A stretch of 64,000 nt of DNA from Longitalea luteola (GTDB taxonomy: Bacteria > Bacteroidota > Bacteroidia > Chitinophagales > Chitinophagaceae): assembly GCF_017356035.1 (NCBI RefSeq), contig NZ_JAFIQX010000002.1, positions 1 to 64,000 of the forward strand, given 5' to 3'. This document shows, piece by piece, positions 1-64,000 of the stretch. Position numbers and translations under genes: made by a program. The notes below the pieces were generated by a model that made no database searches, was not told the DNA's origin, and saw only the letters and a list, made by a program, of their open reading frames with translations. How positions within the stretch are numbered: the stretch's first letter is position 1; every line of letters starts with the position of its first letter.

Positions 1-180
1 ATAATTACCCGACTAACGTCGGATTGGATCCTTAGCTCAGACGGTTAGAGCATCCCGACTAAAAGTCGGGAGGGTCGTTGGTTCGATCCTGACCAATCAG
101 ATTGATTAAATTGAAGTTCTTTATTAATATAATTACCCGACTAACGTCGGATTGGATCCTTAGCTCAGACGGTTAGAGCA
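1..180. repeat. 52-bp tandem direct repeat carrying tRNA 5' halves
   Basis: Bases 1-52 and 129-180 are identical. Each copy holds a small hairpin (CCGAC/GTCGG) and then the first half of a tRNA gene, up to the base before the anticodon stem. The two copies diverge immediately after that point. The arrangement looks like a 128-bp tandem duplication of a tRNA unit in which one copy has been rebuilt. The left copy begins at the window edge, so the repeat may extend outside. Confidence 0.9.
26..99 (+). pseudogene. deformed tRNA-like sequence (probable tRNA pseudogene)
   Basis: The D-arm half is identical to the intact tRNA at 154-227, and the T-loop TTCGATC is retained. The anticodon arm is instead an 8-bp hairpin (TCCCGACT/AGTCGGGA) around an AAA loop, so no normal 7-nt anticodon loop forms. 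The 3' end (CAATCAG) cannot pair with the 5' acceptor GGATCCT. A different pairing, GATTGG (22-27) with CCAATC (93-98), is possible but leaves seven bases before the D stem. It is most simply a decayed or recombined tRNA copy. Confidence 0.6.
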
Positions 181-227
181 CCTGACTCATAATCAGGGGG
201 TCGTTGGTTCGATCCCAACAGGATCCA
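154..227 (+). tRNA. tRNA with CAU anticodon (Met, or Ile2)
   Basis: A full cloverleaf is visible. Acceptor GGATCCT pairs with AGGATCC, the D stem is GCTC/GAGC, and the anticodon stem CCTGA/TCAGG encloses loop CTCATAA. The T stem is GTTGG/CCAAC with loop TTCGATC. The anticodon is CAT. CCA is not encoded, as is usual in this phylum. Sequence alone does not settle whether it is elongator methionine or the lysidine-modified isoleucine tRNA. Confidence 0.9.
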
Positions 228-242
228 CATAACACATATAGG

Positions 243-500
243 ATGGAATACTATGTTTACATCCTGTACTCTGCACAATTAGATCTTTTTTATATTGGTT
301 CTTCGGAAAATCCTGAAAAAAGGCTTTCAAAACACCTGGCCAGTCACAAAGGCTTTACTGGTAAAGTAAAAGATTGGAAATTATGTTTCACCGAAACATT
401 CACAACTAAATCAGCAGCTTTACATAGAAAGACAATAAAGAACTGGAAGAACAGGGAACGTATTCAGCAATTGATCGCTGGAAAATTAAAAAAGCCTTAG
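243..500 (+). CDS. GIY-YIG domain endonuclease, tRNA-embedded
   Basis: This is an 85-aa single-domain GIY-YIG protein. The YVYIL and YIGSS strands lie at residues 4-8 and 18-22, with a following RL and a Lys/Arg-rich C-terminal helix. Such stand-alone domains of the UvrC N-terminal fold are common in Bacteroidota, often beside tRNA genes, with unproven roles in DNA cleavage or mobility. I chose ATG 243, 16 bases past the tRNA 3' end; an earlier in-frame start at 204 would lie inside the tRNA. The TAG stop is the TAG of the next tRNA-like sequence (CCTTAGCTC), so the ORF sits exactly between two tRNA sequences. The sequence is shorter than phage homing enzymes and has no separate DNA-binding domain. 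Confidence 0.82.
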   Translation: MEYYVYILYSAQLDLFYIGSSENPEKRLSKHLASHKGFTGKVKDWKLCFTETFTTKSAALHRKTIKNWKNRERIQQLIAGKLKKP

Positions 501-566
501 CTCCACGGTTAGAGTAACCCTTACACATGTGGCCAGTACAATATTGGTCGATCAAAACAGGGCCTC
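491..566 (+). pseudogene. degenerate tRNA remnant
   Basis: CCTTAGCTC, GGTTAGAG and a T-loop-like GGTCGATCAA occur in tRNA order and at tRNA spacing. The acceptor, anticodon and T stems no longer pair well. It overlaps the stop codon of the GIY-YIG gene. It probably descends from a tRNA that followed the insertion point of that gene. Confidence 0.5.
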
Positions 567-652
567 TATAGTGTAAATTTCTATGTTTGACGTATCGTTG
601 CCCGATAGCAACCCATGGAGTGATCCGCAAAAGTCAACCATTACCTCATTTT

Positions 653-680
653 GCCCATGGCAGTGCTATGGGCTTTTTTG
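653..680 (+). terminator. intrinsic terminator of the tRNA/GIY-YIG unit
   Basis: The stem GCCCAT/ATGGGC has a 9-nt loop and is followed by TTTTTT. It ends the disturbed tRNA region before the next gene at 740. Confidence 0.75.
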
Positions 681-739
681 TAACCTTAACCTTTCATTAA
701 CCCTGTGAAAGATACTTTTGACAATCATTTGAGAACAGT

Positions 740-1489
740 ATGAAAAAATTGATTACGCTTTCCCTCGCATTGGCATCTGTACTTCCCTTATTTGCACAGG
801 ATTCTACCATAACAGCAAAACCAAAGAAAAAGGATTGGAGCAAGATCAATCTCTCCAACCGGCCTAACGATCACTTCATGCTGCAAATAGGGTATAACGG
901 ATGGGCGTCTATACCAGATACTATTGCTACCAAGGGTATCCCCCGCAGTTTTAATATGTATTTCATGTTCGACTTCCCCTTCAAGACCGATCCCCGCTTT
1001 AGCGTAGGTGTTGGTGTTGGTTTGGGAACGGATAATTTCTACCTCGATAAAATGACCGTAGACATTTCCGGTAGAGAAACCGGCCAGCTGACCTTCAGGA
1101 GCGATTCAACCTATTTCAAAAAATATAAGATCGCTACCACCTTCGCAGAATTACCCATCGAGCTCCGGTTTGCAGCTAACCCCGAGAACACCAATAAAAG
1201 CTGGAAGGCGGCTATTGGCGCAAAAGTGGGCACCATGCTGAGCGCTATGGCAAAAGGCAAGAACCTGATCAGCAGCAATGGCGGCACCCTGTCATATACC
1301 GAAAAAATTAAATCAAAACGCTTTTTTAACACTACCCGCCTGGCCGTTACCGGCCGCATCAGTAAAGGGGTGTTTGGCATTTATGGGATGTACCAGATCA
1401 ACCAGTTTATTAAAGACGGCGCTTCCCCAAATGCAGGTTTAGTAGATGTAAGACCATTCCAGATCGGTATATCGATCAGCGGCTTGTAA
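740..1489 (+). CDS. outer-membrane beta-barrel family protein
   Basis: This is a 249-aa protein with a clear signal peptide (MKK, hydrophobic stretch, cleavage after LFAQ near residue 20). It continues as alternating amphipathic strands rich in Gly and aromatic residues (for example FSVGVGVGLGTDNFYL, GVFGIYGMYQINQF) and ends in a short strand with a terminal leucine. This pattern is that of the PorT/OmpA-like small barrels of Bacteroidota. It presumably sits in the outer membrane, with unknown cargo or structural function. It stands alone between two terminators, so it is probably monocistronic. Confidence 0.75.
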   Translation: MKKLITLSLALASVLPLFAQDSTITAKPKKKDWSKINLSNRPNDHFMLQIGYNGWASIPDTIATKGIPRSFNMYFMFDFPFKTDPRFSVGVGVGLGTDNFYLDKMTVDISGRETGQLTFRSDSTYFKKYKIATTFAELPIELRFAANPENTNKSWKAAIGAKVGTMLSAMAKGKNLISSNGGTLSYTEKIKSKRFFNTTRLAVTGRISKGVFGIYGMYQINQFIKDGASPNAGLVDVRPFQIGISISGL

Positions 1490-1530
1490 TACATCGTCCA
1501 GATAAGCACATTCTTATATAAATAAGTAAA

Positions 1531-1579
1531 AGTCCGGAAGGAGATTTCGCATAAGCGAGGACTTCTTCCGGACTTTTTG
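1531..1579 (+). terminator. intrinsic terminator after the barrel gene
   Basis: The 10-bp stem AGTCCGGAAG/CTTCCGGACT encloses a 24-nt loop and is followed by TTTT. Confidence 0.85.
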
Positions 1580-1680
1580 CTTGGCCAAAAAATTGAATAC
1601 ATTCATAGCACGGAGACAATTCAGCAGTTCGACCGGACCCCATGATGTGGGAAGCCACCGGCTTTTCCGGTTTTTCAGCT

Positions 1681-1688
1681 TACTTTTG
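1681..1688 (+). promoter_or_regulatory. -7 promoter element for hflX
   Basis: TACTTTTG fits the Bacteroidota -7 consensus TAnnTTTG. It lies 20 bases before the TTG start of hflX, implying a very short leader. No clear -33 TTTG is seen. Confidence 0.5.
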
Positions 1689-1708
1689 CATCGAAAAATT
1701 GACGGAAT

Positions 1709-2896
1709 TTGTTAGACAAGAAGAATATTATTCAAAAAGAAGAGAAGGCAGTACTGGTAGGACTGGTACACAAACTTCAGACCGAAGAACAGGTGACCGA
1801 ATACCTGGACGAGTTGGCGTTCCTCGCAGAAACTGCCGGCGCCAAGGCCGTGAAACGATTTGTACAAAAGCTGCCACATCCTGATAGCCGCACTTTTGTG
1901 GGCAAGGGAAAACTGGAAGAAATAAAAAATTACATTGACGGTCGCGACATCAACATCGTTATTTTCGACGATGAGCTCAGCGGTTCACAGATCACCAACA
2001 TTGAAAAGGTGCTGGATGTAAAGACCATTGACCGGAGTGACCTCATCCTCGACATTTTTGCCCGCCGCGCGAAAACCGCACAGGCCAAAACACAGGTTGA
2101 ACTGGCGCAATACCAATACCTGATGCCCCGCCTTCGAGGGATGTGGAAACACCTGGAACGTTTGGGAGGTGGTATCGGAACCAGGGGACCCGGTGAAACG
2201 GAAATTGAAACCGACCGACGTATCGTTCGCGAAAAGGTAGCGCTACTAAGAAAGCGGTTAAGCGAAATAGATAAGCAGGCAGCCACCCAGCGTAAAGACC
2301 GCGGTGAATTCATTCGCGTAGCGCTGGTAGGGTACACGAATGTGGGCAAAAGCACCATTATGAACCTGCTGGCTAAAAGTGAAGTGTTTGCTGAGAACAA
2401 ACTTTTTGCGACGCTCGATACCACTACCCGTAAAGTAGTTTTTGAAACCACACCGTTCTTATTGAGCGACACGGTTGGATTTATCCGCAAATTGCCACAC
2501 CACCTGGTAGAAAGCTTCAAAAGCACACTTGACGAGGTTCGTGAAGCTGACATCCTGTTGCATGTAGTTGATACGTCACACCCGCAATATGAAGACCAGA
2601 TCGGCGTGGTGAACAAAACCCTGCAGGAACTGGACGTGGTGGATAAGCCAACGATCACTATTTTCAATAAAATGGATCAGTACGAAAAGAACACCTTCGA
2701 CCCCTGGTTAGAAGAAGAGGTCAGGACCGAGATCCTGCAAGACCTTAAAGAGCGCTGGGAAAACCAGTTACAGGGCAATTGTGTGTTTATTTCGGCTACT
2801 GAAAGAACGAACATCGACGAGCTTCGAAGGACTATATTAAATAGAGTAAAGGAATTATACGCTATACGCTATCCCTACAAAACAGGTTTTTATTAA
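1709..2896 (+). CDS. hflX: GTPase HflX
   Basis: This 395-aa protein has the usual HflX layout. The N-terminal HflX domain (about residues 20-190) includes the glycine-rich segment GGGIGTRGPGETEIETDRR near 153-171. The TRAFAC G domain follows with G1 GYTNVGKST (208-216), G3 DTVGF and G4 NKMD. The family binds the 50S subunit and splits stalled ribosomes under stress. The reading frame opens with TTG; no ATG or GTG lies upstream in frame, and the N-terminus matches the expected length. It is a single gene, followed 37 bases later by the Rieske gene, so the two may be co-transcribed. Confidence 0.95.
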   Translation: MLDKKNIIQKEEKAVLVGLVHKLQTEEQVTEYLDELAFLAETAGAKAVKRFVQKLPHPDSRTFVGKGKLEEIKNYIDGRDINIVIFDDELSGSQITNIEKVLDVKTIDRSDLILDIFARRAKTAQAKTQVELAQYQYLMPRLRGMWKHLERLGGGIGTRGPGETEIETDRRIVREKVALLRKRLSEIDKQAATQRKDRGEFIRVALVGYTNVGKSTIMNLLAKSEVFAENKLFATLDTTTRKVVFETTPFLLSDTVGFIRKLPHHLVESFKSTLDEVREADILLHVVDTSHPQYEDQIGVVNKTLQELDVVDKPTITIFNKMDQYEKNTFDPWLEEEVRTEILQDLKERWENQLQGNCVFISATERTNIDELRRTILNRVKELYAIRYPYKTGFY

Positions 2897-2933
2897 TACG
2901 GCTCCCTTTTGACCGATCTGCGAACACAGCTCC

Positions 2934-3290
2934 ATGACTGAAAAAAAATTCCAGTACCACCAAATTGCTGATCATCCATCTGAACTGGCTTTTAACCAGC
3001 AGGGCATTGCCGTGGTGGAGGTGAAGGGTAAGAAGATCTGCATTACCCGGTTTGGCAACGAGTGGTTTGCCTTTGCTTATAAATGTCCGCATGCGAGTGG
3101 GATCATGTCTGAAGGGTATGTCGATGCGGTGGGTAATGTTGTTTGCCCGGTGCACCGGTACAAATTCAGTTTAAAAAACGGCCGCAACACCAATGGGGGG
3201 GGATATTATTTGAAAACTTACCCGGTTGAGGTACGTGAAGAAGCGCTTTTTGTGGCTATCCCTGATGGGGGGTTATTTGGAGGGTTATAA
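2934..3290 (+). CDS. Rieske [2Fe-2S] domain protein
   Basis: This 118-aa stand-alone Rieske fold has the cluster ligands in CPHAS (Cys-x-His) and CPVHRYKF (Cys-x-x-His), about 17 residues apart. It resembles small NirD- or ferredoxin-like Rieske proteins that pass electrons to oxygenases or reductases. There is no signal peptide, so it should be cytoplasmic. The electron acceptor is not apparent from the neighbours. ATG 2934 is the first start after hflX. Confidence 0.9.
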   Translation: MTEKKFQYHQIADHPSELAFNQQGIAVVEVKGKKICITRFGNEWFAFAYKCPHASGIMSEGYVDAVGNVVCPVHRYKFSLKNGRNTNGGGYYLKTYPVEVREEALFVAIPDGGLFGGL

Positions 3291-3293
3291 AGG

Positions 3294-3312
3294 CGCTTGT
3301 CGGTGACAAGCG
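3294..3312 (+). terminator. hairpin after the Rieske gene
   Basis: CGCTTGTC/GACAAGCG with a 3-nt loop lies four bases past the stop codon. No T-run follows, so termination is only a guess. The rest of 3313-3450 shows nothing I recognise. Confidence 0.4.
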
Positions 3313-3454
3313 AGAATTGAGCGGAATCTGTAATGGATTATGGTGAAAATTCCGGGTCTGGTGCCTGCCGTTGACTGAAATACTAGTTACCCGCGGAATC
3401 GACACAGGAGAACGTAAAAAAATATAAGAATCATTGTTATTTTTTCTTTTTTCC

Positions 3455-3487
3455 TTGGATTTTAAAATGGGAAATTCCTTATTTTTG
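3455..3487 (+). promoter_or_regulatory. promoter for tRNA-Asn
   Basis: TTGG (3455-3458) and TATTTTTG (3480-3487) are spaced like the Bacteroidota -33/-7 pair (TTTG and TAnnTTTG). The predicted start is about 60 bases upstream of the tRNA. Confidence 0.5.
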
Positions 3488-3554
3488 CTGCCCATTTCGG
3501 AGAGGTGGTAAATAATCACCTGATTTTAAGAAGATTCGGAGTGGGAAAACAGAT

Positions 3555-3628
3555 TCCTCCTTAGCTCAGTTGGTTAGAGCATCTGACTGTTAATCAGAGG
3601 GTCGCTGGTTCAAGTCCAGCAGGGGGAG
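3555..3628 (+). tRNA. tRNA-Asn (GUU), integration target
   Basis: Acceptor TCCTCCT pairs with AGGGGGA, anticodon stem TCTGA/TCAGA encloses loop CTGTTAA (anticodon GTT), and T stem CTGG/CCAG closes a TTCAAGT loop. CCA is not encoded. The 3' portion from the anticodon loop onward (3587-3629) is repeated at 22255-22297, so a mobile element integrated here and restored a complete tRNA. Confidence 0.95.
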
Positions 3629-3629
3629 C
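3587..3629. repeat. attL core (43 bp)
   Basis: It runs from the anticodon loop of tRNA-Asn to one base past the discriminator and is identical to 22255-22297. The flanking bases differ on both sides, which defines the ends. Confidence 0.93.
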
Positions 3630-3646
3630 GGAAAATCAATCACTTA

Positions 3647-3670
3647 AAAGGTCGCCTCGGCGGCCTTTTT
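3647..3670 (+). terminator. element-borne terminator for tRNA-Asn
   Basis: The 10-bp stem AAAGGTCGCC/GGCGGCCTTT with a 2-nt loop precedes TTTTT. It lies just inside the element and would end the tRNA transcript, replacing the native terminator now stranded at 22303-22340. Confidence 0.8.
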
Positions 3671-3675
3671 GCATT

Positions 3676-3694
3676 TTTGCCAGTAATTTGCCAG
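3676..3694 (+). repeat. left subterminal repeat, candidate integrase arm site
   Basis: TTTGCCAGTAATTTGCCAG is two TTTGCCAG octamers separated by TAA, an 11-bp (one helical turn) period. The same 19 bp lie in the same orientation at 22107-22125 near the other end. Tyrosine recombinases commonly bind such arm-type sites. The function is inferred. Confidence 0.7.
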
Positions 3695-3793
3695 CAAGTA
3701 GGCGAAGTGTTTAAAAGAGCTTAATTACTCAATAAAGATAAGAATTCCGGATTTGAAATGAATCCTCATAACCCACGAGAAACGGGGTGTTGT

Positions 3794-4027
3794 CTATTTT
3801 TTTGAAGTCTTTAGCGAACTAAGAAAAAAACCTCCAAAACTGCTCAGAAGACCAATTAATCCAGCAGTTATAGTATCAGAAAGCTTGGATCGAAAAAGAC
3901 ACAAATAAATGATAAATCCAACAAACGTTATAACGAATAATAACGCAACCAAAATACTATTTAAGTGCTTTTCCAAGACGGAAATAAAAGGCTTGTATTT
4001 TTTTCTGTAATATCGTTGATACTTCAT
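3794..4027 (-). CDS. small two-helix membrane protein, unknown
   Basis: This 77-aa protein has a basic N-terminus (MKYQRYYRKKYK) and two hydrophobic spans, about residues 25-47 and 53-70, and ends in a Lys-rich tail. I do not recognise a family. It lies leftmost in the element, read toward attL, about 100 bases downstream of the 536-aa unknown gene, and could be transcribed with it. Small two-helix proteins accompany some defence cassettes, but nothing here proves that role. Confidence 0.5.
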   Translation of the reverse strand: MKYQRYYRKKYKPFISVLEKHLNSILVALLFVITFVGFIIYLCLFRSKLSDTITAGLIGLLSSFGGFFLSSLKTSKK

Positions 4028-4122
4028 TAGTGTTCCCTTTATGACTGCAAAGCTCAGGCACAGCCAATGAATGTACGCTTTTTAGTATGTACAATTATCC
4101 ATACATTTTTTAAGCGCTTAGA

Positions 4123-5733
4123 CTATTTCAAATAATAATTAATTTTTTGTCGGGTTTCCTCGTCAATTCTAGGCAAAATTTGATCTTTAAGTTTTTGAAT
4201 ATTTCCCTTGGTTTTACCCGATGAATAAGTTTGTCTAACCCTGTCTGAGTAAGAGAAATTGTATCTATTACAAACTTTTGTACAGAAGCTAGTTATATTC
4301 TCGGTTGGTTCTTTACAAATTATTCCGGCTTCATTAATAATTAAACAAAACAATGCAATAACCGGTGCTTGGATTTTGCTTTTTGCGCTTGAAGATTTAG
4401 CAGACAACGCTTTGCTCTTACATTCTTCTAAAAAAGTATCAAATAATCTTTTCCTTTTATTCAGATGGAAATCAACTTCCACATCCATTACCCAGCTCTC
4501 AATAATATTAAAGACCCAGGCAGCCAATTCAGGATGGTACTTTAAATCTGTTTCTTCAAATATCAGTTGAGGAAAGCTTTGCAAATCGGTTGAACATACA
4601 TTTCTATCTACCAATTTTTCTCTCAGCCTACATAACAAATCAGCTACCGCTTGACAAGAAAAAGGGAAAAACACTTTGTCATCTCTGAATTTAATCGAAT
4701 TATCAGCACTAAAGGTGATAGAAAATGCGTCTGTTGTCTTAGGCAATTGTCCGACTTTAAACAACTTTAGCTGATCGTTTAAAAATGCAACATGAAACGC
4801 TAATGATGCACCTCTTGCAATTTCATTTAACAGCATAAACGAGACCTGATCTCGGTAAACTAAGGGCGAGCTTAATTGAAGGGTGTTCCTATAACTCAAC
4901 CGCTCAAAATCTTCGACTGTGGCATTATAGCCATTATTAACCCATTCGAAACCTATCCTTTTGTAATGGCCGATTTCAATCTCTGCATCATTTGAGTACC
5001 TAAAACGGCTTCCATATCTTTTCAAAGTGTTTTCTTGAATATCAATTTGATTTTGAATAAATCTTTCTTTATTTGGAGCGAATTCCAATCCTTTGTAGTA
5101 GTTGTCTAAAAGTTCTTTATCATTCCCGTATCTTTCGATTAACTCCTTTAAATCCTTACATTTCAAAACTTCTTTCAATCTCAAATTCGCCTCCTTTGCA
5201 TTCTTCTTTAAAATCAGCCATTTTTTAAATGAATAAAACACTTCAAGTGTTTGTGCATTCCTTTCATTGTAATTAGCGATTGCCTTATACTCCTTTTCTT
5301 TGTCAACAATAAATTCAAGCAGAAACTTCATAAAGAAGGCTTCATCTTTTATGTTCAATTTGTTTTTTTCCCTTTCATATATATGGTGAAAATCTTTCTC
5401 TGCTGAAGCGGTCTTAATTTTTGGAATGCTGACTTTCTTTTTAAAAACCTTGATTCCGTCTTTATTATAACAGTCACCATTTTCAAGTTCACAAAGCACT
5501 TCAAGGAGGTATTGAGAGCGAATCTTTTTACCAGTAATTGGGTCTTCATATTCAACACCATTGAAGAATGTTGCCCCATACTGTTTTCCATATTTGGGAT
5601 TATAAACGTTACAATCAACACTTTGACCTTGCTCGTCAATAAGGAAATAGCCAGAAATTTCTCCATCAGGAACCGAAAAAAATGAGGCCGCTTCAAAGTG
5701 CGGCTTTATGCTTTCAACAATTTCATTAGTCAT
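4123..5733 (-). CDS. unknown 536-aa cytoplasmic protein, element cargo
   Basis: I do not recognise this protein. It has no signal peptide or membrane span. The N-terminal ~110 residues are mixed alpha/beta (GYFLIDEQGQ, YLLEVLCELENG). A long charged helical middle follows (about 110-260, coiled-coil-like). The C-terminal part is helical with several Cys and ends in a Lys-rich tail. The last ~80 residues (from APVIALFCLI to the end) resemble a C-terminal module I associate with hypothetical proteins of Bacteroidota mobile DNA; that is an impression, not a search result. It is divergent from the 378-aa gene with 165 bp between the starts, suggesting a paired system. It is strongly AT-rich in codon use. 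Confidence 0.7.
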   Translation of the reverse strand: MTNEIVESIKPHFEAASFFSVPDGEISGYFLIDEQGQSVDCNVYNPKYGKQYGATFFNGVEYEDPITGKKIRSQYLLEVLCELENGDCYNKDGIKVFKKKVSIPKIKTASAEKDFHHIYEREKNKLNIKDEAFFMKFLLEFIVDKEKEYKAIANYNERNAQTLEVFYSFKKWLILKKNAKEANLRLKEVLKCKDLKELIERYGNDKELLDNYYKGLEFAPNKERFIQNQIDIQENTLKRYGSRFRYSNDAEIEIGHYKRIGFEWVNNGYNATVEDFERLSYRNTLQLSSPLVYRDQVSFMLLNEIARGASLAFHVAFLNDQLKLFKVGQLPKTTDAFSITFSADNSIKFRDDKVFFPFSCQAVADLLCRLREKLVDRNVCSTDLQSFPQLIFEETDLKYHPELAAWVFNIIESWVMDVEVDFHLNKRKRLFDTFLEECKSKALSAKSSSAKSKIQAPVIALFCLIINEAGIICKEPTENITSFCTKVCNRYNFSYSDRVRQTYSSGKTKGNIQKLKDQILPRIDEETRQKINYYLK

Positions 5734-5897
5734 GATTCAAATTTTAACCGGCATTATGCAGAAAAAATTATTGTAAAAATACTAAATTCATTAGTTTTAG
5801 AATGGTTAACTTTCCTTAGGGCATATATGCCGAAAAGCCGTATAATTTGTATATAAACGGATCATAGTTTATTATTGGCTACCATTCAAACATCATT

Positions 5898-7034
5898 ATG
5901 GTTTTCTCTTCCAAATTAAGAACTGACTGGCGTATCATTCAATACGAAGAATCAAATTATGAATTCTGGGATAGATGTTCGTGGCCTTTGATCGGAATGC
6001 TACGGGAACATATCAATCAATGGGCAAGCGTAATGCCTGTAGACAACGAATTCCTGGGAAGAATTCGCACAAAAAAAGACACGCGCCAATTTTCCGCAGG
6101 AATGTTTGAACTTGTATTTTTTACATCTTGTAAACGTGCAGGTCTACCGATTGAAAGAATAGCAGCTGGCACCCGAAGAACCACAGATTATACATTAAAC
6201 GTTGATCCTTCCCGGCCTATATTTCTTGAATGCACGCTTGTAGCCAACGCCTTGGAAAATCATGATGAACAAAGACGTAGGAGCTATATTATCCAGATTA
6301 TTGAGGACATGGCAGATTTTCCCTATCACGTAATGGTACGATTTGAACAGACAGGCATATCAACGATCTCCAAAAAAATTATTCGTAATGTGCTTCAAGA
6401 TTTTGTTGGTAATGAGTCTAGCATAGTAATTAAGGAACTTGAATTTGTTTATAAGGATTGGGCATTCACCTTCCATTTTCATCCTAAAAAGCAATTATCC
6501 GATAGGACATTAGGAGCTATTAGTGGCTTTACTAATGAGGTTGTCGATAATAAAAAAACAATTCTTGCAGCACTTAATAATAAAAAACCAAGTTCTTATC
6601 AAATTAACCAATCTCCTTACGTGATTTGCCTGGCTGTGGATGATTTAAGCTCGGAACTGGAAGAGTTTGCAATTGCCCTGCTAGGAGATACCCATAGCAA
6701 AAAGATCAATCTGAATTATCCTTCTAATGCATTTTTCAATAACGGGCCGGAACCGGTCAATACTTCAGTGTCCGCAGTCATCTTTTGCAAAAACATACAA
6801 CCCACTTCATTTACTAGTACACAAATATCAGTATGGCATAATCCATTCGCAAAAAATCCTATCGCCCTCGACTTGTTTCCATTTGAACAACATTACTATA
6901 AACAAGAAAGACATTATCTGCACCCCTATACAATTGCAGGCACCTTTGATGTTTTTGAAACGTTGGGAGTTGACCGAGAACTTTATGTAGAATATTTGCA
7001 ACTAAAATATCGCACCACTCCAAACGAATATTGA
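5898..7034 (+). CDS. unknown 378-aa protein, possibly nuclease-like
   Basis: This is a soluble protein with no recognised family. Residues 65-115 carry a pattern seen in some PD-(D/E)xK-fold proteins: a helix containing FELVFF (Glu71), then TTDYTL (Asp97) and FLECTLV (Glu111-x-Thr113), where a lysine would be expected two residues after the Glu. The C-terminal half is mixed alpha/beta. It is transcribed away from the 536-aa gene. A restriction-like defence role is a reasonable guess but rests only on this weak motif; the missing catalytic lysine argues for caution. Confidence 0.65.
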   Translation: MVFSSKLRTDWRIIQYEESNYEFWDRCSWPLIGMLREHINQWASVMPVDNEFLGRIRTKKDTRQFSAGMFELVFFTSCKRAGLPIERIAAGTRRTTDYTLNVDPSRPIFLECTLVANALENHDEQRRRSYIIQIIEDMADFPYHVMVRFEQTGISTISKKIIRNVLQDFVGNESSIVIKELEFVYKDWAFTFHFHPKKQLSDRTLGAISGFTNEVVDNKKTILAALNNKKPSSYQINQSPYVICLAVDDLSSELEEFAIALLGDTHSKKINLNYPSNAFFNNGPEPVNTSVSAVIFCKNIQPTSFTSTQISVWHNPFAKNPIALDLFPFEQHYYKQERHYLHPYTIAGTFDVFETLGVDRELYVEYLQLKYRTTPNEY

Positions 7035-7109
7035 TTGGGACATTTCATCGGGAAAGGGACGATGTGTTATATAGCATTCATTCAAAATTAAACTTATTGA
7101 AATACTTTT

Positions 7110-7340
7110 TCAAAGTGGCTTTTCTGGCAAAAAATCTCTGGGAGAGCAATTGAAAACAGCAGCGAATTTGTTTAAATGCTGAATATTGTACCGTTTAGAA
7201 TAATTAGGACTTTCAACCTGGCCCACAAATCCATTCGATTTAAAACCAGCCCTAATGGATAATTCTTCTTGGGAAAGCTCGGCAGCCTCCCTTTTTTCTT
7301 TTACTTTTTCGATAACGTAAGTGTCTATGGCAGATCTCAT
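7110..7340 (-). CDS. XRE-family HTH regulator, copy 1
   Basis: This 76-aa protein is essentially one XRE/Cro-type helix-turn-helix (LSQEELSIRAG..GFVGQVES, residues 23-45). It ends in the motif CSPRDFLPEKPL. It is a paralogue of the protein at 7452-7679; the two share the layout DxYVI.KVKE..., GFxGxVES and SP.DFLP.KPL. Its start codon directly abuts a palindrome (7341-7360), with a second palindrome at 7392-7405, so it probably represses itself. Confidence 0.85.
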   Translation of the reverse strand: MRSAIDTYVIEKVKEKREAAELSQEELSIRAGFKSNGFVGQVESPNYSKRYNIQHLNKFAAVFNCSPRDFLPEKPL

Positions 7341-7405
7341 TAATCACCTATTGGTGATTACAAATGTGAATTATTGTAAAAAAATACACAATCACCTATA
7401 GGTGA
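7341..7405. promoter_or_regulatory. two palindromic operators upstream of HTH copy 1
   Basis: TAATCACC/GGTGATTA (7341-7360) touches the start codon. TCACCTATAGGTGA (7392-7405) is a perfect 14-bp palindrome. Related sites lie before HTH copy 2 and the 7778 gene, so a shared regulon of the two HTH paralogues is likely. Confidence 0.7.
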
Positions 7406-7451
7406 GTAAATGAATATCCCTTAACTTTATGTCATATTAGGAAAGTGGTGA

Positions 7452-7679
7452 CTATAAAGGCTTTTTAGGTAAAAAGTCCTGAGGGCTGCATTCTAAGATT
7501 TTGGCAAGGTGATTTAAATGCTTGAGATTATAATGAGAGGGATACTTTGAACTTTCAACTTTACCTATAAAGCCAACCGACATTCCTAATTCATATGCAA
7601 GATCAGCTTGAGATATGTTTTTCTCAAGTCGTCTCTCTTTTACCTTATTGATAACGTATTGATCAATTTTGCTTTTCAT
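7452..7679 (-). CDS. XRE-family HTH regulator, copy 2
   Basis: This 75-aa XRE-type HTH protein (ISQADLAYELGMSVGFIGKVES, about residues 22-43) ends in CSPQDFLPKKPL. It is a clear paralogue of the gene at 7110-7340, about half identical by eye. I use ATG 7679; a GTG two codons upstream (7685) is possible but lies inside the operator-like sequence ATCACCTATAGG. It is divergent from the triple-repeat gene, with two operator copies in the gap. Confidence 0.85.
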   Translation of the reverse strand: MKSKIDQYVINKVKERRLEKNISQADLAYELGMSVGFIGKVESSKYPSHYNLKHLNHLAKILECSPQDFLPKKPL

Positions 7680-7741
7680 AATCACCTATAGGAAAGTAAA
7701 GGTGCAAATTTGTTTTCCTGCATCCAATCACCTATAGGCGA
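7680..7741. promoter_or_regulatory. operators between HTH copy 2 and the 7778 gene
   Basis: ATCACCTATAGG (7681-7692) and TCACCTATAGGCGA (7728-7741, one mismatch to the perfect palindrome) flank the divergent promoter region. They match the operators at 7341-7405, so the HTH proteins may control both directions. Confidence 0.65.
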
Positions 7742-7777
7742 GTATTTGATTTTAGGAACCAATTAAACTTGTTTAAT

Positions 7778-8638
7778 ATGAAAACCTATAACCACCATCC
7801 TCAATGGCGCAACCAGCCGCTCCGACTCACAGAAGAACAAGGGCAAGATCCTAGGCCGGTTCTGGACGACTTTTTTCAATGTTACCATTTAAATGATGTC
7901 AGGCAAATTTTATGGGAATGGCTAACAGAGGTTCTTTGCAGCCAGCGCATAAATGAGCCTCTTGAACGAAACAATCATATTTACTTCTATGAAAAAGTAG
8001 AATTCGTTATTGAAGCCGCCTACGTAATTTGTAAAGGGCCAGATCATCAAATCAAGAAGAATTTCAGGTCAGAAAATGTAATACAAGTCGCTGAAACAAG
8101 GGAAAATGAGAGCGATCTAATTAAGCCTAAGCAACTTATTGAATATGTAGATAGTGACCCTTTTTACGTAATAAAAGAAGTTTTCAAAAACGAATCGCTG
8201 CCTTTTCTCCGGAATCAATTGCGTGACTGGCTGCGTGTAGCTTTATCGGCTGATTGCTCCATTTATGAAGAAGGAGAACAACGTAAACAATTGCTTTCCT
8301 TCCAGGATCAATTGATGATATTAGTTGAAGCTCTATTTGTTATTTATAATAAGAATAGAGAAAACGCAAATGTTGAAACGCAAATTTCCGAAACTGATAA
8401 ACCCCGGCTTCTTAACCAGGATCAGATTGAGAACCCGATGCAGGTGATAACCGAATTCTTTGAAAAGTTTCCTATCGTTTATGTTAGCCGGGAATTAAAC
8501 GATTGGTTGGAAGCTGGAATCTGTTATGCAGGCACTTATCCCGATAATATGAGCGAACTACAGGCATTATATACATACCGTAATGTTTTATGCCTTATAA
8601 AATCAGCCCACCGACTTATATACCCAATAAAGGCTTGA
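7778..8638 (+). CDS. triple-repeat helical protein of mobile elements, unknown function
   Basis: This ~286-aa protein is built of three ~85-residue repeats. Each contains P..V..(F/V)F, then a helix ending in L.(D/E)WL, a hydrophilic loop, and a second helix such as FYEKVEFVIEAAYVI, FQDQLMILVEALFVI or YRNVLCLIKSAHRLI. Family function is unknown to me. It lacks signals for export or catalysis. ATG 7778 is preferred over an in-frame TTG at 7769. It ends one base before the S24 repressor, so the two form an operon whose promoter carries HTH operators. Confidence 0.75.
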   Translation: MKTYNHHPQWRNQPLRLTEEQGQDPRPVLDDFFQCYHLNDVRQILWEWLTEVLCSQRINEPLERNNHIYFYEKVEFVIEAAYVICKGPDHQIKKNFRSENVIQVAETRENESDLIKPKQLIEYVDSDPFYVIKEVFKNESLPFLRNQLRDWLRVALSADCSIYEEGEQRKQLLSFQDQLMILVEALFVIYNKNRENANVETQISETDKPRLLNQDQIENPMQVITEFFEKFPIVYVSRELNDWLEAGICYAGTYPDNMSELQALYTYRNVLCLIKSAHRLIYPIKA

Positions 8639-8639
8639 T

Positions 8640-9311
8640 ATGATACAAGGTGATATACTAACTATCGGTAGCCGGCTACGGGAATTCAGATTAAGAACGA
8701 ATATTAAAATGCCTGCGGTTGCTGCCGCAACTGGCATTGCAAAAGAAACATTATATAAATGGGAAAAAGGCACGCGGCCCAGTAATCTTCAAGAATATTT
8801 CAAGCTAAAGTCGTACATCGACAAGACGGAAAACAAGCTGGAAATTGAAAGGCTTGACCTGGAAGACAAGAAACATGCAACCCTCGGCCTTCCCTTAAAT
8901 GGCGGAAAACCTGCGATTCCTCAAATGGATGGTAAAGTTGCAGCCGGTACAATTATTATCACCGATAATGAACCCCAATTAATTGTTGATAGAATCACTG
9001 CTCCGTTCCTTGGTGCGGCAGAAGGAGTGGTTGAAGTTGTCGGCCAAAGCATGGAACCTACATTTGTTAACGGCTGCCGGATAGTTATTTCCCGGCTCAA
9101 AGATTATAGAATGCTCCATTGGGGCTTGTATTATTATATTATTGATACTAACTGGCATGGAATTGTCCGGCGTGTTTACCAGGCAGATGGCCAGAACAGT
9201 TTAAGCTTAGGAACAGATAATCCTGACCAGTTAAAATATCCGCCAATTGAAATAAGCCTAGATCAGATTGAATCTATTTTTAAAGTAAGCGCGGCAATAA
9301 TTAAATATTAA
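8640..9311 (+). CDS. XRE-HTH / S24 (LexA-like) repressor with substituted catalytic Lys
   Basis: This 223-aa protein has an N-terminal HTH (residues 8-50: MPAVAAATGIAKETLYKWEKG) and a C-terminal S24 domain. The Ala-Gly cleavage site is in KVAAGTI (Ala102-Gly103) and the nucleophile is Ser137 in GQSMEPTF. Where LexA/CI proteins have the catalytic Lys, this one reads GIVRRVY (Arg177/178), so autocleavage may be lost or slow. It starts one base after the 7778 gene. It is a candidate master repressor of the element responding to DNA damage; the substitution makes that uncertain. Confidence 0.85.
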   Translation: MIQGDILTIGSRLREFRLRTNIKMPAVAAATGIAKETLYKWEKGTRPSNLQEYFKLKSYIDKTENKLEIERLDLEDKKHATLGLPLNGGKPAIPQMDGKVAAGTIIITDNEPQLIVDRITAPFLGAAEGVVEVVGQSMEPTFVNGCRIVISRLKDYRMLHWGLYYYIIDTNWHGIVRRVYQADGQNSLSLGTDNPDQLKYPPIEISLDQIESIFKVSAAIIKY

Positions 9312-9328
9312 ACATAACCTATCCATTT

Positions 9329-9529
9329 ATGAAACTTAGTCAAAAAGCACTCAAAGCAATAAACAATTCTACCATTCGCCGCCGGTTAATGGATGTGTTG
9401 GATTGTACAGAATTCACTATTTCCAGATACATCCAAAAAAACAGCGATAACCTCACTAAAGCTGCTGCTATGAAAGTTATTCGCGAAGCAACCGGATTAC
9501 CCGACCATGAAATTTTGGAAAATAATTAA
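9329..9529 (+). CDS. small DNA-binding protein (Cro-like)
   Basis: This 66-aa helical protein has an HTH-like centre (RRRLMDVLDCTEFTISRYIQ) and a C-terminal helix ending in GLPDHEILENN. Small proteins of this form are common in Bacteroidota elements beside repressors. It follows the S24 repressor by 17 bases and is probably co-transcribed. The next gene begins 90 bases later. Confidence 0.65.
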   Translation: MKLSQKALKAINNSTIRRRLMDVLDCTEFTISRYIQKNSDNLTKAAAMKVIREATGLPDHEILENN

Positions 9530-9619
9530 TCTATGTACTAAGGACCACGACAGAACCTACTGGTGGAATTATTTTCGAAAATTAAAGCCGTGGATTGAAG
9601 TAGTAATAAACTTAGACAT

Positions 9620-9979
9620 ATGGGAAAACAGCAATATAAATCTCAACCTGAATTTCCTGAAGAAAAGGCCGTGGAAATAATTCGAGTAGCTAATGATGCC
9701 ATGGAACCAGAGTTAAAATGTGGAGATGTCCTTTTTATTCAGAGGCAACCTCTATCGGCAATAGTTTGGGGTAGGCCTTATGTAATCCTTTTAAAAAGTA
9801 AAGAAATTCTCATTCGCCGTATATTTTACAATTCTCATGACCACATTATATTAGAAGCTGATAAAAAGGAGGATAAGTATCCCCGTGAATTTATCGCAGT
9901 TGGCCAAGTGGAATGTATTTTAAAAATCAAATTTGTCGAAAGGCGAATTACTGAAGTAATTGAAGTCATATTTAGATGA
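9620..9979 (+). CDS. S24-like domain protein lacking catalytic residues
   Basis: This 119-aa protein is the S24 peptidase half of a LexA/UmuD-like protein with no HTH. The active-site motif reads NDAMEPELKCGD, with Ala27 where the catalytic Ser stands in GDSMEP proteins, and ILIRRIF has Arg in place of the catalytic Lys. It is therefore almost certainly inactive as a peptidase and may act as a dimerisation partner or antagonist of the repressor at 8640. That role is inference. Confidence 0.75.
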   Translation: MGKQQYKSQPEFPEEKAVEIIRVANDAMEPELKCGDVLFIQRQPLSAIVWGRPYVILLKSKEILIRRIFYNSHDHIILEADKKEDKYPREFIAVGQVECILKIKFVERRITEVIEVIFR

Positions 9980-10040
9980 ACGGGCTTGATACAAATAACG
10001 GCGATTTTAACGATGCTACTAAATCAGAACCTTTAACCAG

Positions 10041-10070
10041 AAGCCCCGATGTGTCTACACCGGGGCTTTT
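10041..10070. terminator. bidirectional terminator
   Basis: AAGCCCCG/CGGGGCTT with a 12-nt loop is followed by TTTT on the plus strand. It lies between the convergent genes ending at 9979 (+) and 10079 (-). Confidence 0.8.
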
Positions 10071-10078
10071 ATTACATA

Positions 10079-10675
10079 TTACTTTAGCTTTTGCTGCAAT
10101 TTTTGGTTCTCAATATTGTTTTCTTCCAACTGTTGAATTATTCTGTATCGTTCCCTGACAGAATCTTCCATATGAATTACACTTCTTTCTATGTCCGGCT
10201 GATACAGATAAAGACTATCAGTGTATTTAAGTAATTGTCGGAGGTAATTGTTATTCTGCACCCTAAGAAACCTGTATTTGATATCGTTTTCTTTGAACAC
10301 GTTCAATTTATCCCAAGTGTTGTACCACCCTATACCGGCCAGACACAAACAAAGAATTGTGCCGAAAAGTATGTATATGTAATTAGAAAGGTAATGGTGA
10401 TGCGTTACTTTATTTTCTACCGGCTGTTTTAAAAGAGTTACCCCTTCGCGTAGATTCGAAGAAAGTTCCCGCATCTCGGTAGTAGGAAAGGATATCTGTT
10501 TTAAAATGATTTTTGCGTCCAATACTTCCTTTTTTATCTCCAATATTTCTGCTGAATTATTGGGGATGCTATTTAATTTTTGTTCAATGCTAACAATCTT
10601 TTCCTCCTGATTTTGAACCTTATTTGTCATTACCTCCATAAAAGGAGTTACCACATTATCTCCCTGATCGCTCAT
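10079..10675 (-). CDS. coiled-coil, membrane-anchored mobilization accessory protein
   Basis: This 198-aa protein has an N-terminal heptad-rich helix (about 20-75), one membrane span (YIYILFGTILCLCLAGIGWY, about 97-116) and a second helical segment ending in QQKLK. No enzymatic motif is seen. It follows the relaxase gene by 28 bases in the same direction. Similar coiled-coil membrane proteins occur downstream of MOBP relaxases in Bacteroidota, perhaps tethering the relaxosome to the membrane. The function is inferred from position. Confidence 0.6.
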   Translation of the reverse strand: MSDQGDNVVTPFMEVMTNKVQNQEEKIVSIEQKLNSIPNNSAEILEIKKEVLDAKIILKQISFPTTEMRELSSNLREGVTLLKQPVENKVTHHHYLSNYIYILFGTILCLCLAGIGWYNTWDKLNVFKENDIKYRFLRVQNNNYLRQLLKYTDSLYLYQPDIERSVIHMEDSVRERYRIIQQLEENNIENQKLQQKLK

Positions 10676-10703
10676 AATTTGATTTTAATGATTAATAAAC
10701 CTG

Positions 10704-11711
10704 TTACCTTTTGTGCTTTTGACTTTGCTTTTTCTTCCTGTTTACATACCCTTTATATGTAAACTCATAGGCTAATCCTTCATTGTGCTCTTCCGGTTTC
10801 AACAAGTCATCAACTACATTTTCTAACACCTTGGTTGTACCGCTTGAACCCTCCGGAGAGAGATTCTGATAGTTTTGACCAGGTACCCTTTTCTTTTTTT
10901 TTATGATTTTCTGGAAAACTTGTTTGGGATCTGTGGTCATTTTATTCTCTTCGACCTGACTATTTTTATTATTCAATTCTTCTATTTGTTGCTGGGCCAT
11001 AGCTTTCTGAAGCCCGGCATAAGAAAATTTCCGGTCAACCTGGCTGCCTTTGTAACAATATTTTCCAATCTTAAAACTAATTCCTTGCTTTTCATTTGTT
11101 TGACCTTTATACTTGTACTGAACCTCGATTCCCTGTTTAGATAACAGCATTTCTAAATCCTGCAGATTGCGGCAATGTGATAAGTTTTCAGCAATAGCTA
11201 TATAGATTTTATACCTGTTGGCCTCCGTTTCGTTAAGGTTTTCCAGGTGGGTTAAATCCAGGTTCTTTTTCAAAGCTGGAATTAATTTGTACTCTTCTGT
11301 GAGTTTCTGAGAAACCTTCTTTCCGCGTAGTCCCAGATAACTATCGCTGATTGATTTGCCATCGTTGTTGACCATGTTGGCAATAACATGCAGGTGAAGA
11401 TGAGCCTTATCGATGTGTTTAATAATTGAATACTGAGTATTTTTAATGCCCAGTCTGTCCAGGTATTTCTCTGCAATTTCCACCATCATTTCATCAGATG
11501 GTTTTTCACCTGGATAAAAACTAAGGATGCCGTGAAAACATGCTTTTTCTTTTGTAGGGCGCATTTGTTGCTGGATTAAAAAGTCATCAGCCATTAATTT
11601 GTAATCATGTCCTCTTACCCCTTCTGTAAATAAAACCTCCGCTTCAATCCGGTCACAAGCATATCGGCAGGTATGATAAAATGAACCGGATGGCACATGT
11701 TTACTTATCAT
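10704..11711 (-). CDS. mobB: relaxase / mobilization nuclease (MOBP-type)
   Basis: This 335-aa protein has the relaxase fold in its first ~200 residues. N-terminal tyrosines (Tyr12, Tyr17 in SFYHTCRY) are candidate nicking residues, and DKAHLHLHVIANMV (His104, His106, His108) is the metal-binding three-histidine motif. The C-terminal third is basic and low in complexity. It nicks at oriT and leads the strand into the recipient through a helper's secretion system. Its start overlaps the end of mobC by four bases (ATGA), so the two are translationally coupled. Confidence 0.9.
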   Translation of the reverse strand: MISKHVPSGSFYHTCRYACDRIEAEVLFTEGVRGHDYKLMADDFLIQQQMRPTKEKACFHGILSFYPGEKPSDEMMVEIAEKYLDRLGIKNTQYSIIKHIDKAHLHLHVIANMVNNDGKSISDSYLGLRGKKVSQKLTEEYKLIPALKKNLDLTHLENLNETEANRYKIYIAIAENLSHCRNLQDLEMLLSKQGIEVQYKYKGQTNEKQGISFKIGKYCYKGSQVDRKFSYAGLQKAMAQQQIEELNNKNSQVEENKMTTDPKQVFQKIIKKKKRVPGQNYQNLSPEGSSGTTKVLENVVDDLLKPEEHNEGLAYEFTYKGYVNRKKKQSQKHKR

Positions 11712-12061
11712 ACTTTCAACTTTTTTAAAATTACATCTAACTGAATTCTGTACCTTTCAAAAAGCGCAATGCCGCTCAATGTTCCTTCTCTATGGAAACA
11801 CTTTGCTACCTGGTTTATATTTGCAGACATGCCAGCGAGCTGTCGGACAAATTGCCGTTCCTCCTCAGTAAGACGGTTTTTTAAATCCGCATTTATAGCC
11901 ACATTACGGAGATAATTTGATATACTTGTTCCTGCAAGTGCTGCTTTTTCTTTTACTATAAAGTATTCGGATTTTGTAAACCGTACAGCTGCTCTGACAT
12001 CTTTCTTAATAACTTTTGGGCGTCTACCTGCTTTCTTTTTTTTCGTTCTCACTGTATTCAT
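11708..12061 (-). CDS. mobC: MobC-like relaxosome accessory protein
   Basis: This 117-aa protein has a Lys/Arg-rich N-terminus (KKKKAGRRPK) and then a ribbon-helix-helix-like segment (AAVRFTKSEYFIVKEKAALAG) and the MobC-type helix QLAGMSANINQVAK. It should bind oriT and recruit the relaxase encoded directly downstream. The candidate oriT lies just upstream of its start. Confidence 0.88.
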   Translation of the reverse strand: MNTVRTKKKKAGRRPKVIKKDVRAAVRFTKSEYFIVKEKAALAGTSISNYLRNVAINADLKNRLTEEERQFVRQLAGMSANINQVAKCFHREGTLSGIALFERYRIQLDVILKKLKV

Positions 12062-12252
12062 ACATCTTCATTTATTGGTTTTCTGTATTCCTTTTGCCGA
12101 CCAACGGGAGCAAAAGGCGAGCGTGTATTTGGCCTCTGCCAATATTTGTTCGACAAATACACCGCTCGCCTTTAAATTCGAGCAGTCAACATCGTTATTT
12201 GGGAGCTTTAATTTTTTAATTTTCTTCCATCTATGCCATCGATTTAATTACC
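12062..12252. other. candidate oriT with long imperfect inverted repeat
   Basis: The 191-bp gap between mobC and the primase contains a 19/20-nt inverted repeat, 12113-12131 (AAAGGCGAGCGTGTATTTG) and 12154-12173, with a single bulged base. The 22-nt centre holds two smaller inverted repeats (TTGGCC..GCCAA-type and TTTGTTCGACAAA). Its position beside mobC/relaxase and the hairpin fit an origin of transfer; the nick site itself cannot be seen. Confidence 0.7.
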
Positions 12253-13194
12253 TCAAATTCTCCTACCTCGACGAATATTCTGATTTAAGCTGCGCAGTTC
12301 ATCTATCAGCCAATCATTTAAATCTTTATGGTTCTCATATATCTGGCTGCGGTCAATGTATTTTTTTATGTGCCAGGTTAATGCCTTGGCAGTATAATTT
12401 AAACCAGCAGAATCCCGGTCTAATAGCAGGTAAACTTCCCGGTGCGCTTCCATCAGATTTCTGGATTTTTCAAAAAAAGAAAGTGAATTAAGGATGAGAA
12501 AATTCGCTTGTGGCTGGATTTCCTTTTGACTTAATGTTTGAAATGCTAGGTAATTAAAGAACCCTTCAAATACGACGACTTGCTGTTTTCCGTTGTCAAT
12601 AAAAGTTATGTCTTTGGGTGAACTGCTACATTTATACTTCTCATTTCTAAGTTCAAATCCACCTGATTTATTTTGAAAACCGATAACAGTATGCTTCTTT
12701 TCATATAGTAAAAAGTCAACTTCCATGCAATATTCCCTTGCAACATCTAATGAAATACATCTTTTTTCCAAATAGTTAAGAAGCGCTTTTGAATTCAACG
12801 AGCAGGTGTCAAGCAACACAATTTTGCTTGTGTTAGGGTCTTTTTCTTCACCAGCACCGGAGGGTGCTGAAGGAAAAGAACTGCTGGAATCAGCAGGCGA
12901 ATGAAACGAAATAACCGGGCGACCAATAAAAGTCGATAGGCGTTGTAAGAGTTCTCTAATAGAACAATTGTGATAAATTACTCCAAAATCAATCAGGTCG
13001 CCACCCTTACCCAAACCATGATCGTACCATACATTTTTTTGCTGGTTTATCTTGAAAGAAGGCGTCTTTTCCTCCCGCAATGGTGACAAATACCAATAAT
13101 CTTGATTGTGTACTTTTTGGGGATGGTAATTTAATGAAGCCAGGTATGCCACCATATCGATCTGCTTCGCATCTTCACACGAAAACTGCCTCAT
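12253..13194 (-). CDS. Toprim-domain DNA primase of mobile element
   Basis: This 313-aa protein has an N-terminal CHC2-like module (YWYLSPLREEKTPSFKIN...GKGGDLIDF) whose zinc ligands are replaced, as in related element primases. A Toprim domain follows with VVVFEGFFNYLAF (Glu) and LLLDRDSAG (DxD). It probably primes replication of the transferred single strand or of the excised circle. Its start overlaps the preceding gene by four bases. Confidence 0.87.
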   Translation of the reverse strand: MRQFSCEDAKQIDMVAYLASLNYHPQKVHNQDYWYLSPLREEKTPSFKINQQKNVWYDHGLGKGGDLIDFGVIYHNCSIRELLQRLSTFIGRPVISFHSPADSSSSFPSAPSGAGEEKDPNTSKIVLLDTCSLNSKALLNYLEKRCISLDVAREYCMEVDFLLYEKKHTVIGFQNKSGGFELRNEKYKCSSSPKDITFIDNGKQQVVVFEGFFNYLAFQTLSQKEIQPQANFLILNSLSFFEKSRNLMEAHREVYLLLDRDSAGLNYTAKALTWHIKKYIDRSQIYENHKDLNDWLIDELRSLNQNIRRGRRI

Positions 13195-13586
13195 ACATCA
13201 CGTTTTTCAATTTCTTTAGATGAATTATATTTTTCACGTTTGGGTTTCGAACCCTGTTCGGTTATGCTATTTTCAGTCTGACGTATTGACTCCCGACTAA
13301 AAACCTTTGGGTTCGTCAATCCATAACTACGAAGACTGTCTTTTAAATCAAGCCATAATCGGATATTGTAATCTGCCAATTCCTGTAATTCGTCGGGTGT
13401 TAATTTGTGAGGGTTTGAAACAGATGTAGAAATCTTGCCGTCCGCCTGTTCCTCAAACAAAGAGAAAATGTTTGGAACAAAGCCTTCTCCAATTTCCAGG
13501 GATTTGTTAATAAAGAAGCTGCTGCCATGCAATTTGATTTGTTTTCCAGTGCTAAGCTGGAAAGTTTGCCTTTTAAATTCAGCCAT
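13191..13586 (-). CDS. hypothetical protein co-transcribed with primase
   Basis: This 131-aa protein starts MAEFKRQTFQLSTGKQIKLHG. It has a beta-rich first half, a helical segment (LTPDELQELADYNIRLWLDLKD) and a hydrophilic, probably disordered tail. I do not recognise a family. The four-base overlap with the primase start shows they form an operon, so a replication or mobilization role is likely. Confidence 0.65.
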   Translation of the reverse strand: MAEFKRQTFQLSTGKQIKLHGSSFFINKSLEIGEGFVPNIFSLFEEQADGKISTSVSNPHKLTPDELQELADYNIRLWLDLKDSLRSYGLTNPKVFSRESIRQTENSITEQGSKPKREKYNSSKEIEKRDV

Positions 13587-13652
13587 AAGATTGATTTTTT
13601 TAATACGTTAATGGTGATTAATGCCCAATAGATTAGTGGGTGAAAAGAAAAA

Positions 13653-13976
13653 TTACTTTTCGACTATCCTGTCTGTTTCTGGATCAATAAAAGGCTGTCG
13701 GCGTTTTTGTTTTAGGTAGTCCATCACCTCTGAGCGCAGGAAATGAACCCGTCCACCTTGTTTATGGAAGGGCAGGCCCTGTTTCATCCATTCATGCAGG
13801 GTGACTAGAGAAACGCGGAAGATATACGCAACTTCTTTCCGGGTAAGAAGCGGTTCTTCTTCAGTTTTATGTGATTGGTTGGCAGTTTTTATGGGCGAAT
13901 TTTCCAGGCATTCCTTCACCGCCTCCTTGATCCACCGCCGAAAATCATTTTCATTAGGAATAAATAAAGTGTCCAT
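13653..13976 (-). CDS. excisionase-type helix-turn-helix protein
   Basis: This 107-aa protein has a MerR/excisionase-like HTH in residues ~45-92: LLTRKEVAYIFRVSLVTLHEWMKQGLPFHKQGGRVHFLRSEV. Bacteroidota elements encode such HTH_17 proteins as recombination directionality factors or transfer regulators. It heads the leftward mobilization gene set. Whether it excises the element is inferred from position and family. Confidence 0.85.
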   Translation of the reverse strand: MDTLFIPNENDFRRWIKEAVKECLENSPIKTANQSHKTEEEPLLTRKEVAYIFRVSLVTLHEWMKQGLPFHKQGGRVHFLRSEVMDYLKQKRRQPFIDPETDRIVEK

Positions 13977-14103
13977 AAAAATTTGTTTTATGGACGTAAT
14001 TTGGGTTAAGAAATGAGGAAAGTCAATGATGGATGGATCATGGATTTAATAAGTGTAGGACCCTGTGAGTTAGAAAGAGTTATGAATAGTTAAAGAGAGA
14101 TAT

Positions 14104-14964
14104 TTATGGATTTTGATCAAAGAAAAAGTCCTGTAGTGCTTTATCCAAACGCTTAAACTTTTCAGAATCGACATTAATATCCTTTGTTACCGCAGCGATG
14201 TCTTTTTGTATTGTATTTTGCTGTTTTTCTTTCCAGTCTGCAAAATGAAGCCTTAAAATTGCAGCCATGTCTATAGCAGAAAACGTGCTAAATAAACGCT
14301 GGTTGGCTTTTCCATTACGGCTATTTTTTTGCAAATTCTGCAAAATGTAGAGGAGTTGAATTAGCGAATGAAGGTGTTTTTGTTCAGCAACTCGAATATT
14401 GCCGGTTGCATACCCTTCACTCAGCTTCTCTACAAGTAGATTCAATTTTTCGGAAAGGTCATTAACAAGTTCATCAGCTTTGCCAGGATTCACGACCTCA
14501 GGATCATTTGCAATAGCCCGCATACCCTGCTCAATTTCGTGCTGTAATTGGGAATGTTGCATAGCCGTAAGCTCTTGTTCTTTCTCTTGCAACCAGTACA
14601 GTACAAATTGTAACTTTTGCTTCCAGATACCTGTAAGTTTTATATTAAGTCGGTCATGCACCTCATACCTTAGAAATTTGAGAAAAGCCTGCTTATCTTG
14701 ATAGTGGTTATAGTGAAAGTTTATATAATCGGAAATATCAGAACCAGAATATTCATAAAGTTTATTAAATATATCATTCTTGTACCTTACACTAAAAGGT
14801 TCCTTCTGAAAATATAGGAAGTAATCCGGCTTGTAGGGCCCTATTTTGTATTGGAAGAATATAGGAAATGTTCCAGGCGCTTTATTGTTTCCCGAAAGTC
14901 CAACCCAATCCGAAATCATGTTTCGGAGAATCATATTCGAAAATAACCTTTGCTTCAATAACAT
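14104..14964 (-). CDS. hypothetical helical protein of the mobilization region
   Basis: This 286-aa protein has a Tyr/Phe-rich N-terminal third (PIFFQYKIGPYKPDYFLYFQ) and a mainly helical remainder with coiled-coil stretches. There is no signal peptide or enzyme motif. It is read leftward like the mobilization genes but separated from them by ~130 bp. I do not recognise a family. An element regulatory role is possible, given its place between excisionase and cargo. Confidence 0.6.
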   Translation of the reverse strand: MLLKQRLFSNMILRNMISDWVGLSGNNKAPGTFPIFFQYKIGPYKPDYFLYFQKEPFSVRYKNDIFNKLYEYSGSDISDYINFHYNHYQDKQAFLKFLRYEVHDRLNIKLTGIWKQKLQFVLYWLQEKEQELTAMQHSQLQHEIEQGMRAIANDPEVVNPGKADELVNDLSEKLNLLVEKLSEGYATGNIRVAEQKHLHSLIQLLYILQNLQKNSRNGKANQRLFSTFSAIDMAAILRLHFADWKEKQQNTIQKDIAAVTKDINVDSEKFKRLDKALQDFFFDQNP

Positions 14965-15252
14965 AACGCACGATTTTCTTTAGGTTAAAAAATGTTGATT
15001 AAAAGAGCTAATCTAAAGATAAAGAATAGAAGGAAGATTTGCGTTATATCAGAATAATTAATATGGTGGTTTATCTAGTTTGATTCAATTTAACTTCATT
15101 TGATATGGAAATTTTTAAGACGGCATTACGGAGTTTGTCGAACCGACAAAGTTTTACTTTTTTCGATTCCACCCGTAACCAGCGCGGGATGGAATTAATA
15201 TGTGAATAAAGCGATGTAATTACTTGCCAATCCAAATAACTTTTGATCTTCT
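14965..15252. other. structured intergenic region
   Basis: No gene is seen. A perfect hairpin TTTGTCG/CGACAAA (15134-15150, 3-nt loop) is followed on the plus strand by a T-rich run. A GC-rich patch (ACCCGTAACCAGCGCGGG) lies at 15171-15188. It separates the JAMM operon from the mobilization genes and may hold a promoter, terminator or protein-binding site. Confidence 0.4.
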
Positions 15253-15723
15253 TTAAAGAAACGTAATTGGTAAATAATAAAACAAACGTTTCTTTTTATC
15301 GAAAGAAATGGCAATCATCTGTTCTTCCAAATTATTCGACGAAAAATCCAAAAATCCAACAATTAAAAATACTAACTCGCCATATTGCCATTCCATAGTC
15401 TGCTCTCCAATTGACATTAAATCTTGTTCACTTGGTAATGGATATTTCTGCGGGTGCGTATGCCATTCACCTACAAAAATGTTTAATCCAATTGACTTAT
15501 TGTACTCATTGTCAATGTATGTATGCATAAAATCTTTGTCCATTACAAATTCTACCTCTGTATGCATTGCCCTAGGCCCTGGACCGGATGCGGCTTCAAT
15601 AATAAGATGTTTGTCTTGATAGTGTCCACATAAAACACCACCCGTCTCTACCGTCTTAAATAGCGATATTTCATTAATTAAGTTTTGCTTTGCAGACGGT
15701 TGAATATAAATTCCTTGAATCAT
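15253..15723 (-). CDS. JAMM (MPN+) metallopeptidase of the ubiquitin-like system
   Basis: This 156-aa protein carries a complete JAMM zinc site: Glu26 (ETGG), His88-x-His90-x7-Ser98-x2-Asp101 in GEWHTHPQKYPLPSEQDL. Bacterial JAMM proteins of this size linked to E1/E2 genes cleave ubiquitin-like modifiers, either maturing the C-terminus or removing it from targets. It overlaps the E2-E1 gene by four bases, and E2-E1 overlaps the ubiquitin-like gene by four, so all three are one translation-coupled operon. Confidence 0.92.
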   Translation of the reverse strand: MIQGIYIQPSAKQNLINEISLFKTVETGGVLCGHYQDKHLIIEAASGPGPRAMHTEVEFVMDKDFMHTYIDNEYNKSIGLNIFVGEWHTHPQKYPLPSEQDLMSIGEQTMEWQYGELVFLIVGFLDFSSNNLEEQMIAISFDKKKRLFYYLPITFL

Positions 15724-17498
15724 TTCTTCAATTTACAAATAGCACATTTTACGGAAGCCTGGTATTTTTGAATTTCCCACTCAAATGGTTTGTGCTTTTT
15801 ATTATCTGTTTTAGAGTTGGCCCCAGCAGGACCATGCCAATAATATTGAAATCCCTGCATTTTCGGATAAAAAATATCTTCGTCTTGTAATAAAATTTGA
15901 ACTACCACTCTCGCTGTTTGCAGAGCAACTTCTCGAGTATCAAGTCCGCTGGCTGGCAAAGCGGGCTTAGAGCAAGCCCCATAATCCGCCGGGGCCTCTT
16001 TCAACGTTTCCGTTTCAAGTAAAGATACCGGTAGCTGATTAAGATTTTGAGATTTAAGGCATTCAAGACAAGATGACTTTCCAGGATAAAATACTAAAAC
16101 AATTCCAGTAAGGCCACCTTTAGAAACAGCCGATTGCACAAGAATTTTTCCTCTTTCATTGCATACCTTTTGATGAAGGTATTCTTCTACTAAGCGGTTA
16201 GCTGTCAGATCGAGCACAACATCTGATTCGTCAATTAAACCAGATAACAGATCAGCAGGAACTCGTAAGATGTTAACTGGAACTCTTTGAACATTTGCTT
16301 GAGGGTTTCGCCCTTGGATTATTTTCTTAGCAATATCAACTTTTAGTTCGCCCACCTGCATCAAATCTCCAGCATGCCGAACTGAATTGCCAACGTCAAA
16401 CCTTTCATCATCAATCACTACATAATAACCAATATTTGAGGCTGCCAATTCCTTGATTACCTCAGAACCAATAGCTCCAGACCCAATAACCAATATTCGT
16501 TTTTGAGCAAGTGATTCCAGATTAAAAAGAGCATCTATCCTGACAAACAGTTCCTGCGTAAGATTCTTGGGTAATAAGTAAGAACTCTGAAATTTAGTGA
16601 TTAGTCCTTCCTTCCAATAGAAAATTTGGAAACAATGCAGTTCTGGTGTCTGTCCAATGCGAAAACCAATAAGTATCCTTTTTGGAAAAACTTGTGGCTC
16701 AGGAAGAATATCGTTGATATTGACGTTAAGGCGCAATGCTAAAAAGTTCTTTAATCCTTCAGGTTGGGCCAGGGATGGCAATAAGTCTTTGGGCAACATG
16801 TCAACAACTCGATACCACCTTCCATGAATGAGTTCTTTTGTTGTTAATGAAAGCTCTGTATCGTCAGGGAAAGTATTGATTACCTTTGTACCTCCAAGTC
16901 CATTTAATTGCAGTTGAATAAGCGAATAATAATTTTCTTTTATAAGTTTACACGTTAACTGTCCACCATTTGCGTCCTCAAATTCGGCAGGGAAATAATA
17001 TAAAAGTTGCCCTGCATGTTGAATCACGGGGTTATTTTCATCCACAATTAAATTTGTTGTGAATCCTTTTTCAGAAGTTGCCGTCTCCAGCCATCTAACG
17101 GCTTGTTCCATCACCATGCCGATGGAATTATAAAAAGGAATCCATTCTTCTTCATCTCGAAAAAGACACATTCTACCATCGCTATATTGGTTACCCCGGT
17201 TGAAATTTTTCGGCACTAAAGCTTGTTGCATATTATTACCAACAATCTGTACACCTTGTTGTAACGGATAAACTTCAGGTGGGCTATATGGAAAGGAATG
17301 AGGAAAACCGACTTGTACGAGTTGTATTGCATTTACACCATAACTCAGCTCACCCAAAATAATAATCTGCTTACCATTTTGCTCGAGAGGTTTCTGATTT
17401 ATAAATTTAAAATACGAAAGGCCATGCTGCAAAGTTTCCAATTCTGCTCGGCACAATGCGGGCATGGCCTCGTACCAATGTTGACTGTCCCGCATCAC
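15720..17498 (-). CDS. E2-E1 fusion enzyme for ubiquitin-like conjugation
   Basis: This 592-aa protein has an E2-like UBC domain (residues ~1-145) with FPYSPPEVYP (69-78) and a candidate catalytic Cys111 in SDGRMCLF. A linker domain is followed by a ThiF/E1 adenylation domain (~330-540) with the ATP-binding GSGAIGSE (339-346) and IDDERFDVGNSVRH (362-375). Cys477/Cys480 (CLEC) and Cys585/Cys588 (CAIC) may form a zinc site, leaving Cys509 (YGACSKPALP) as the candidate E1 thioester cysteine. The layout is that of Cap2-like and Bub/Bil-related enzymes. With the adjacent modifier it should activate and attach that modifier to a target; no CD-NTase is encoded, so this is not CBASS. Confidence 0.92.
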   Translation of the reverse strand: MMRDSQHWYEAMPALCRAELETLQHGLSYFKFINQKPLEQNGKQIIILGELSYGVNAIQLVQVGFPHSFPYSPPEVYPLQQGVQIVGNNMQQALVPKNFNRGNQYSDGRMCLFRDEEEWIPFYNSIGMVMEQAVRWLETATSEKGFTTNLIVDENNPVIQHAGQLLYYFPAEFEDANGGQLTCKLIKENYYSLIQLQLNGLGGTKVINTFPDDTELSLTTKELIHGRWYRVVDMLPKDLLPSLAQPEGLKNFLALRLNVNINDILPEPQVFPKRILIGFRIGQTPELHCFQIFYWKEGLITKFQSSYLLPKNLTQELFVRIDALFNLESLAQKRILVIGSGAIGSEVIKELAASNIGYYVVIDDERFDVGNSVRHAGDLMQVGELKVDIAKKIIQGRNPQANVQRVPVNILRVPADLLSGLIDESDVVLDLTANRLVEEYLHQKVCNERGKILVQSAVSKGGLTGIVLVFYPGKSSCLECLKSQNLNQLPVSLLETETLKEAPADYGACSKPALPASGLDTREVALQTARVVVQILLQDEDIFYPKMQGFQYYWHGPAGANSKTDNKKHKPFEWEIQKYQASVKCAICKLKK

Positions 17499-17806
17499 GC
17501 AAATTTTTTTGGTTCATTTGGTTTAGGAGCGGCTTTTAGAAGGAAACGGACTGTCTCTTCATTACGTAGTCCAGCTTCTTCGATTGTCAACTTGTAATCA
17601 TTTAAAATTGTACCATCACCCCGAGTTAACTGTCGTTTGTCAAGATCTGATAAACCAAATGCTTCAGCAACTTTATTAATAATCACCTGAAGCTTTTGTT
17701 TAATTATGAACTCGTCTGAGAAGGTTTTGCCACCTTCAATCATTACATGAATGGTGATTTTTTGATCACCGTGTTGTGGCTGATTTGGCTTAAAAGTAGT
17801 GGCCAT
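17495..17806 (-). CDS. ubiquitin-like beta-grasp protein
   Basis: This 103-aa protein has a beta-grasp pattern: strand KITIHVMIEG, strand DEFIIK, helix LQVIINKVAEAFGL, then short strands around LTRGDGTILND and ETVRFLLKA. This matches ubiquitin-like modifiers found beside bacterial E1/E2/JAMM genes. The unusual point is the C-terminus, which ends ...PKPNEPKKFA with no Gly-Gly. Either Ala is the conjugated residue or the JAMM trims the tail. First gene of the operon, it overlaps the E2-E1 start by four bases. Confidence 0.85.
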   Translation of the reverse strand: MATTFKPNQPQHGDQKITIHVMIEGGKTFSDEFIIKQKLQVIINKVAEAFGLSDLDKRQLTRGDGTILNDYKLTIEEAGLRNEETVRFLLKAAPKPNEPKKFA

Positions 17807-17865
17807 AGTGTGAAAATCATTCAGTTTTACTTCCCCTGAACATTTCTAGGAAGGTGAATGCATAT

Positions 17866-17873
17866 CAAAACTA
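17866..17873 (-). promoter_or_regulatory. -7 element for the ubiquitin-like operon
   Basis: On the minus strand this reads TAGTTTTG (TAnnTTTG), 59 bases before the start of the ubiquitin-like gene. No convincing -33 element is seen. Confidence 0.45.
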
Positions 17874-17928
17874 TGTTAATTTTTTGAATATGTCAGATAA
17901 TGGGCGAATAATATTATGTAGAATATGG

Positions 17929-17978
17929 CAAACACTTTTAGAAATGTTTGTAATATTATACATTTTTATGTATATTTG
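17929..17978 (+). promoter_or_regulatory. promoter and candidate operator for XRE-ImmA/IrrE pair
   Basis: TTTG (17947-17950) and TATATTTG (17971-17978) are spaced by 20 bp, matching the Bacteroidota consensus, 22 bases before the XRE start. An inverted repeat CAAACACTT..AAATGTTTG (17929-17950) overlaps the -33 box. It is a plausible autoregulatory operator that could also influence the divergent ubiquitin-like operon. Confidence 0.65.
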
Positions 17979-18000
17979 CATTTAATACTAACCTTTACCT

Positions 18001-18366
18001 ATGCTTCATAATGATCAGATAAGGCTGATTTACAACGCCCTGGGTTTAAGAATCAAGGAAGAAAGAGAAAAAGCGAATTATAAGCAAACTACCTTTGCAA
18101 GTCTTTTACAAATAAGTCGAGCCTCATTGGTAAATATTGAAAAAGGACGACAACGCGCTCCAATTCATGTTGTGTATGAAATTTCCCGCCTTTTAAAACT
18201 ACCCATTACTGATTTGCTGCCAGACCTCAATAAAATTATGGACACAGAAGTAAATAAAAGCATTCAACAGAAAATAGAAAAGAAAAGTGCTGGCAACCAA
18301 GATTTGCAACAAAAACTTATGGAGTTCGTTAAATCTCATACTAATCCAGTCAAAACAAGCATATGA
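18001..18366 (+). CDS. XRE-family regulator paired with ImmA/IrrE protease
   Basis: This 121-aa protein has an XRE HTH (residues ~14-70, TTFASLLQISRASLVNIEKGRQR) and a short C-terminal helical tail. XRE repressors coupled to ImmA/IrrE proteases are usually cleaved by the partner on DNA damage or another stress. The ATGA overlap with the next gene shows translational coupling. It lies divergent from the ubiquitin-like operon across 194 bp and is a good candidate regulator of it. Confidence 0.88.
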   Translation: MLHNDQIRLIYNALGLRIKEEREKANYKQTTFASLLQISRASLVNIEKGRQRAPIHVVYEISRLLKLPITDLLPDLNKIMDTEVNKSIQQKIEKKSAGNQDLQQKLMEFVKSHTNPVKTSI

Positions 18367-18911
18367 AACGGATTGAAAATCTGGTTAATGATCTCCTAGA
18401 TAGTTTAAATATTACTTCTGCGCCTGTACCTGTTCAAAAAATTGCGAAGGAATTAGGATTAACAATCATGGCATACGATCTTGGACCAGGTGTGTCTGGT
18501 GTTTTACTTTTAGACAACGAAAAAGCGATAATAGGAATCAATCCAAGTGAATCGAGGGAACGCACAAGGTTTACCATAGCACATGAAACTGGCCATTATT
18601 ACCTACATAAAACCTCAAATGATTTATTTGTAGATAGAGATGTATTATTTAGAGGTAAAGAATTGAATGGCACAAAAGTGCTTTTTAGAGACGGAAATTC
18701 ATCTTCTGGTGATTTGAAAATTGAAAGGGAAGCTAATGCTTTTGCAGCAGCGCTCTTAATGCCTGTAAAACTTTTGACAAAAGAGATTAATTCTCTAGAT
18801 CTCAACCTGTACAACCATGACGAAGAAATTATTCAGGAACTTGCGAAAAAATTTAAGGTAAGTACTATAGCGATGACTTACCGCTTAACTAATTTGGGTT
18901 TACTCGAATAA
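18363..18911 (+). CDS. ImmA/IrrE-type metallopeptidase
   Basis: This 182-aa protein has the zinc motif HETGH (His74-His78) in FTIAHETGHYYLH and the downstream Glu in KIEREANAFAAALLMP (~121-134), the standard ImmA/IrrE gluzincin arrangement. It should cleave the XRE repressor encoded by the overlapping upstream gene, turning on genes that repressor blocks. It ends 14 bases from the convergent reverse transcriptase gene. Confidence 0.92.
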   Translation: MKRIENLVNDLLDSLNITSAPVPVQKIAKELGLTIMAYDLGPGVSGVLLLDNEKAIIGINPSESRERTRFTIAHETGHYYLHKTSNDLFVDRDVLFRGKELNGTKVLFRDGNSSSGDLKIEREANAFAAALLMPVKLLTKEINSLDLNLYNHDEEIIQELAKKFKVSTIAMTYRLTNLGLLE

Positions 18912-18924
18912 TTTGCATGAACAA

Positions 18925-20418
18925 TTACCAGTTATCATAATACTTTGAATCTGGATTCATTACTCGATCAATACCTAAATTTTTAACCCCAAGCTGTAAC
19001 GCTAAATAAATTCTAAGAAAACTTGGAATTTGAAAAAGACCTTTTTTACCATTAACAGTTTTATTCTTAAACTCGTTTATAATATTGGTAGCAGTCACAT
19101 TAAATGGGAAAAAACTTGTCGGATAATGCAAGGACTGAAGGATTTTTTGTCTCTTCCTTAACGTATTAAGGATCGTAGATACAAGCCACTTATCTAATTC
19201 TTTCATTTGGCTTTCATCATTTACCAAAGGATAGAAACTCATTATACCTTTGAAATTAAGTTTTACATAAGTACCATTAAGATATTTTTTTAACGTTTGT
19301 TCTGAAAGATTACCATATAAAAACCTTCTTATCTCAGATATTGTGGTCAATAAGTCAGCATCTTTGGCCGGTGTAGGAAAACGAGCTGCCTTTATTGGAT
19401 TGCTTTTAATTGGATGCAGCAAGTTTTTGTATAATAAGTAGGAAATTTGCTTTTTAATGTTCAAAACGGAACTCTTTCTAATTCCAATATTCTCTACTGA
19501 AATTCGATACCCTAAAAACTCCACATAGCTCTTCGGAAAAGCAAACTCCGAACGCATCCCCTTCTTTTGAAGAAGACTTATTCCGTCAGACTTCTCATAG
19601 TTTATTTGGATACCGGCAGACTTCGAAAATTCGTTAATTATTTCGAATGCCTTACATATTTTTGAATAGTCCTTTGTCCAAATTATTGTATCATCCGCAT
19701 ACCTAGCAAATCTAAGACCTTCGTCTTCCAATTTCCTATCGAGTTGCCAACAAGCTACGTTAGCAAGGAAAAGAGAGATTGAGGTTCCCAATGGAATGCC
19801 AACATCACTTTTCTTGAGAAAAGAATTTATAATATATTCTTCGGTTGCACTTATCAAAAAACAATTTTCCTTTAACTGACGACTAATATAACTGTGATCT
19901 ATTGATCCAAAAAAATTACTAAAATCAAACTCAGCTATAAATATTCGAGATGTCTTACTCAATTCATTTGAGATATCCTGAATAGCAAAATGAACATTTC
20001 GATCATTCCTATAAGCATAAGCAAACGAACTAAACCGATGTTTATTCTTTTTCAATAAGTCATGATAAAACTTATCTGAAACAGCAGAATCAGGAAGCTG
20101 GTACACTGAAATAGTTCTATTCCCTCCACTTTTTTTCGGAATACTTTTTTCATACGGTGCTTCAGGAAAGTAAGTTTTTGATTTTATTTTATCTGAAATT
20201 GATGATGCAATTTTTTCAGCATGTTTTAATACATAAAAGGGGTTATGCTTTTTATTATGCTTCCATTCATTGGGAACTTTAATCTCCTTAGGTGGCACGT
20301 TAGTGAGCCTTGAAGACTTTCTGTTATGATCTATATTCAAATAGTTATGATACAAATGATATTTTTCTGCACTTTTTTCTGCTTCCTCAATTATCGCATC
20401 AAGAATGGCTTTTTTCAT
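18925..20418 (-). CDS. reverse transcriptase, defence-associated (DRT/UG-like)
   Basis: This 497-aa protein (from ATG 20418; an in-frame start 17 codons upstream would lie within the terminator hairpin) has an RT core: GGNRTISVY (98-106), FDFSNFF with catalytic Asp165, GIPLGTSISLFLAN (207-220) and YADD (240-243). No maturase X/HNH domain is recognisable and no group II intron structure is seen, so it is not an ordinary intron RT. About 250 C-terminal residues form a helical extension, as in UG/DRT anti-phage RTs. I cannot assign a DRT class. A hairpin-rich transcript candidate lies immediately upstream on the same strand, the arrangement used by DRT systems whose RT copies a cognate ncRNA. 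Confidence 0.88.
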   Translation of the reverse strand: MKKAILDAIIEEAEKSAEKYHLYHNYLNIDHNRKSSRLTNVPPKEIKVPNEWKHNKKHNPFYVLKHAEKIASSISDKIKSKTYFPEAPYEKSIPKKSGGNRTISVYQLPDSAVSDKFYHDLLKKNKHRFSSFAYAYRNDRNVHFAIQDISNELSKTSRIFIAEFDFSNFFGSIDHSYISRQLKENCFLISATEEYIINSFLKKSDVGIPLGTSISLFLANVACWQLDRKLEDEGLRFARYADDTIIWTKDYSKICKAFEIINEFSKSAGIQINYEKSDGISLLQKKGMRSEFAFPKSYVEFLGYRISVENIGIRKSSVLNIKKQISYLLYKNLLHPIKSNPIKAARFPTPAKDADLLTTISEIRRFLYGNLSEQTLKKYLNGTYVKLNFKGIMSFYPLVNDESQMKELDKWLVSTILNTLRKRQKILQSLHYPTSFFPFNVTATNIINEFKNKTVNGKKGLFQIPSFLRIYLALQLGVKNLGIDRVMNPDSKYYDNW

Positions 20419-20437
20419 ACATAAAAAAGTTGAATAC

Positions 20438-20584
20438 AAAAAATCCCTACTTGCGTAGGGATTTCCCACGGAATTACTATGTAAAAGTAAATTTCAAATT
20501 GAGCACAATTTGTAGCAAATTATGCTACCAATCTCAGGCTTTTTTATTACCCAAGGTCAGCAAGTCCGTTCGTCCCCAAAGGAC
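20438..20584 (-). ncRNA. candidate template/structural ncRNA of the reverse transcriptase
   Basis: On the minus strand, five hairpins occur in sequence: GTCC/GGAC (20584-20572), GTAGCA/TGCTAC (20528-20512), CAAATTG/CAATTTG (20512-20495), TTACT/AGTAA (20490-20474) and a 10-bp AAATCCCTAC/GTAGGGATTT stem (20464-20441) running into TTTTTT. A TATATTTG promoter box lies seven bases upstream of the predicted 5' end. The RT start codon is 20 bases past the terminator. This gives a discrete ~147-nt RNA, similar in position and size to known DRT ncRNAs. Expression and function are inferred. Confidence 0.65.
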
Positions 20585-20590
20585 ATAAGT

Positions 20591-20598
20591 CAAATATA
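20591..20598 (-). promoter_or_regulatory. -7 promoter element of the candidate ncRNA
   Basis: The minus strand reads TATATTTG, an exact TAnnTTTG match, in the gap between the integrase and the RT. The -33 region is T-rich without a clear TTTG. Confidence 0.55.
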
Positions 20599-20694
20599 AA
20601 AAAACCATTAAAAAAATTAAAATGTAACTCATTTAATTTAATAATAAAGATTCAAGACAAACATTATCTCAATTGAAAATCGATTTTTTTAACC

Positions 20695-22065
20695 TTATTG
20701 CCCATGAACTTGGTCATCTCTTGCTGCATTCTTAAACGCCACCAGCTTCTGTGAATACTCCTTCTTCACCGTCTTCTCAAAACTGTCCAGGTAGTTTTCA
20801 GTCGTCTTGATACTTGTATGCCCTAATGATTCCTGAATAAACTCAGTACTTACCCCTGACCGTTTCATAATGGTTGAGAATGTATGACGGGCTACGTAGG
20901 TGGTTACTGCTTTTTCAATTCCAAGCTTTTTTTTGATCTTACGCATCCAGTCATTGAGAGCCTGAACAAACAATTCTATCAATTCAACCTGGCGCAATGG
21001 GGTTATGTCGTGTTGCAGGACAGGGAATATATAATTACCAGGGCGCTTATCCTTGGTGCTCCAGAAATCAATAACCTGCTGCATATCTTCTGTTATGTAA
21101 ACAGTTATTGGCCGGGGAGAGGATCGGGTTGAGTTTTCCGTTTTAGCCCGTTCAAATACAAGATATTCTCCTTCAATATTCTTATATTTTAAATGGGCTA
21201 TGTCAGTGGGATTGATACCATTGGCGAAGTAGGAGAAGAGCCAGAAATCCTTTGCCTTCCGTTCTTCCAGGCAAACCGGTTCATAATAATAGATCTTGCC
21301 AACGTCTTCCAGGGTCAAAGCCTTTTTTATGTTCCGGGATGTGGGTGGCTGATACTTTCGCCTGCCGAAAGGGTAACATTTATCTCTATTAATAATACCC
21401 TGGAATATGGCTTCATTAAACATGGTGCGCAGTCACCGGGTATAAATACCAACTGTTGTTTTGGAATATTCCTGATCCATCATCCAGGCTTCCAACTGCT
21501 TTAGGAACGCCACGTCAATTTCAGTAAATCGAACATTACCGCGAAAACGGGAAATAGTTGTATAGGTTGTCTGATAATTGGCCGCCGTTCGGATACGGTG
21601 TTCGGAAAGCAGCTTATTAATATAATATAGAAAGGTGGCCAGTATTGTTCCATGCTCTGGCGTTGGCAACTTGAAAATGGGAAACCGGTTTTCGTACTCA
21701 GCCAAATTAAATTCGTAGGTCACCGGGACCAGGTTTGCCTTCAGAGACTTTCGCTGGTGAAAAAGAGGATTATTTAGGATAAAGTCCCTCTCAAACTCAT
21801 CGTAGGTGAACGGCTGTAATAAACGGGCCTTATCCTCCGCATTCCGCTCGATCAGCTTTAGGTTGGTACGGATTTCCTTTAATTTTTCGGAAATATTTCG
21901 CGCCTTCCGGTCTGTTACGGTATTAAATTCCTCCTGGGTAAGATCATAAACGGTTTGGTAACGCTTCGGCTCGCTGTTCAAGGTCACCAATAGCTTAACA
22001 GGATAAGTTCCTTTCTTCTTTTTTAGTCTCCGAGTGTCTAAAATGACTTTTACTGATGCTGACAT
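20695..22065 (-). pseudogene. int: tyrosine integrase interrupted by an in-frame TGA
   Basis: One frame from ATG 22065 to 20695 encodes a phage-integrase-like tyrosine recombinase of normal size (~456 codons), but codon 21435-21433 is TGA (…GIYTR-stop-LRTMFNEAI…). The N-terminal part holds the arm-binding and SAM-like core-binding domains. The C-terminal part keeps the ARHTFST Arg, LGHTSIKTTENYL His/Tyr and a RAKT Lys. The first catalytic Arg position reads NGIN. A downstream ATG (21423) could express the catalytic half alone. A point mutation or base-call error is most likely; if real, the element may be immobile without a helper integrase. Confidence 0.85.
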
Positions 22066-22106
22066 ACCTATTAATTTTTCAGTTTCACAAAATCCTTCGC
22101 CCAAAA

Positions 22107-22125
22107 TTTGCCAGTAATTTGCCAG
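22107..22125 (+). repeat. right subterminal repeat, candidate integrase arm site
   Basis: It is identical to 3676-3694 (TTTGCCAGTAATTTGCCAG). It lies 42 bp upstream of the integrase start and 130 bp inside attR, so integrase binding here could also repress its own promoter. Confidence 0.7.
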
Positions 22126-22254
22126 TAAAACAGGGTTAAACCCCATTTTGAAAGGCATACATCAAATTTCCAACAAAGAATTAAGTGATTGAAAAATAAA
22201 CAGTTAAGTAAGTTTCAGTCAACCCCGATTAAGCCAGATTAGCGGCTGATCGCG

Positions 22255-22297
22255 CTGTTAATCAGAGGGTCGCTGGTTCAAGTCCAGCAGGGGGAGC
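22255..22297. repeat. attR core (43 bp)
   Basis: This is a partial copy of tRNA-Asn from the anticodon loop to one base past the 3' end, identical to attL. It has no 5' half and is not a functional tRNA. Confidence 0.93.
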
Positions 22298-22302
22298 AAA
22301 CA

Positions 22303-22340
22303 TGACAAAGAGGTTCCAATAAATGGAACCTCTTTTGTCA
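22303..22340 (+). terminator. original tRNA-Asn terminator, displaced
   Basis: A 16-bp stem (TGACAAAGAGGTTCCA with TGGAACCTCTTTTGTCA, one bulge) and 5-nt loop lie six bases past attR. Before integration it would have followed tRNA-Asn directly. Confidence 0.8.
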
Positions 22341-22363
22341 TTATTTACTCAACAGAACTTTCT

Positions 22364-22578
22364 TCAGACTTTCGTAGCATACCAGGTGCCTTTACCTTCG
22401 CCCTCTTGCCGGAGGTAGTTATTTTCAACTAACGACTCCAGGTGTTTTTTTTAACTGCATTTATGTTTGCATTCGTGAAGGGTAAGAACTTCATCTTTTG
22501 CCTGCCATGGAAGAAGCGGTGGTAAAGATGGCCTTCTTCACTGATAAACCATTTAAAAATACACGCTCTATAAAACAT
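22364..22578 (-). pseudogene. frameshifted fragment of an unknown protein
   Basis: From ATG 22578 the frame encodes a plausible protein piece (…FKWFISEEGHLYHRFF… to …NANINAVKK) and then runs into an A8 tract. Past that tract another frame continues sensibly (HLESLVENNYLRQEGEGKGTWYATKV, then TGA at 22366-22364), with a winged-helix-like end. A one-base slip in the homopolymer would join the two. No family is assigned. It is probably a relic at the element border. Confidence 0.4.
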
Positions 22579-22626
22579 TCAGCATGGCTACCAATTATCG
22601 AAGCGTAATTGTAATTTCACAACAAT

Positions 22627-24687
22627 TTGTCATTAACGTCATCAACTGAATTCTTGAAAACCGGATTAACCTTTACCCTTTCATTGCTCTTCTACAACCT
22701 CCTATATGGTCAGTCTGTAGCGGACACGATTAAAAATATGGATACCGTAACAGTATCCAGACAAAAGCAGTTAATTAATGGAGTGAACACGCTTACATTA
22801 AGCGCAAAGCAGATAGAATTGGTACCAAAGGTAATGGGGATAGCAGATCCTTTAAAATCAATACGCTTCCTTCCTGGTTTTGGCAATGGGGGCGATGCCA
22901 ATTCGGGTGTGCAGTACAGAGGGCTTCCGTCAGGAAGCAATGGCTATTTTTACAATGGGGTCCTCGTTCATAACCCAAGCCATCTTTTCGGATTATTCCC
23001 TTTATTTAATAATAATGTTGTTGAACACCTGAAGATGTACACGGGCGTTGTTCCCGGAAAGTATTTTGGGAAATTATCCGGCTACATTGATATAAATAGT
23101 AACTGGCAGGTCAGAGATACTACCCTTATTAAAGCAGAAGCCTCCCTGGCTCATCTGGGCGTAGGCGCCAGAATTGAACGGGACTCTATTCAGATGATGG
23201 AAATATTCTGGAGGAATACCTTTATGAATAAAACACTATGGCCTGTATTAAGAAAAACGGGAAAGGATTTAGAAGGTATGAATTATGACCTGTTCGACTT
23301 TAACATGAACGCCAAAAGGGTTTTCAACAAGAATGAGATAAAAGCCTTCTTATACCTGGGTAGAGATAAGGCTATGTTTGATCTGTATGAGCAGAGGGCA
23401 AAAAATAGTATGGATTGGGGAAATCTGGTTATGGGCATAACGCATACTGTAGATCTCCGGCAAAACCTGCAATGGGAAAATAATATTGGATACTCAAGGT
23501 ACAATACCCGCGTTGCATTTGATCTGTATGGCGAGGAGTTCGCGCTATTCAATCATCAAAGAACCTTAAGCATAAATTCCACCCTCGCTTATCGAAAATC
23601 GCGCCGCTCGGTGGAAACAGGCTTCCTTTATATGATGGATGATTTAGGCACTACCCTTCAGAATGAGGGACAGCCTGTTCAATCTGGTGGCAATGTCCGG
23701 TATAAAAGTAATCAGCATTTATTTAAGTATTTTTTGAACGCCAGATCTCCATTGTCGGAAAAAATTCAACTGGAAGGCTCGTTGAATCTTTCTACAGTTT
23801 CATCTGTTGAACGCCCATTTTTTATAAATCCGGCACTTTCAGTATCCTATCTGATGGATGCAAGAAATTCTTTTTTCTGTAGTTTTTCGATGGCTTATCA
23901 GCCGATACACCAGGTTGGCCTTACAAATATTAACCTGCCTGTTGATTATGTAATTCATGCCAACCGGAATCTTTCTGTTTCAAAGATCCGGGAGGCCTCC
24001 GGCGGATACCGTCACGCAGGGGCCAGGATCGAATATAGCATAGATGTTTATTACAGATGGCTGTCTGACTTAAAAGAATTTAATGGGAACATCATCTCTT
24101 TAAATGAAAGCAATGATATTGCCAGTGGAATAGAAAATGGTGATGGGGTTACCTACGGAGCCGATTTTTTTGTAAGATTAATCACCACCCGCAATTACTT
24201 CACGGTAAACTACTCCTATTCAAGAAGCTTCAGGAAATTTGATGCAATCAATAACGGGCAATGGTATAAATATATTTACGACCGGCCGCATAATTTAAGT
24301 ATTGTGAATTCCTATAAATTGACTCCGAAAATATCTTTCTCAGTTAGTTTCATGTACAATAGCGGGAGCGCATATACACCCACAGTAGGGATGTATTATT
24401 TTGGCAATTCCGTATTGGCGGAGTATGGCGCCAAAAACAGTGCCCGGATGGATGCCTATCACAGGTTGGATGCAGGCGTGAACTGGCTGTTGAAAAAAAC
24501 CAGTAAATGCAGGCAAACCCTGGGCCTTTCAATTATCAATGTTTACGATCGCTCTAATCCAATTTATATATACCAAAGTTATGACCGGAATTATTTTCAA
24601 AATAACAATGCCTTTAAAATGATCCAAAAAGATGGCGCAAGTTTGCCCCTCATACCTGCTCTTACTTATTCATTAGAACTACTATGA
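22627..24687 (+). CDS. TonB-dependent receptor (DUF4249-linked)
   Basis: This is a ~686-aa outer-membrane receptor. A hydrophobic signal segment (LTFTLSLLFYNLLYGQ) is followed by a plug domain (MDTVTVSRQKQLINGVNTLT, VQYRGLPSGSNGYFYNGV) and a long beta-barrel ending in LTYSLELL. No CarboxypepD-like domain precedes the plug. The start is unclear: the frame opens with TTG 22627 and a second TTG at 22654 would give a cleaner signal peptide; there is no ATG before 22737. It overlaps the DUF4249 lipoprotein gene by four bases, a standard receptor/lipoprotein import pair. The substrate is unknown. Confidence 0.87.
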   Translation: MSLTSSTEFLKTGLTFTLSLLFYNLLYGQSVADTIKNMDTVTVSRQKQLINGVNTLTLSAKQIELVPKVMGIADPLKSIRFLPGFGNGGDANSGVQYRGLPSGSNGYFYNGVLVHNPSHLFGLFPLFNNNVVEHLKMYTGVVPGKYFGKLSGYIDINSNWQVRDTTLIKAEASLAHLGVGARIERDSIQMMEIFWRNTFMNKTLWPVLRKTGKDLEGMNYDLFDFNMNAKRVFNKNEIKAFLYLGRDKAMFDLYEQRAKNSMDWGNLVMGITHTVDLRQNLQWENNIGYSRYNTRVAFDLYGEEFALFNHQRTLSINSTLAYRKSRRSVETGFLYMMDDLGTTLQNEGQPVQSGGNVRYKSNQHLFKYFLNARSPLSEKIQLEGSLNLSTVSSVERPFFINPALSVSYLMDARNSFFCSFSMAYQPIHQVGLTNINLPVDYVIHANRNLSVSKIREASGGYRHAGARIEYSIDVYYRWLSDLKEFNGNIISLNESNDIASGIENGDGVTYGADFFVRLITTRNYFTVNYSYSRSFRKFDAINNGQWYKYIYDRPHNLSIVNSYKLTPKISFSVSFMYNSGSAYTPTVGMYYFGNSVLAEYGAKNSARMDAYHRLDAGVNWLLKKTSKCRQTLGLSIINVYDRSNPIYIYQSYDRNYFQNNNAFKMIQKDGASLPLIPALTYSLELL

Positions 24688-25511
24688 AAAAATTACTATT
24701 AACCATCATCATAGGTACGGTATTTCCTGCATGCATTAAGGAAGCTGCCCAAAAAGAATTTGACCCTAAGTTTGTAGTTGAAGGTGTTATCGAGAATGGA
24801 GCAGTTCCTGTGGTGAAAGTGATGCACAACATACCCACTAACTTTGTTATTGATGAGGAGCAACTCGAAGCTCTTATTGTGCGTTGGGCAACCGTAAAGG
24901 TCTCTGACGGAGGAGAAGAGGAAATTCTGACATTGACGCGCAACGATAAAGTTTTTCCTTATTTATTTTATGTTGGTAATTCCCTGAAAGGAAAGGCAGG
25001 TCAGAAGTACAAATTGGAAGTTAAATACAACAATGATGTTCTTCTTTCCGAAACAGAGATCCCACTTTATAAGCCTGCATTTAAAGGCGCTTATGAATGG
25101 CTTGATCCGGAAAAGGCTCAGCCTGCCGTAAATGTTGACAATGCAAATCAAGAAGCTAATTACCTCCTGTTTACGAAGCTGGATACTCAACATGACTTCT
25201 ATGCAACCACTCCCAGAGGAATCAAGGCTATTGATCAGGCGAACAAACAATTTACTGTATCAATGATGAGGACCCGATCGATACTGGATTCCATGAACTC
25301 TTCCAGGTATTATGCAAAAGGTGATACAATAGCAATAAAGGTATCCAACGTTTCCGCAACAAGTTACACTTTATGGTCTGCTGTTTCACAACAAGGTCTT
25401 CAGCTTTCTTTTCTGAACTACTCTTCTGATTTTACTGGTAATATTGAAGGAAATGGTGTCGGTATCTGGTATGGTGCCAATTCTTCGGTTGACAAGCTGA
25501 TTATAGAATAA
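24684..25511 (+). CDS. DUF4249-type surface lipoprotein
   Basis: This 275-aa protein has a lipoprotein signal (MKKLLLTIIIGTVFPAC, Cys17) and mostly beta-strand sequence typical of DUF4249 proteins, which are encoded directly after TonB receptors in Bacteroidota and probably act as their lids or ligand-capture partners. The ATGA overlap with the receptor stop shows coupling. Confidence 0.85.
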   Translation: MKKLLLTIIIGTVFPACIKEAAQKEFDPKFVVEGVIENGAVPVVKVMHNIPTNFVIDEEQLEALIVRWATVKVSDGGEEEILTLTRNDKVFPYLFYVGNSLKGKAGQKYKLEVKYNNDVLLSETEIPLYKPAFKGAYEWLDPEKAQPAVNVDNANQEANYLLFTKLDTQHDFYATTPRGIKAIDQANKQFTVSMMRTRSILDSMNSSRYYAKGDTIAIKVSNVSATSYTLWSAVSQQGLQLSFLNYSSDFTGNIEGNGVGIWYGANSSVDKLIIE

Positions 25512-25513
25512 AA

Positions 25514-25540
25514 ATGCCATCACGCGAAGCGTGATGGCAT
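25514..25540 (-). terminator. terminator of the leftward lipoprotein gene
   Basis: ATGCCATCACGC/GCGTGATGGCAT with a 3-nt loop is followed by TTTTT when read on the minus strand. It lies three bases past the convergent DUF4249 stop and may also end that transcript. Confidence 0.8.
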
Positions 25541-25574
25541 GTCGTTATCATTTTCAAAAGCATCTGGCGTTTTT

Positions 25575-27026
25575 CTAAAATTTTTCCAGCAAAGCTTCGA
25601 CATCGTCGATCAGATTATCAAAACCTGTTTCTCCAAATACTTCAAAGCTGATTTTTGACTCATCTCCGAACACAAGCAAAGGTTCCACACTATAATAGTG
25701 TACAGTAGTATTGCCGTATTGGTGTACATCATCTTTTAGCTGAAAGGTAACTGCTGCTATTTTCTTCTTTGTTTTTGTGTTTACGACTACTGCAGCACCA
25801 TGCTTGTTTAAAAGGTTTGCCAACAAGGTATAATACTCTTTATCATACACTTCACGATCTTTCTCATACTTTTGATAGGCGGCGTCATAGAGGTTGTATG
25901 CAGCTTCCCTTTTTGCATTATACTCGTTCACCGCTTTCTGGTATTCTTCATAGCTGCTGTAGTCATTATAATTAGGATATTCTATGCCTCCGAAATAAGT
26001 CTCCCAATCTGGAGAAGCAGGCTCTTTGTCGCGAACTGTTTTCAGTTCATTATGCATCGTTTTATAATCAAGTTGTCCGCCCAGCGTTACGTTGCCTACT
26101 GTAAATGTTGTGTTGGCAGAAACGAACAGATCTAACGTTTCGTCATCCTTCGAATTCACCAGATTGTCATACGACAGCGAACTGAAGTTAGAGTTGGTTT
26201 CAAAAGTCATTAAAGTTTCAGCCCCTTTGCCGAAGCTAAATTTAAAACTGGCCAGCTTATTGTCATTCTTCGTTTCCAACTTCGCTGTATATGATCCGAG
26301 TGAAAGGTTTACATTAATCAATTGAGGGAGCTTATCCTCATGGTAAGAATAGTTTGAGGACAGGTTCATCACTTCCGAACTGTTAATCGTCATTCTGGCC
26401 ATTAGCTCGGAGGGCAATTCATAGGTCTCTTCTGTATTTATTTCAACGACATCGTAGTTGCCCGTTTGAGAATTGTATACATAGTCGTAGCTCGTACTAG
26501 TCTCTACGTAGGATTTTCCAGAATTCTTATAAGTAATAGTCAGGACAGTATTGTTCGTATTTCCATTCTCTGTAGCAGGAAAATGAAATTCAATTTTATC
26601 GTTGGCAGCAGTCCGATCCCACTTTTTTGTAGATAGATTATATTTGTAAATTCCAAATGCCTTGCTTAGAATATATGATTTCCTTTCTGTAGTTAGTGTG
26701 GATAGCACATTGTTTAGGGCTTCTATTTCCTGCGATCTGGCTGTTATTTTTCTGAAGGCACTTACCGTTATGTCTATTTCAGGAGCTTCCAACCTATTGA
26801 AGTTTTTTAATGCTTCTATAGCAGTATTGGAACTCAAATCATCAATTTTTTTGACAAAATCCCGCCCTTCAGTCTCCATAAAGGCTTTATTGGCGGTTAC
26901 ACCTTCTTTATCATAAGGCAATTCATAAATGGATGGATTGCTTTCCGGATCAGAGTCGTTGGATTTCTTACATGCACTGAATACGATCGGTGCTGCGATC
27001 AATAGCAATACGGTTGTTTTTTTCAT
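25575..27026 (-). CDS. lipoprotein of unknown function
   Basis: This 483-aa protein has a lipobox (PIVFSACKKSNDSD, Cys19) and an acidic spacer. An alpha-helical N-terminal part is followed by a beta-rich middle (many Ser/Thr/Asn strands) and a Tyr/Glu-rich helical insertion (about 345-400). I do not recognise a family. It is presumably anchored in the outer membrane, single-gene, and separated by a terminator from the DUF4249 gene. Confidence 0.72.
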   Translation of the reverse strand: MKKTTVLLLIAAPIVFSACKKSNDSDPESNPSIYELPYDKEGVTANKAFMETEGRDFVKKIDDLSSNTAIEALKNFNRLEAPEIDITVSAFRKITARSQEIEALNNVLSTLTTERKSYILSKAFGIYKYNLSTKKWDRTAANDKIEFHFPATENGNTNNTVLTITYKNSGKSYVETSTSYDYVYNSQTGNYDVVEINTEETYELPSELMARMTINSSEVMNLSSNYSYHEDKLPQLINVNLSLGSYTAKLETKNDNKLASFKFSFGKGAETLMTFETNSNFSSLSYDNLVNSKDDETLDLFVSANTTFTVGNVTLGGQLDYKTMHNELKTVRDKEPASPDWETYFGGIEYPNYNDYSSYEEYQKAVNEYNAKREAAYNLYDAAYQKYEKDREVYDKEYYTLLANLLNKHGAAVVVNTKTKKKIAAVTFQLKDDVHQYGNTTVHYYSVEPLLVFGDESKISFEVFGETGFDNLIDDVEALLEKF

Positions 27027-27730
27027 AATAAAAGTAAAATTTACAAAAATGGTATCTAAAAAGGGGATAATAAGAATTAAGGTTGAAGGATTAAGTTAGT
27101 TGTACAACTCAAAATTATATTTATAATTCATTAATTTAAACTGTTATAGGCAGTTTTGTGTTCAATCTGGGGCTAAATACAACCCATCAACGTAATATTG
27201 TATAATTTATTCTTACCTATGATCTGAAAATTTATGAATACTTATCCTGTTCTATATTCACGATAATTATTTACGGAAATTTGAGTTTTTAAATTTCACC
27301 CTCCTTTCAAAACGATATAACATACAACCTCTCGCAAGTGTGGCCCGAAGAATGCGACTTTTTTATTAGCATTGAGCAGCCTTCATTTTCAAAGGCGGTT
27401 TTTGTTCTATAAAGCCAGGAGAGTGAATTATGTGCTAACCTCTTCAATTAGTCTTAGGTTTACTGGAAACAATTATTTAAAGGAGAAACCTGACTTAACC
27501 TTTCATCTGTAGAGATGGAAGAATTTATACTAACGTGTCATTCTGGTATTTCAGAAAATGCGATCAGATCTTCTGTGATTTGATTGGATAATCGTCCGAT
27601 TAGGGAAGCAAAAAAATAGTAAAAAGGTCGCCAATGGCGGCCTTTGTGACAACTTCTCTTTATCCAAAATACCCATTTGGACAACAGGGATCTAAAAGAG
27701 TAGCGCTTCAAGCACCTCTTTTTCTATTTT
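27027..27730. other. 704-bp intergenic region
   Basis: No gene is seen. On the minus strand a TAATTTTG -7 box (27117-27110) could serve the lipoprotein gene, immediately beside a perfect 12-bp palindrome AGTTGTACAACT (27098-27109) that may be an operator. A hairpin AAAGGTCGCC/GGCGGCCTTT (27623-27645), nearly identical to the one at 3647, may terminate plus-strand transcripts. The remainder is AT-rich without pattern. Confidence 0.5.
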
Positions 27731-28510
27731 TTACCCGCCTATCCCAATCTGTATTGCCACTTCAACAGGCGAAAAATTGACTGTTTCGCTTTCCTGCATC
27801 AGCGCTTTTTTAAGCAGTAATGGTGGTTGCGCCAGAAATCGCGGCTCTTTACCCCCGTGTGGTTGGGCAGCATGTATTAAAAATGGATGGCACAGGTATA
27901 CAGTACCAGCCTTGCCTGTAGCCGTTATTTCTTCCCTTGCTGGCAAGGAAGGAAATTGGGCAGCCATCTCCATAACAGACAGGCCCCGCTCGCTGTGCGG
28001 CTTAAGCAAACGGGCAATATCCAGGTGAGAACCCACCTTAATTCTTGTAGGCGCATCTTTTTCTCCAATATCGGAATAGAGAAACAACATTAACAATCCC
28101 CTGTTCTTCGAGCGCCAGTTTACACGCCACTCCAAAAAATTCGTTGGATCATCGCCAAAACCGGCGTCAACATGCCAACCGGTATCACCAGGATCTTCTG
28201 CCGATGGGAAACGAACCGGAAAAGTACCCATGCTTCTGCAGGGGATCCATTTGTCTTTTCCTACCAATTGATCGAAAGCTGCATACAATATTGGTGTATT
28301 GGCTGATTGTATAAACGGTGGCTGCGAATACATGCCTAACCGGATGACGGGTTTTGTCCAGGTAGAAGGATCGCCGGGATCAGCATCCATGTCTTTCCAC
28401 AAAACACTTCGAACTTCGGCGGCTAACTCAGCAGGAAATGCATTATCGACACGGACAAAACCTTCTTCAATAAACTTTTTTATTTGAATTGAATTCAATA
28501 CTTCTTCCAT
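27731..28510 (-). CDS. phytanoyl-CoA dioxygenase (PhyH) family protein
   Basis: From ATG 28510 this is ~259 aa. The Fe(II)/2-oxoglutarate site is visible: His-x-Asp in GWHVDAGFG, a distal His in CHPFLIHAAQPH and Arg in EPRFLAQPP. The family hydroxylates diverse small molecules; the substrate is not predictable here. An upstream in-frame start would add a hydrophobic stretch (VAIAIIHPYIYF) that is not typical of the family. It is transcribed alone. Confidence 0.85.
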   Translation of the reverse strand: MEEVLNSIQIKKFIEEGFVRVDNAFPAELAAEVRSVLWKDMDADPGDPSTWTKPVIRLGMYSQPPFIQSANTPILYAAFDQLVGKDKWIPCRSMGTFPVRFPSAEDPGDTGWHVDAGFGDDPTNFLEWRVNWRSKNRGLLMLFLYSDIGEKDAPTRIKVGSHLDIARLLKPHSERGLSVMEMAAQFPSLPAREEITATGKAGTVYLCHPFLIHAAQPHGGKEPRFLAQPPLLLKKALMQESETVNFSPVEVAIQIGIGG

Positions 28511-28789
28511 AAAATAAATATAAGGATGGATAATAGCAATAGCAACGCGTGTGACAGTTATCACCGGGAAATGTAAAGGAAGAAATATTAAAGTGTTGGA
28601 GACATCCTCATGACTGCTAAATTACACAAAAAAGCCGTAGTGTCAACGCTTTTCTCACCGGGTCCACGGTTGTGCCCGGTTGATTTTACTTTTAAGTGTT
28701 GTAAAAACAGTTGTTACTGTGAAATATACATTTTTTTTGCGTTATTTGCCGGAAATGTAAATTCAGTATCCCTATAAAAATTGATTGAA

Positions 28790-30211
28790 ATGCCTAAGAC
28801 GAAATGCCTTCTGCTGCTTGCCGGCTTGCAGTTGCTTATCTTTTCCGGAATCGCCCAAACCAACACAGTCATTAAAGGAACAGTTCTTCACCCTGTAAAT
28901 GATTTCATAATTGTTTCTGTAGACGGTTTGCTGGAAAACAAGACCTACTCTGCGCTCGTAAGCGATTCCGGCTACTTTAAACAGGAAATTACCGTAGGAA
29001 CAGGGAACTATGTCACTGTAACCTATGCAAATCAGACCCTGCGTTTTCCTCTGTTACCCGGAGACACGGTAGATCTGACACTTGACGAATTGTTGTTGAC
29101 CTATAACCTGACGGCCACTAATCCACAACGGAAAAAGGAGATAACAGCGATAATAGACAATTCCGCTCTCTTCGATGGCCGGCTCGAGGAAATTACTGCC
29201 GCTGCAGAAAAAAGATCAGACAGTTTACTAAATGTCATTTATAACGAGCAGCTGAAAGACTTCCTTCAACGTATTCAACAACCTTCTCCAGGTACTAAAG
29301 AAACAATTCTCGAAATATATTACAGGCATCTTACGTATTGGCTTTTGTTTAACCCGGTCTGCACTTTAAAGCCGAATGAAAAAATAATCGGGAAACAGCT
29401 GTTTGATAAATTCGCTTCCCAGTTCCCATCAGAGCAGGAATACCTTAACCTGAACGAACCGCTGTTTTATACATCAGACCATTACCGCAGTTTTCTGCTA
29501 AATTTTAAGAATAGAGCACCACACCTTCCAACAACTGTACAATCAGACAGCGTCCGTGTGGATAATCCCATCAATCATCAGGCAAAATACCAAACGATCA
29601 TTAATGATGTTCAAATTCCGGTGATCAGAGACTGGCTGGTGATGAACTACATTAAGGATACATATCGCAGCGGTTCTTATGAAGACGCCCTCCGGTTATC
29701 TGACGACTACAAATCGCTTTGCCATGATGCCGCCATTAAGGAAAGAATAAAAATAATGGACCTGGATTTTGCCAAACTCAAAAACGGCAGCCAGGCTCCC
29801 GATTTCACCCTGGAAGATATGAACGGCAACAAAGTTTCTCTTTCCGACTTTAAAGGCAAATGGGTCTATCTTGATTTCTGGTCGGTAAACTGCGGAGCCT
29901 GCATAGGCGATTTTACGAAGTATGGTCCGGTCATCAATGAAAAGTATAAAGACAAAAACATCGTCTTCCTGAACATTTGTTTTGAAGAAGACGCCAATAA
30001 ATGGCGAAAAAAGGTGAATGAACTGGAGATCGGGGGTGTTAATTTAATAGCCAAGGGGTGGATCAACCTCAAAATATGTAAAGACTACCAGGCGGATATC
30101 CTCCCCCGGACGTTCCTGATCGATAAAGCCGGAAACATCAATAATAATCAGCTTCTGCCCGTGACCCTGGCTCAATTTGATACGTCTGTTATAAACGAAT
30201 GGCTGCAATAA
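28790..30211 (+). CDS. TlpA-like thioredoxin-fold protein
   Basis: This ~473-aa periplasmic protein has a signal peptide (to GIAQ, about residue 23), an N-terminal beta-rich DUF4369-like domain and a helical middle. A C-terminal thioredoxin/TlpA domain starts near PDFTLEDMNGNKVSLSDFKGK, with redox motif CGAC in WSVNCGACIGD and cis-Pro region ILPRTFLID. It probably reduces disulfides in the envelope. ATG 28790 is preferred over TTG 28781. Confidence 0.87.
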   Translation: MPKTKCLLLLAGLQLLIFSGIAQTNTVIKGTVLHPVNDFIIVSVDGLLENKTYSALVSDSGYFKQEITVGTGNYVTVTYANQTLRFPLLPGDTVDLTLDELLLTYNLTATNPQRKKEITAIIDNSALFDGRLEEITAAAEKRSDSLLNVIYNEQLKDFLQRIQQPSPGTKETILEIYYRHLTYWLLFNPVCTLKPNEKIIGKQLFDKFASQFPSEQEYLNLNEPLFYTSDHYRSFLLNFKNRAPHLPTTVQSDSVRVDNPINHQAKYQTIINDVQIPVIRDWLVMNYIKDTYRSGSYEDALRLSDDYKSLCHDAAIKERIKIMDLDFAKLKNGSQAPDFTLEDMNGNKVSLSDFKGKWVYLDFWSVNCGACIGDFTKYGPVINEKYKDKNIVFLNICFEEDANKWRKKVNELEIGGVNLIAKGWINLKICKDYQADILPRTFLIDKAGNINNNQLLPVTLAQFDTSVINEWLQ

Positions 30212-30215
30212 CAGC

Positions 30216-30248
30216 AGGTTTGCCACACGTTGAAAATGTGGCAAACCT
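30216..30248 (+). terminator. hairpin after the TlpA gene
   Basis: AGGTTTGCCACA/TGTGGCAAACCT with a 9-nt loop starts five bases past the stop codon. The following T-run is weak. Confidence 0.65.
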
Positions 30249-30359
30249 CGTTTCACCATTTTACCCATTATTTGCAGGCAACTGTTTGATTATAAATGAC
30301 TAATACAAACTTGTTCAACACGGGTCCCAGCCGTAAAGCGCTTCGCCTTTCACTATGAC

Positions 30360-30427
30360 AGCCCTGCCAGCGATCTTATTTTCCGTTCCAGGCTTTAGGC
30401 TATCCCGTAACCGGATTTGGCAGGGCT
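30360..30427 (+). promoter_or_regulatory. structured leader candidate upstream of glf
   Basis: AGCCCTGCCA (30360-30369) pairs perfectly with TGGCAGGGCT (30418-30427) and encloses 48 nt with smaller internal pairings (TCCGTT with AACCGGA-like). No ORF spans it, and the glf start is 69 bases downstream. It could be an RNA regulatory leader or the end of an upstream transcript. Confidence 0.4.
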
Positions 30428-30495
30428 AACATTACACCTATTTAGAATAACCTTCCATTTCCTGTACATTTGCGCAGAAAGTTAAAGCCTAAAGC

Positions 30496-31641
30496 ATGGA
30501 AATATGCGACTACTCATTTGTCGTGGTAGGAAGTGGACTGCTGGGCGCGGTAATAGCCGAACGTATAGCTAACTGCCTGAATAAACCTGTGCTGGTAATT
30601 GAAAAAAGAAATCACATAGGCGGCAATTGCTATTCCGAAACTGATGCCGAGACCCAGATTGAATACCATAAATATGGTACGCATATCTTTCACACCTCCA
30701 ATGAGCGGGTATGGAAGTATGTTAACCAGTTCACTACTTTCAATGCTTACCGGCACCAGGTACTGGCTTGTTATAAGGACAAAATATACCAGCTTCCGAT
30801 CAACCTGGAAACGATAAACAGTTTCTTCAATGTTAATCTTAAGCCTTATCAAGTAGACAAGTTCATGGCTGAACGGACCAGCTTGCAAACGCATCAACCA
30901 GGCAACTTTGAAGAGAAAGCAATTTCGTTATTGGGTAAAGAGCTATACGAAGCCTTTATTAAAGGCTATACTTTAAAACAATGGCAAATAGATCCCTGTC
31001 AATTACCGGCATCTATTTTTAACCGGCTGCCTTTCAGAAAGAATTATGATGAAAACTATTTCTTCGATAACTGGCAAGGTATTCCGAAAGATGGCTACAC
31101 CGCGATGTTTGAACGCATGCTTTCAAACAAAAAAATCCATGTACTGCTTAACACAGATTTTTTTGACGTAAGAGATCAACTAAAGAAAGACGCCTGCCTG
31201 GTATACAGCGGACCTATTGACCGGTTCTTTAATTACAAGTACGGCAAGCTATCGTGGCGCACTTTGCGTTTTGAACAAGAGGTAATTGAGGTGGAAGATT
31301 ACCAGGGCAACTCGGTCATTAACTTCCCTGAAATTGAAATACCATATACGAGGATCCACGAGCCCAAACACCTGCATCCCGAAAGAGACTACACCAGGGA
31401 GAAAACGGTTATCTTTAAAGAATATTCGCTGAAAGATAATGGCTCTGATCCTTTTTATCCTATATCATCAGCTGATAATATAAAAATATTTGACCGCTAT
31501 AAAGAGGAAGCCAGCCAGTTGCCAAACGTTTTTATCAGCGGGCGGTTAGGCGACTATAAATACTATGACATGCATCAAACCATTGCCCGGGCATTGGAAA
31601 TATTTGAAATCGGTATACTGCCGAAAAACCCGCTTGCGTAA
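30496..31641 (+). CDS. glf: UDP-galactopyranose mutase
   Basis: This 381-aa flavoprotein has an FAD dinucleotide motif (VVVGSGLLGAVIAERIA), GGNCYSE, the substrate-binding HKYGTHIFHTSNERVW and C-terminal GRLGDYKYYDMHQTI, all characteristic of Glf. It converts UDP-galactopyranose to UDP-galactofuranose for surface glycans. Its stop overlaps the start of the glycosyltransferase by one base, beginning a three-gene glycan operon. Confidence 0.95.
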   Translation: MEICDYSFVVVGSGLLGAVIAERIANCLNKPVLVIEKRNHIGGNCYSETDAETQIEYHKYGTHIFHTSNERVWKYVNQFTTFNAYRHQVLACYKDKIYQLPINLETINSFFNVNLKPYQVDKFMAERTSLQTHQPGNFEEKAISLLGKELYEAFIKGYTLKQWQIDPCQLPASIFNRLPFRKNYDENYFFDNWQGIPKDGYTAMFERMLSNKKIHVLLNTDFFDVRDQLKKDACLVYSGPIDRFFNYKYGKLSWRTLRFEQEVIEVEDYQGNSVINFPEIEIPYTRIHEPKHLHPERDYTREKTVIFKEYSLKDNGSDPFYPISSADNIKIFDRYKEEASQLPNVFISGRLGDYKYYDMHQTIARALEIFEIGILPKNPLA

Positions 31642-32348
31642 TGTTGAGTAACTGTGAGTTAAGTGTCGTTATACCGGCATATAATGAGGCGCAAAACATT
31701 GTTGATCTCATAAAAGACTGGCATCAGGCTTTTGTAGTCAACGAGGTCGCTTACCGGTTTATCATTATTGACGATGGTTCCGTTGACAATACGGTCGATT
31801 TGCTGAAAGCCCTACAGGTTGAATTGCCCACAATTACCATATATCCCCAAAACAACAAGGGACATGGCCCGGCCATATTGAAAGGATATGAAATAGGCAT
31901 GCAATCGCCGTGGATCTTTCAAATAGACGCGGATCACCAGTTTGAGACCAACGCTTTTAAGGGGTTATGGCAACAACGCCATAACTATGATCTCCTGCTC
32001 GCGGAAAGAGAAGTAAAACATGCGACCTTATTCCGCAAAATTATTAGTAACGCCAGCGGACTTATTGTGCATCTATTGTTCGGAAACGGTGTAAAAGATG
32101 TAAACAGCCCTTACAGATTAATGCGGGCCGACAAATTGCAGCAGGCACTGCAGAGGATCCCTCCGAACAGTTTTGCTCCGAACGTATTAATTACCTCCTT
32201 TTTCATTTTTACAAAAAAGCGGATATTTACGAACGTTGTTCATTTCAGGAAGAATGTGAGCTTGAAAAAAAGCAGAATGAACACCTATTTTTTCAAAGGA
32301 TGCATTAACTCCATGTTACAGGTGATTAAATTCAGGTTTACATTATGA
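31641..32348 (+). CDS. family 2 glycosyltransferase (dolichol-phosphate-mannose-synthase-like)
   Basis: This 235-aa GT-A fold protein has LSVVIPAYNEAQNI at the N-terminus, IDDGSVDNT, and the metal-binding DAD in QIDADHQF. It resembles polyprenyl-phosphate glycosyltransferases that load sugars onto lipid carriers. With the GT-C membrane enzyme downstream (four-base overlap) it could supply a lipid-linked donor for that enzyme. Confidence 0.88.
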   Translation: MLSNCELSVVIPAYNEAQNIVDLIKDWHQAFVVNEVAYRFIIIDDGSVDNTVDLLKALQVELPTITIYPQNNKGHGPAILKGYEIGMQSPWIFQIDADHQFETNAFKGLWQQRHNYDLLLAEREVKHATLFRKIISNASGLIVHLLFGNGVKDVNSPYRLMRADKLQQALQRIPPNSFAPNVLITSFFIFTKKRIFTNVVHFRKNVSLKKSRMNTYFFKGCINSMLQVIKFRFTL

Positions 32349-33820
32349 AAAAAGATTATTCTCTTTTGCTTGTTGTAATACCCTGCCTTGTTCTAAGTTT
32401 TATCCATTGCCCTTTATTCGAGATCTTCTTTGATGACAAAGAGATCTTTAAATACACCGGACTCGTCCTGTATAAAGGCGGCGTACCGTACAGAGACTTT
32501 TTCGATCATAAACCGCCTTTGATCTTCTTTATTAATTACCTGGGACTGCTCCTTGGCTCATGGGGACTTTGGATCATTGACACCTTATTGATACTATCTG
32601 CTACTCTCTTTTTCTACAAAACATGTAAAGCCCATAAACTCGCCCTCGCCTGGCTGCCTCCTGTTCTTTTTAACCTGATGATCCGGAACAATACCGTTTC
32701 ATTTGGCATAGGAATGACCAGGGAATATACCGCCATTTTTCTACTCATTGCCTTTTGCCTTGTAATTAGGGAACATAAGTATAAGTTTTATTTGCTCGGG
32801 CTCGCAACAGGACTGATCTTCTTTTTTCAACAAGACCAGGTATTGCCATTACTGCCCTTCCTTCTATACGCTACGTTCAACAATAGCCATCCATTGCTTC
32901 CCGCTTTACTGAAACGCGGAACCGGATTAATAACAGGGTTCTTAACAGTAACTGTTCCCATTATCTTATATTTTCTGCTCAACCAGTCCCTGAAATACTT
33001 TTGGGAAGATGCCTTTCTTTTTAATTTTAACTGGTATACAGAAAAGCAGCCGCTTTGGCTTCATATCAAGGCTATCAGAAAGTACATGCATGATTGTGAT
33101 TATGATGTGATCTTCTACGGCTCCTGTATTATGGGGCTGGCCTCGCTAATTTGGGGCAACAAAAAGAAATGGTTGCTTATTTGTTCCCTGTCGAGTGTAC
33201 TGCTATCGTTCTGCTCAGAGTTTTTGTCAGGTAAACTCTCAATCGGACTGGCAATTGTTTATTATTTTTTGCCGCTTGCAGCTACTGTTCCTTATCTACT
33301 TTTTATTGTATTCGCCTATACCGGCAACCCGTCGTTTGCACAGAGAAGGCAACAATTTGTTTATGGAGCCATTCTCTCCATAAACCTTTTCATTCATATT
33401 CTGCAATATGCTATTAACCTGCCGTCTAAAAAAGGCAGCGGAAATATGGCCGTGGCGGAACTGCAATATCTGAAAAAGCAGCAGTTAAAGGACTATGACC
33501 TATATGTCTTTTGCAACGCGAATTATGTCGCTTTGTATAACGAGTACCGCATCCTTTCTCCTTCAAAATGGATCTACCATTTCTTTTGGGGGTGGTTTGA
33601 CAAATGGGATGCGGATAACAGCCAGATAACCTCGATAACAACAGACCTTAAGCGCCACCGCACCCGGTATGTGTTGGATTTCTCAGATTGGGTTACATTC
33701 AAGAACCAACAGCATTTCCAGTACTGGAAATCGTTCCTAACAGCCAATTATGTTCCCGTACCAATGGAAAACGAAAGCAAAATGACATTGTGGAAGCTGA
33801 AACCAGGCGGCGGGGAATAA
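32345..33820 (+). CDS. multi-spanning GT-C-type glycosyltransferase
   Basis: This 491-aa integral membrane protein has about ten hydrophobic spans and a C-terminal soluble part. The first periplasmic loop contains YKGGVPYRDFFDHKPPLIFF, a pattern typical of GT-C (PMT/ArnT-like) enzymes, with FFDDKEI upstream as the acidic pair. It would transfer a sugar from a polyprenyl-phosphate donor on the outer leaflet. Last gene of the glf operon. Confidence 0.78.
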   Translation: MKKDYSLLLVVIPCLVLSFIHCPLFEIFFDDKEIFKYTGLVLYKGGVPYRDFFDHKPPLIFFINYLGLLLGSWGLWIIDTLLILSATLFFYKTCKAHKLALAWLPPVLFNLMIRNNTVSFGIGMTREYTAIFLLIAFCLVIREHKYKFYLLGLATGLIFFFQQDQVLPLLPFLLYATFNNSHPLLPALLKRGTGLITGFLTVTVPIILYFLLNQSLKYFWEDAFLFNFNWYTEKQPLWLHIKAIRKYMHDCDYDVIFYGSCIMGLASLIWGNKKKWLLICSLSSVLLSFCSEFLSGKLSIGLAIVYYFLPLAATVPYLLFIVFAYTGNPSFAQRRQQFVYGAILSINLFIHILQYAINLPSKKGSGNMAVAELQYLKKQQLKDYDLYVFCNANYVALYNEYRILSPSKWIYHFFWGWFDKWDADNSQITSITTDLKRHRTRYVLDFSDWVTFKNQQHFQYWKSFLTANYVPVPMENESKMTLWKLKPGGGE

Positions 33821-33844
33821 CGTAGCAGTGCTACTGTATTCAAC

Positions 33845-33869
33845 AAAAAAGGCCTGCCAATGCAAGCCT
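33845..33869 (-). terminator. terminator of the small HTH gene
   Basis: On the minus strand a hairpin AGGCTTGC/GCAGGCCT (one mismatch) is followed by TTTTTT. It is convergent with the end of the GT-C gene. Confidence 0.6.
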
Positions 33870-33945
33870 GATCTGTCTTTGTGTGTATCGGTAACTTTCT
33901 TTAAATAGTATAATTATACTTGAAATGCCATTCTAACCGTATAAC

Positions 33946-34224
33946 TCATTTCTTCCTCTTTTTATTTTTGTTTTCTATGCATTGAGCATAAATGATGTCC
34001 ACAATATATTTTGCTTCTACATCAACCAGTGATGCAACCGCGAAAGTTTGTTTATAAGTAAATCTTTCCGGATCTTTAAGAAGCTTTTTAAAAGTTTGAT
34101 GGTGCATGCCCAGGTCCTGTGCCATTTTAGTTTTGGGCACGATATCAAACATTTGCATAAAACCGGTTAACTGGCTGGTAATTATTAGTTTCCTTATTGT
34201 TTCATAGCGTTTATCCTTCGCCAT
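33946..34224 (-). CDS. small HTH-like DNA-binding protein, copy A
   Basis: From ATG 34224 this is 92 aa, starting MAKDKRYETIRKLI. The centre (PKTKMAQDLGMHHQTFKKLLKDPERFT) looks like a helix-turn-helix, and the C-terminus is Lys-rich (NKNKKRKK). A paralogue lies at 40291-40572 with the same start and KMAQ/VVAQDLGMHHQTF core. An upstream in-frame start would add a hydrophobic peptide absent from the paralogue, so I reject it. Function unknown; probably a regulator. Confidence 0.7.
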   Translation of the reverse strand: MAKDKRYETIRKLIITSQLTGFMQMFDIVPKTKMAQDLGMHHQTFKKLLKDPERFTYKQTFAVASLVDVEAKYIVDIIYAQCIENKNKKRKK

Positions 34225-34474
34225 GATACAAAGAAATAGGAAAGCCATAAAAATGATCAATTTGCTGTCAAACAATTACGTTTGCCATGTCATTGTTTGC
34301 ATTTTTTATATCATCTTTTGACATACTACTAGCTGTTATAAACTTTTTTTAGATCAATTTGAACTATTAATTGCGTCAAACCCGCCGCGCAGTAAATAAC
34401 CCCCAATAATTGGTGTCTTATGCCCTCTTTTGCTACTTTTGCGCCATCTCTGTCATCAAAACCGTACGTTTTTA

Positions 34475-35890
34475 GTGCTATTCAACTCGTTCGAATTCCT
34501 GTTATTCCTGCCAGCGGTCTTTATCCTGTATTGGTTCGTTTTTAATATATCCGTACGATGGCAGAATGTATTGGTTTTACTGGCCAGCTACTTCTTTTAT
34601 GGCTGGTGGAGCTGGAAATTCATGATCCTGCTGGGCGTCAGCACATTTATCGATTACCTGTATGGTTTTGCCGTAGCAGCTCCCAGTAGAAAAAAAGCCA
34701 AACTATTTTTATGGTTGGGCATCATCAATAACCTCGGCATACTGGCGGTATTCAAATACTATAATTTTTTTGCGCTCCAGTTTCAACAGGGTTTCGAATT
34801 GCTGGGCCTGCATATGAACCCGGTGCTATTACAGGTAGCTATTCCCATCGGTATTTCCTTTTATACCTTTCATGGGATGTCGTATGTCTTCGACATTTAC
34901 AGGGGCAAACAGCCACCTGTGAAAAATTTCGTGGATTATGCAGTATTTGTATCCTTTTTCCCTTTGTTAGTGGCGGGACCCATTGAAAGAGCCAGTCACC
35001 TGCTTCCGCAAATACAGAAAAAAAGATTTTTTAATTATCCGCAAGCCGTTGCAGGTTGCCGGTTGATCCTTTGGGGCCTGTTTAAAAAAGTGGTCGTTGC
35101 AGACAGCCTTGCCGTAATTGCAGATAACATTTTCAGTAATTATCAAGACCATAACAGCGTTTCACTGATCATTGGCGTTATTGCATTCGCCTTTCAGATC
35201 TATGGCGACTTCAGCGGATATTCTGATATTGCTCTGGGCACAGCCAGGTTATTCGGATTTGAATTATTAAGCAATTTCAGGTTTCCGTATTTTTCCCGTG
35301 ACATTGCAGAATTCTGGCGCCGCTGGCATATATCGCTGTCTTCCTGGTTTAGAGATTATTTATACATTCCACTGGGCGGTTCAAAACAAGGGATTGTAAA
35401 AGCAGTTAGAAATACCTTTATCATTTTCCTGGTCAGTGGCTTTTGGCACGGAGCCAGCTGGAACTTCATTACGTGGGGATTTATTCACGCCTGCGGCTTT
35501 TTACCCCTGTTATTATTGGGCCGAAACAGAAAACATGCGTCTGATGTAGTTGCCCAATTCCGGAAATATCCAACTTTAAAAGAATGCTGGCAAATGGGAA
35601 CAACCTTTGCTTTCGTAAGTTTTGCCTGGGTCTTCTTCCGCGCCCATGACATGAAACAGGCGCTGGGATATTTAAAAGGAATCGCTACCAATTTCAAACA
35701 ACCGCTGGCATTTCATCCCAATGTATTTTTCTATATCATTCCATTAATGGCAGGCGACTGGTGGTTACGGAGAGACGAGCGGAATTTAAGAATGCCGAAA
35801 AGATATAAAAGCATCGTTTATATGGCAGTTGCTCTTTCCATTATATTCTTCTTCGGTAAAAAGACAAACTTTATCTATTTTCAGTTTTAA
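34475..35890 (+). CDS. MBOAT-family membrane O-acyltransferase (AlgI/DltB-like)
   Basis: This is a 471-aa protein from GTG 34475, which gives the usual N-terminus (MLFNSFEFLLFLPAVF); an earlier TTG at 34430 adds 15 atypical residues. It has about ten membrane spans and the conserved RRWHISLS..FRDYLYIPLGG and WHGASWNF segments, with the catalytic His in the latter. It moves acyl groups across the membrane for surface-glycan modification together with the SGNH partner four bases downstream. Confidence 0.92.
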   Translation: MLFNSFEFLLFLPAVFILYWFVFNISVRWQNVLVLLASYFFYGWWSWKFMILLGVSTFIDYLYGFAVAAPSRKKAKLFLWLGIINNLGILAVFKYYNFFALQFQQGFELLGLHMNPVLLQVAIPIGISFYTFHGMSYVFDIYRGKQPPVKNFVDYAVFVSFFPLLVAGPIERASHLLPQIQKKRFFNYPQAVAGCRLILWGLFKKVVVADSLAVIADNIFSNYQDHNSVSLIIGVIAFAFQIYGDFSGYSDIALGTARLFGFELLSNFRFPYFSRDIAEFWRRWHISLSSWFRDYLYIPLGGSKQGIVKAVRNTFIIFLVSGFWHGASWNFITWGFIHACGFLPLLLLGRNRKHASDVVAQFRKYPTLKECWQMGTTFAFVSFAWVFFRAHDMKQALGYLKGIATNFKQPLAFHPNVFFYIIPLMAGDWWLRRDERNLRMPKRYKSIVYMAVALSIIFFFGKKTNFIYFQF

Positions 35891-35894
35891 CTTC

Positions 35895-36923
35895 ATGAAG
35901 CCGTTTATAATTAAAGTAATAAAATATCTTTTACTGGCAACGTTGTTATCAGGCTTAATTATTTTCCTTTGTCTGTTAACAAAGCCGGCATTTTTCTTGG
36001 GCGCCCCTGCGCTCGATTACTATTATTGTACCCACCAATACGAGCAGATCAATAAGAAAACCCGATTCTCCAATATTATAATCGGAGATTCCAAGGGCAA
36101 TGCAGCTCTCAATCCTGTCATGCTCGGCGATAAATGGGTTAATTTGTCTATCCCCGGAAGCGATTTTTTTGAAGGCTATATCACGGTGAAACGGTACCTG
36201 CAGCACAATAATGCAGACACTGTGGTAATGGTGTACGGTTTAAATTATATTGCCGAAAACTCGCCTTATTTTCCCCTGCGCACCATTCCTTTTCAGTTTG
36301 TAAGCTATAGCGAACTGAATGAGCTGGAGCAGGTTGAAAGAAAGTATAAGTATGTGTTTCATGGTACTGCTCTAAGAGGACCTCTTAACCTTACATGGCA
36401 CCAGTTTGACAGAAAACTGAAATACCTGCATTTCCCGTTCTCTTACCGCGCAACATTTATTGACGGATGGAACAAATTATGTACTTCGCAAGCCGACATC
36501 AATCCCAAAAAAGAAAAGATTCTTAAACAGTTAAGCGACTATCGGGGTTATATGAATTTTGGGGATGCCGACTCAAATAATACAGACGGTGTAAACCCGG
36601 ATTACCACTTTAATCCAAAACAGATAAGCCAACATTATTTAGACTTGCTAATGAAACTTGCAGCTGAAAAAAAGCTAACGGTGATCTTAGCCATCGCGCC
36701 CATGAATCAGGCTTCCTTTTCTTCTTATTGTAATTCCAAACTTGAATCTACGGCGAATGCGTATTTTAAAAACCTGCAGAAAAAATATCCTGATCTGATC
36801 ATTTTAGAAACGCCGCTGGGCTTGCCCAATTCCATGTTCGGCGACCCGTATCATTTAAACAAAAAAGGTACCTCCGTATTTTCGGAAATAACCCGCAACA
36901 AGCTGAGTGAAAAAGTTCAATAA
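35895..36923 (+). CDS. SGNH-type acyltransferase partner (AlgJ/DltD-like)
   Basis: This 342-aa protein from ATG 35895 has an N-terminal membrane anchor (about residues 9-32). SGNH-like motifs follow: IIIGDSKGNAALNP (block I with Asp-Ser) and GDPYHLNKKGT (Asp-x-x-His, block V). It would attach acyl groups delivered by the MBOAT protein to an extracytoplasmic acceptor. The four-base spacing shows an operon. Confidence 0.85.
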   Translation: MKPFIIKVIKYLLLATLLSGLIIFLCLLTKPAFFLGAPALDYYYCTHQYEQINKKTRFSNIIIGDSKGNAALNPVMLGDKWVNLSIPGSDFFEGYITVKRYLQHNNADTVVMVYGLNYIAENSPYFPLRTIPFQFVSYSELNELEQVERKYKYVFHGTALRGPLNLTWHQFDRKLKYLHFPFSYRATFIDGWNKLCTSQADINPKKEKILKQLSDYRGYMNFGDADSNNTDGVNPDYHFNPKQISQHYLDLLMKLAAEKKLTVILAIAPMNQASFSSYCNSKLESTANAYFKNLQKKYPDLIILETPLGLPNSMFGDPYHLNKKGTSVFSEITRNKLSEKVQ

Positions 36924-36941
36924 ACTTAAGGGTAAAATGGT

Positions 36942-37652
36942 TCATTTTTCTGCTTCCTTCAGTTGCCTTTCCAGTTCATTCGCCAGTTCAGCTGCCGTGC
37001 TACCCGGGTGCCTCCTCAATTCGCTGATCGTTTGAAGGATCGTTTGTTTGTTGCGTAAAAATGCTTCCTTGTCATCCAACTCTACCCTTGCAATCGCCTC
37101 ACTGAACACCTGGCTCAGCCAAACATTCACTTTACAATCAACAACGAGGTGTATCCTGTCACTGTTTCCCTTATTGGCAAGCCGGTGCGGCAGATTGGCA
37201 TTAATATACCAGCATTCGCCTTCCTGCATTTGCAGCCTTTCGTTGTCAAGGTAAAATTCAACATGCGGATTTGTAATTATGGGAAAATGCAGCCTGGCTT
37301 CTCCCTTTTCAAAATGCAATTCCTTATCTCTATGTTCCCTGATCACGGCACCTGCCTGCAGGTTTAATAAGCGGGCTGAAAATTTTTCACATTGCAGGCT
37401 GTCGAGCAAAGAACGAACGGCAGGGCAGTGCGCTAATAACGGAGTATCAGCAAACGCTTCATTATTCAACGATTCAGCAAACGTATTCAGTCCACCACCG
37501 GGTGATCGGAATGATAGAACATCCCATCCGCCTTCATAATCATTTTTGTTCAAATGCGGTTTCCAATAACCTGATTGCAGCTTTTCAATTTCTTTTTGAA
37601 TACTTTTGACAGCAACAGGAATATTCAACAATGCATGTTTAATGATACTCAT
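36942..37652 (-). CDS. aspartyl/asparaginyl beta-hydroxylase-like dioxygenase
   Basis: This ~236-aa protein from ATG 37652 has a double-stranded beta-helix with HRD in REHRDKELHFEKGEARLHFPI and a distal His/Arg in PHRLANKGNSDRIHLVVDC, as in Asp/Asn/Pro hydroxylases. The acceptor could be a peptide or a free amino acid. It is divergent from the APS-kinase-like gene by 48 bp, sharing a promoter region, which suggests a common pathway. Confidence 0.85.
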   Translation of the reverse strand: MSIIKHALLNIPVAVKSIQKEIEKLQSGYWKPHLNKNDYEGGWDVLSFRSPGGGLNTFAESLNNEAFADTPLLAHCPAVRSLLDSLQCEKFSARLLNLQAGAVIREHRDKELHFEKGEARLHFPIITNPHVEFYLDNERLQMQEGECWYINANLPHRLANKGNSDRIHLVVDCKVNVWLSQVFSEAIARVELDDKEAFLRNKQTILQTISELRRHPGSTAAELANELERQLKEAEK

Positions 37653-37700
37653 GTTGATAAATCTACAAAGATTTCCTGAATTCATTCAATTACCAAAGCC

Positions 37701-38234
37701 ATGATCGTACAATTAACCGGACTTTCCGGAGCAGGAAAAACTACACTGGTGGAAGGCGTACAATCGCTGCTGGAAAAACATTCCTTGCGGATCGAGATCA
37801 TTGACGGGGATGCCTACAGGAAAACACTTTGCAAAGACCTGGGCTTTTCGAAAGAAGACAGAATGGAAAACATCAGGCGGCTTGGAAAGCTGGCCTGGTC
37901 TTTTAAAGACAAAGCAGATATTATCCTGATCGCCGCCATTAATCCCTATGAAGAAACGCGGAATGAACTCACAAAAAAATACGCAGCAAAAACGGTATGG
38001 ATCAAATGCGACATGCCCGTTCTTATCAAAAGAGATACAAAAGGCTTGTACAAGCGGGCCTTGCTGCAGGACGATCACCCGGACAAGCTCTTCAACCTTA
38101 CAGGCGTGAACGATGTTTATGAAATTCCGGCTAAGGCTGACCTGGTCATCGACACAAGCTCCGAGCCTGCCAGCCGGTCTGTACAGAAATTTTACGAATT
38201 CCTTATTTTTTCCAGGACCTCATATTTTTCATAA
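37701..38234 (+). CDS. cysC-like: adenylylsulfate-kinase-like P-loop kinase
   Basis: This 177-aa protein has a Walker A in LTGLSGAGKTTL, DGD in IIDGDAYRKTLCKDLGFSKEDRMENIRR and IKCD, all as in APS kinases. It likely makes PAPS, the sulfate donor used by the sulfotransferase encoded next to it. Its 3' end overlaps the convergent sulfotransferase gene by 43 bp. Because some CysC-like proteins act on other substrates, the reaction is probable rather than certain. Confidence 0.8.
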   Translation: MIVQLTGLSGAGKTTLVEGVQSLLEKHSLRIEIIDGDAYRKTLCKDLGFSKEDRMENIRRLGKLAWSFKDKADIILIAAINPYEETRNELTKKYAAKTVWIKCDMPVLIKRDTKGLYKRALLQDDHPDKLFNLTGVNDVYEIPAKADLVIDTSSEPASRSVQKFYEFLIFSRTSYFS

Positions 38235-39130
38235 GCCGCCCGGCAATAGTCAGGTACAGGATCATGCACAGCCTCTTCTGCAAAAACCCGTTCAGGATAT
38301 TTTGCATGGTACACGGCCCGGTCTTTGATTTTTTCCATTACAGCGCTGCCAATAACAGTGTTCGATACAGCAGCTATCTTCTGTACCATTGCCATGGGAC
38401 CTTCATTATAATTGACCGGAAAGGCAAGTTTGTCTTTTCCAAGAATGTCAATAAAGGCCTGCAAGTATTTTTCCAGCAACTTCCCAATATATTCATCCAG
38501 GCTCAATTGCTGTACTTCATTTTTTTCAAAACCCAGCAGGGCAGGTTCAATCAGCCCGGGTACAGCATGCATTCCTCTTTGTTTCTGTTGCGATCGTATC
38601 ACTTCGTCGGGCCTGCGGTAAAGCATGATGAAAGGTGTTTGCGGATACAGTTCCCTGATCTGTTTGTAAAAAAAGATATGCCAGCTGTCTGTTTTAATAA
38701 ACAGGCGTTCTCTATTGTTTTTTACCGTTGCATAGAAGGCGATGGCAGCTTTTAGCAATTGCGGAGAAAGATGTTGCTTCGACCGCAGCAAATGATCAAA
38801 AAAAGGAACTTCAGAAAGCACAATGCTGGCAGGGTCGAGTGACAGTAGTTGGGTAGCCAGCGTGGAACCGCATCTTGATACATGGAAGATAAATGCCGAG
38901 GGCGGAAGACTCGCTATTTGTTTCGACCATTCAGGCAATAGATCTATACTGCTCACGCTTTTATACCTACGATAATTTAACTGCTTGCATTTGACGATCG
39001 TATCATCAAAAAATGGATCCGTAAATGCTGCGTCGCCTGTGTATAGCCATTCACAATGCGGCTGCGCTTCATCGCCGCTCAGTTTATAGGGTACCCAGTT
39101 TGCCAGCACAGCTGCTATACTACCTTCCAT
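38192..39130 (-). CDS. sulfotransferase-family protein
   Basis: This 312-aa protein has the 5'-phosphosulfate-binding-like loop SRCGSTLATQLL and the following LYRRPDEVIRSQQ (3'-phosphate-binding-like) motif. It would transfer sulfate from PAPS to an unknown acceptor. The pairing with a PAPS-forming kinase and an Asp hydroxylase suggests a small pathway modifying a peptide or lipid. Its 3' end is buried in the kinase gene on the other strand. Confidence 0.85.
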   Translation of the reverse strand: MEGSIAAVLANWVPYKLSGDEAQPHCEWLYTGDAAFTDPFFDDTIVKCKQLNYRRYKSVSSIDLLPEWSKQIASLPPSAFIFHVSRCGSTLATQLLSLDPASIVLSEVPFFDHLLRSKQHLSPQLLKAAIAFYATVKNNRERLFIKTDSWHIFFYKQIRELYPQTPFIMLYRRPDEVIRSQQKQRGMHAVPGLIEPALLGFEKNEVQQLSLDEYIGKLLEKYLQAFIDILGKDKLAFPVNYNEGPMAMVQKIAAVSNTVIGSAVMEKIKDRAVYHAKYPERVFAEEAVHDPVPDYCRAAYEKYEVLEKIRNS

Positions 39131-39155
39131 ATTCGACCTTGTTTATTATGGATTT

Positions 39156-39188
39156 AAGCGTGCCGCACTTTGAAAGTGTGACACGCTT
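39156..39188 (-). terminator. hairpin between AKR and sulfotransferase genes
   Basis: AAGCGTG..CACGCTT with an inner GCAC/GTGT pairing lies past the end of the leftward aldo/keto reductase gene. It probably separates the two transcripts. Confidence 0.6.
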
Positions 39189-39195
39189 CTTAACT

Positions 39196-40179
39196 TTAAT
39201 ATACACCTCGTATTTGTGGCTTTATTTTTTCGTCGTACAGTTTGCGAAGCGCTTTATGGGTGCCCTCACTTAATGGCGCCAGTGATGATGCGGCCACATT
39301 TCCCTGCACCTGGCTCACTTTGGTTGCGCCAGGTATTACGGTAGTTATAGCAGGATGATCCAGGACCCAGCGGATAGCCTGGGTGGCAAAATTCCCTTCA
39401 GGCAACAGCGCTTTGATGTCAGCAGCCAGGGCAACGCCGTTTTGAAAGGATACGCCGGAGAAGGTTTCCCCTACGTTAAATGCCGCCCCATCGGCATTGT
39501 AATTCCGGTGATCCGTGGCGGCAAAGGTGGTTTGCGCATTAAACTTACCGCTAAGCAGTCCGCTTGCCAAAGGCACCCGCGCAATCAGGGCTACCTGCTG
39601 CTGCTGGGCCTTTGCAAAAAAAGCATCGGCCAGGTGCTGGCGGAAAAGATTAAATATAATTTGTAATGAAGCCACATCTTTATGTTCCAGGCAAATAATT
39701 GCTTCTTCAGCCGTTTCAACGCTTACGCCAAAGTGTTTTATCAGTCCTTCGCTTTGCAATTTCCGTAAGTGATCAAACACTTTACCTTTCCGCAATTCTT
39801 CGGTAGGAATGCAATGTAATTGCTCGAGGAACAGCTGGTCAACGCCTAAATGGGTAAGCGAATCTTCCACATGGCGTTTAATAGCGTCATAAGTAAAGTT
39901 TTGCGGCCAGCCGTTCGGGCTATCATGGCGCCGGCCGAGTTTAGTGGCTATAATTAACTGCTTGTTTGTCGACTTTAAGAATTCTCCAATAAACCGCTCG
40001 CTAATGCCCATGCCATAAACATCAGCAGTATCTATAAAATTTCCACCTGCATCTACATACGCCTGCAAAATCTCAAACGCCAGCGCCCTGTCTACCTGGC
40101 CCCAGTCGGCGCTTCCCAGCTGCCAGGTGCCCAGCCCAACCTCAGCCACTTTGGTTCCCTTAAAATCTCTGTAATTCAT
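39196..40179 (-). CDS. aldo/keto reductase
   Basis: This 327-aa TIM-barrel AKR has the catalytic tetrad region: Asp and Tyr in DTADVYGMG, Lys in ATKLG and His in LEQLHCIP. The NADP-binding C-terminal segment is TTVIPGATKVSQVQGN. It is a generic NADPH-dependent carbonyl reductase with substrate unknown. It lies between the sulfotransferase gene and the second small HTH gene. Confidence 0.92.
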   Translation of the reverse strand: MNYRDFKGTKVAEVGLGTWQLGSADWGQVDRALAFEILQAYVDAGGNFIDTADVYGMGISERFIGEFLKSTNKQLIIATKLGRRHDSPNGWPQNFTYDAIKRHVEDSLTHLGVDQLFLEQLHCIPTEELRKGKVFDHLRKLQSEGLIKHFGVSVETAEEAIICLEHKDVASLQIIFNLFRQHLADAFFAKAQQQQVALIARVPLASGLLSGKFNAQTTFAATDHRNYNADGAAFNVGETFSGVSFQNGVALAADIKALLPEGNFATQAIRWVLDHPAITTVIPGATKVSQVQGNVAASSLAPLSEGTHKALRKLYDEKIKPQIRGVY

Positions 40180-40244
40180 CTTGTAAAAAATGTCAGTTAT
40201 AATTTGATAATGGTGCTAAAGATATAATTCTTAATGAACCACAC

Positions 40245-40269
40245 AAAAAAGGCCCCCAATTGGAGGCCT
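40245..40269 (-). terminator. terminator of small HTH gene copy B
   Basis: AGGCCTCC/GGGGGCCT with an AATT loop is followed on the minus strand by TTTTTT, just past the stop of the 40291 gene. Confidence 0.8.
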
Positions 40270-40290
40270 GATTTGTTCTTGTGAGTATCA

Positions 40291-40572
40291 TTACTTTTTG
40301 CGCCTGGCTTTGTTATAGCCTATGACGTACTGTTCATAGATCAATTTCATAATGATGTTCTCTTCTACTTCAATTAATGAAGCAATTCGAAAAGCATCGT
40401 GGAAGGTGAACTTTTCCGGAGATTTTATGAGTTTAGCAAATGTTTGATGATGCATGCCCAGATCCTGGGCTACTACCGTTTTAGGTACGGTTTCCAGGAT
40501 CTCTGAAAAGTTTGTTATAAACCCAGCTGATATCAGCTTTTTTACCGTATTATAGCGCTTATCCTTCGCCAT
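40291..40572 (-). CDS. small HTH-like DNA-binding protein, copy B
   Basis: This 93-aa protein is a paralogue of the one at 33946-34224: same MAKDKRY start, central VPKTVVAQDLGMHHQTFAKLIKSPEKFT HTH-like core and basic end (YNKARRKK). Both genes are minus-strand, are followed by hairpin terminators with similar flanking DNA, and bracket the 34.4-40.2 kb gene group. Function unknown. Confidence 0.72.
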   Translation of the reverse strand: MAKDKRYNTVKKLISAGFITNFSEILETVPKTVVAQDLGMHHQTFAKLIKSPEKFTFHDAFRIASLIEVEENIIMKLIYEQYVIGYNKARRKK

Positions 40573-40832
40573 TGGTACAAATTAAGCGGCAAAGCGCTCT
40601 ACTTCTTCAAAATAGTCATACAATTACCCAAGAATTGTCATTTCCAGACATTTTTAAGTATGACCCCTACGTTTTTTATGTCAATATCATACTTTTTCGA
40701 TTTCATTTTCGCCGTAAGTTCAAGCCGCGTTTCACCACTGTGCCAGCGATATAAAACAGGCTGCTGCAAAGCCAGGCTAAACAGCCCGCTGTTTGTTTTG
40801 CTAAAATCCCCAATCTTTGCAAAAACATTATC

Positions 40833-41672
40833 ATGAAAGCATTTTTAGGAATGGGGTTATTAGGGTCGAATTTTGTGCGGGCGATGATCAGGCGGGGCGA
40901 AGTTGTGCAGGTTTGGAACCGAACCGCATCAAAAGCACAGGAGCTGGAAAAAGCAGGCGCCAGGGCATTTGCACAGGTGCAGGATGCCGTACGCGGCGCT
41001 ACGCAAATTCATCTTACCTTAAAGGATGATGCCGCGGTTGACGAAGTGCTAAAGGCTGCAGAACCCGCTCTTACACCCGGGGCTGTTATCATTGATCATA
41101 CCACCACTTCTAAAGAAGGCGCTATTAAAAGAACCAAAGCCTGGACAAACAAAGGCTTTACCTTTCAGCATGCGCCTGTATTTATGGGCCCTGCCAATGC
41201 GCTGGACGGAACCGGTTTTATGTTATTATCCGGCGACGAAGACCTACTCAAAGACCTTGCGCCTTCATTGTCGCAAATGACCGGTAAACTTATTTATTTC
41301 GGTGCCGAAGTCGGGAAAGCCGCCGCCATGAAGCTGGCCGGCAACGCTTTCCTCGTCTGCTTAACTGCCGGCTTAAAAGATACGCTCACATTATCAAAAG
41401 CGCTTAATGTGACTGTGGAAAATCTGCTGACCCTGTTCAACTCGTGGAACCCAGGCGCTCTGGTTACGGCCCGCATACAACGTATGACCGGCCCCGATCA
41501 TTCGCAACCTTCCTGGGAATTGAATATGGCCCGTAAAGACACCCAACTGTTCATCGATGCCACTCAGCAAACCGGCGACCACCTGGTACTCATGCCGGCC
41601 ATTGCCGCATTGATGGACGAGTGGATCAATAAAGGATTTGGTAATCACGACTGGACGATCATTGGAAAATAA
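40833..41672 (+). CDS. NAD(P)-dependent beta-hydroxyacid dehydrogenase-like oxidoreductase
   Basis: This 279-aa protein has an N-terminal Rossmann fold (FLGMGLLGSNFVRAMIRRG, VWNRT) and the 6-phosphogluconate-dehydrogenase-like helical C-terminal domain. The catalytic Lys is in GKAAAMKLAGNAF and there is a DHTTTSK substrate loop. It belongs to the 3-hydroxyisobutyrate/glyoxylate reductase group; the substrate cannot be named. The 260 bp upstream hold no gene. Confidence 0.9.
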   Translation: MKAFLGMGLLGSNFVRAMIRRGEVVQVWNRTASKAQELEKAGARAFAQVQDAVRGATQIHLTLKDDAAVDEVLKAAEPALTPGAVIIDHTTTSKEGAIKRTKAWTNKGFTFQHAPVFMGPANALDGTGFMLLSGDEDLLKDLAPSLSQMTGKLIYFGAEVGKAAAMKLAGNAFLVCLTAGLKDTLTLSKALNVTVENLLTLFNSWNPGALVTARIQRMTGPDHSQPSWELNMARKDTQLFIDATQQTGDHLVLMPAIAALMDEWINKGFGNHDWTIIGK

Positions 41673-41700
41673 AACGCAGGATTACCCGGAACATACTTGT

Positions 41701-41730
41701 AAAGGTCGCTCAAATAGGCGACCTTTAATT
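41701..41730 (+). terminator. terminator after the oxidoreductase
   Basis: AAAGGTCGC/GCGACCTTT with an 8-nt loop is followed by AATTTT. It belongs to the same AAAGGTCG hairpin type seen at 3647 and 27623. Confidence 0.75.
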
Positions 41731-41751
41731 TTCATAAAACAGGTAATATTC

Positions 41752-42831
41752 ATGACGGCAACCGGACGGGGCGTTTCTCACCATTCCAGTTTACAAAACC
41801 ATATTCCCCCTTCCGTCTCTTACTTTCGCATCCTTACCCGCATGGTGTCGCTGTACCGCCGGGTTCAATCGCAGGAAAAATTGCTGAAGGACCAATTGCC
41901 TGCCCTGTTGGCTGACATCGTACCGGCTCATGACAAATTATTTTCTGCTGCGCACATTAAGCGAATTACCAAATACTGGCAACTGGCCCTGAACCTCGTT
42001 TGCGAAAACCTGTACCAGCTTAGCGAAAGACAATTACAGGCCAGCGAATATAAACGGATCATGCTGTTAAGTGTATTCGGTCCTTTATTCGACGACCTCT
42101 TCGATGACAAAATACTGCAGCACGAACAGATCGCTGCCCTGGTAGCCCGGCCCGAGACCTATGTTGCACAGAACGAAACAGATCTGCTGGTTACTAAATT
42201 ATACCTGGCATTACTAGAACTCACTCCCAACCGGCAATTGTTTGTTCACCAACTGCAGCAGGTTTCACACTGGCAAATAGCCTCGCTGAAACAGCTAAAA
42301 GATAACCTGACTAAGGAAGAACTGCAAGAGATCACGTATAACAAAAGCTACTATGCTATATTGTTATTTTGCGCGGTGCTCGATTTTTACCCCGACCAAC
42401 AATTATTGGAAATACTTTATCCTGTCGCCGGCCTTATGCAATTGACCAACGACGCATTCGATGTTTGGAAAGATGTACAGCACGGCGTTTACACACTTCC
42501 CAACCGGTACCTGAATTTTGAAGAATTACAGGCACTCTTCCTGTCGGAAATTGCATTGATCAATCAAAAATTATGGCAATTGCCTTATGGCGCCAGGAAT
42601 AAACAAAGCTTTGCTATCACTGTACATTCCCTGCATGCTATGGGATGGATATCGCTGGAACAGCTAAAAAATGTTACGGCAGCCATCTCCACCTACGCTG
42701 AACTTCAGCAATTGAGCAGAAAAACGCTGGTTTGCGATATGGACAGCTGGCAACAAAAAAAGAAATGGCTTAAACAGATCCGTCAGTTCGTAAATTATTA
42801 TGGTAGTAATACGACTCCGGCATCGCGATAA
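41752..42831 (+). CDS. divergent class I terpene-synthase-like protein
   Basis: This 359-aa all-helical protein from ATG 41752 (an upstream in-frame start at 41638 would run through the terminator hairpin) has two metal-binding motifs in the right order. FDDLFDDK (DDxxDD, about residue 118) and NDAFDVWKDVQHGVYTLPNRY (about 240) resemble the DDxxD and NDxx(S/T/D)xxx(E/D) motifs of class I isoprenoid synthases. Length fits. Overall similarity to named cyclases is not evident by eye, so product and even activity are uncertain. Confidence 0.6.
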   Translation: MTATGRGVSHHSSLQNHIPPSVSYFRILTRMVSLYRRVQSQEKLLKDQLPALLADIVPAHDKLFSAAHIKRITKYWQLALNLVCENLYQLSERQLQASEYKRIMLLSVFGPLFDDLFDDKILQHEQIAALVARPETYVAQNETDLLVTKLYLALLELTPNRQLFVHQLQQVSHWQIASLKQLKDNLTKEELQEITYNKSYYAILLFCAVLDFYPDQQLLEILYPVAGLMQLTNDAFDVWKDVQHGVYTLPNRYLNFEELQALFLSEIALINQKLWQLPYGARNKQSFAITVHSLHAMGWISLEQLKNVTAAISTYAELQQLSRKTLVCDMDSWQQKKKWLKQIRQFVNYYGSNTTPASR

Positions 42832-42843
42832 CGGTATACCGGC

Positions 42844-43227
42844 TTATGCATGTATCAGGCACCTGGATGTTTCGACCGGCTCATCGTCATTTATCTTCTT
42901 CACCAGGCCTTTGTTTTTCAAACCCCACTGGTTCAACTGCATTAGAATAGGAACAATGCTTTCACCTGTTTCTGTAAGTGAATATTCTACGCATAAAGGA
43001 AAACCGGAATAAACTTTTTTGCTCACAATTCCGTACTCAACCAGCTCGCTTAACTGCATATCAATTACGCGTGGGCTGGTAGAAGTTATTTCACGATGCA
43101 ATTCACTTGGCCGCTTTATTCCCCGGCTGATGGCGTCGATGATACAGGGCTTCCATTTGGCGCCAAATACTTTCATCGCTACTACAATGCCACAGTCCAG
43201 GTCTTCTTTTATCTTTCTCTCGTACAT
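42844..43227 (-). CDS. HxlR-family winged-helix regulator
   Basis: This 127-aa protein has the HxlR pattern: a Cys near the N-terminus (DLDCGI), KVFGAKWKPCIIDAI, RPSELHREI, SPRVIDMQLSELVEYGIV and the wing VEYSLTETGESI. Members often sense oxidants or electrophiles and control a divergent gene. It is divergent from the DUF2306 membrane protein by 157 bp, the likely target. Confidence 0.93.
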   Translation of the reverse strand: MYERKIKEDLDCGIVVAMKVFGAKWKPCIIDAISRGIKRPSELHREITSTSPRVIDMQLSELVEYGIVSKKVYSGFPLCVEYSLTETGESIVPILMQLNQWGLKNKGLVKKINDDEPVETSRCLIHA

Positions 43228-43384
43228 ACTTTTTTAGTACTAAAAGTAAGTCTTTTCACAGACAATTTTGCCGCATCAATGGCCCAGGCTCCATACGGAA
43301 TAATTTTTCGGTATACGAATAATTAATCGGTTATTCTTTCTTTTTGCTGTTTGCCGAAACTTTGCCTTATCTATTCTACACAAG

Positions 43385-44014
43385 ATGAAAAATATGAATT
43401 TTAAAAATTGGGGAACGGCAGATATCCTACCCGTATTATTTTGGCTGAGCATTTTTGTATTGACCTATATTTTCATGCATGGCGCCGATCATTTTTTGGA
43501 ACTTACGCCGGAAGCTTTGGGCAAATATTTCCCGTTCAAGTGGATACTGATCGCTCATATTACTGCCGGCGGCGGCGCCCTCGTGCTTGGCCCGCTGCAA
43601 TTCTGGAAGCGGTTTCAACAAAACAGCTGGAAACTGCACCGTATCCTTGGCATTTTATACCTGCTGGCGGTTTTAACCAGCTCGCTTTCGGCCCTGGTAC
43701 TCGCCTATACGACTGCTTATGCCGTAAACGGCCCTTATGCATTCTCTGTGCAGGTATGGGTAAGCGTATGGATCATTTCTACTTTCATTGCTTACAGAAG
43801 CGCTTTAAAACTGAAATTCAAACTGCACAAAGAATGGATGACGCGGAGTTATATCGTAACGGTTGCATTTCTTATTTCGGGCCTGCTGCTGAAAATGCCA
43901 TTTATTCAAAAACTGGGCAGCTTTGAAGACATTTCACCTTCTTTGTTCTGGTTTGGCTGGGCAGTTCCGTTATTCGTGTATGAAGTTATTCTATCTGCCA
44001 GCAGAAAAAGTTAA
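43385..44014 (+). CDS. DUF2306 family membrane protein
   Basis: This 209-aa integral membrane protein has about six spans and the family's histidine pattern (HITAGGGALVLGPLQF, KLHRILGILYLLAVL, KLHKEWMTRSY). The conserved His pairs hint at haem or metal binding. Function unknown. Probably regulated by the divergent HxlR protein. Confidence 0.82.
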   Translation: MKNMNFKNWGTADILPVLFWLSIFVLTYIFMHGADHFLELTPEALGKYFPFKWILIAHITAGGGALVLGPLQFWKRFQQNSWKLHRILGILYLLAVLTSSLSALVLAYTTAYAVNGPYAFSVQVWVSVWIISTFIAYRSALKLKFKLHKEWMTRSYIVTVAFLISGLLLKMPFIQKLGSFEDISPSLFWFGWAVPLFVYEVILSASRKS

Positions 44015-44100
44015 AATGCCGTCCTGTAGAAACAGAACGGCTCTACTTACTAGCTATGAAACAAGAACTTTTAACCAGCCCCGCAATTACTTTTATATGC

Positions 44101-44622
44101 TTAAGCAACACGTAACAATGTCTGCAGCTTAGGTTCTACAAAGAAGGTTTCATCCTGTACCACATCGATGAAACAGGTCTTTACCAGATCGCGAAACTGT
44201 TCTTCTTCGCGCATGGCAATAATGGCTTCTTTATCGAGCTCACATTTTACGCGTACCAATGAAGGGAATTTTTCTTTAACCATATCCAGCACATCGTCCC
44301 AGCTGAATTTTCTGTCCTTGGTAACCTTGGGCGTTCCGGTGCGAAAACCGATCACACTATGTAACAGATCAAGGCTTTTACGGCGGCCCCAGTTATCCTT
44401 TTGCTCTTTTGCATAGATCTCCAGCACATCCATCTGTCTTTCTTTTTCCCGGGTGAGCTGTATGATCTCATCCTGGAACTGATCTCTGATGCTGTTGATA
44501 CGCTCATTCATTTGCGCTTCAATAATGCCCAGGCGGGCAGATATTTCAGCATAACGGGCAGAAGCCTCCTGGGCCTGATCATAGTTTACATTGATGATCA
44601 CTTTCTTTTTTTCGCGGAACAT
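44101..44622 (-). CDS. Mu Gam-like host-nuclease inhibitor
   Basis: This 173-aa protein has a long N-terminal coiled coil (SARYAEISARLGIIEAQMNERINSIRDQF...). A DNA-binding C-terminal half follows with NWGRRKSLDLLHSVIGFRTGTPKV, the segment that in phage Mu Gam precedes conserved basic residues. Gam binds DNA ends and blocks exonucleases. No Mu transposase or structural genes lie nearby, so this is a remnant or domesticated gene in a small phage-like module. Confidence 0.75.
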   Translation of the reverse strand: MFREKKKVIINVNYDQAQEASARYAEISARLGIIEAQMNERINSIRDQFQDEIIQLTREKERQMDVLEIYAKEQKDNWGRRKSLDLLHSVIGFRTGTPKVTKDRKFSWDDVLDMVKEKFPSLVRVKCELDKEAIIAMREEEQFRDLVKTCFIDVVQDETFFVEPKLQTLLRVA

Positions 44623-44685
44623 GTTTATAATTTTTATGGTTATTAAATTGATTCCTTTTTCAAAAAGGGCATGGGCAGGAGCAGC

Positions 44686-45180
44686 TTATGCCTGCTCTTC
44701 CTGAAATTCTTCAAAATAATTTTTTACAGGTTCATAATACTTCAGGATCTTTTCATCCTGAACGTTCAGCCAGTTATAGCCGCTGCGGATCCCTTTGATA
44801 ACACCAGCGTGATCTGTAGCGCCTGTAAGGTTTGCCAGCAGGCTGTAAGAGATATGCGGAAACCTTTTCTTGCCTGCCATCCATAATAATTTGCGCATGG
44901 TAGGCCTGTCGTTTGCGCGGCTTTTATCACTTACCCATGATAGTTGTACATTCCAGCAATCACACATTGCTTCGAACAGTTGTTTCACCTCGTCTTCCAC
45001 CATTTTATTTGAATAGCGCGGAATTAATATCACATCAATACCGGCCTGTTCCTGTATTTCATGCTGGGCACGGGTAATAACATGGCTTACGATCGATAGC
45101 TCTCTTCTTGTATGTACGTTCATGGCATGTCCGTTTTTATAGGTTCTGATCGCTTTTCGTTGTAATAACATTTGTGTCAT
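44686..45180 (-). CDS. protein with DnaA C-terminal-like DNA-binding domain
   Basis: This 164-aa protein has a C-terminal part (ISYSLLANLTGATDHAGVIKGIRSGYNWL) resembling DnaA domain IV (compare the RDHTTV signature). The N-terminal part is helical with no AAA+ motif. It lies 63 bp upstream of the Gam-like gene in the same direction. Such proteins occur in Bacteroidota phages. A role at a phage origin or as a regulator is inferred. Confidence 0.6.
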   Translation of the reverse strand: MTQMLLQRKAIRTYKNGHAMNVHTRRELSIVSHVITRAQHEIQEQAGIDVILIPRYSNKMVEDEVKQLFEAMCDCWNVQLSWVSDKSRANDRPTMRKLLWMAGKKRFPHISYSLLANLTGATDHAGVIKGIRSGYNWLNVQDEKILKYYEPVKNYFEEFQEEQA

Positions 45181-45479
45181 AAGTAAGGCGGTTTAATACA
45201 TTAAGTAAATCGATTAATAAGCTTGTTGTATACACTGGCAGGCCATTTGCCTGAACCGGTATAGAATTATGTTATTAATAAAATTCATTTCGATAGTTTA
45301 AAGGGTCGAACAATAAATACCTCAGGAAAAATTCAATCAGCACAAGAAGCAGTATTTAGAAAAGAGCCCGGGAGAAGAAGCCAGGAGCAGGCTGTTCATA
45401 TTTCATGTTGCGACCAGTGCAGCCACATCGCGCATGTATAGTACGGTTTCGTTATTTTTTTGCATACTTTTAGCCCTCT

Positions 45480-45549
45480 GCATATTTGTATCGCTTTTCG
45501 ATACAGCAAATATATGCCTCATTTCTTGACATATCCAATTTTTGAGGCA
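45480..45549. promoter_or_regulatory. paired inverted-repeat operators of the phage-like module
   Basis: GCATATTTG-TATCG / CGATA-CAGCAAATATATGC (45480-45517) and TGCCTCA / TGAGGCA (45515-45521 and 45543-45549) lie directly before the S24 repressor start, in the divergent gap to the DnaA-like gene. They are good candidates for the repressor's own binding sites. The rest of 45181-45479 shows no gene. Confidence 0.6.
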
Positions 45550-45562
45550 AAAATTTTACTTT

Positions 45563-46438
45563 ATGTCGACTTTTTTTGCAAACAATCTTTCCTTCTTGAG
45601 AAAGAAAAAAGGGCTGACTCAGGCAGAAGTGGCTACAGCATTGGGTTTGAAACGTAATACCTTTTCTAATTACGAGACAACTCATTCAGAGCCAGATTTG
45701 GGCACATTAGAAAAAATTGCCTCATTTTTCGACATTTCGATCGATGAGCTGGTTAGCGTTGACCTGTCAAAAGGCGGTTTGGTGGAATTAAAGGAAGAAG
45801 ATGAGAATAAAGAAAGTCACAAACTCACGGAAACCGAGCCGGAGTATGTAAGCAATGATGAGCTTCCGGTTTCTGTAGTTGGCAGCACACTTTTTCCTTA
45901 TCGCCGCTTCCAGGCGCCCAAGATCATCACCATGGACAGCCAGGGTGAAGAGAACATTATTTATGTACCGGTAAAGGCCAGGGCAGGGTATATGCTGGGT
46001 TATGGCGATCCGCAATTCATTCAGTCATTATCAGCATACCGGTTACCCGGTTATACCAACGGTACTTATCGCATATTTGAAGTGGAAGGACATTCCATGT
46101 TTCCTACCCTGCAGGATGCCGACCGGGTAATTTCCCGCTGGGCCGATATTTCTGATGTTCGCGACGACCGGGTGTATGTACTGGTTACCCGCAGCCAGGG
46201 AATTCTGATCAAGCGGTTGATAAACCGGTATCATGAAGGAAAGATCATTGTTAAAAGCGATAACAATCATGCGGGTGAATTTCCCACCATTGTATTGGAT
46301 GTAGATGAAATTGCGGAGATCTGGTATGTAGTAGAACGCTGGACAAGGCAATTGCCCGGACCTGGCGAAATTTACAAACGCCTGGTGAATATTGAAGCCG
46401 AACTGGCTATGCTGAAACAGCGGATGGGTCAGCAATAA
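45563..46438 (+). CDS. XRE-HTH / S24 self-cleaving repressor
   Basis: This 291-aa protein from ATG 45563 has an N-terminal HTH (residues 8-62: LTQAEVATALGLKRNTFSNYE), an acidic linker and an S24 domain. The dyad is intact, Ser178 in GHSMFPTL and Lys217 in ILIKRLI, and there is an Ala-Gly pair (141-142) in KARAGYM at the expected cleavage position. Unlike the two S24 proteins of the tRNA-Asn element, it should be autoproteolytic. It is divergent from the Gam/DnaA-like genes. Confidence 0.87.
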   Translation: MSTFFANNLSFLRKKKGLTQAEVATALGLKRNTFSNYETTHSEPDLGTLEKIASFFDISIDELVSVDLSKGGLVELKEEDENKESHKLTETEPEYVSNDELPVSVVGSTLFPYRRFQAPKIITMDSQGEENIIYVPVKARAGYMLGYGDPQFIQSLSAYRLPGYTNGTYRIFEVEGHSMFPTLQDADRVISRWADISDVRDDRVYVLVTRSQGILIKRLINRYHEGKIIVKSDNNHAGEFPTIVLDVDEIAEIWYVVERWTRQLPGPGEIYKRLVNIEAELAMLKQRMGQQ

Positions 46439-46440
46439 GT

Positions 46441-47691
46441 TTAAAAGCCAAAAGGATAAGTATCGGGCATTTGATGACCTTCCGGCAAATGCAGGGCATG
46501 CAAAGCCTGCGTTGTATCGATATATACAAAGGCATCGTACCGCTGGTTCATAATAGTTGGCACATAATTGCCAAACCTTTCTCTTGCGGGATCATAAACA
46601 ACGCCAATAGCCCGATGGCCTATTTGCATATCATATAACCGATCGGTCTCTTCATGAAACAACATATATCGATCGCTGTTACCACGCAGGTGCAGCGCCT
46701 CTTCCACACTGCCTTTTCTTGCCGGCGGCACCTCCATTTCTTCCATGGGAGCGCCCCATGCTTCGCCGGCCAGCACAGTGCCTTCATAAGAACCGAACCC
46801 TACGAGGAGCACATTATCATCACCATACCTTTTCCTGCCTAATTCGCCAATATTCACCATGCCTTCCTGTTTCATGTCGGTAGCTCTTGCATCGCCAATA
46901 TGAGTGTTATGCTCCCATACAATCCCCTTCGCGCCCGGGCCATGAAATGTCATCAGCCGTTCCAGTGTTTCCATCATGTGGGTATCGCGTATATTCCAGC
47001 TGTCATTATCAAAACCTATTAGGCTGCTATAATATTTTTCTGCGTTCACCGCGATCAATGCATTTTGCTCGGCGTTGAAACCGGCTTCGCGCTCACCATC
47101 GAGGAATTGGGCTTTCATACGTATTTCTTTCAGCAGGGCCAGCACTGTATCGCGACAGTTATGTTCCTTCAACGAATAAGCATAGGCCTGCTCGCGTTCG
47201 CGAAACGGTTCAAAACATCGTATGGCGGCCTTAACCGACGTAGCCGCCTCCCGGTCTTCTTTATCAAGGTATTTAACCATGGCCTCCATGGAATCCCACA
47301 GACTGTAAACATCCAGTCCATAGAAACCTACTTTCTTTTCCAGGCCCAGGTGCTGGTTATGTTCACGCAGCCATTCGGCCAGGGCAGCTATTTCCCAGTT
47401 TGCCCACATCCAGGTAGGCCATCTGTCAAATACGCGCAGCACATCATGAATATCATTACCGGCATCTTTATAGCCTTTTATGTACCGGTTTATCTTATAG
47501 CAATCAGGCCAATCGCCTTCCACTGCAATAAAATTAAATCCGTGCTCCCGGATAAGTCTTTTTGAAATGGCGGTGCGCCAGGTGTAGTATTCGTGTGTAC
47601 CATGGGATGCTTCGCCAAGCATTACCACTTTTTTGTCGCCTGCAGCTTTGATCAACGCGTCGAGATCGCCGGCACTGGATAATTTATGCAT
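46441..47691 (-). CDS. erythromycin esterase family protein
   Basis: This 416-aa protein has the Ere fold signatures: LGEASHGTHEYYTWR near the N-terminus, FIAVEGDWPDCYKINRY, IVWEHNTHIGDARAT and HEETDRLYD. Relatives include EreA/EreB macrolide esterases and succinoglycan-biosynthesis-like proteins. Many chromosomal homologues have no shown resistance role, so activity on macrolides is not implied. It ends two bases from the convergent S24 gene. Confidence 0.88.
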   Translation of the reverse strand: MHKLSSAGDLDALIKAAGDKKVVMLGEASHGTHEYYTWRTAISKRLIREHGFNFIAVEGDWPDCYKINRYIKGYKDAGNDIHDVLRVFDRWPTWMWANWEIAALAEWLREHNQHLGLEKKVGFYGLDVYSLWDSMEAMVKYLDKEDREAATSVKAAIRCFEPFREREQAYAYSLKEHNCRDTVLALLKEIRMKAQFLDGEREAGFNAEQNALIAVNAEKYYSSLIGFDNDSWNIRDTHMMETLERLMTFHGPGAKGIVWEHNTHIGDARATDMKQEGMVNIGELGRKRYGDDNVLLVGFGSYEGTVLAGEAWGAPMEEMEVPPARKGSVEEALHLRGNSDRYMLFHEETDRLYDMQIGHRAIGVVYDPARERFGNYVPTIMNQRYDAFVYIDTTQALHALHLPEGHQMPDTYPFGF

Positions 47692-47761
47692 TTGACTCTT
47701 TCAATCAATGCAGCAATTTTTAAGCCATGGCCATTACAGAAACAGGTTAGAAGAAGTCGTA

Positions 47762-48192
47762 TTACTCGCTGCGCAAAGCGTTTACCGGATTGGCAACTGC
47801 TGTTTTTAAAGCCAGGAAACTTATAGTAAAAACAGCAATCAGAATGGCTATTGATCCCGATAAAGGCAGGATCCACCAGCTTGCCCGGGTTCTGTAACTA
47901 AACTGTTCTAAAAAAAAATTCATAAACAGCCAGGCCAGCGGTGATGCAATCACTACGCTATTAACACCAGTTTTATAAAATCTTTTGTCAATAAAGTTGT
48001 GACCCGCGTTACACTTGCGCCAAGCACTTTCCTGATACCGATCTCCTGCTTTCTTAATTCAGCCATATAAGCGCTAAGCCCGGGAAAACCCATACAGGCA
48101 ATAAAAATGGCTATCACTGTAAAGCTGCTGATAAGTGAAGACGCATGTCTGCGCGGTAATGGCTTCTGTATCCGGTTTTTAGATGTAAGCAT
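47762..48192 (-). pseudogene. MacB/FtsX-type ABC permease remnant
   Basis: Only the C-terminal ~130 residues of an ABC3 permease remain: AELRKQEIGIRKVLGASVTRV and then, in another frame, IASPLAWLFMNFFLEQF to NPVNALRSE. A one-base loss near 47955 (…LVLIA-stop, where the next frame reads VIASPLAW) breaks the frame, and the N-terminal two-thirds of the protein is absent. Confidence 0.85.
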
Positions 48193-48309
48193 TCTTACTC
48201 CCTAAAAAGTGCCAGCTTCCTTATGTTCTTTTACCAGTAACTTATATTTTTAAACCGTCTTTCAAGTGTGCGATTATGTTACAACAGGTGTTCATTTTCA
48301 ATTGTGCTT

Positions 48310-51033
48310 TTAACTTTTAGCCTTCCACTCAGTACTGAACCTGTAAGTTCCGGAACCTGCTTTCACAACAAAATAATCTTTCTCCTTGCCAACCACCTGG
48401 ATGTCTTTGCTCAATGGGCCATTGTTCTCCAACACCTCATCCGATCCTTTTACCGGAATATAAATGGTAGCGGTTGTATTGGCAGGAATCGTTACATCGA
48501 ACAACAACTTCTCATTCTCTATTTTCCAGGCAGAAGCGAGTTTCCCATAGCGGGTGTTATAACTGGCTGCTGCGTACGTAAAGCCGCCGCCAATGTGAGG
48601 TTTCACCCGGATCTTTTTATAGCCAACGGCTTCTTCATCTGTGTCCAGTCCGACCATTACGCGGTACATCCAGTCGCCAATGGCGCCGTATGCATAGTGA
48701 TTGAAGGAGTTCATGGTCGCGGTTTGAAAAGTACTATCCGGCCTGATGCCATCCCAACGTTCCCAAATGGTAGTAGCCCCCATTTTCACGGGATATAACC
48801 ACGACGGATAAGTTTCCTGCAGTAAAAGGGTATATGCTACATCTGTATAACCAAAGCGGCTAAGCACATGGCAGAGGTAAGGTGTGCCTAAAAATCCGGT
48901 GCTGAGATGATCTTTATACTGTTTGATATTTTTCACGAGCCGGTCTGCTGCCTGTTGGCGCATCGACTCCGGCAGCATATCAAATTGCAGGGCCAGTACA
49001 TAGGAGGTTTGTGTATTGCTGGTGGTTGCACCGTTCAGCGTGGTGTACTCTTTCAAAAAAGCATCTTTTATTCTGTTTAACAGTGCCGTGTATTTAGTGG
49101 CCTCATCTGTTTTACCAAGTATGTTGGCCGCGTTTATAAGCAACTGCGTTGAATGTGCGTAGAAACATTGCGCGATGAAGTATTTGTCAGTTATGGCGGA
49201 TCTTCCGTCACGGTCATTGTTGACGCTGTAGAACAGCCAGTCGCCATAGTGGTTTCCTTTATTCCAAAGATCATTGGTGCTTTGGCTCGACATGTAATCA
49301 ACCCATGCTTTCATGCTGTTGAATTGTTCTTCCAGCACTCTTTTGTCGCCATACGTTATGTACATGCCCCAGGGAATGATTGTAGCCACATCGCCCCAGC
49401 CGGCGCTGCCGCCGCCATTGCCCATAACATTGGGTATTACATGCGGTACGCTGCCGCTTTCAAACTGATCGGCCGACAGGTCTTTCAACCATTTGCTGAA
49501 GAAGTTATTTACATCCTGTAAAAAGGTGGCGGTACGAAAGAATACCTGCGCATCGCCTGTCCAGCCCAGGCGCTCATCGCGCTGAGGGCAATCTGTTGGC
49601 ACATCGAGAAAATTGCCTTTCAAGCCCCATTCAATATTCTTTTGCAGCTGGTTTATCAAACTGTTGGAAGATGTAAAACTGCCGGCTGGTTTCATGTCGG
49701 AATACAGGGCTACAGCGGTGAAGTTTTCCGGTGCGAGTTCACCGGGATAACCTTCCAATTTTATATAGCGGAAGCCATGCCAGGTAAAAGACGGTTCAAA
49801 GGTTTCTTCTGCATTGCCGGCTAAAATATATACATCCTGCGCTTTTGCTACGCGGAGGTTTTCGGTGTAAAAATTCCCTGCTTTATCCAATACTTCTGCA
49901 TGCGAAACCGTGATCTTATCGCCTGCTTTACCGCTTACTTTCAGCTTCACCCAGCCAACGAGGTTCTGTCCAAAATCGATCACCTGCTCGCCGGCAGGTG
50001 TTTTGAAAATTCTTACCGGCTTAAAGGTTTCATGTTTTTTAACCGGTTCATTATAGGTGGCCAGTAGAACATCTTTTGAAAAATCGGCGCGCTTTACAGG
50101 GCTCCAGCCGGCATCATTATAACCGGCAGCAGTCCAGCCCTTTTTCTCCTGCCGGGCGTCTATGGTTTCGCCATGATACACTTCCGAATACCGGATAACA
50201 CCGGTTGAAGACTTCCAGCTTTCATCTGAAACAATGCTTTGCGTAGTTCCGTCGGTGTAGGTTATATCCAATTGAAAGAGGAGGGCGATCTCCTTTCCAT
50301 ACCTGTTCCTTTTTTCTTTTCCCCAGGCAAGCTCACTGCGGAACCAGCCGTTGCCCACCGTTATGCCAATGGCATTGTCGCCAGCTTTCAACTGATCGGT
50401 TACATCATACGCCTGGTATTGCAAGCGTTTATTGTAACTCGTCCAACCGGGGGTAAGGTATGCATCGCCGACCCTTTTTCCGTTGATCTGTGCTTCATAT
50501 AACCCATGAGCGGTGACATACGCTGTTGCTGCACTTACCTTTTTATTATTGCTGAATTCTTTCCTGAATAACGGCGCAGGCCGCAGACTGTCTTCTTCAA
50601 AACCGGGTATGATCCAGCTGGCTTTCCAATCTGCCGCTTTCAATAAACCCATTTGCCAGAAGGCGGGCGCGCTCCAGGCGGAAGGCCTGCCTGCATTATC
50701 CCATACCCGTACCTGCCAATAGTATCTTTTACCTGATATTAACGCTGCTCCTTTATAAGGCACCAGCACCGACTGGTCTGACATAACCTTTCCGGAATTC
50801 CAGACGTTGCCTTTGGAAATGGCCTTTATATCACTCGCCACTCTTATTTCATAGGCTGTCTGCAGCACATTCCGTTTCGGCGAACTGAGCTGCCAGCTAA
50901 AACGCGGATTGGTTACATCTAACCCTATCGGGTTGCTAAGGTTCTCGATAACCAGGTTTTGCACCTGAACCTGTGCCAGGGCTGCAGCAATGCCTGTTGA
51001 GAATACAGCAAACAACAAAAAGACGTTTTTCAT
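48310..51033 (-). CDS. alpha-L-rhamnosidase (GH78)
   Basis: This 907-aa secreted enzyme has a signal peptide (to ALAQ, residue 21) and N-terminal beta-sandwich domains (fibronectin-like near PRFSWQLSSPKR, then Bac_rhamnosid_N). An (alpha/alpha)6 catalytic domain carries DVPTDCPQRDERLGWTGDAQ, the acidic catalytic signature, and there is a C-terminal beta domain. It removes terminal alpha-rhamnose from glycans or glycosides. It lies at the far end of the polysaccharide-degradation region, separated from GH30 by an opposite-strand lipoprotein gene. Confidence 0.95.
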   Translation of the reverse strand: MKNVFLLFAVFSTGIAAALAQVQVQNLVIENLSNPIGLDVTNPRFSWQLSSPKRNVLQTAYEIRVASDIKAISKGNVWNSGKVMSDQSVLVPYKGAALISGKRYYWQVRVWDNAGRPSAWSAPAFWQMGLLKAADWKASWIIPGFEEDSLRPAPLFRKEFSNNKKVSAATAYVTAHGLYEAQINGKRVGDAYLTPGWTSYNKRLQYQAYDVTDQLKAGDNAIGITVGNGWFRSELAWGKEKRNRYGKEIALLFQLDITYTDGTTQSIVSDESWKSSTGVIRYSEVYHGETIDARQEKKGWTAAGYNDAGWSPVKRADFSKDVLLATYNEPVKKHETFKPVRIFKTPAGEQVIDFGQNLVGWVKLKVSGKAGDKITVSHAEVLDKAGNFYTENLRVAKAQDVYILAGNAEETFEPSFTWHGFRYIKLEGYPGELAPENFTAVALYSDMKPAGSFTSSNSLINQLQKNIEWGLKGNFLDVPTDCPQRDERLGWTGDAQVFFRTATFLQDVNNFFSKWLKDLSADQFESGSVPHVIPNVMGNGGGSAGWGDVATIIPWGMYITYGDKRVLEEQFNSMKAWVDYMSSQSTNDLWNKGNHYGDWLFYSVNNDRDGRSAITDKYFIAQCFYAHSTQLLINAANILGKTDEATKYTALLNRIKDAFLKEYTTLNGATTSNTQTSYVLALQFDMLPESMRQQAADRLVKNIKQYKDHLSTGFLGTPYLCHVLSRFGYTDVAYTLLLQETYPSWLYPVKMGATTIWERWDGIRPDSTFQTATMNSFNHYAYGAIGDWMYRVMVGLDTDEEAVGYKKIRVKPHIGGGFTYAAASYNTRYGKLASAWKIENEKLLFDVTIPANTTATIYIPVKGSDEVLENNGPLSKDIQVVGKEKDYFVVKAGSGTYRFSTEWKAKS

Positions 51034-51599
51034 ATATGTGCTAACGTTAAGTGATCAAAACTTTCAGGGACTGAACGAATTATTATTCTTTTAAACGGGA
51101 TCAAACCTAAGGACCACTATTCCTTATGAAGGTATTATGAATTTCTTTTGCCTGGTGGGCCAGGTAAATGGGAATAAGTTGTGGAAGAGTCATTTTCACA
51201 GCAATAAATCGTTGAGACCGAATATACAAAGCTTCTACCGATCACTATCCTGCCGCGTCCTGAGAACGGCCATACATGAAAATACCTGCAACGGCGGGCG
51301 AAATTATTTTTCTTTTTTTTAGCCGATAGCAGCGATGCTGTATCAACATGTCAAAATCGGTGGATTTTTTTGCCGGGGTGCAACTAACTAATAAGTGTGT
51401 GCTTTTTCCCAATAACCGCGCAGTTTTTGACTATAAGTGTGTACGTTATATTCGTTAAATATGCAATATGCCCAATATATATACACCGGAGCCCATGGGG
51501 CAATCTTTGCAATGCCGGCGAGCAGTGAAACCGAAAGCAATAAATTAGCATCCACCCCCGTTTCTTATGGCCAAAACTTTTATCACCTTAAAACAAAGT
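51034..51599. other. 566-bp intergenic region with phased direct repeats
   Basis: No gene is seen. The sequence ATAAGTGTGT occurs at 51391-51400 and 51433-51442, 42 bp apart (four helical turns), upstream of the lipoprotein gene at 51600. It could bind an activator there. Promoter elements for the leftward GH78 gene are not clear. Confidence 0.45.
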
Positions 51600-52094
51600 A
51601 TGAAAAACAGAAACCGTAAGTTACTGGTATTATCAACCGCTTTTGCCCTTGCTTTATCTATTGGCGTAACCAGCTGTAAAAAAGACAAAGATGATAACGG
51701 CGCAGCCAGTCAGCTTTCTGCCACTGTTGGCGGAACAGCCTTTCAGCCAAAATTTGTAGCTGCCATTGGATATTCCGATGAGATCATCATTTCAGGCTGG
51801 CAACTCGCTGCAAACGATACTACCTACCTGGATTTAGCTATCCCTGATACCGTAACTGTAAATTCTGTACTTGATTTTGACGATGCGGATGTGGATTATT
51901 ATGCAGCCAAAGGTTCTATGAATTACACAAGCTGGGCTTCAAAATCTCACGGAACCGTTTCAATTACATCGTTTGACAAAACAAGTAAAAAGATCTCCGG
52001 GAAATTCAGCGGTGTATTATATCAGTGGGGTTCTACTACTGACAGTGTAGTGGTTAAAGATGGTCAGTTCAATACTAGTTACCAAACCTTTTAA
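51600..52094 (+). CDS. small lipoprotein of unknown function
   Basis: This 164-aa protein from ATG 51600 has a lipobox (ALSIGVTSCKKDKDDNG) after a hydrophobic segment. The mature part is all-beta, Ser/Thr/Asp-rich (ATVGGTAFQPKF...), with a layout seen in DUF6252-like lipoproteins of Bacteroidota. It was chosen over an in-frame ATG at 51567 that would bury the signal peptide. It ends in a strong terminator. The link to the polysaccharide genes is unclear, as it is on the opposite strand. Confidence 0.75.
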   Translation: MKNRNRKLLVLSTAFALALSIGVTSCKKDKDDNGAASQLSATVGGTAFQPKFVAAIGYSDEIIISGWQLAANDTTYLDLAIPDTVTVNSVLDFDDADVDYYAAKGSMNYTSWASKSHGTVSITSFDKTSKKISGKFSGVLYQWGSTTDSVVVKDGQFNTSYQTF

Positions 52095-52123
52095 TTTGAT
52101 CGGCTAACTTATACATCGAAATG

Positions 52124-52154
52124 AAAGCGGCCACCTTACTCAGGCGGCCGCTTT
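52124..52154 (+). terminator. terminator of the lipoprotein gene
   Basis: AAAGCGGCC/GGCCGCTTT with a 13-nt loop is followed by T. The hairpin also reads on the minus strand after the GH30 gene ending at 52183. Confidence 0.8.
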
Positions 52155-52182
52155 TCTTTATATAACCTCAACGATAGAGCAG

Positions 52183-53640
52183 CTATTCAAGCACCAGTGT
52201 AGCAATGGAATGTGGTAAACTGGTGATCTCTGCTGCATTTCCCTGCAGCCAGATCCTGTACGCCAATTGGTCGTTCGACATATTTAAAACCACTACGACC
52301 AATTTACCATCAGGATTTATAAATGCCGTTGTTGCCAGTTTATCGCGGCTGCTGGCAGTGCCTACCCGCCGTGCGCCTGCTTTTACAAATTTTGAGAAAT
52401 GCCCCAGATAATAATAGGCATTTGTATAGATCAATTTGCCCGTCCTGGTGTCAGCATGCACTGGTGCAAAACAAAAGTTACCAACGTGGTTCGGTCCACC
52501 ATTTTCATCTAAGAGTATATTCCAGTCCGTCCAGGCTACGGTTCCGCTATTAAAATCATTTACCATAGAGAAACCATAGCGCTCACCAATGCCCCAGTCG
52601 TGGATCCGGTTCATATCAAATTTTTCTACACAACCTTCGGTAAAGATCAGGTTCCTGTCTGGAAAAGTTTCATGCACCCTTTTCAGGTTCTCGAACTGCA
52701 TGGCGCTGCCGGTCCAGGTTTCGTACCAATGATAGCCGATGCCCCATACGTATTTAGCCGCTTCACGATCGTTTAATATTGTTGTCGCGCGCTGATACAA
52801 CAAGTCGCGGTTATGGTCCCACGCGATGAGGTTTTTATTGCCCAGGCCCTGCTTCCGGAGGGTAGGACCTAAATATTTCTTGATAAAATCCCTTTCTTCT
52901 TCTGCGGTGTAAATGCACGACTCCCAGCGTTGTTTTGCCATGGGCTCGTTCTGCACGGTAAGTCCCCACACGGGAATGCCTTTGCTCTCGTAAGTCTTTA
53001 TATACTTCACAAAATAATCGGCCCAGGACTGTTTATATTCTTCTTTCAATTTTCCACCCTGCAACATGTTGTTGTTGTCTTTCATCCAGGCCGGCGGGCT
53101 CCAGGGACTGATATACAAAGGCAGTTTACCGGCCTTAGCCATAGCCCGTTTAATCATCGGCAGGCGGTATTTTTCATCATGCGCTATGTTGAATGTTTTA
53201 AGGTCTGCATCTTTTTCATCTACATAGGTATAGCTGTCGCTTGAAAAATCACAGCTGTTCATATTGGTGCGCAGCAGCGAATATCCAATGCCTTTCTCCG
53301 GGTCATAATAAGCATTCATCAATTCCTCCTGAGCGGCAGCAGGTAATCTGGCAAAGGTTTCAGCGCTGGCGTCGGTAATAGCGCCGCCTATACCGGTTAT
53401 GGTTTGAAACGTTTTGGTGACATCAATAAACACACAGGGTTGTGTTTCCAGGGGCTGGCCAAACGGTGAAAGGTTCAGGGATTGTGTTTTAGACAGCCGG
53501 TAATCAGTCTTTTCCGCCGTGTTATATACGGTAATTGTTTTGTAGGCAGGCTTCGGCTGTACAGGCATGGCTTTTTTCACGTCCTGTGCCTGCACAAGCT
53601 GGGTAAGGATAATTAAAAACGGGACAGGAAATTTCTTCAT
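52183..53640 (-). CDS. GH30 family glycoside hydrolase (glucosylceramidase-like)
   Basis: This ~485-aa protein from ATG 53640 has a signal peptide (to QAQD). The GH30 core is (beta/alpha)8 plus a side beta-domain: GIGGAITDASAETFARL, ISPWSPPAWMK, acid/base Glu in LTVQNEPMAKQRWES and nucleophile Glu in IFTEGCVEKF. It likely hydrolyses beta-glucosidic links such as beta-1,6-glucan. It follows the GH30 lipoprotein gene by 13 bases, in an operon. Confidence 0.92.
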   Translation of the reverse strand: MKKFPVPFLIILTQLVQAQDVKKAMPVQPKPAYKTITVYNTAEKTDYRLSKTQSLNLSPFGQPLETQPCVFIDVTKTFQTITGIGGAITDASAETFARLPAAAQEELMNAYYDPEKGIGYSLLRTNMNSCDFSSDSYTYVDEKDADLKTFNIAHDEKYRLPMIKRAMAKAGKLPLYISPWSPPAWMKDNNNMLQGGKLKEEYKQSWADYFVKYIKTYESKGIPVWGLTVQNEPMAKQRWESCIYTAEEERDFIKKYLGPTLRKQGLGNKNLIAWDHNRDLLYQRATTILNDREAAKYVWGIGYHWYETWTGSAMQFENLKRVHETFPDRNLIFTEGCVEKFDMNRIHDWGIGERYGFSMVNDFNSGTVAWTDWNILLDENGGPNHVGNFCFAPVHADTRTGKLIYTNAYYYLGHFSKFVKAGARRVGTASSRDKLATTAFINPDGKLVVVVLNMSNDQLAYRIWLQGNAAEITSLPHSIATLVLE

Positions 53641-53653
53641 GATATCTTTTTTA

Positions 53654-55120
53654 CTAATTCCATACGTATGTGCCAACGGCTCCGCCATTCAGGCTGGTGC
53701 TTACCATTTTGCCGTTGAACTTAATATTGAAAGGTGTTGTGGCGGTTCCTTTGTTCAATGCGATCAACACTTTTTTACCCTCGGGATTTTTAAATGCCAC
53801 TGTAACTATATCACCTGCATGGTTAGATGCAATACGTACTGAGCCGGGACGAACAAATTTGGAAGCATGGGCAATAATGTAATACGATACATTCCTGGTT
53901 ACCGTGGAACCGATGGTGAGGGCGCCGAGGCAGCTGGTACAACCACCTGGCGTATGCGGCTTGTAATCGGGGTCGGCAGCGAGGTTCCATTCCAGTACAT
54001 TGCGGCTCCAGTTGCGTGTAGCGCCTATGATCAGGTTTTCCACATGCCATTGCAGGTCTGCAGGAAAGTTGCCGGGTCCACCAACCCATTGTTCGGTGAA
54101 GTAAACATGTTTGTCGGGATGCGCATTATGTACTTCAGTAAGCGCAGTAATATTTCCACCATACAGGTGAAAGGCCGACCCGTCAACGAAAGGTTTCGCC
54201 TGGGCATCATTTAGAATGGCCAGCGGATAATCGGGCCGGTCGGCATTATGATCGTATGCGATGATCTTGGTAGTGATACCGGCTTTGGCAAAGGCCGGTC
54301 CCAAATGATCTTTTATGAACGTAGCCTGCTCAGCAGCCTGCATTACCATACTCGGATTATTACCGCCATGCAGTGGTTCGTTCTGCGGGGTGATGGCATC
54401 TATGGTAATACCTTCTGCTTTCATTGCCTGAATGTATTTTACAAAATAGTTGGCATAGGCGCTGTAAAATTCAGGTTTCAGGCTGCCGCCTTTAAAGCTG
54501 CCGTTGGTCTTCATCCATACGGGCGCCGACCACGGCGAGCCAAGTATTTTTATGGCAGGATTTAAGGCAACAATTTTTTTCAGAATTGGTAACAGATCCT
54601 GCTTTTCTTTTTCTATGCTGAAATGGGTTAGCGCAGGATCGGTTTCACCGGCCGGCATATCGTCGTAGGTGAAGGTGGTGGCGCTCAGGTCAGAGGCGCC
54701 GATGCTGATACGTAAATAACTTACGCCAATGTGGGTACTGTCCCACAAAAAAAGCTCCTTCAATAAAGGATCGAGGGTAGCAGCCGGGAGTGCATTCAGC
54801 AATGAAGCGCTACCTCCGGTCAACGTATAGCCGAAACCATCAATTGTTTGAAACCTTTGGGTAGTATCTACTTCAATCGTTGTGCCTGCATTTCCGCTAC
54901 CGGAAAATAACAGGCTTACATTTTGTTTATTGAACAGCACATTTTTATCGCCCTGGGTTAAATAAAAAAGTACATCGGTAAAAGCGGGCGGTGGAGGAGG
55001 TGGCGGCGGGTTTTCTGTAACCTCATTTCTTTTACAGCTGCTGTTCAGCATCATCCAGATCAGCAATAAACCAACAGGGTTGAACATAACGTGTGTGTAA
55101 TTCTTTATTAATGATATCAT
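53654..55120 (-). CDS. GH30 family glycoside hydrolase, lipoprotein
   Basis: This 488-aa protein has a lipobox (MLNSSCKR, about Cys29) followed by a poly-proline linker (about residues 38-45) that holds the enzyme off the membrane. GH30 motifs are GFGYTLTGGSASLL, GSPWSAPVWMKT, acid/base Glu in ITPQNEPLHGG and nucleophile Glu in YFTEQWVGG. It is probably the surface-exposed endo-acting enzyme of the system, with the second GH30 acting after it. Confidence 0.92.
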   Translation of the reverse strand: MISLIKNYTHVMFNPVGLLLIWMMLNSSCKRNEVTENPPPPPPPPAFTDVLFYLTQGDKNVLFNKQNVSLLFSGSGNAGTTIEVDTTQRFQTIDGFGYTLTGGSASLLNALPAATLDPLLKELFLWDSTHIGVSYLRISIGASDLSATTFTYDDMPAGETDPALTHFSIEKEKQDLLPILKKIVALNPAIKILGSPWSAPVWMKTNGSFKGGSLKPEFYSAYANYFVKYIQAMKAEGITIDAITPQNEPLHGGNNPSMVMQAAEQATFIKDHLGPAFAKAGITTKIIAYDHNADRPDYPLAILNDAQAKPFVDGSAFHLYGGNITALTEVHNAHPDKHVYFTEQWVGGPGNFPADLQWHVENLIIGATRNWSRNVLEWNLAADPDYKPHTPGGCTSCLGALTIGSTVTRNVSYYIIAHASKFVRPGSVRIASNHAGDIVTVAFKNPEGKKVLIALNKGTATTPFNIKFNGKMVSTSLNGGAVGTYVWN

Positions 55121-55165
55121 GGATAAGTTTTAAGCAAGAGGCAGGAATGAGAATTTCTGATTCCT

Positions 55166-55235
55166 GATTTTGAGATTTTGAGATTTGCCCAGATTTGAAC
55201 TGTCTGATCTCAAAATCCCAAAATCTCGAAATCTC
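55166..55235. repeat. AT-rich imperfect inverted repeat between susD and GH30
   Basis: The left arm GATTTTGAGATTTTGAGATTT (55166-55186) pairs with the complement of 55206-55235 over about 20 bp with two mismatches. Each arm is itself a near-direct repeat of GATTTTGA. It could form a long hairpin in the SusD-to-GH30 transcript, affecting mRNA stability, or be an interspersed repeat. Confidence 0.6.
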
Positions 55236-55270
55236 TTTTTATTCAGCTATATGCCATCGAACAGCGTGCA

Positions 55271-56782
55271 TTAATTATAATTTGGATTTTGTTTGATGTT
55301 CGTACCCTGTGTTTCCCGGAACGGAATGGGAAATATTTCATGCGTACCTGCCTTAAAACCTCTGCCGCCCAATACAGCAGGTGCATCGCCCCATCTTACG
55401 AGGTCGAACCAGCGATGGCCTTCACCAGCCAGTTCAGCACGACGCTCTTTTTTGATGGCATCCAATGACACAGGCACGGATGTTAATCCTACACGGGCTC
55501 TTACTGCATCCAGCAGTGCCTGCGCCCTGGCGCCGGTACCACCCAACGCTTCGGCTTCCATTAAATAGGTATCAGCCAGTCGAATGAGGTACGTATTCTG
55601 GCGATAGTTCAGATCAGCAGCACCAGTTCCTTTTGAAACATCCACTTTACGGGGCAGGAATTTATTCAGGAAATAGCCAGTGTTCAGGTGGCCGGCAATG
55701 TATTTTACCTTGCCGGCAGCCTGCAATACATTCAGATCTAATAAAGTGGCATCCTTGCGGGGATCATCTTTTATGAAGTCGAAGAAACTCTGTGTGAACA
55801 CCATAAAGCTCCAGCCCGAGGGAAGGTCGGGCGCTGAGGCATCTATTCTTTCATAACTTCTGGGACCAACCATTACATTCACGGTGTTACCTTCATCCCG
55901 GCCGCTGCCCCAAAAACTCCAGTCGGAGTTACCGCCGGCGCTATGCGTTTCTTCGAGGATCGACTCACTATTGAATTTATTGGATGGAGCCCACAGATCA
56001 CTGAATTTATCCAGGAGCTTATAACCAAGCGGACTGGCAGCACCGGGCGTAGGCCCATTCACTTCGGCCAGTTGCTGGGCAGCCAGCTGGTTCTTTTTTT
56101 CATACAGGTATACTTTTCCCAACAATGCTTTGGCAGCGCCTTTGGTGAAACGGCCCGCTTCAGTAGCCGCTGCAATTGTTACCGGCAGCACGGCAATGGC
56201 TTCGTTAAGGTCTTTTTCGATCTGCGCATATACGTCCTCGGGTTTCGCCTGCTCTACATCATAAATGTTGCTGGTTTTTATTGGTTCCAAAATCAGCGGC
56301 ACATTCTTAAACATCCGCACCAGGTTGAAATAATAAAATGCGCGCAGTGCTTTTGCTTCCGCCGCATATCTTTCTTTTAAATGGTCTTCCATATTTACAT
56401 TGGGCATTTTTTGCAACAGCATATTAGCCCTTGCAATACCCAGGTAAGGGTCGTTCCAGTAACTGGCAGCCATAATATTGGCCGTCATGGTATAGTTTGA
56501 GAAAGCCTGGATCTGGGTGCCATCGGTGGCGCCACCGCCACCGGCAACATGATCATCGGATCCTGAATTCATCAGGGCAAGCATATTCTCAAATCCACCT
56601 GAATTTTTGCGCAGCGGATCATATACACCAACCAGTGCCGAATAAGCCTGTTCCTGATTCGTATAATAATATTCAGTTAGAAATTGCCCACGGGGTTCTA
56701 TGTTAACAAAGCTTTTTTTGCAGGAGGCCAGGGCGATAATAATAACTGCTATAAGTAAGTAGTTTGTTTTTATGGTTCGCAT
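55271..56782 (-). CDS. susD-like: SusD/RagB-family glycan-binding lipoprotein
   Basis: This 503-aa protein has a lipobox (IIALASCKKSF, Cys21). The helical TPR-like SusD fold includes YYYTNQEQAYSALVGVYDPLR, KALRAFYYFNLVRMFKNVPLI and C-terminal RRAELAGEGHRWFDLVRWGDA. It captures oligosaccharides at the surface and closes over the SusC transporter encoded 25 bases upstream in the same operon. Confidence 0.96.
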   Translation of the reverse strand: MRTIKTNYLLIAVIIIALASCKKSFVNIEPRGQFLTEYYYTNQEQAYSALVGVYDPLRKNSGGFENMLALMNSGSDDHVAGGGGATDGTQIQAFSNYTMTANIMAASYWNDPYLGIARANMLLQKMPNVNMEDHLKERYAAEAKALRAFYYFNLVRMFKNVPLILEPIKTSNIYDVEQAKPEDVYAQIEKDLNEAIAVLPVTIAAATEAGRFTKGAAKALLGKVYLYEKKNQLAAQQLAEVNGPTPGAASPLGYKLLDKFSDLWAPSNKFNSESILEETHSAGGNSDWSFWGSGRDEGNTVNVMVGPRSYERIDASAPDLPSGWSFMVFTQSFFDFIKDDPRKDATLLDLNVLQAAGKVKYIAGHLNTGYFLNKFLPRKVDVSKGTGAADLNYRQNTYLIRLADTYLMEAEALGGTGARAQALLDAVRARVGLTSVPVSLDAIKKERRAELAGEGHRWFDLVRWGDAPAVLGGRGFKAGTHEIFPIPFRETQGTNIKQNPNYN

Positions 56783-56807
56783 AACCGGTAATTAGTTGGG
56801 TGAATAA

Positions 56808-59800
56808 TTAGAATGTCAGCTGCACACCGCCAATGAATGAGCGGGCCTGAGGATAAACACCTCTGTCGATCCCAAATACGGCGCCGCCAATTTCAGGGTC
56901 ATAACCCGTATATCCTGTAATGGTGAACAAATTTTCTGCGGTAAGGTATACACGCAATCTGTTGATCTTAGCCTTGCCCGTCAGGCTTTCTGGCAGGGTA
57001 TAACCCAATTGCACCAGTTTAAATCTGGCATAATCGCCTTTTTCAAGATAGAAGTCTGACATTCTTGTAAAGTTCAAGTTGGCATCAGTAGTTGACAGGC
57101 GGGGATAGTCGTTCGAAGTGCCTTCGCCTGTCCAACGGCCCAATACTTTCGTTTGGTAATTGGCAGTGCCAATATCCAGCCGGCGTAAACCCTGGAAGAT
57201 CCTGTTGCCACCAGCGCCCTGGATAAATACCATCAGGTCGAAATCTTTGTAGCTGGCATTAACCGTAAAACCATAAGTGAATTTTGGTAAGGGACTACCC
57301 AGGTAGGTTTTGTCGAGATTATCATTCGTGATCATGCCATCACCATTAATATCTACCCATTTAAAATCACCAGGTTTTGCATTCGGTTGTATAAGATCGC
57401 CATTCTTGTTTTTATAGGCATTGATCTCGGCCTGGTTCTGGAAAATACCATCGGTTTGAAAACCAAAAAAGACGTTGTATGGCTGGCCTTTCTGAATACG
57501 GGTTATAGGACCCATCGTCTGGAAGCTGGCATCACCGGTAATGAAATCGGCATCCCGGGATACATAGGTCACTTTATTTTTCAGGTAAGAGAAATTAGCG
57601 TTTACACCCAGGTTAAAATCGCCAAAACTCTTGTTGTAGCCCAATTCAACTTCAATCCCCCTGTTCTCCATATCCGCAATATTGTCTACCGGAGCTACTG
57701 GTACACCTACATAACCAGGGATGGTGACCGGACGCAAAATTCCTGAGGTCTTTTTTATGAAGTAGTCAACAGTAAGGGACACCGATTTGATCAATTGTGC
57801 TTCCAAACCGATATTGGTTTGGGATGTTTCTTCCCAATGCAGGCGCTGATTATCGAGCGATGTGGGTGAATAACCAGTGACTATGCCGTCTGATGTACCG
57901 AGGGTATAATTGTATCCGCCGCTTACTGTAGACAAATATCCAAAATCCCTGATGGCATCGTTACCTACCACGCCGTAACCACCTCTGATCTTTAACCGGT
58001 CAACAACAGTATTCGTCAACCAGAACGCTTCGTTCGAAACATTCCATCCCACAGAGAAAGAAGGGAAGTAACCGTATTTATTATCCATCCCGAACTTTGT
58101 TGAACCATCCCTTCTAACGATACCGGTGAACAGGTATCGTTCGTCATAGTTATAATTCAAGCGGCCGAAGAGGGAAGATAATTTATGGATATTTTGATTT
58201 GACACCAGGTCGGATGCGGTAGAAATTCTGTTCGCCGGCGGCAGATCGAACGTGAAAGAAGCGTCTTTATAACTGGTGATGGGCAAATTGGTCAACGTAA
58301 CACTCGAACTGCCGCCTATATTTTCTACATATGCTCCCTGTCCTAATAATACGGTGAAATTATGCTTATCAATATTATCGGCATAGGTGATTGTGTTCTC
58401 AATGTTCCAGTTGAAGCTGTTATTATTGGATTTGGTTAAACTGTTCTGCGAGGTCTTTACCGTTGCACTCAGGTAATAGAAAGGCGTGAATCCACGATTA
58501 CCCCAATACGCTAATTTACCGCCCAGTGATGTTCTTACTTTAATACGATTTGTGATTGCTGCTTCCAGATAGGCGTTGCCCACAAAATCGTCGGACCAGT
58601 CATACTGCCCCAACCGGGTTTGAATATACGCAGCAGGGTTACTCATTTCCTGGCCTACCGTTTGGGAAATGCCATAGGGATTACCGTTCGCATCTCTTAT
58701 TACCGGGTTATTTCTGTATGGAATGTCGTTAGCAATGGCCGGATCGGTAACTACCAATGGAGTGATAGGGTCCAGATTGATAGCGGAAGCCAAAGGACCA
58801 CCAAACTCGCTGTTGGTATTTCCTAGGCCAACCGATTTTTGACGCGAATAACCTAAATTTTGTCCGAAAGTGAAGATCTTACTGATCTTATGTGTTGAGT
58901 TGATCCGGAGGTTCTTCCGGGTGTAGTTCGAGATAGGTCCGGCAACTATACCTTCCTGGTCCTGGTAACCGAACGATAAATAAAAAGTTGATCTTTCGCT
59001 GCCTCCGCTCATACTCACTTCATGTGAAAAGCGGGCTGCGTTATCATTGAAGATGGCATCCTGCCAGTCGGTTCCGGCTCCGTATGATTCGGGATCAGCA
59101 TATATAACGGCGCCGCCGCCATTCACCGATCTTTCATTCATTATGGTGGCATACTGCGTGGCGTTCAACAGGTCCAATTTTTTGTTTGTCCTTGAAAGAC
59201 CATAAAAGCCATTGTAGTTCACCGTGAGCTTACCGCTTTTACCTTTTTTAGTAGTAACCAGGATTACACCCGTAGCGGCCCTGGTTCCATAAATAGCGGC
59301 AGAAGCGGCATCTTTCAAAACGTCAATTGATTCAATATCGCTTTGGTTCAGGTAACCAATACCGCCCTGGTCTACTACCACACCGTCAACAACCCACAGC
59401 GGATTGTTTCCACCTTCGCCAAATGTGGTAAAGCCCCGCACTCTTATAGTGGAAGCAGAACCGGGTTGACCATTGTTTTGAGCAATGGTAACCCCTGATA
59501 CCCTTCCCTGCAGGGCCTGCTCAATTCTGTTACTGGGCACATTTTCCAGGTCTTTTGCTTTTACGGTGGAAATAGCCCCTGTAACCACTTTCTTTTTCTG
59601 GGTTCCATACCCTACTACCACCACCTCATCGAGGCCTAATGTGGCAACGTCCTGTAGTTGTATGAGTAAGTTGCCACTTTCGGGAATGGATAGTTCCTGG
59701 TTGTTCATACCAACATAGGAAACTACCAATCGAACTTTACGGTTAGGCACATTAATGGAAAATTTGCCATCGGCATCAGTTGTAGTAGCAACGCTGGTGC

Positions 59801-59942
59801 CTTTTATTGCTACCGTTGCCCCCGACAGGGGCTCACCGGATTTGGCGTTTACCTTACCGGTTACTACAATATCCTGTGCCAGTACAGGTAGGAAGAGGGC
59901 CTGAAGCACCAGCACCACGAGGACAATTCGCAGAATTTTCAT
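56808..59942 (-). CDS. susC-like: SusC/RagA-family TonB-linked outer-membrane transporter
   Basis: This ~1044-aa protein from ATG 59942 has a signal peptide (to LAQD) and then a CarboxypepD_reg-like domain (VTGKVNAKSGEPLSGATVAIKG). The TonB box-like LDEVVVVGYG, a plug (VSGVTIAQNNGQPGSASTIRVRG) and a 22-strand barrel follow. It imports oligosaccharides delivered by SusD, powered by TonB. First gene of the susC-susD-GH30-GH30 set. Confidence 0.96.
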   Translation of the reverse strand: MKILRIVLVVLVLQALFLPVLAQDIVVTGKVNAKSGEPLSGATVAIKGTSVATTTDADGKFSINVPNRKVRLVVSYVGMNNQELSIPESGNLLIQLQDVATLGLDEVVVVGYGTQKKKVVTGAISTVKAKDLENVPSNRIEQALQGRVSGVTIAQNNGQPGSASTIRVRGFTTFGEGGNNPLWVVDGVVVDQGGIGYLNQSDIESIDVLKDAASAAIYGTRAATGVILVTTKKGKSGKLTVNYNGFYGLSRTNKKLDLLNATQYATIMNERSVNGGGAVIYADPESYGAGTDWQDAIFNDNAARFSHEVSMSGGSERSTFYLSFGYQDQEGIVAGPISNYTRKNLRINSTHKISKIFTFGQNLGYSRQKSVGLGNTNSEFGGPLASAINLDPITPLVVTDPAIANDIPYRNNPVIRDANGNPYGISQTVGQEMSNPAAYIQTRLGQYDWSDDFVGNAYLEAAITNRIKVRTSLGGKLAYWGNRGFTPFYYLSATVKTSQNSLTKSNNNSFNWNIENTITYADNIDKHNFTVLLGQGAYVENIGGSSSVTLTNLPITSYKDASFTFDLPPANRISTASDLVSNQNIHKLSSLFGRLNYNYDERYLFTGIVRRDGSTKFGMDNKYGYFPSFSVGWNVSNEAFWLTNTVVDRLKIRGGYGVVGNDAIRDFGYLSTVSGGYNYTLGTSDGIVTGYSPTSLDNQRLHWEETSQTNIGLEAQLIKSVSLTVDYFIKKTSGILRPVTIPGYVGVPVAPVDNIADMENRGIEVELGYNKSFGDFNLGVNANFSYLKNKVTYVSRDADFITGDASFQTMGPITRIQKGQPYNVFFGFQTDGIFQNQAEINAYKNKNGDLIQPNAKPGDFKWVDINGDGMITNDNLDKTYLGSPLPKFTYGFTVNASYKDFDLMVFIQGAGGNRIFQGLRRLDIGTANYQTKVLGRWTGEGTSNDYPRLSTTDANLNFTRMSDFYLEKGDYARFKLVQLGYTLPESLTGKAKINRLRVYLTAENLFTITGYTGYDPEIGGAVFGIDRGVYPQARSFIGGVQLTF

Positions 59943-60113
59943 ACGCAAGTCAGTTGTTAGTTAATAATGAAACAAATCAAAATCTAAAGTAGTCCGTTGA
60001 TAGGCCCTGGCCTAATAAGGCACCCTATCAATACCCCATCAAACCAGGCAGATTGCTTGTGTATACGCTGTTTTCACCCCCTCTTTACCACATCATGCGT
60101 GGTGTAATAAAAA

Positions 60114-60140
60114 AGCCCCGGCGAAATTGCCGGGGCTGCT
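60114..60140 (-). terminator. terminator of the GH5 gene
   Basis: AGCCCCGGC/GCCGGGGCT with a 6-nt loop is followed by TTTTTT on the minus strand. It separates the GH5 transcript from the susC promoter region (59943-60113). Confidence 0.88.
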
Positions 60141-60161
60141 TGTCTGCATTAACCAATTGTA

Positions 60162-61904
60162 TCATTCAACTGCTGTGAATTGCATGTCGCGGAGGCTCAT
60201 TTCGCCTGCATCAATATAAATGCGCAGGTTATTGGCGCCTTTCTTCAGAGCTATGTCTTTTATTTCAAGCGATTGCCAACCGGTTGTACCCGAAACAGGC
60301 ACTTGTCTGGCACCGTTATTATTTATCTGCACACTAAGTTTTGCATTTTCTTTAGCGGGATTGCAATTCAGTTTAATATGATAGTTGCCGGCCTTCACCA
60401 CATCAATTGTGTATTGCAACCATTCACCGGCCTCGGTATTGGTAACAAAATAACTGTCAGTAGCAGGGTCTGCTGAAATATCCACCCCATCATTGCGATA
60501 CACCCGGCCGCGGTTGCCACCGCGACTGCCATTTGAAATATGGTAATCGGCCGTGTCGGTATCAAAATAAGCCGCGCCATTTCTGCCCAGGTCATAATCA
60601 ATGGCTTTTACAATAGCGCCGTTCTTTATCACATTCTTTTTGAAGGGAATAGTAGCCTGTGAAAAAGGCTGTCTCAACAGTGCATCCAGCACATCTCTTT
60701 TTATAACCGTGTTTTCTAACCGGGTGGCCGCAGCCAGCTCCATCAATCCTTTGCAGGCTTCTGCTGCTGTTGGTTTTGGTCCTTTGCCCGACCAGTATTC
60801 GAGCACTTTATCATATTCCTTATTCGATCTGATCTGCATTGGGTTATTGTTACCCATTTTTTTCAAAGGCCACCAGGCCCAGCCTATATTGTTTGCTTCC
60901 AGGAGTCGTACGGCTTCGGTAAACCAAACATTGGAATTTTCACCGGTTTCGCCCAGCCATACCGGTACATTATAGGTATTCCGGGTATCGAGTATATGTT
61001 TGATGGCTTCCTGTGTATTAAAATTCCAGTACTTATGAAAGCTCAGCACCATATTCTTGTCCCACGGCGGCAGAATACCATTATAATTATTACCCCAGCC
61101 ATTTCCTTCAATAATGATGATGTGTTTATTATCTACCTCACGAATGGCTTTTGTAATATCCATCATCAATTGCTTCAGGGGCTGGTTGCCGGTTTCTTTT
61201 AAGCCGTTTTTGTCGTTTGCCAGATCCGCGAAGCCCCAGTTCGGTTCGTTCAGGATATCGTAGGCGCCGATCCAGGGTTCGTTGGCATAACGTTCGGCCA
61301 GTTTGCGCCACAGCCCGATGGTTTTCTGGCGGTTGGCCTCACTTTCCCACAGTGAAGGTTTTGAAGGATCGCGGTCGGCAATATTGAGGTCGTTTCCCTG
61401 ACCGCCGGGCGCCGCGTGCAGGTCGAGAATAAGGTACATTTTATTGGCTTTACACCAGGCCAGCAGGCTGTCGGTCATTTGAAAACCTTTTTCGAGCCAG
61501 GTTTGCTTGCCCGGTTCAGGTTCCTGGTCGGCCGGCAGTGTATATAAATTAAAGTGCATGGGCAGGCGAACGGAATTGAATCCCCAGGCTTTCATGGAAT
61601 CGATATCTACTTTGCGGGTATGGTTGGCCAGCCAGGCCTCATAGAAGATGCGGGTACTGTCTTCGCCGATCAGTTCTACAATGCGCGACCTGATCTTGTG
61701 TTGCATGCCTTCGCCGTTAACCCGTAACATATAGCCTTCCTGTAACATCCATCCGCCCAGGCCAACGCCGCGCAGCAAAACATTTTGCCCTTTTTCATTA
61801 ACAATCTGCTTACCCTTCACCCGCAAAAAGCCCTGGGCGCTGGCGTCGGGTTGTATTATTATTAATAGGAGTAATAGCAAGGTCGTTAGTCTGAAGTGTT
61901 GCAT
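60162..61904 (-). CDS. GH5 family glycoside hydrolase with C-terminal CBM6-like domain
   Basis: This 580-aa secreted protein has a signal peptide to about residue 23. The GH5 barrel (~30-380) has the acid/base Glu in YDILNEPNWGF and nucleophile Glu in VWLGETGENS, with LRGVGLGGWM at the N-terminal edge. The C-terminal ~140 residues (from AIDYDLGRNGAAYFDTD to the end) resemble a CBM6 carbohydrate-binding module. It is probably an exo- or endo-beta-glucanase for the same polymer. It has its own terminator. Confidence 0.92.
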   Translation of the reverse strand: MQHFRLTTLLLLLLIIIQPDASAQGFLRVKGKQIVNEKGQNVLLRGVGLGGWMLQEGYMLRVNGEGMQHKIRSRIVELIGEDSTRIFYEAWLANHTRKVDIDSMKAWGFNSVRLPMHFNLYTLPADQEPEPGKQTWLEKGFQMTDSLLAWCKANKMYLILDLHAAPGGQGNDLNIADRDPSKPSLWESEANRQKTIGLWRKLAERYANEPWIGAYDILNEPNWGFADLANDKNGLKETGNQPLKQLMMDITKAIREVDNKHIIIIEGNGWGNNYNGILPPWDKNMVLSFHKYWNFNTQEAIKHILDTRNTYNVPVWLGETGENSNVWFTEAVRLLEANNIGWAWWPLKKMGNNNPMQIRSNKEYDKVLEYWSGKGPKPTAAEACKGLMELAAATRLENTVIKRDVLDALLRQPFSQATIPFKKNVIKNGAIVKAIDYDLGRNGAAYFDTDTADYHISNGSRGGNRGRVYRNDGVDISADPATDSYFVTNTEAGEWLQYTIDVVKAGNYHIKLNCNPAKENAKLSVQINNNGARQVPVSGTTGWQSLEIKDIALKKGANNLRIYIDAGEMSLRDMQFTAVE

Positions 61905-62184
61905 TAGGATTTATTTTTTGAGTTACGTGATTGGTCAGTGCCTGCCCGTCCATAGCGATAGCGAAGGCGGGCTCAATGGTCAATTGCCAGTGGCAATGCA
62001 ATTCAATAGGCCTAAATTATAACTCTACCAGAAAAATATGCGATTTACCACCCCATCAATACCACATCATAAATAACATAAACGATTAAAAAACAGCAAC
62101 TTTACCCTATTAACACCCCATCTGCCCCCTTTTTCATATTAACCAATTACCTAACTTAGTAGTATAGCGCCTCAATTGCCTGTC
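61905..62184. other. divergent intergenic region between GH5 and the propeller regulator
   Basis: No gene is seen. A GCCCG/CGGGC hairpin (61944-61972) and a short ATTGCCA/TGGCAAT palindrome (61983-61998) lie nearer the GH5 start. The region must hold promoters for both genes and is the likely target of the regulator. Confidence 0.45.
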
Positions 62185-64000
62185 ATGAGAAAATTATTGC
62201 TTACAATAACCTGCCTCGGTTTTATGCATGGGTTTGCCCAAAACACCATTGCCCTCCCTGAGATCATCAATTATCAGAAACAGGTTTATAATGCCGGTAC
62301 ACAGAACTGGAAGATCGCCCAGGACAAAAAAGGCATCATTTACGCCGCCAATGATGAAGGCCTGTTAAGTTTCGACGGAAGTTTCTGGAAAAAATATACG
62401 CTGCCAGCCGGCACGGGGGTTCGTTCGCTGGCCATAGGAAACGACGGACGTATTTACATCGGTTCACAGGGTGAGATCGGCTATTTTGAACCAGGCAGGA
62501 ATGGAAAGCTGCAATACCGCTCGTTGAACGACCTGATCCCTGAAAATGAAAAAGATTTTACCGATATCTGGGACGTGGTGCCGGTTGGAAATGAGGTTTT
62601 TTTCCGTTCTTACCGTAAGATCTTTCAGTTGCAAAACGACAAGATCACCGTGTATGGAAACCCGGCCTGGAGCTTTCTGGGTTTGCACCAACATAAACTC
62701 ATCAGTAAGGCCTGGCAAAAAGGACTCTTGCAGTTTCAAAACGGCACCTGGGTGCCCTTTTCCAAACCTAATTTCTTCCCCGAGAAAGCTGAGATCACTG
62801 CCATTGTGCCGCTGACAGGCGACAGTTCGCTGTTGCTTACGAAACACCATGGTTCTTATATCTTGCACGGAGAAGAGATCACACCTTTTAACACGCCTGA
62901 TATGCGGCTGATCAATGAAAAGAACCCATACAGTGCAGCCGTGATCGATCAAAACCAGATCGCCATCATTACCAACCTGGCCGGCTGTTTCGTTATTAAC
63001 AATAAGGGAGAACTGATACAGCGGCTTTCCAAGGTTGACGGACTTCAAAGCAACAATATCCTGAGCGTTTTTATTGACCGGAAGAAAAACATCTGGCTGG
63101 GGCTCGACAACGGTATTGATTTCGTGGCCTACAATAATGCCATCAAACATATTTATCCCGATTACCAGGAACACAGCGCCGGCAAAGCAGCCATCATTTT
63201 CAGGAACAACTTATATATAGGAACTTCCAATGGTGTTTACCAGTCGGCCCTGGCAGACCAAACCGATATCGGCCTGATCAAAAGCAAATTTGAATTGATT
63301 CCCGGGCCCAAAGGGCAGGTGTGGAACCTGTCGGAATTGAATGGCCAGCTGGTCATGGGGCATAACGATGGCTTTTTTGTGATCGAGAACAAGTCGACCC
63401 GTATGATCGACAGCAGCTCAGGCTTCTGGACGTTCATGCCACTCAGTAATGTAACGCCATCACCAGTGGTGATTGCCGGCACCTATAACGGATTGAATTT
63501 TTACAACTATGAAAAAGGCCGCTTCATCAATCCCGAAATTCATTCGCATTTTGAGTCTGCGCGCTTTGTGGCGCTTGACAATACCATTGCCTGGGCGGCG
63601 CATCCCTATAAAGGTTTATACAAAATATCGCTGAACGGCGGCGTCAATCCTACATACACTGCCTATAAAGACACCAAAGGCATAGTTTCCCATAACAATA
63701 ACCACATATTCAAGATCAAAAGCCGCGTTGTGCTGTCGAATGACAAAGGGATATTTGAATACAATGCGAAAACGGGGGACTTTGAACCTTCTGCTTTTCT
63801 GAAAAAGATCCTACCTGATGTGCCTATCAGGTACATGAAAGAAGATAACAATGGCAATATCTGGTTTGTACACGACCGCCATCTCGGCGTTTCGGACCTG
63901 AGTGGTAAACAGCCGCGCATCATTTATTTTCCGGAGTTGAATAACCGTATCATCGGGAATGGACTGGAATTTATTTATCCTTACAACAGCCATAATATTT
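62185..64000 (+). CDS. two-component-propeller sensor/regulator, partial
   Basis: The frame is open from ATG 62185 to the window edge (605 codons seen). A signal peptide (to GFAQ, residue 19) is followed by repeated ~45-residue blades with motifs such as WKIAQDKKGIIYAANDEGLLSFDG, KKNIWLGLDNGID and NGNIWFVHDRHLGV, the Reg_prop pattern. Full-length relatives continue with a Y_Y_Y domain, a membrane span and a LuxR-type HTH or histidine kinase; that part is outside the window. Divergent from GH5, it probably senses the polysaccharide product and activates the cluster. Confidence 0.88.
   Translation, partial: MRKLLLTITCLGFMHGFAQNTIALPEIINYQKQVYNAGTQNWKIAQDKKGIIYAANDEGLLSFDGSFWKKYTLPAGTGVRSLAIGNDGRIYIGSQGEIGYFEPGRNGKLQYRSLNDLIPENEKDFTDIWDVVPVGNEVFFRSYRKIFQLQNDKITVYGNPAWSFLGLHQHKLISKAWQKGLLQFQNGTWVPFSKPNFFPEKAEITAIVPLTGDSSLLLTKHHGSYILHGEEITPFNTPDMRLINEKNPYSAAVIDQNQIAIITNLAGCFVINNKGELIQRLSKVDGLQSNNILSVFIDRKKNIWLGLDNGIDFVAYNNAIKHIYPDYQEHSAGKAAIIFRNNLYIGTSNGVYQSALADQTDIGLIKSKFELIPGPKGQVWNLSELNGQLVMGHNDGFFVIENKSTRMIDSSSGFWTFMPLSNVTPSPVVIAGTYNGLNFYNYEKGRFINPEIHSHFESARFVALDNTIAWAAHPYKGLYKISLNGGVNPTYTAYKDTKGIVSHNNNHIFKIKSRVVLSNDKGIFEYNAKTGDFEPSAFLKKILPDVPIRYMKEDNNGNIWFVHDRHLGVSDLSGKQPRIIYFPELNNRIIGNGLEFIYPYNSHNI

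What the first reader, a model, noticed from the sequence alone, without database searches (positions are those of the whole stretch)
20438..20598. Unannotated structured RNA locus directly upstream of a defence-type reverse transcriptase
On the minus strand, a TATATTTG promoter box, five consecutive hairpins and a 10-bp terminator stem with TTTTTT define a ~147-nt RNA ending 20 nt before the RT start codon. DRT-class anti-phage RTs are known to copy a cognate ncRNA encoded immediately upstream; the geometry here matches, and the integrase/RT gap is otherwise unexplained. The exact RT class and the template region are unknown.
Basis: partly seen in the sequence, partly recalled or inferred. 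Interest (0 to 1): 0.9.

Follow-up and report, generated by a model that had tools for sequence, protein, structure and literature searches.

The report
DRT9 anti-phage system with template RNA
The structured RNA just upstream of this reverse transcriptase is the partner RNA of a DRT9 anti-phage system, a recently described kind that copies a short run of U's into long toxic poly-A DNA; this is a new, well-preserved example of a known system rather than a new kind.

Summary
The protein at 18925-20418(-) is a full-length DRT9 (UG28) reverse transcriptase: PADLOC Drt9 682 bits, next model 106; 53% identical to an E. coli DRT9 RT, and matched by solved DRT9 structures. The RNA at 20437-20584(-) is the cognate DRT9 ncRNA. 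A covariance model built from four relatives, window left out, finds this stretch and nothing else in the window (41.4 bits, E=4e-6) or in the 7.3-Mb genome. Among those relatives 9 of 18 modelled pairs change on both sides (0/500 shuffles). The "unknown" template can be named: U4 at 20483-20486(-), in AUUUACUUUUACAU, matching the proven U4 template of Salmonella and E. coli DRT9. A TAnnTTTG promoter-type box precedes the RNA here and in two relatives. Predicted product: RT-linked poly-dA causing abortive infection (inferred). Local differences: a shorter RNA, one of two published priming tyrosines replaced with an extra one adjacent, and no ExoI (the known E. coli silencer) found in this genome. 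New member of a known kind.

The parts
18925..20418 (-). DRT9 (UG28) reverse transcriptase, 497 aa, YADD at residues 240-243, C-terminus ...MNPDSKYYDNW
   Evidence: PADLOC Drt9 682 bits over residues 1-494; phmmer to 9ioa E=1.3e-167; 53% identity to the E. coli DRT9 RT; C-terminus and YADD
20437..20584 (-). DRT9 ncRNA core, 148 nt (true 5' end probably near 20584-20590, inferred from the -7 box)
   Evidence: only hit of leave-window-out covariance model R1 in the window, E=4.1e-6, and in the genome
20591..20598 (-). TATATTTG, Bacteroidota-type -7 promoter box
   Evidence: TAnnTTTG just upstream of the RNA also in L009 (TATATTTG) and Hymenobacter L004 (TATGTTTG)
20572..20584 (-). SL1 hairpin GUCCU-UUG-GGGAC
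   Evidence: 5 pairs, 3 with changes on both sides among relatives, all cells paired
20562..20569 (-). 5' strand of closing helix P1 (ACGGACTT)
   Evidence: pairs with 20468-20475, 7 of 8 standard pairs in the window; covaries across relatives
20533..20555 (-). predicted inner hairpin (CUUGGGU...GCCUGAG)
   Evidence: thermodynamic prediction only
20502..20526 (-). predicted inner hairpin (AGCAUAAUUUG-CUA-CAAAUUGUGCU)
   Evidence: thermodynamic prediction only
20483..20486 (-). U4 template tract in AUUUACUUUUACAU
   Evidence: coordinates; block YUUA(C/A)UUUUA(C/A) in all five core loci; corresponds to U123-126 of SenDRT9 (PMC12483538) and U124-127 of EcoDRT9 (PMC12489045)
20468..20475 (-). 3' strand of closing helix P1 (AATTCCGT), followed by GG
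20438..20464 (-). 3' hairpin / intrinsic terminator with T run
   Evidence: outer pairs covary among relatives

Best explanation
The locus is a DRT9 anti-phage system. Shown here by sequence: a UG28 reverse transcriptase and, directly upstream on the same strand, its structured ncRNA with a promoter-type box, SL1, a closing helix, a U4 template loop and a 3' hairpin. Inferred from work on Salmonella and E. coli DRT9: the ncRNA folds around the RT and drives its assembly into oligomers. On phage infection the RT primes DNA synthesis on a C-terminal tyrosine, copies the U4 tract repeatedly by realigning on it, and makes kilobase poly-dA attached to itself. Accumulation of that DNA stops or kills the cell (abortive infection).
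For: RT class with a very large margin and full-length match to the RT of solved DRT9 structures. A leave-window-out covariance model finds exactly this stretch, alone in the window and in the genome, and has no hit in 60 other genomes of the family at E<=0.01. Covariation on four relatives without the window: 9 of 18 pairs with both-side changes, 0/500 shuffles, signal collapses when partners are slid by 1-3 columns; with the window 10 of 18. Template context conserved. Invariant C-terminal tyrosine Y494. Same gene order integrase - ncRNA - RT in E. coli. Mechanism: PMC12483538 and PMC12489045.
Against: No expression or activity data. The second priming tyrosine of SenDRT9 (Y498) is N in the window. 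The RNA core is about 24 nt shorter than the E. coli RNA over the same limits, so the hairpins used for loop-loop contacts in the hexamer (SL4, SL5, SL5.1) are not clearly recognisable. P1 has one C-U mismatch in the window. The window scores much lower on the model (41 bits) than the model's own members (103-147).
Confidence: 0.94

Rival explanations
1. A DRT9-family system that does not make pure poly-dA: a short tandem repeat or A-rich product is copied from the wider loop (DRT10/telomerase-like repeat addition).
For: The U4 sits in UUUAC-UUUUAC, a near-repeat; DRT10 (UG17) uses an A-B-A' pattern in a related ncRNA (PMC12632851).
Against: The same UUAC-UUUUAC context occurs in the E. coli relative of the proven poly-dA systems; the RT scores 99 bits to UG17 against 682 to Drt9; no SLATT gene among the neighbours examined.
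Confidence: 0.04
2. A degraded, inactive DRT9 remnant inside an immobilised island.
For: The neighbouring integrase carries an in-frame stop, and one of the two published priming tyrosines is missing.
Against: The RT frame is full length with an intact YADD, and the ncRNA keeps its promoter-type box, paired helices and template; a divergent relative, G224, also ends in a YY pair.
Confidence: 0.04
3. The hairpins are only an integrase terminator or an RT leader attenuator, not a template RNA; or the RT is a group II intron or retron RT.
For: The 3' hairpin with its T run is a good intrinsic terminator.
Against: Covariance model match over the whole 148 nt including the template block; no intron RNA in the Rfam scan; intron and retron RT models score far below their cut-offs.
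Confidence: 0.01

Closest known systems
DRT9 (UG28) of Salmonella enterica (SenDRT9) and E. coli (PDB 9ioa, 9iob, 9nlv, 9nlx, 9vku, 9vma)
   Same: RT full length, 53% identical to the E. coli protein; ncRNA directly upstream; SL1, closing helix, U4 template in the same context, 3' hairpin; one C-terminal tyrosine aligned to Y496
   Different: ncRNA core 148 nt against 172 nt in the E. coli relative over the same limits; C-terminus KYYDNW instead of NYDYE; ExoI not found in the host genome; different inner hairpins
DRT9 of Hymenobacter sp. BRD67 plasmid (L004) and IMG/VR contig L009
   Same: TAnnTTTG box, SL1, P1, UUUU template, 3' hairpin; HTH and M78 peptidase gene(s) next door
   Different: inner hairpins differ in length and sequence; both RTs end in YxY
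DRT10 (UG17)
   Same: protein-primed RT with a template loop in an associated ncRNA, repetitive synthesis (PMC12632851)
   Different: needs a SLATT partner and an A-B-A' template; the window RT scores 99 bits on that class against 682 on Drt9
DRT2 (UG2)
   Same: RT with an upstream template ncRNA
   Different: about 280-nt ncRNA of which about 120 nt is copied into a gene; the window RT scores 64 bits on that class

Membership tests
DRT9 | RT belongs to class UG28 | tested here: met
   PADLOC Drt9 682 bits, full length; next best 106 bits
DRT9 | catalytic YxDD and the full DRT9 RT length with N- and C-terminal extensions | tested here: met
   YADD at 240-243; alignment over residues 5-495 of 497 to 9ioa
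DRT9 | structured ncRNA directly upstream on the same strand | tested here: met
   leave-window-out covariance hit 20437-20584(-), E=4.1e-6
DRT9 | conserved poly-U template tract in a loop before the 3' closing strand | tested here: met
   U4 at 20483-20486 in AUUUACUUUUACAU; templating itself not testable
DRT9 | two C-terminal priming tyrosines (Y496, Y498 in SenDRT9) | tested here: inconclusive
   Y494 aligns with Y496 and is invariant; the Y498 position is N, but an extra Y493 is adjacent
DRT9 | poly-dA synthesis, hexamer formation, phage defence | not testable with these tools
   needs biochemistry and plaque assays
DRT10 (UG17) | UG17 RT with SLATT partner | tested here: not met
   UG17 99 bits against Drt9 682; no SLATT gene among the neighbours examined
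DRT2 (UG2) | UG2 RT and about 280-nt ncRNA | tested here: not met
   Drt2 64 bits, NCBIfam Drt2 63.7 against cut-off 390; RNA core 148 nt
Group II intron | intron RNA around the RT and a maturase-level score | tested here: not met
   no intron RNA in Rfam scan; group_II_RT_mat 131 against cut-off 300
Retron | retron RT class | tested here: not met
   best retron model 63.6 against cut-off 235

The most novel reading that the evidence does not exclude
A Bacteroidota branch of DRT9 that works with a reduced ncRNA and altered priming tyrosines in a host without ExoI, so that poly-dA must be held in check by another nuclease, or by the neighbouring HTH-M78 (CapH/CapP-like) regulators, rather than by the mechanism known from E. 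coli.
Probability: 0.25. Interest if true: 0.5.

Novelty: new member of a known kind. Interest (0 to 1): 0.33.

Why it matters
It places a complete DRT9 system, with the RNA and its template located to the base, in a genome from a group far from the Salmonella and E. coli systems studied so far. No Rfam family covers the DRT9 ncRNA, not even in the E. coli relative, so such RNAs go unannotated. The absence of a recognisable ExoI in the host raises a testable question: what keeps poly-dA low in uninfected cells outside the enterobacteria.

Tried and rejected
Searches with the RT gave few relatives: DRT9 is rare, found in 2 of 299 genomes of the family, the window's own included (E<=1e-30), and only in the window's own genome among 396 of the phylum (E<=1e-60). 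A DNA pattern GGGGACGAACGG...CCGTGG in viral contigs gave 25 stretches, none with a DRT9 RT. Plain MAFFT alignment misplaces the inner hairpins, so only SL1, P1 and the outer part of the 3' hairpin were scored for covariation. The model does not detect RNAs at the two divergent DRT9 RT loci L003 and L005, so it covers the core branch only. Intron, retron, DRT2 and DRT10 placements were considered and rejected on score. No structure prediction was run, because solved DRT9 structures already match the RT over its full length.

Full report
What is there. On the minus strand, between a tyrosine integrase (20695-22158) and a reverse transcriptase gene (18925-20418), lies a 148-nt structured RNA core at 20437-20584, preceded by TATATTTG at 20591-20598 and ending in a terminator hairpin with a T run, 19 nt before the RT start codon. 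The folding energy of the stretch is below that of all 200 dinucleotide shuffles, z -3.67.

The RT. The 497-aa protein matches PADLOC Drt9 with 682 bits over its whole length; the next model scores 106. The only close solved relative is the DRT9 RT of entries 9ioa, 9iob, 9nlv, 9nlx, 9vku and 9vma (E 1.3e-167), aligned over residues 5-495. It is 53% identical to a DRT9 RT found in two E. coli genomes, 48% to one on a Hymenobacter plasmid, and 48% to two IMG/VR contig proteins. Intron, retron and DRT2 models score well below their curated cut-offs.

The RNA. Upstream regions of four relatives (E. coli L006, IMG/VR L008, Hymenobacter L004, IMG/VR L009) were aligned without the window (one N was put in the E. 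coli row as a spacer), and a covariance model was built with three helices: SL1, the closing helix P1 and the outer 3' hairpin. In those four sequences 93% of cells pair, 9 of 18 pairs have changes on both sides, none of 500 shuffles reaches these values, and sliding the partners by 1-3 columns destroys the signal. The model, which has not seen the window, finds 20437-20584(-) as its only match in 64 kb (41.4 bits, E=4.1e-6) and in the 7.3-Mb genome (E=4.7e-4), and nothing in 60 other genomes of the family at E<=0.01. With the window added, 10 of 18 pairs have both-side changes (this alignment is fitted to the model, so it leans towards it). Caveat: four or five sequences is a small set, two of them (E. 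coli and L008) close to each other, and the structure was drawn partly from these same sequences.

The template. In all five sequences a block YUUA(C/A)UUUUA(C/A) lies just before the 3' strand of P1. In SenDRT9, U123-U126 of this block template poly-dA: changing U4 to A4 turns the main product into poly-dT, and deletion of U124 abolishes defence (PMC12483538). In EcoDRT9 the corresponding bases (U124-U127) lie near the active site, and replacing them abolishes defence (PMC12489045). In the window they are 20483-20486.

Priming residue. SenDRT9 primes from Y496 and/or Y498 in the tail ...NYDYE (PMC12483538). The window tail is ...KYYDNW: Y494 aligns with Y496 and is invariant in the relatives aligned, while the Y498 position is N and there is an extra tyrosine just before. 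Of the seven loci compared, four end in YxY, the window and G224 have YY, and Thioclava has a single tyrosine. Priming from Y494 (or Y493) in the window is inferred.

Promoter and host. TAnnTTTG boxes stand just upstream of the RNA in L009, Hymenobacter and the window. That this is the Bacteroidota -7 consensus is general knowledge, not tested here. In E. coli, ExoI degrades poly-dA and so silences DRT9 until a phage protein blocks it (PMC12483538). The window's genome has no match to the ExoI C-terminal family PF08411, while the E. coli control does. How the product is held low here is open.

Setting. The system lies in an island bounded by an identical copy of the tRNA-Asn 3' end (at least 39 bp, 3591-3629 and 22259-22297), with a MobA-type relaxase, an E1/E2-JAB ubiquitin-like operon and an HTH + M78 peptidase pair. 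The E. coli relative also has an integrase directly upstream of its ncRNA and RT.

Verdict. A DRT9 system with its ncRNA; confidence 0.94 for identity. The biochemical steps (poly-dA, oligomer, abortive infection) are inferred from the studied relatives. It is a new member of a known kind, with modest variations worth testing.

Noticed in passing
window 3591-3629 and 22259-22297: Identical repeats of the tRNA-Asn 3' end (at least 39 bp) bound an island of about 18.7 kb that carries the DRT9 system, a MobA-type relaxase gene (10704-11711) and a toprim primase-like gene (12253-13194).
   Followed up: partly
window 20695-22158 (-): The tyrosine integrase is split by one in-frame stop into 21433-22158 and 20695-21423; the island is probably immobile unless this is a sequencing error.
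   Followed up: partly
window 15253-17806 (-): An operon of a candidate ubiquitin-like protein, an E1/E2-like ThiF protein and a JAB peptidase: a second defence-type system (bacterial ubiquitin-like conjugation) close to DRT9.
   Followed up: no
window 18001-18911 (+); L004 2356-3097; L009 4906-6102: HTH + M78 (ImmA/IrrE; CapH/CapP-like or RmrA-like) genes neighbour DRT9 in three of the seven loci compared; possibly a regulator, possibly just defence-island clustering.
   Followed up: partly
L005 3713-3853 (Thioclava plasmid, DRT9-class RT with SLATT gene): The upstream stretch has a 10-bp closing helix, but the expected template position reads AACUUAGAUUAUCUACC without a U4 tract, which would depart from the 'universally conserved' poly-U of published DRT9 RNAs.
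   Followed up: partly
L041 8707-11015 (G224, same family as the window): A divergent DRT9 RT (FSDD instead of YADD, tail PEYY) with a U5 tract in ACUUUUUACUU upstream and a Csx27-like membrane protein gene just before it (PADLOC 27.7 bits).
   Followed up: partly
L006 3566-3616: The 3' end of the E. coli DRT9 ncRNA gives a sub-threshold Rfam match to Salmonella sRNA STnc390 (26.8 bits, cut-off 50); probably only the terminator.
   Followed up: no
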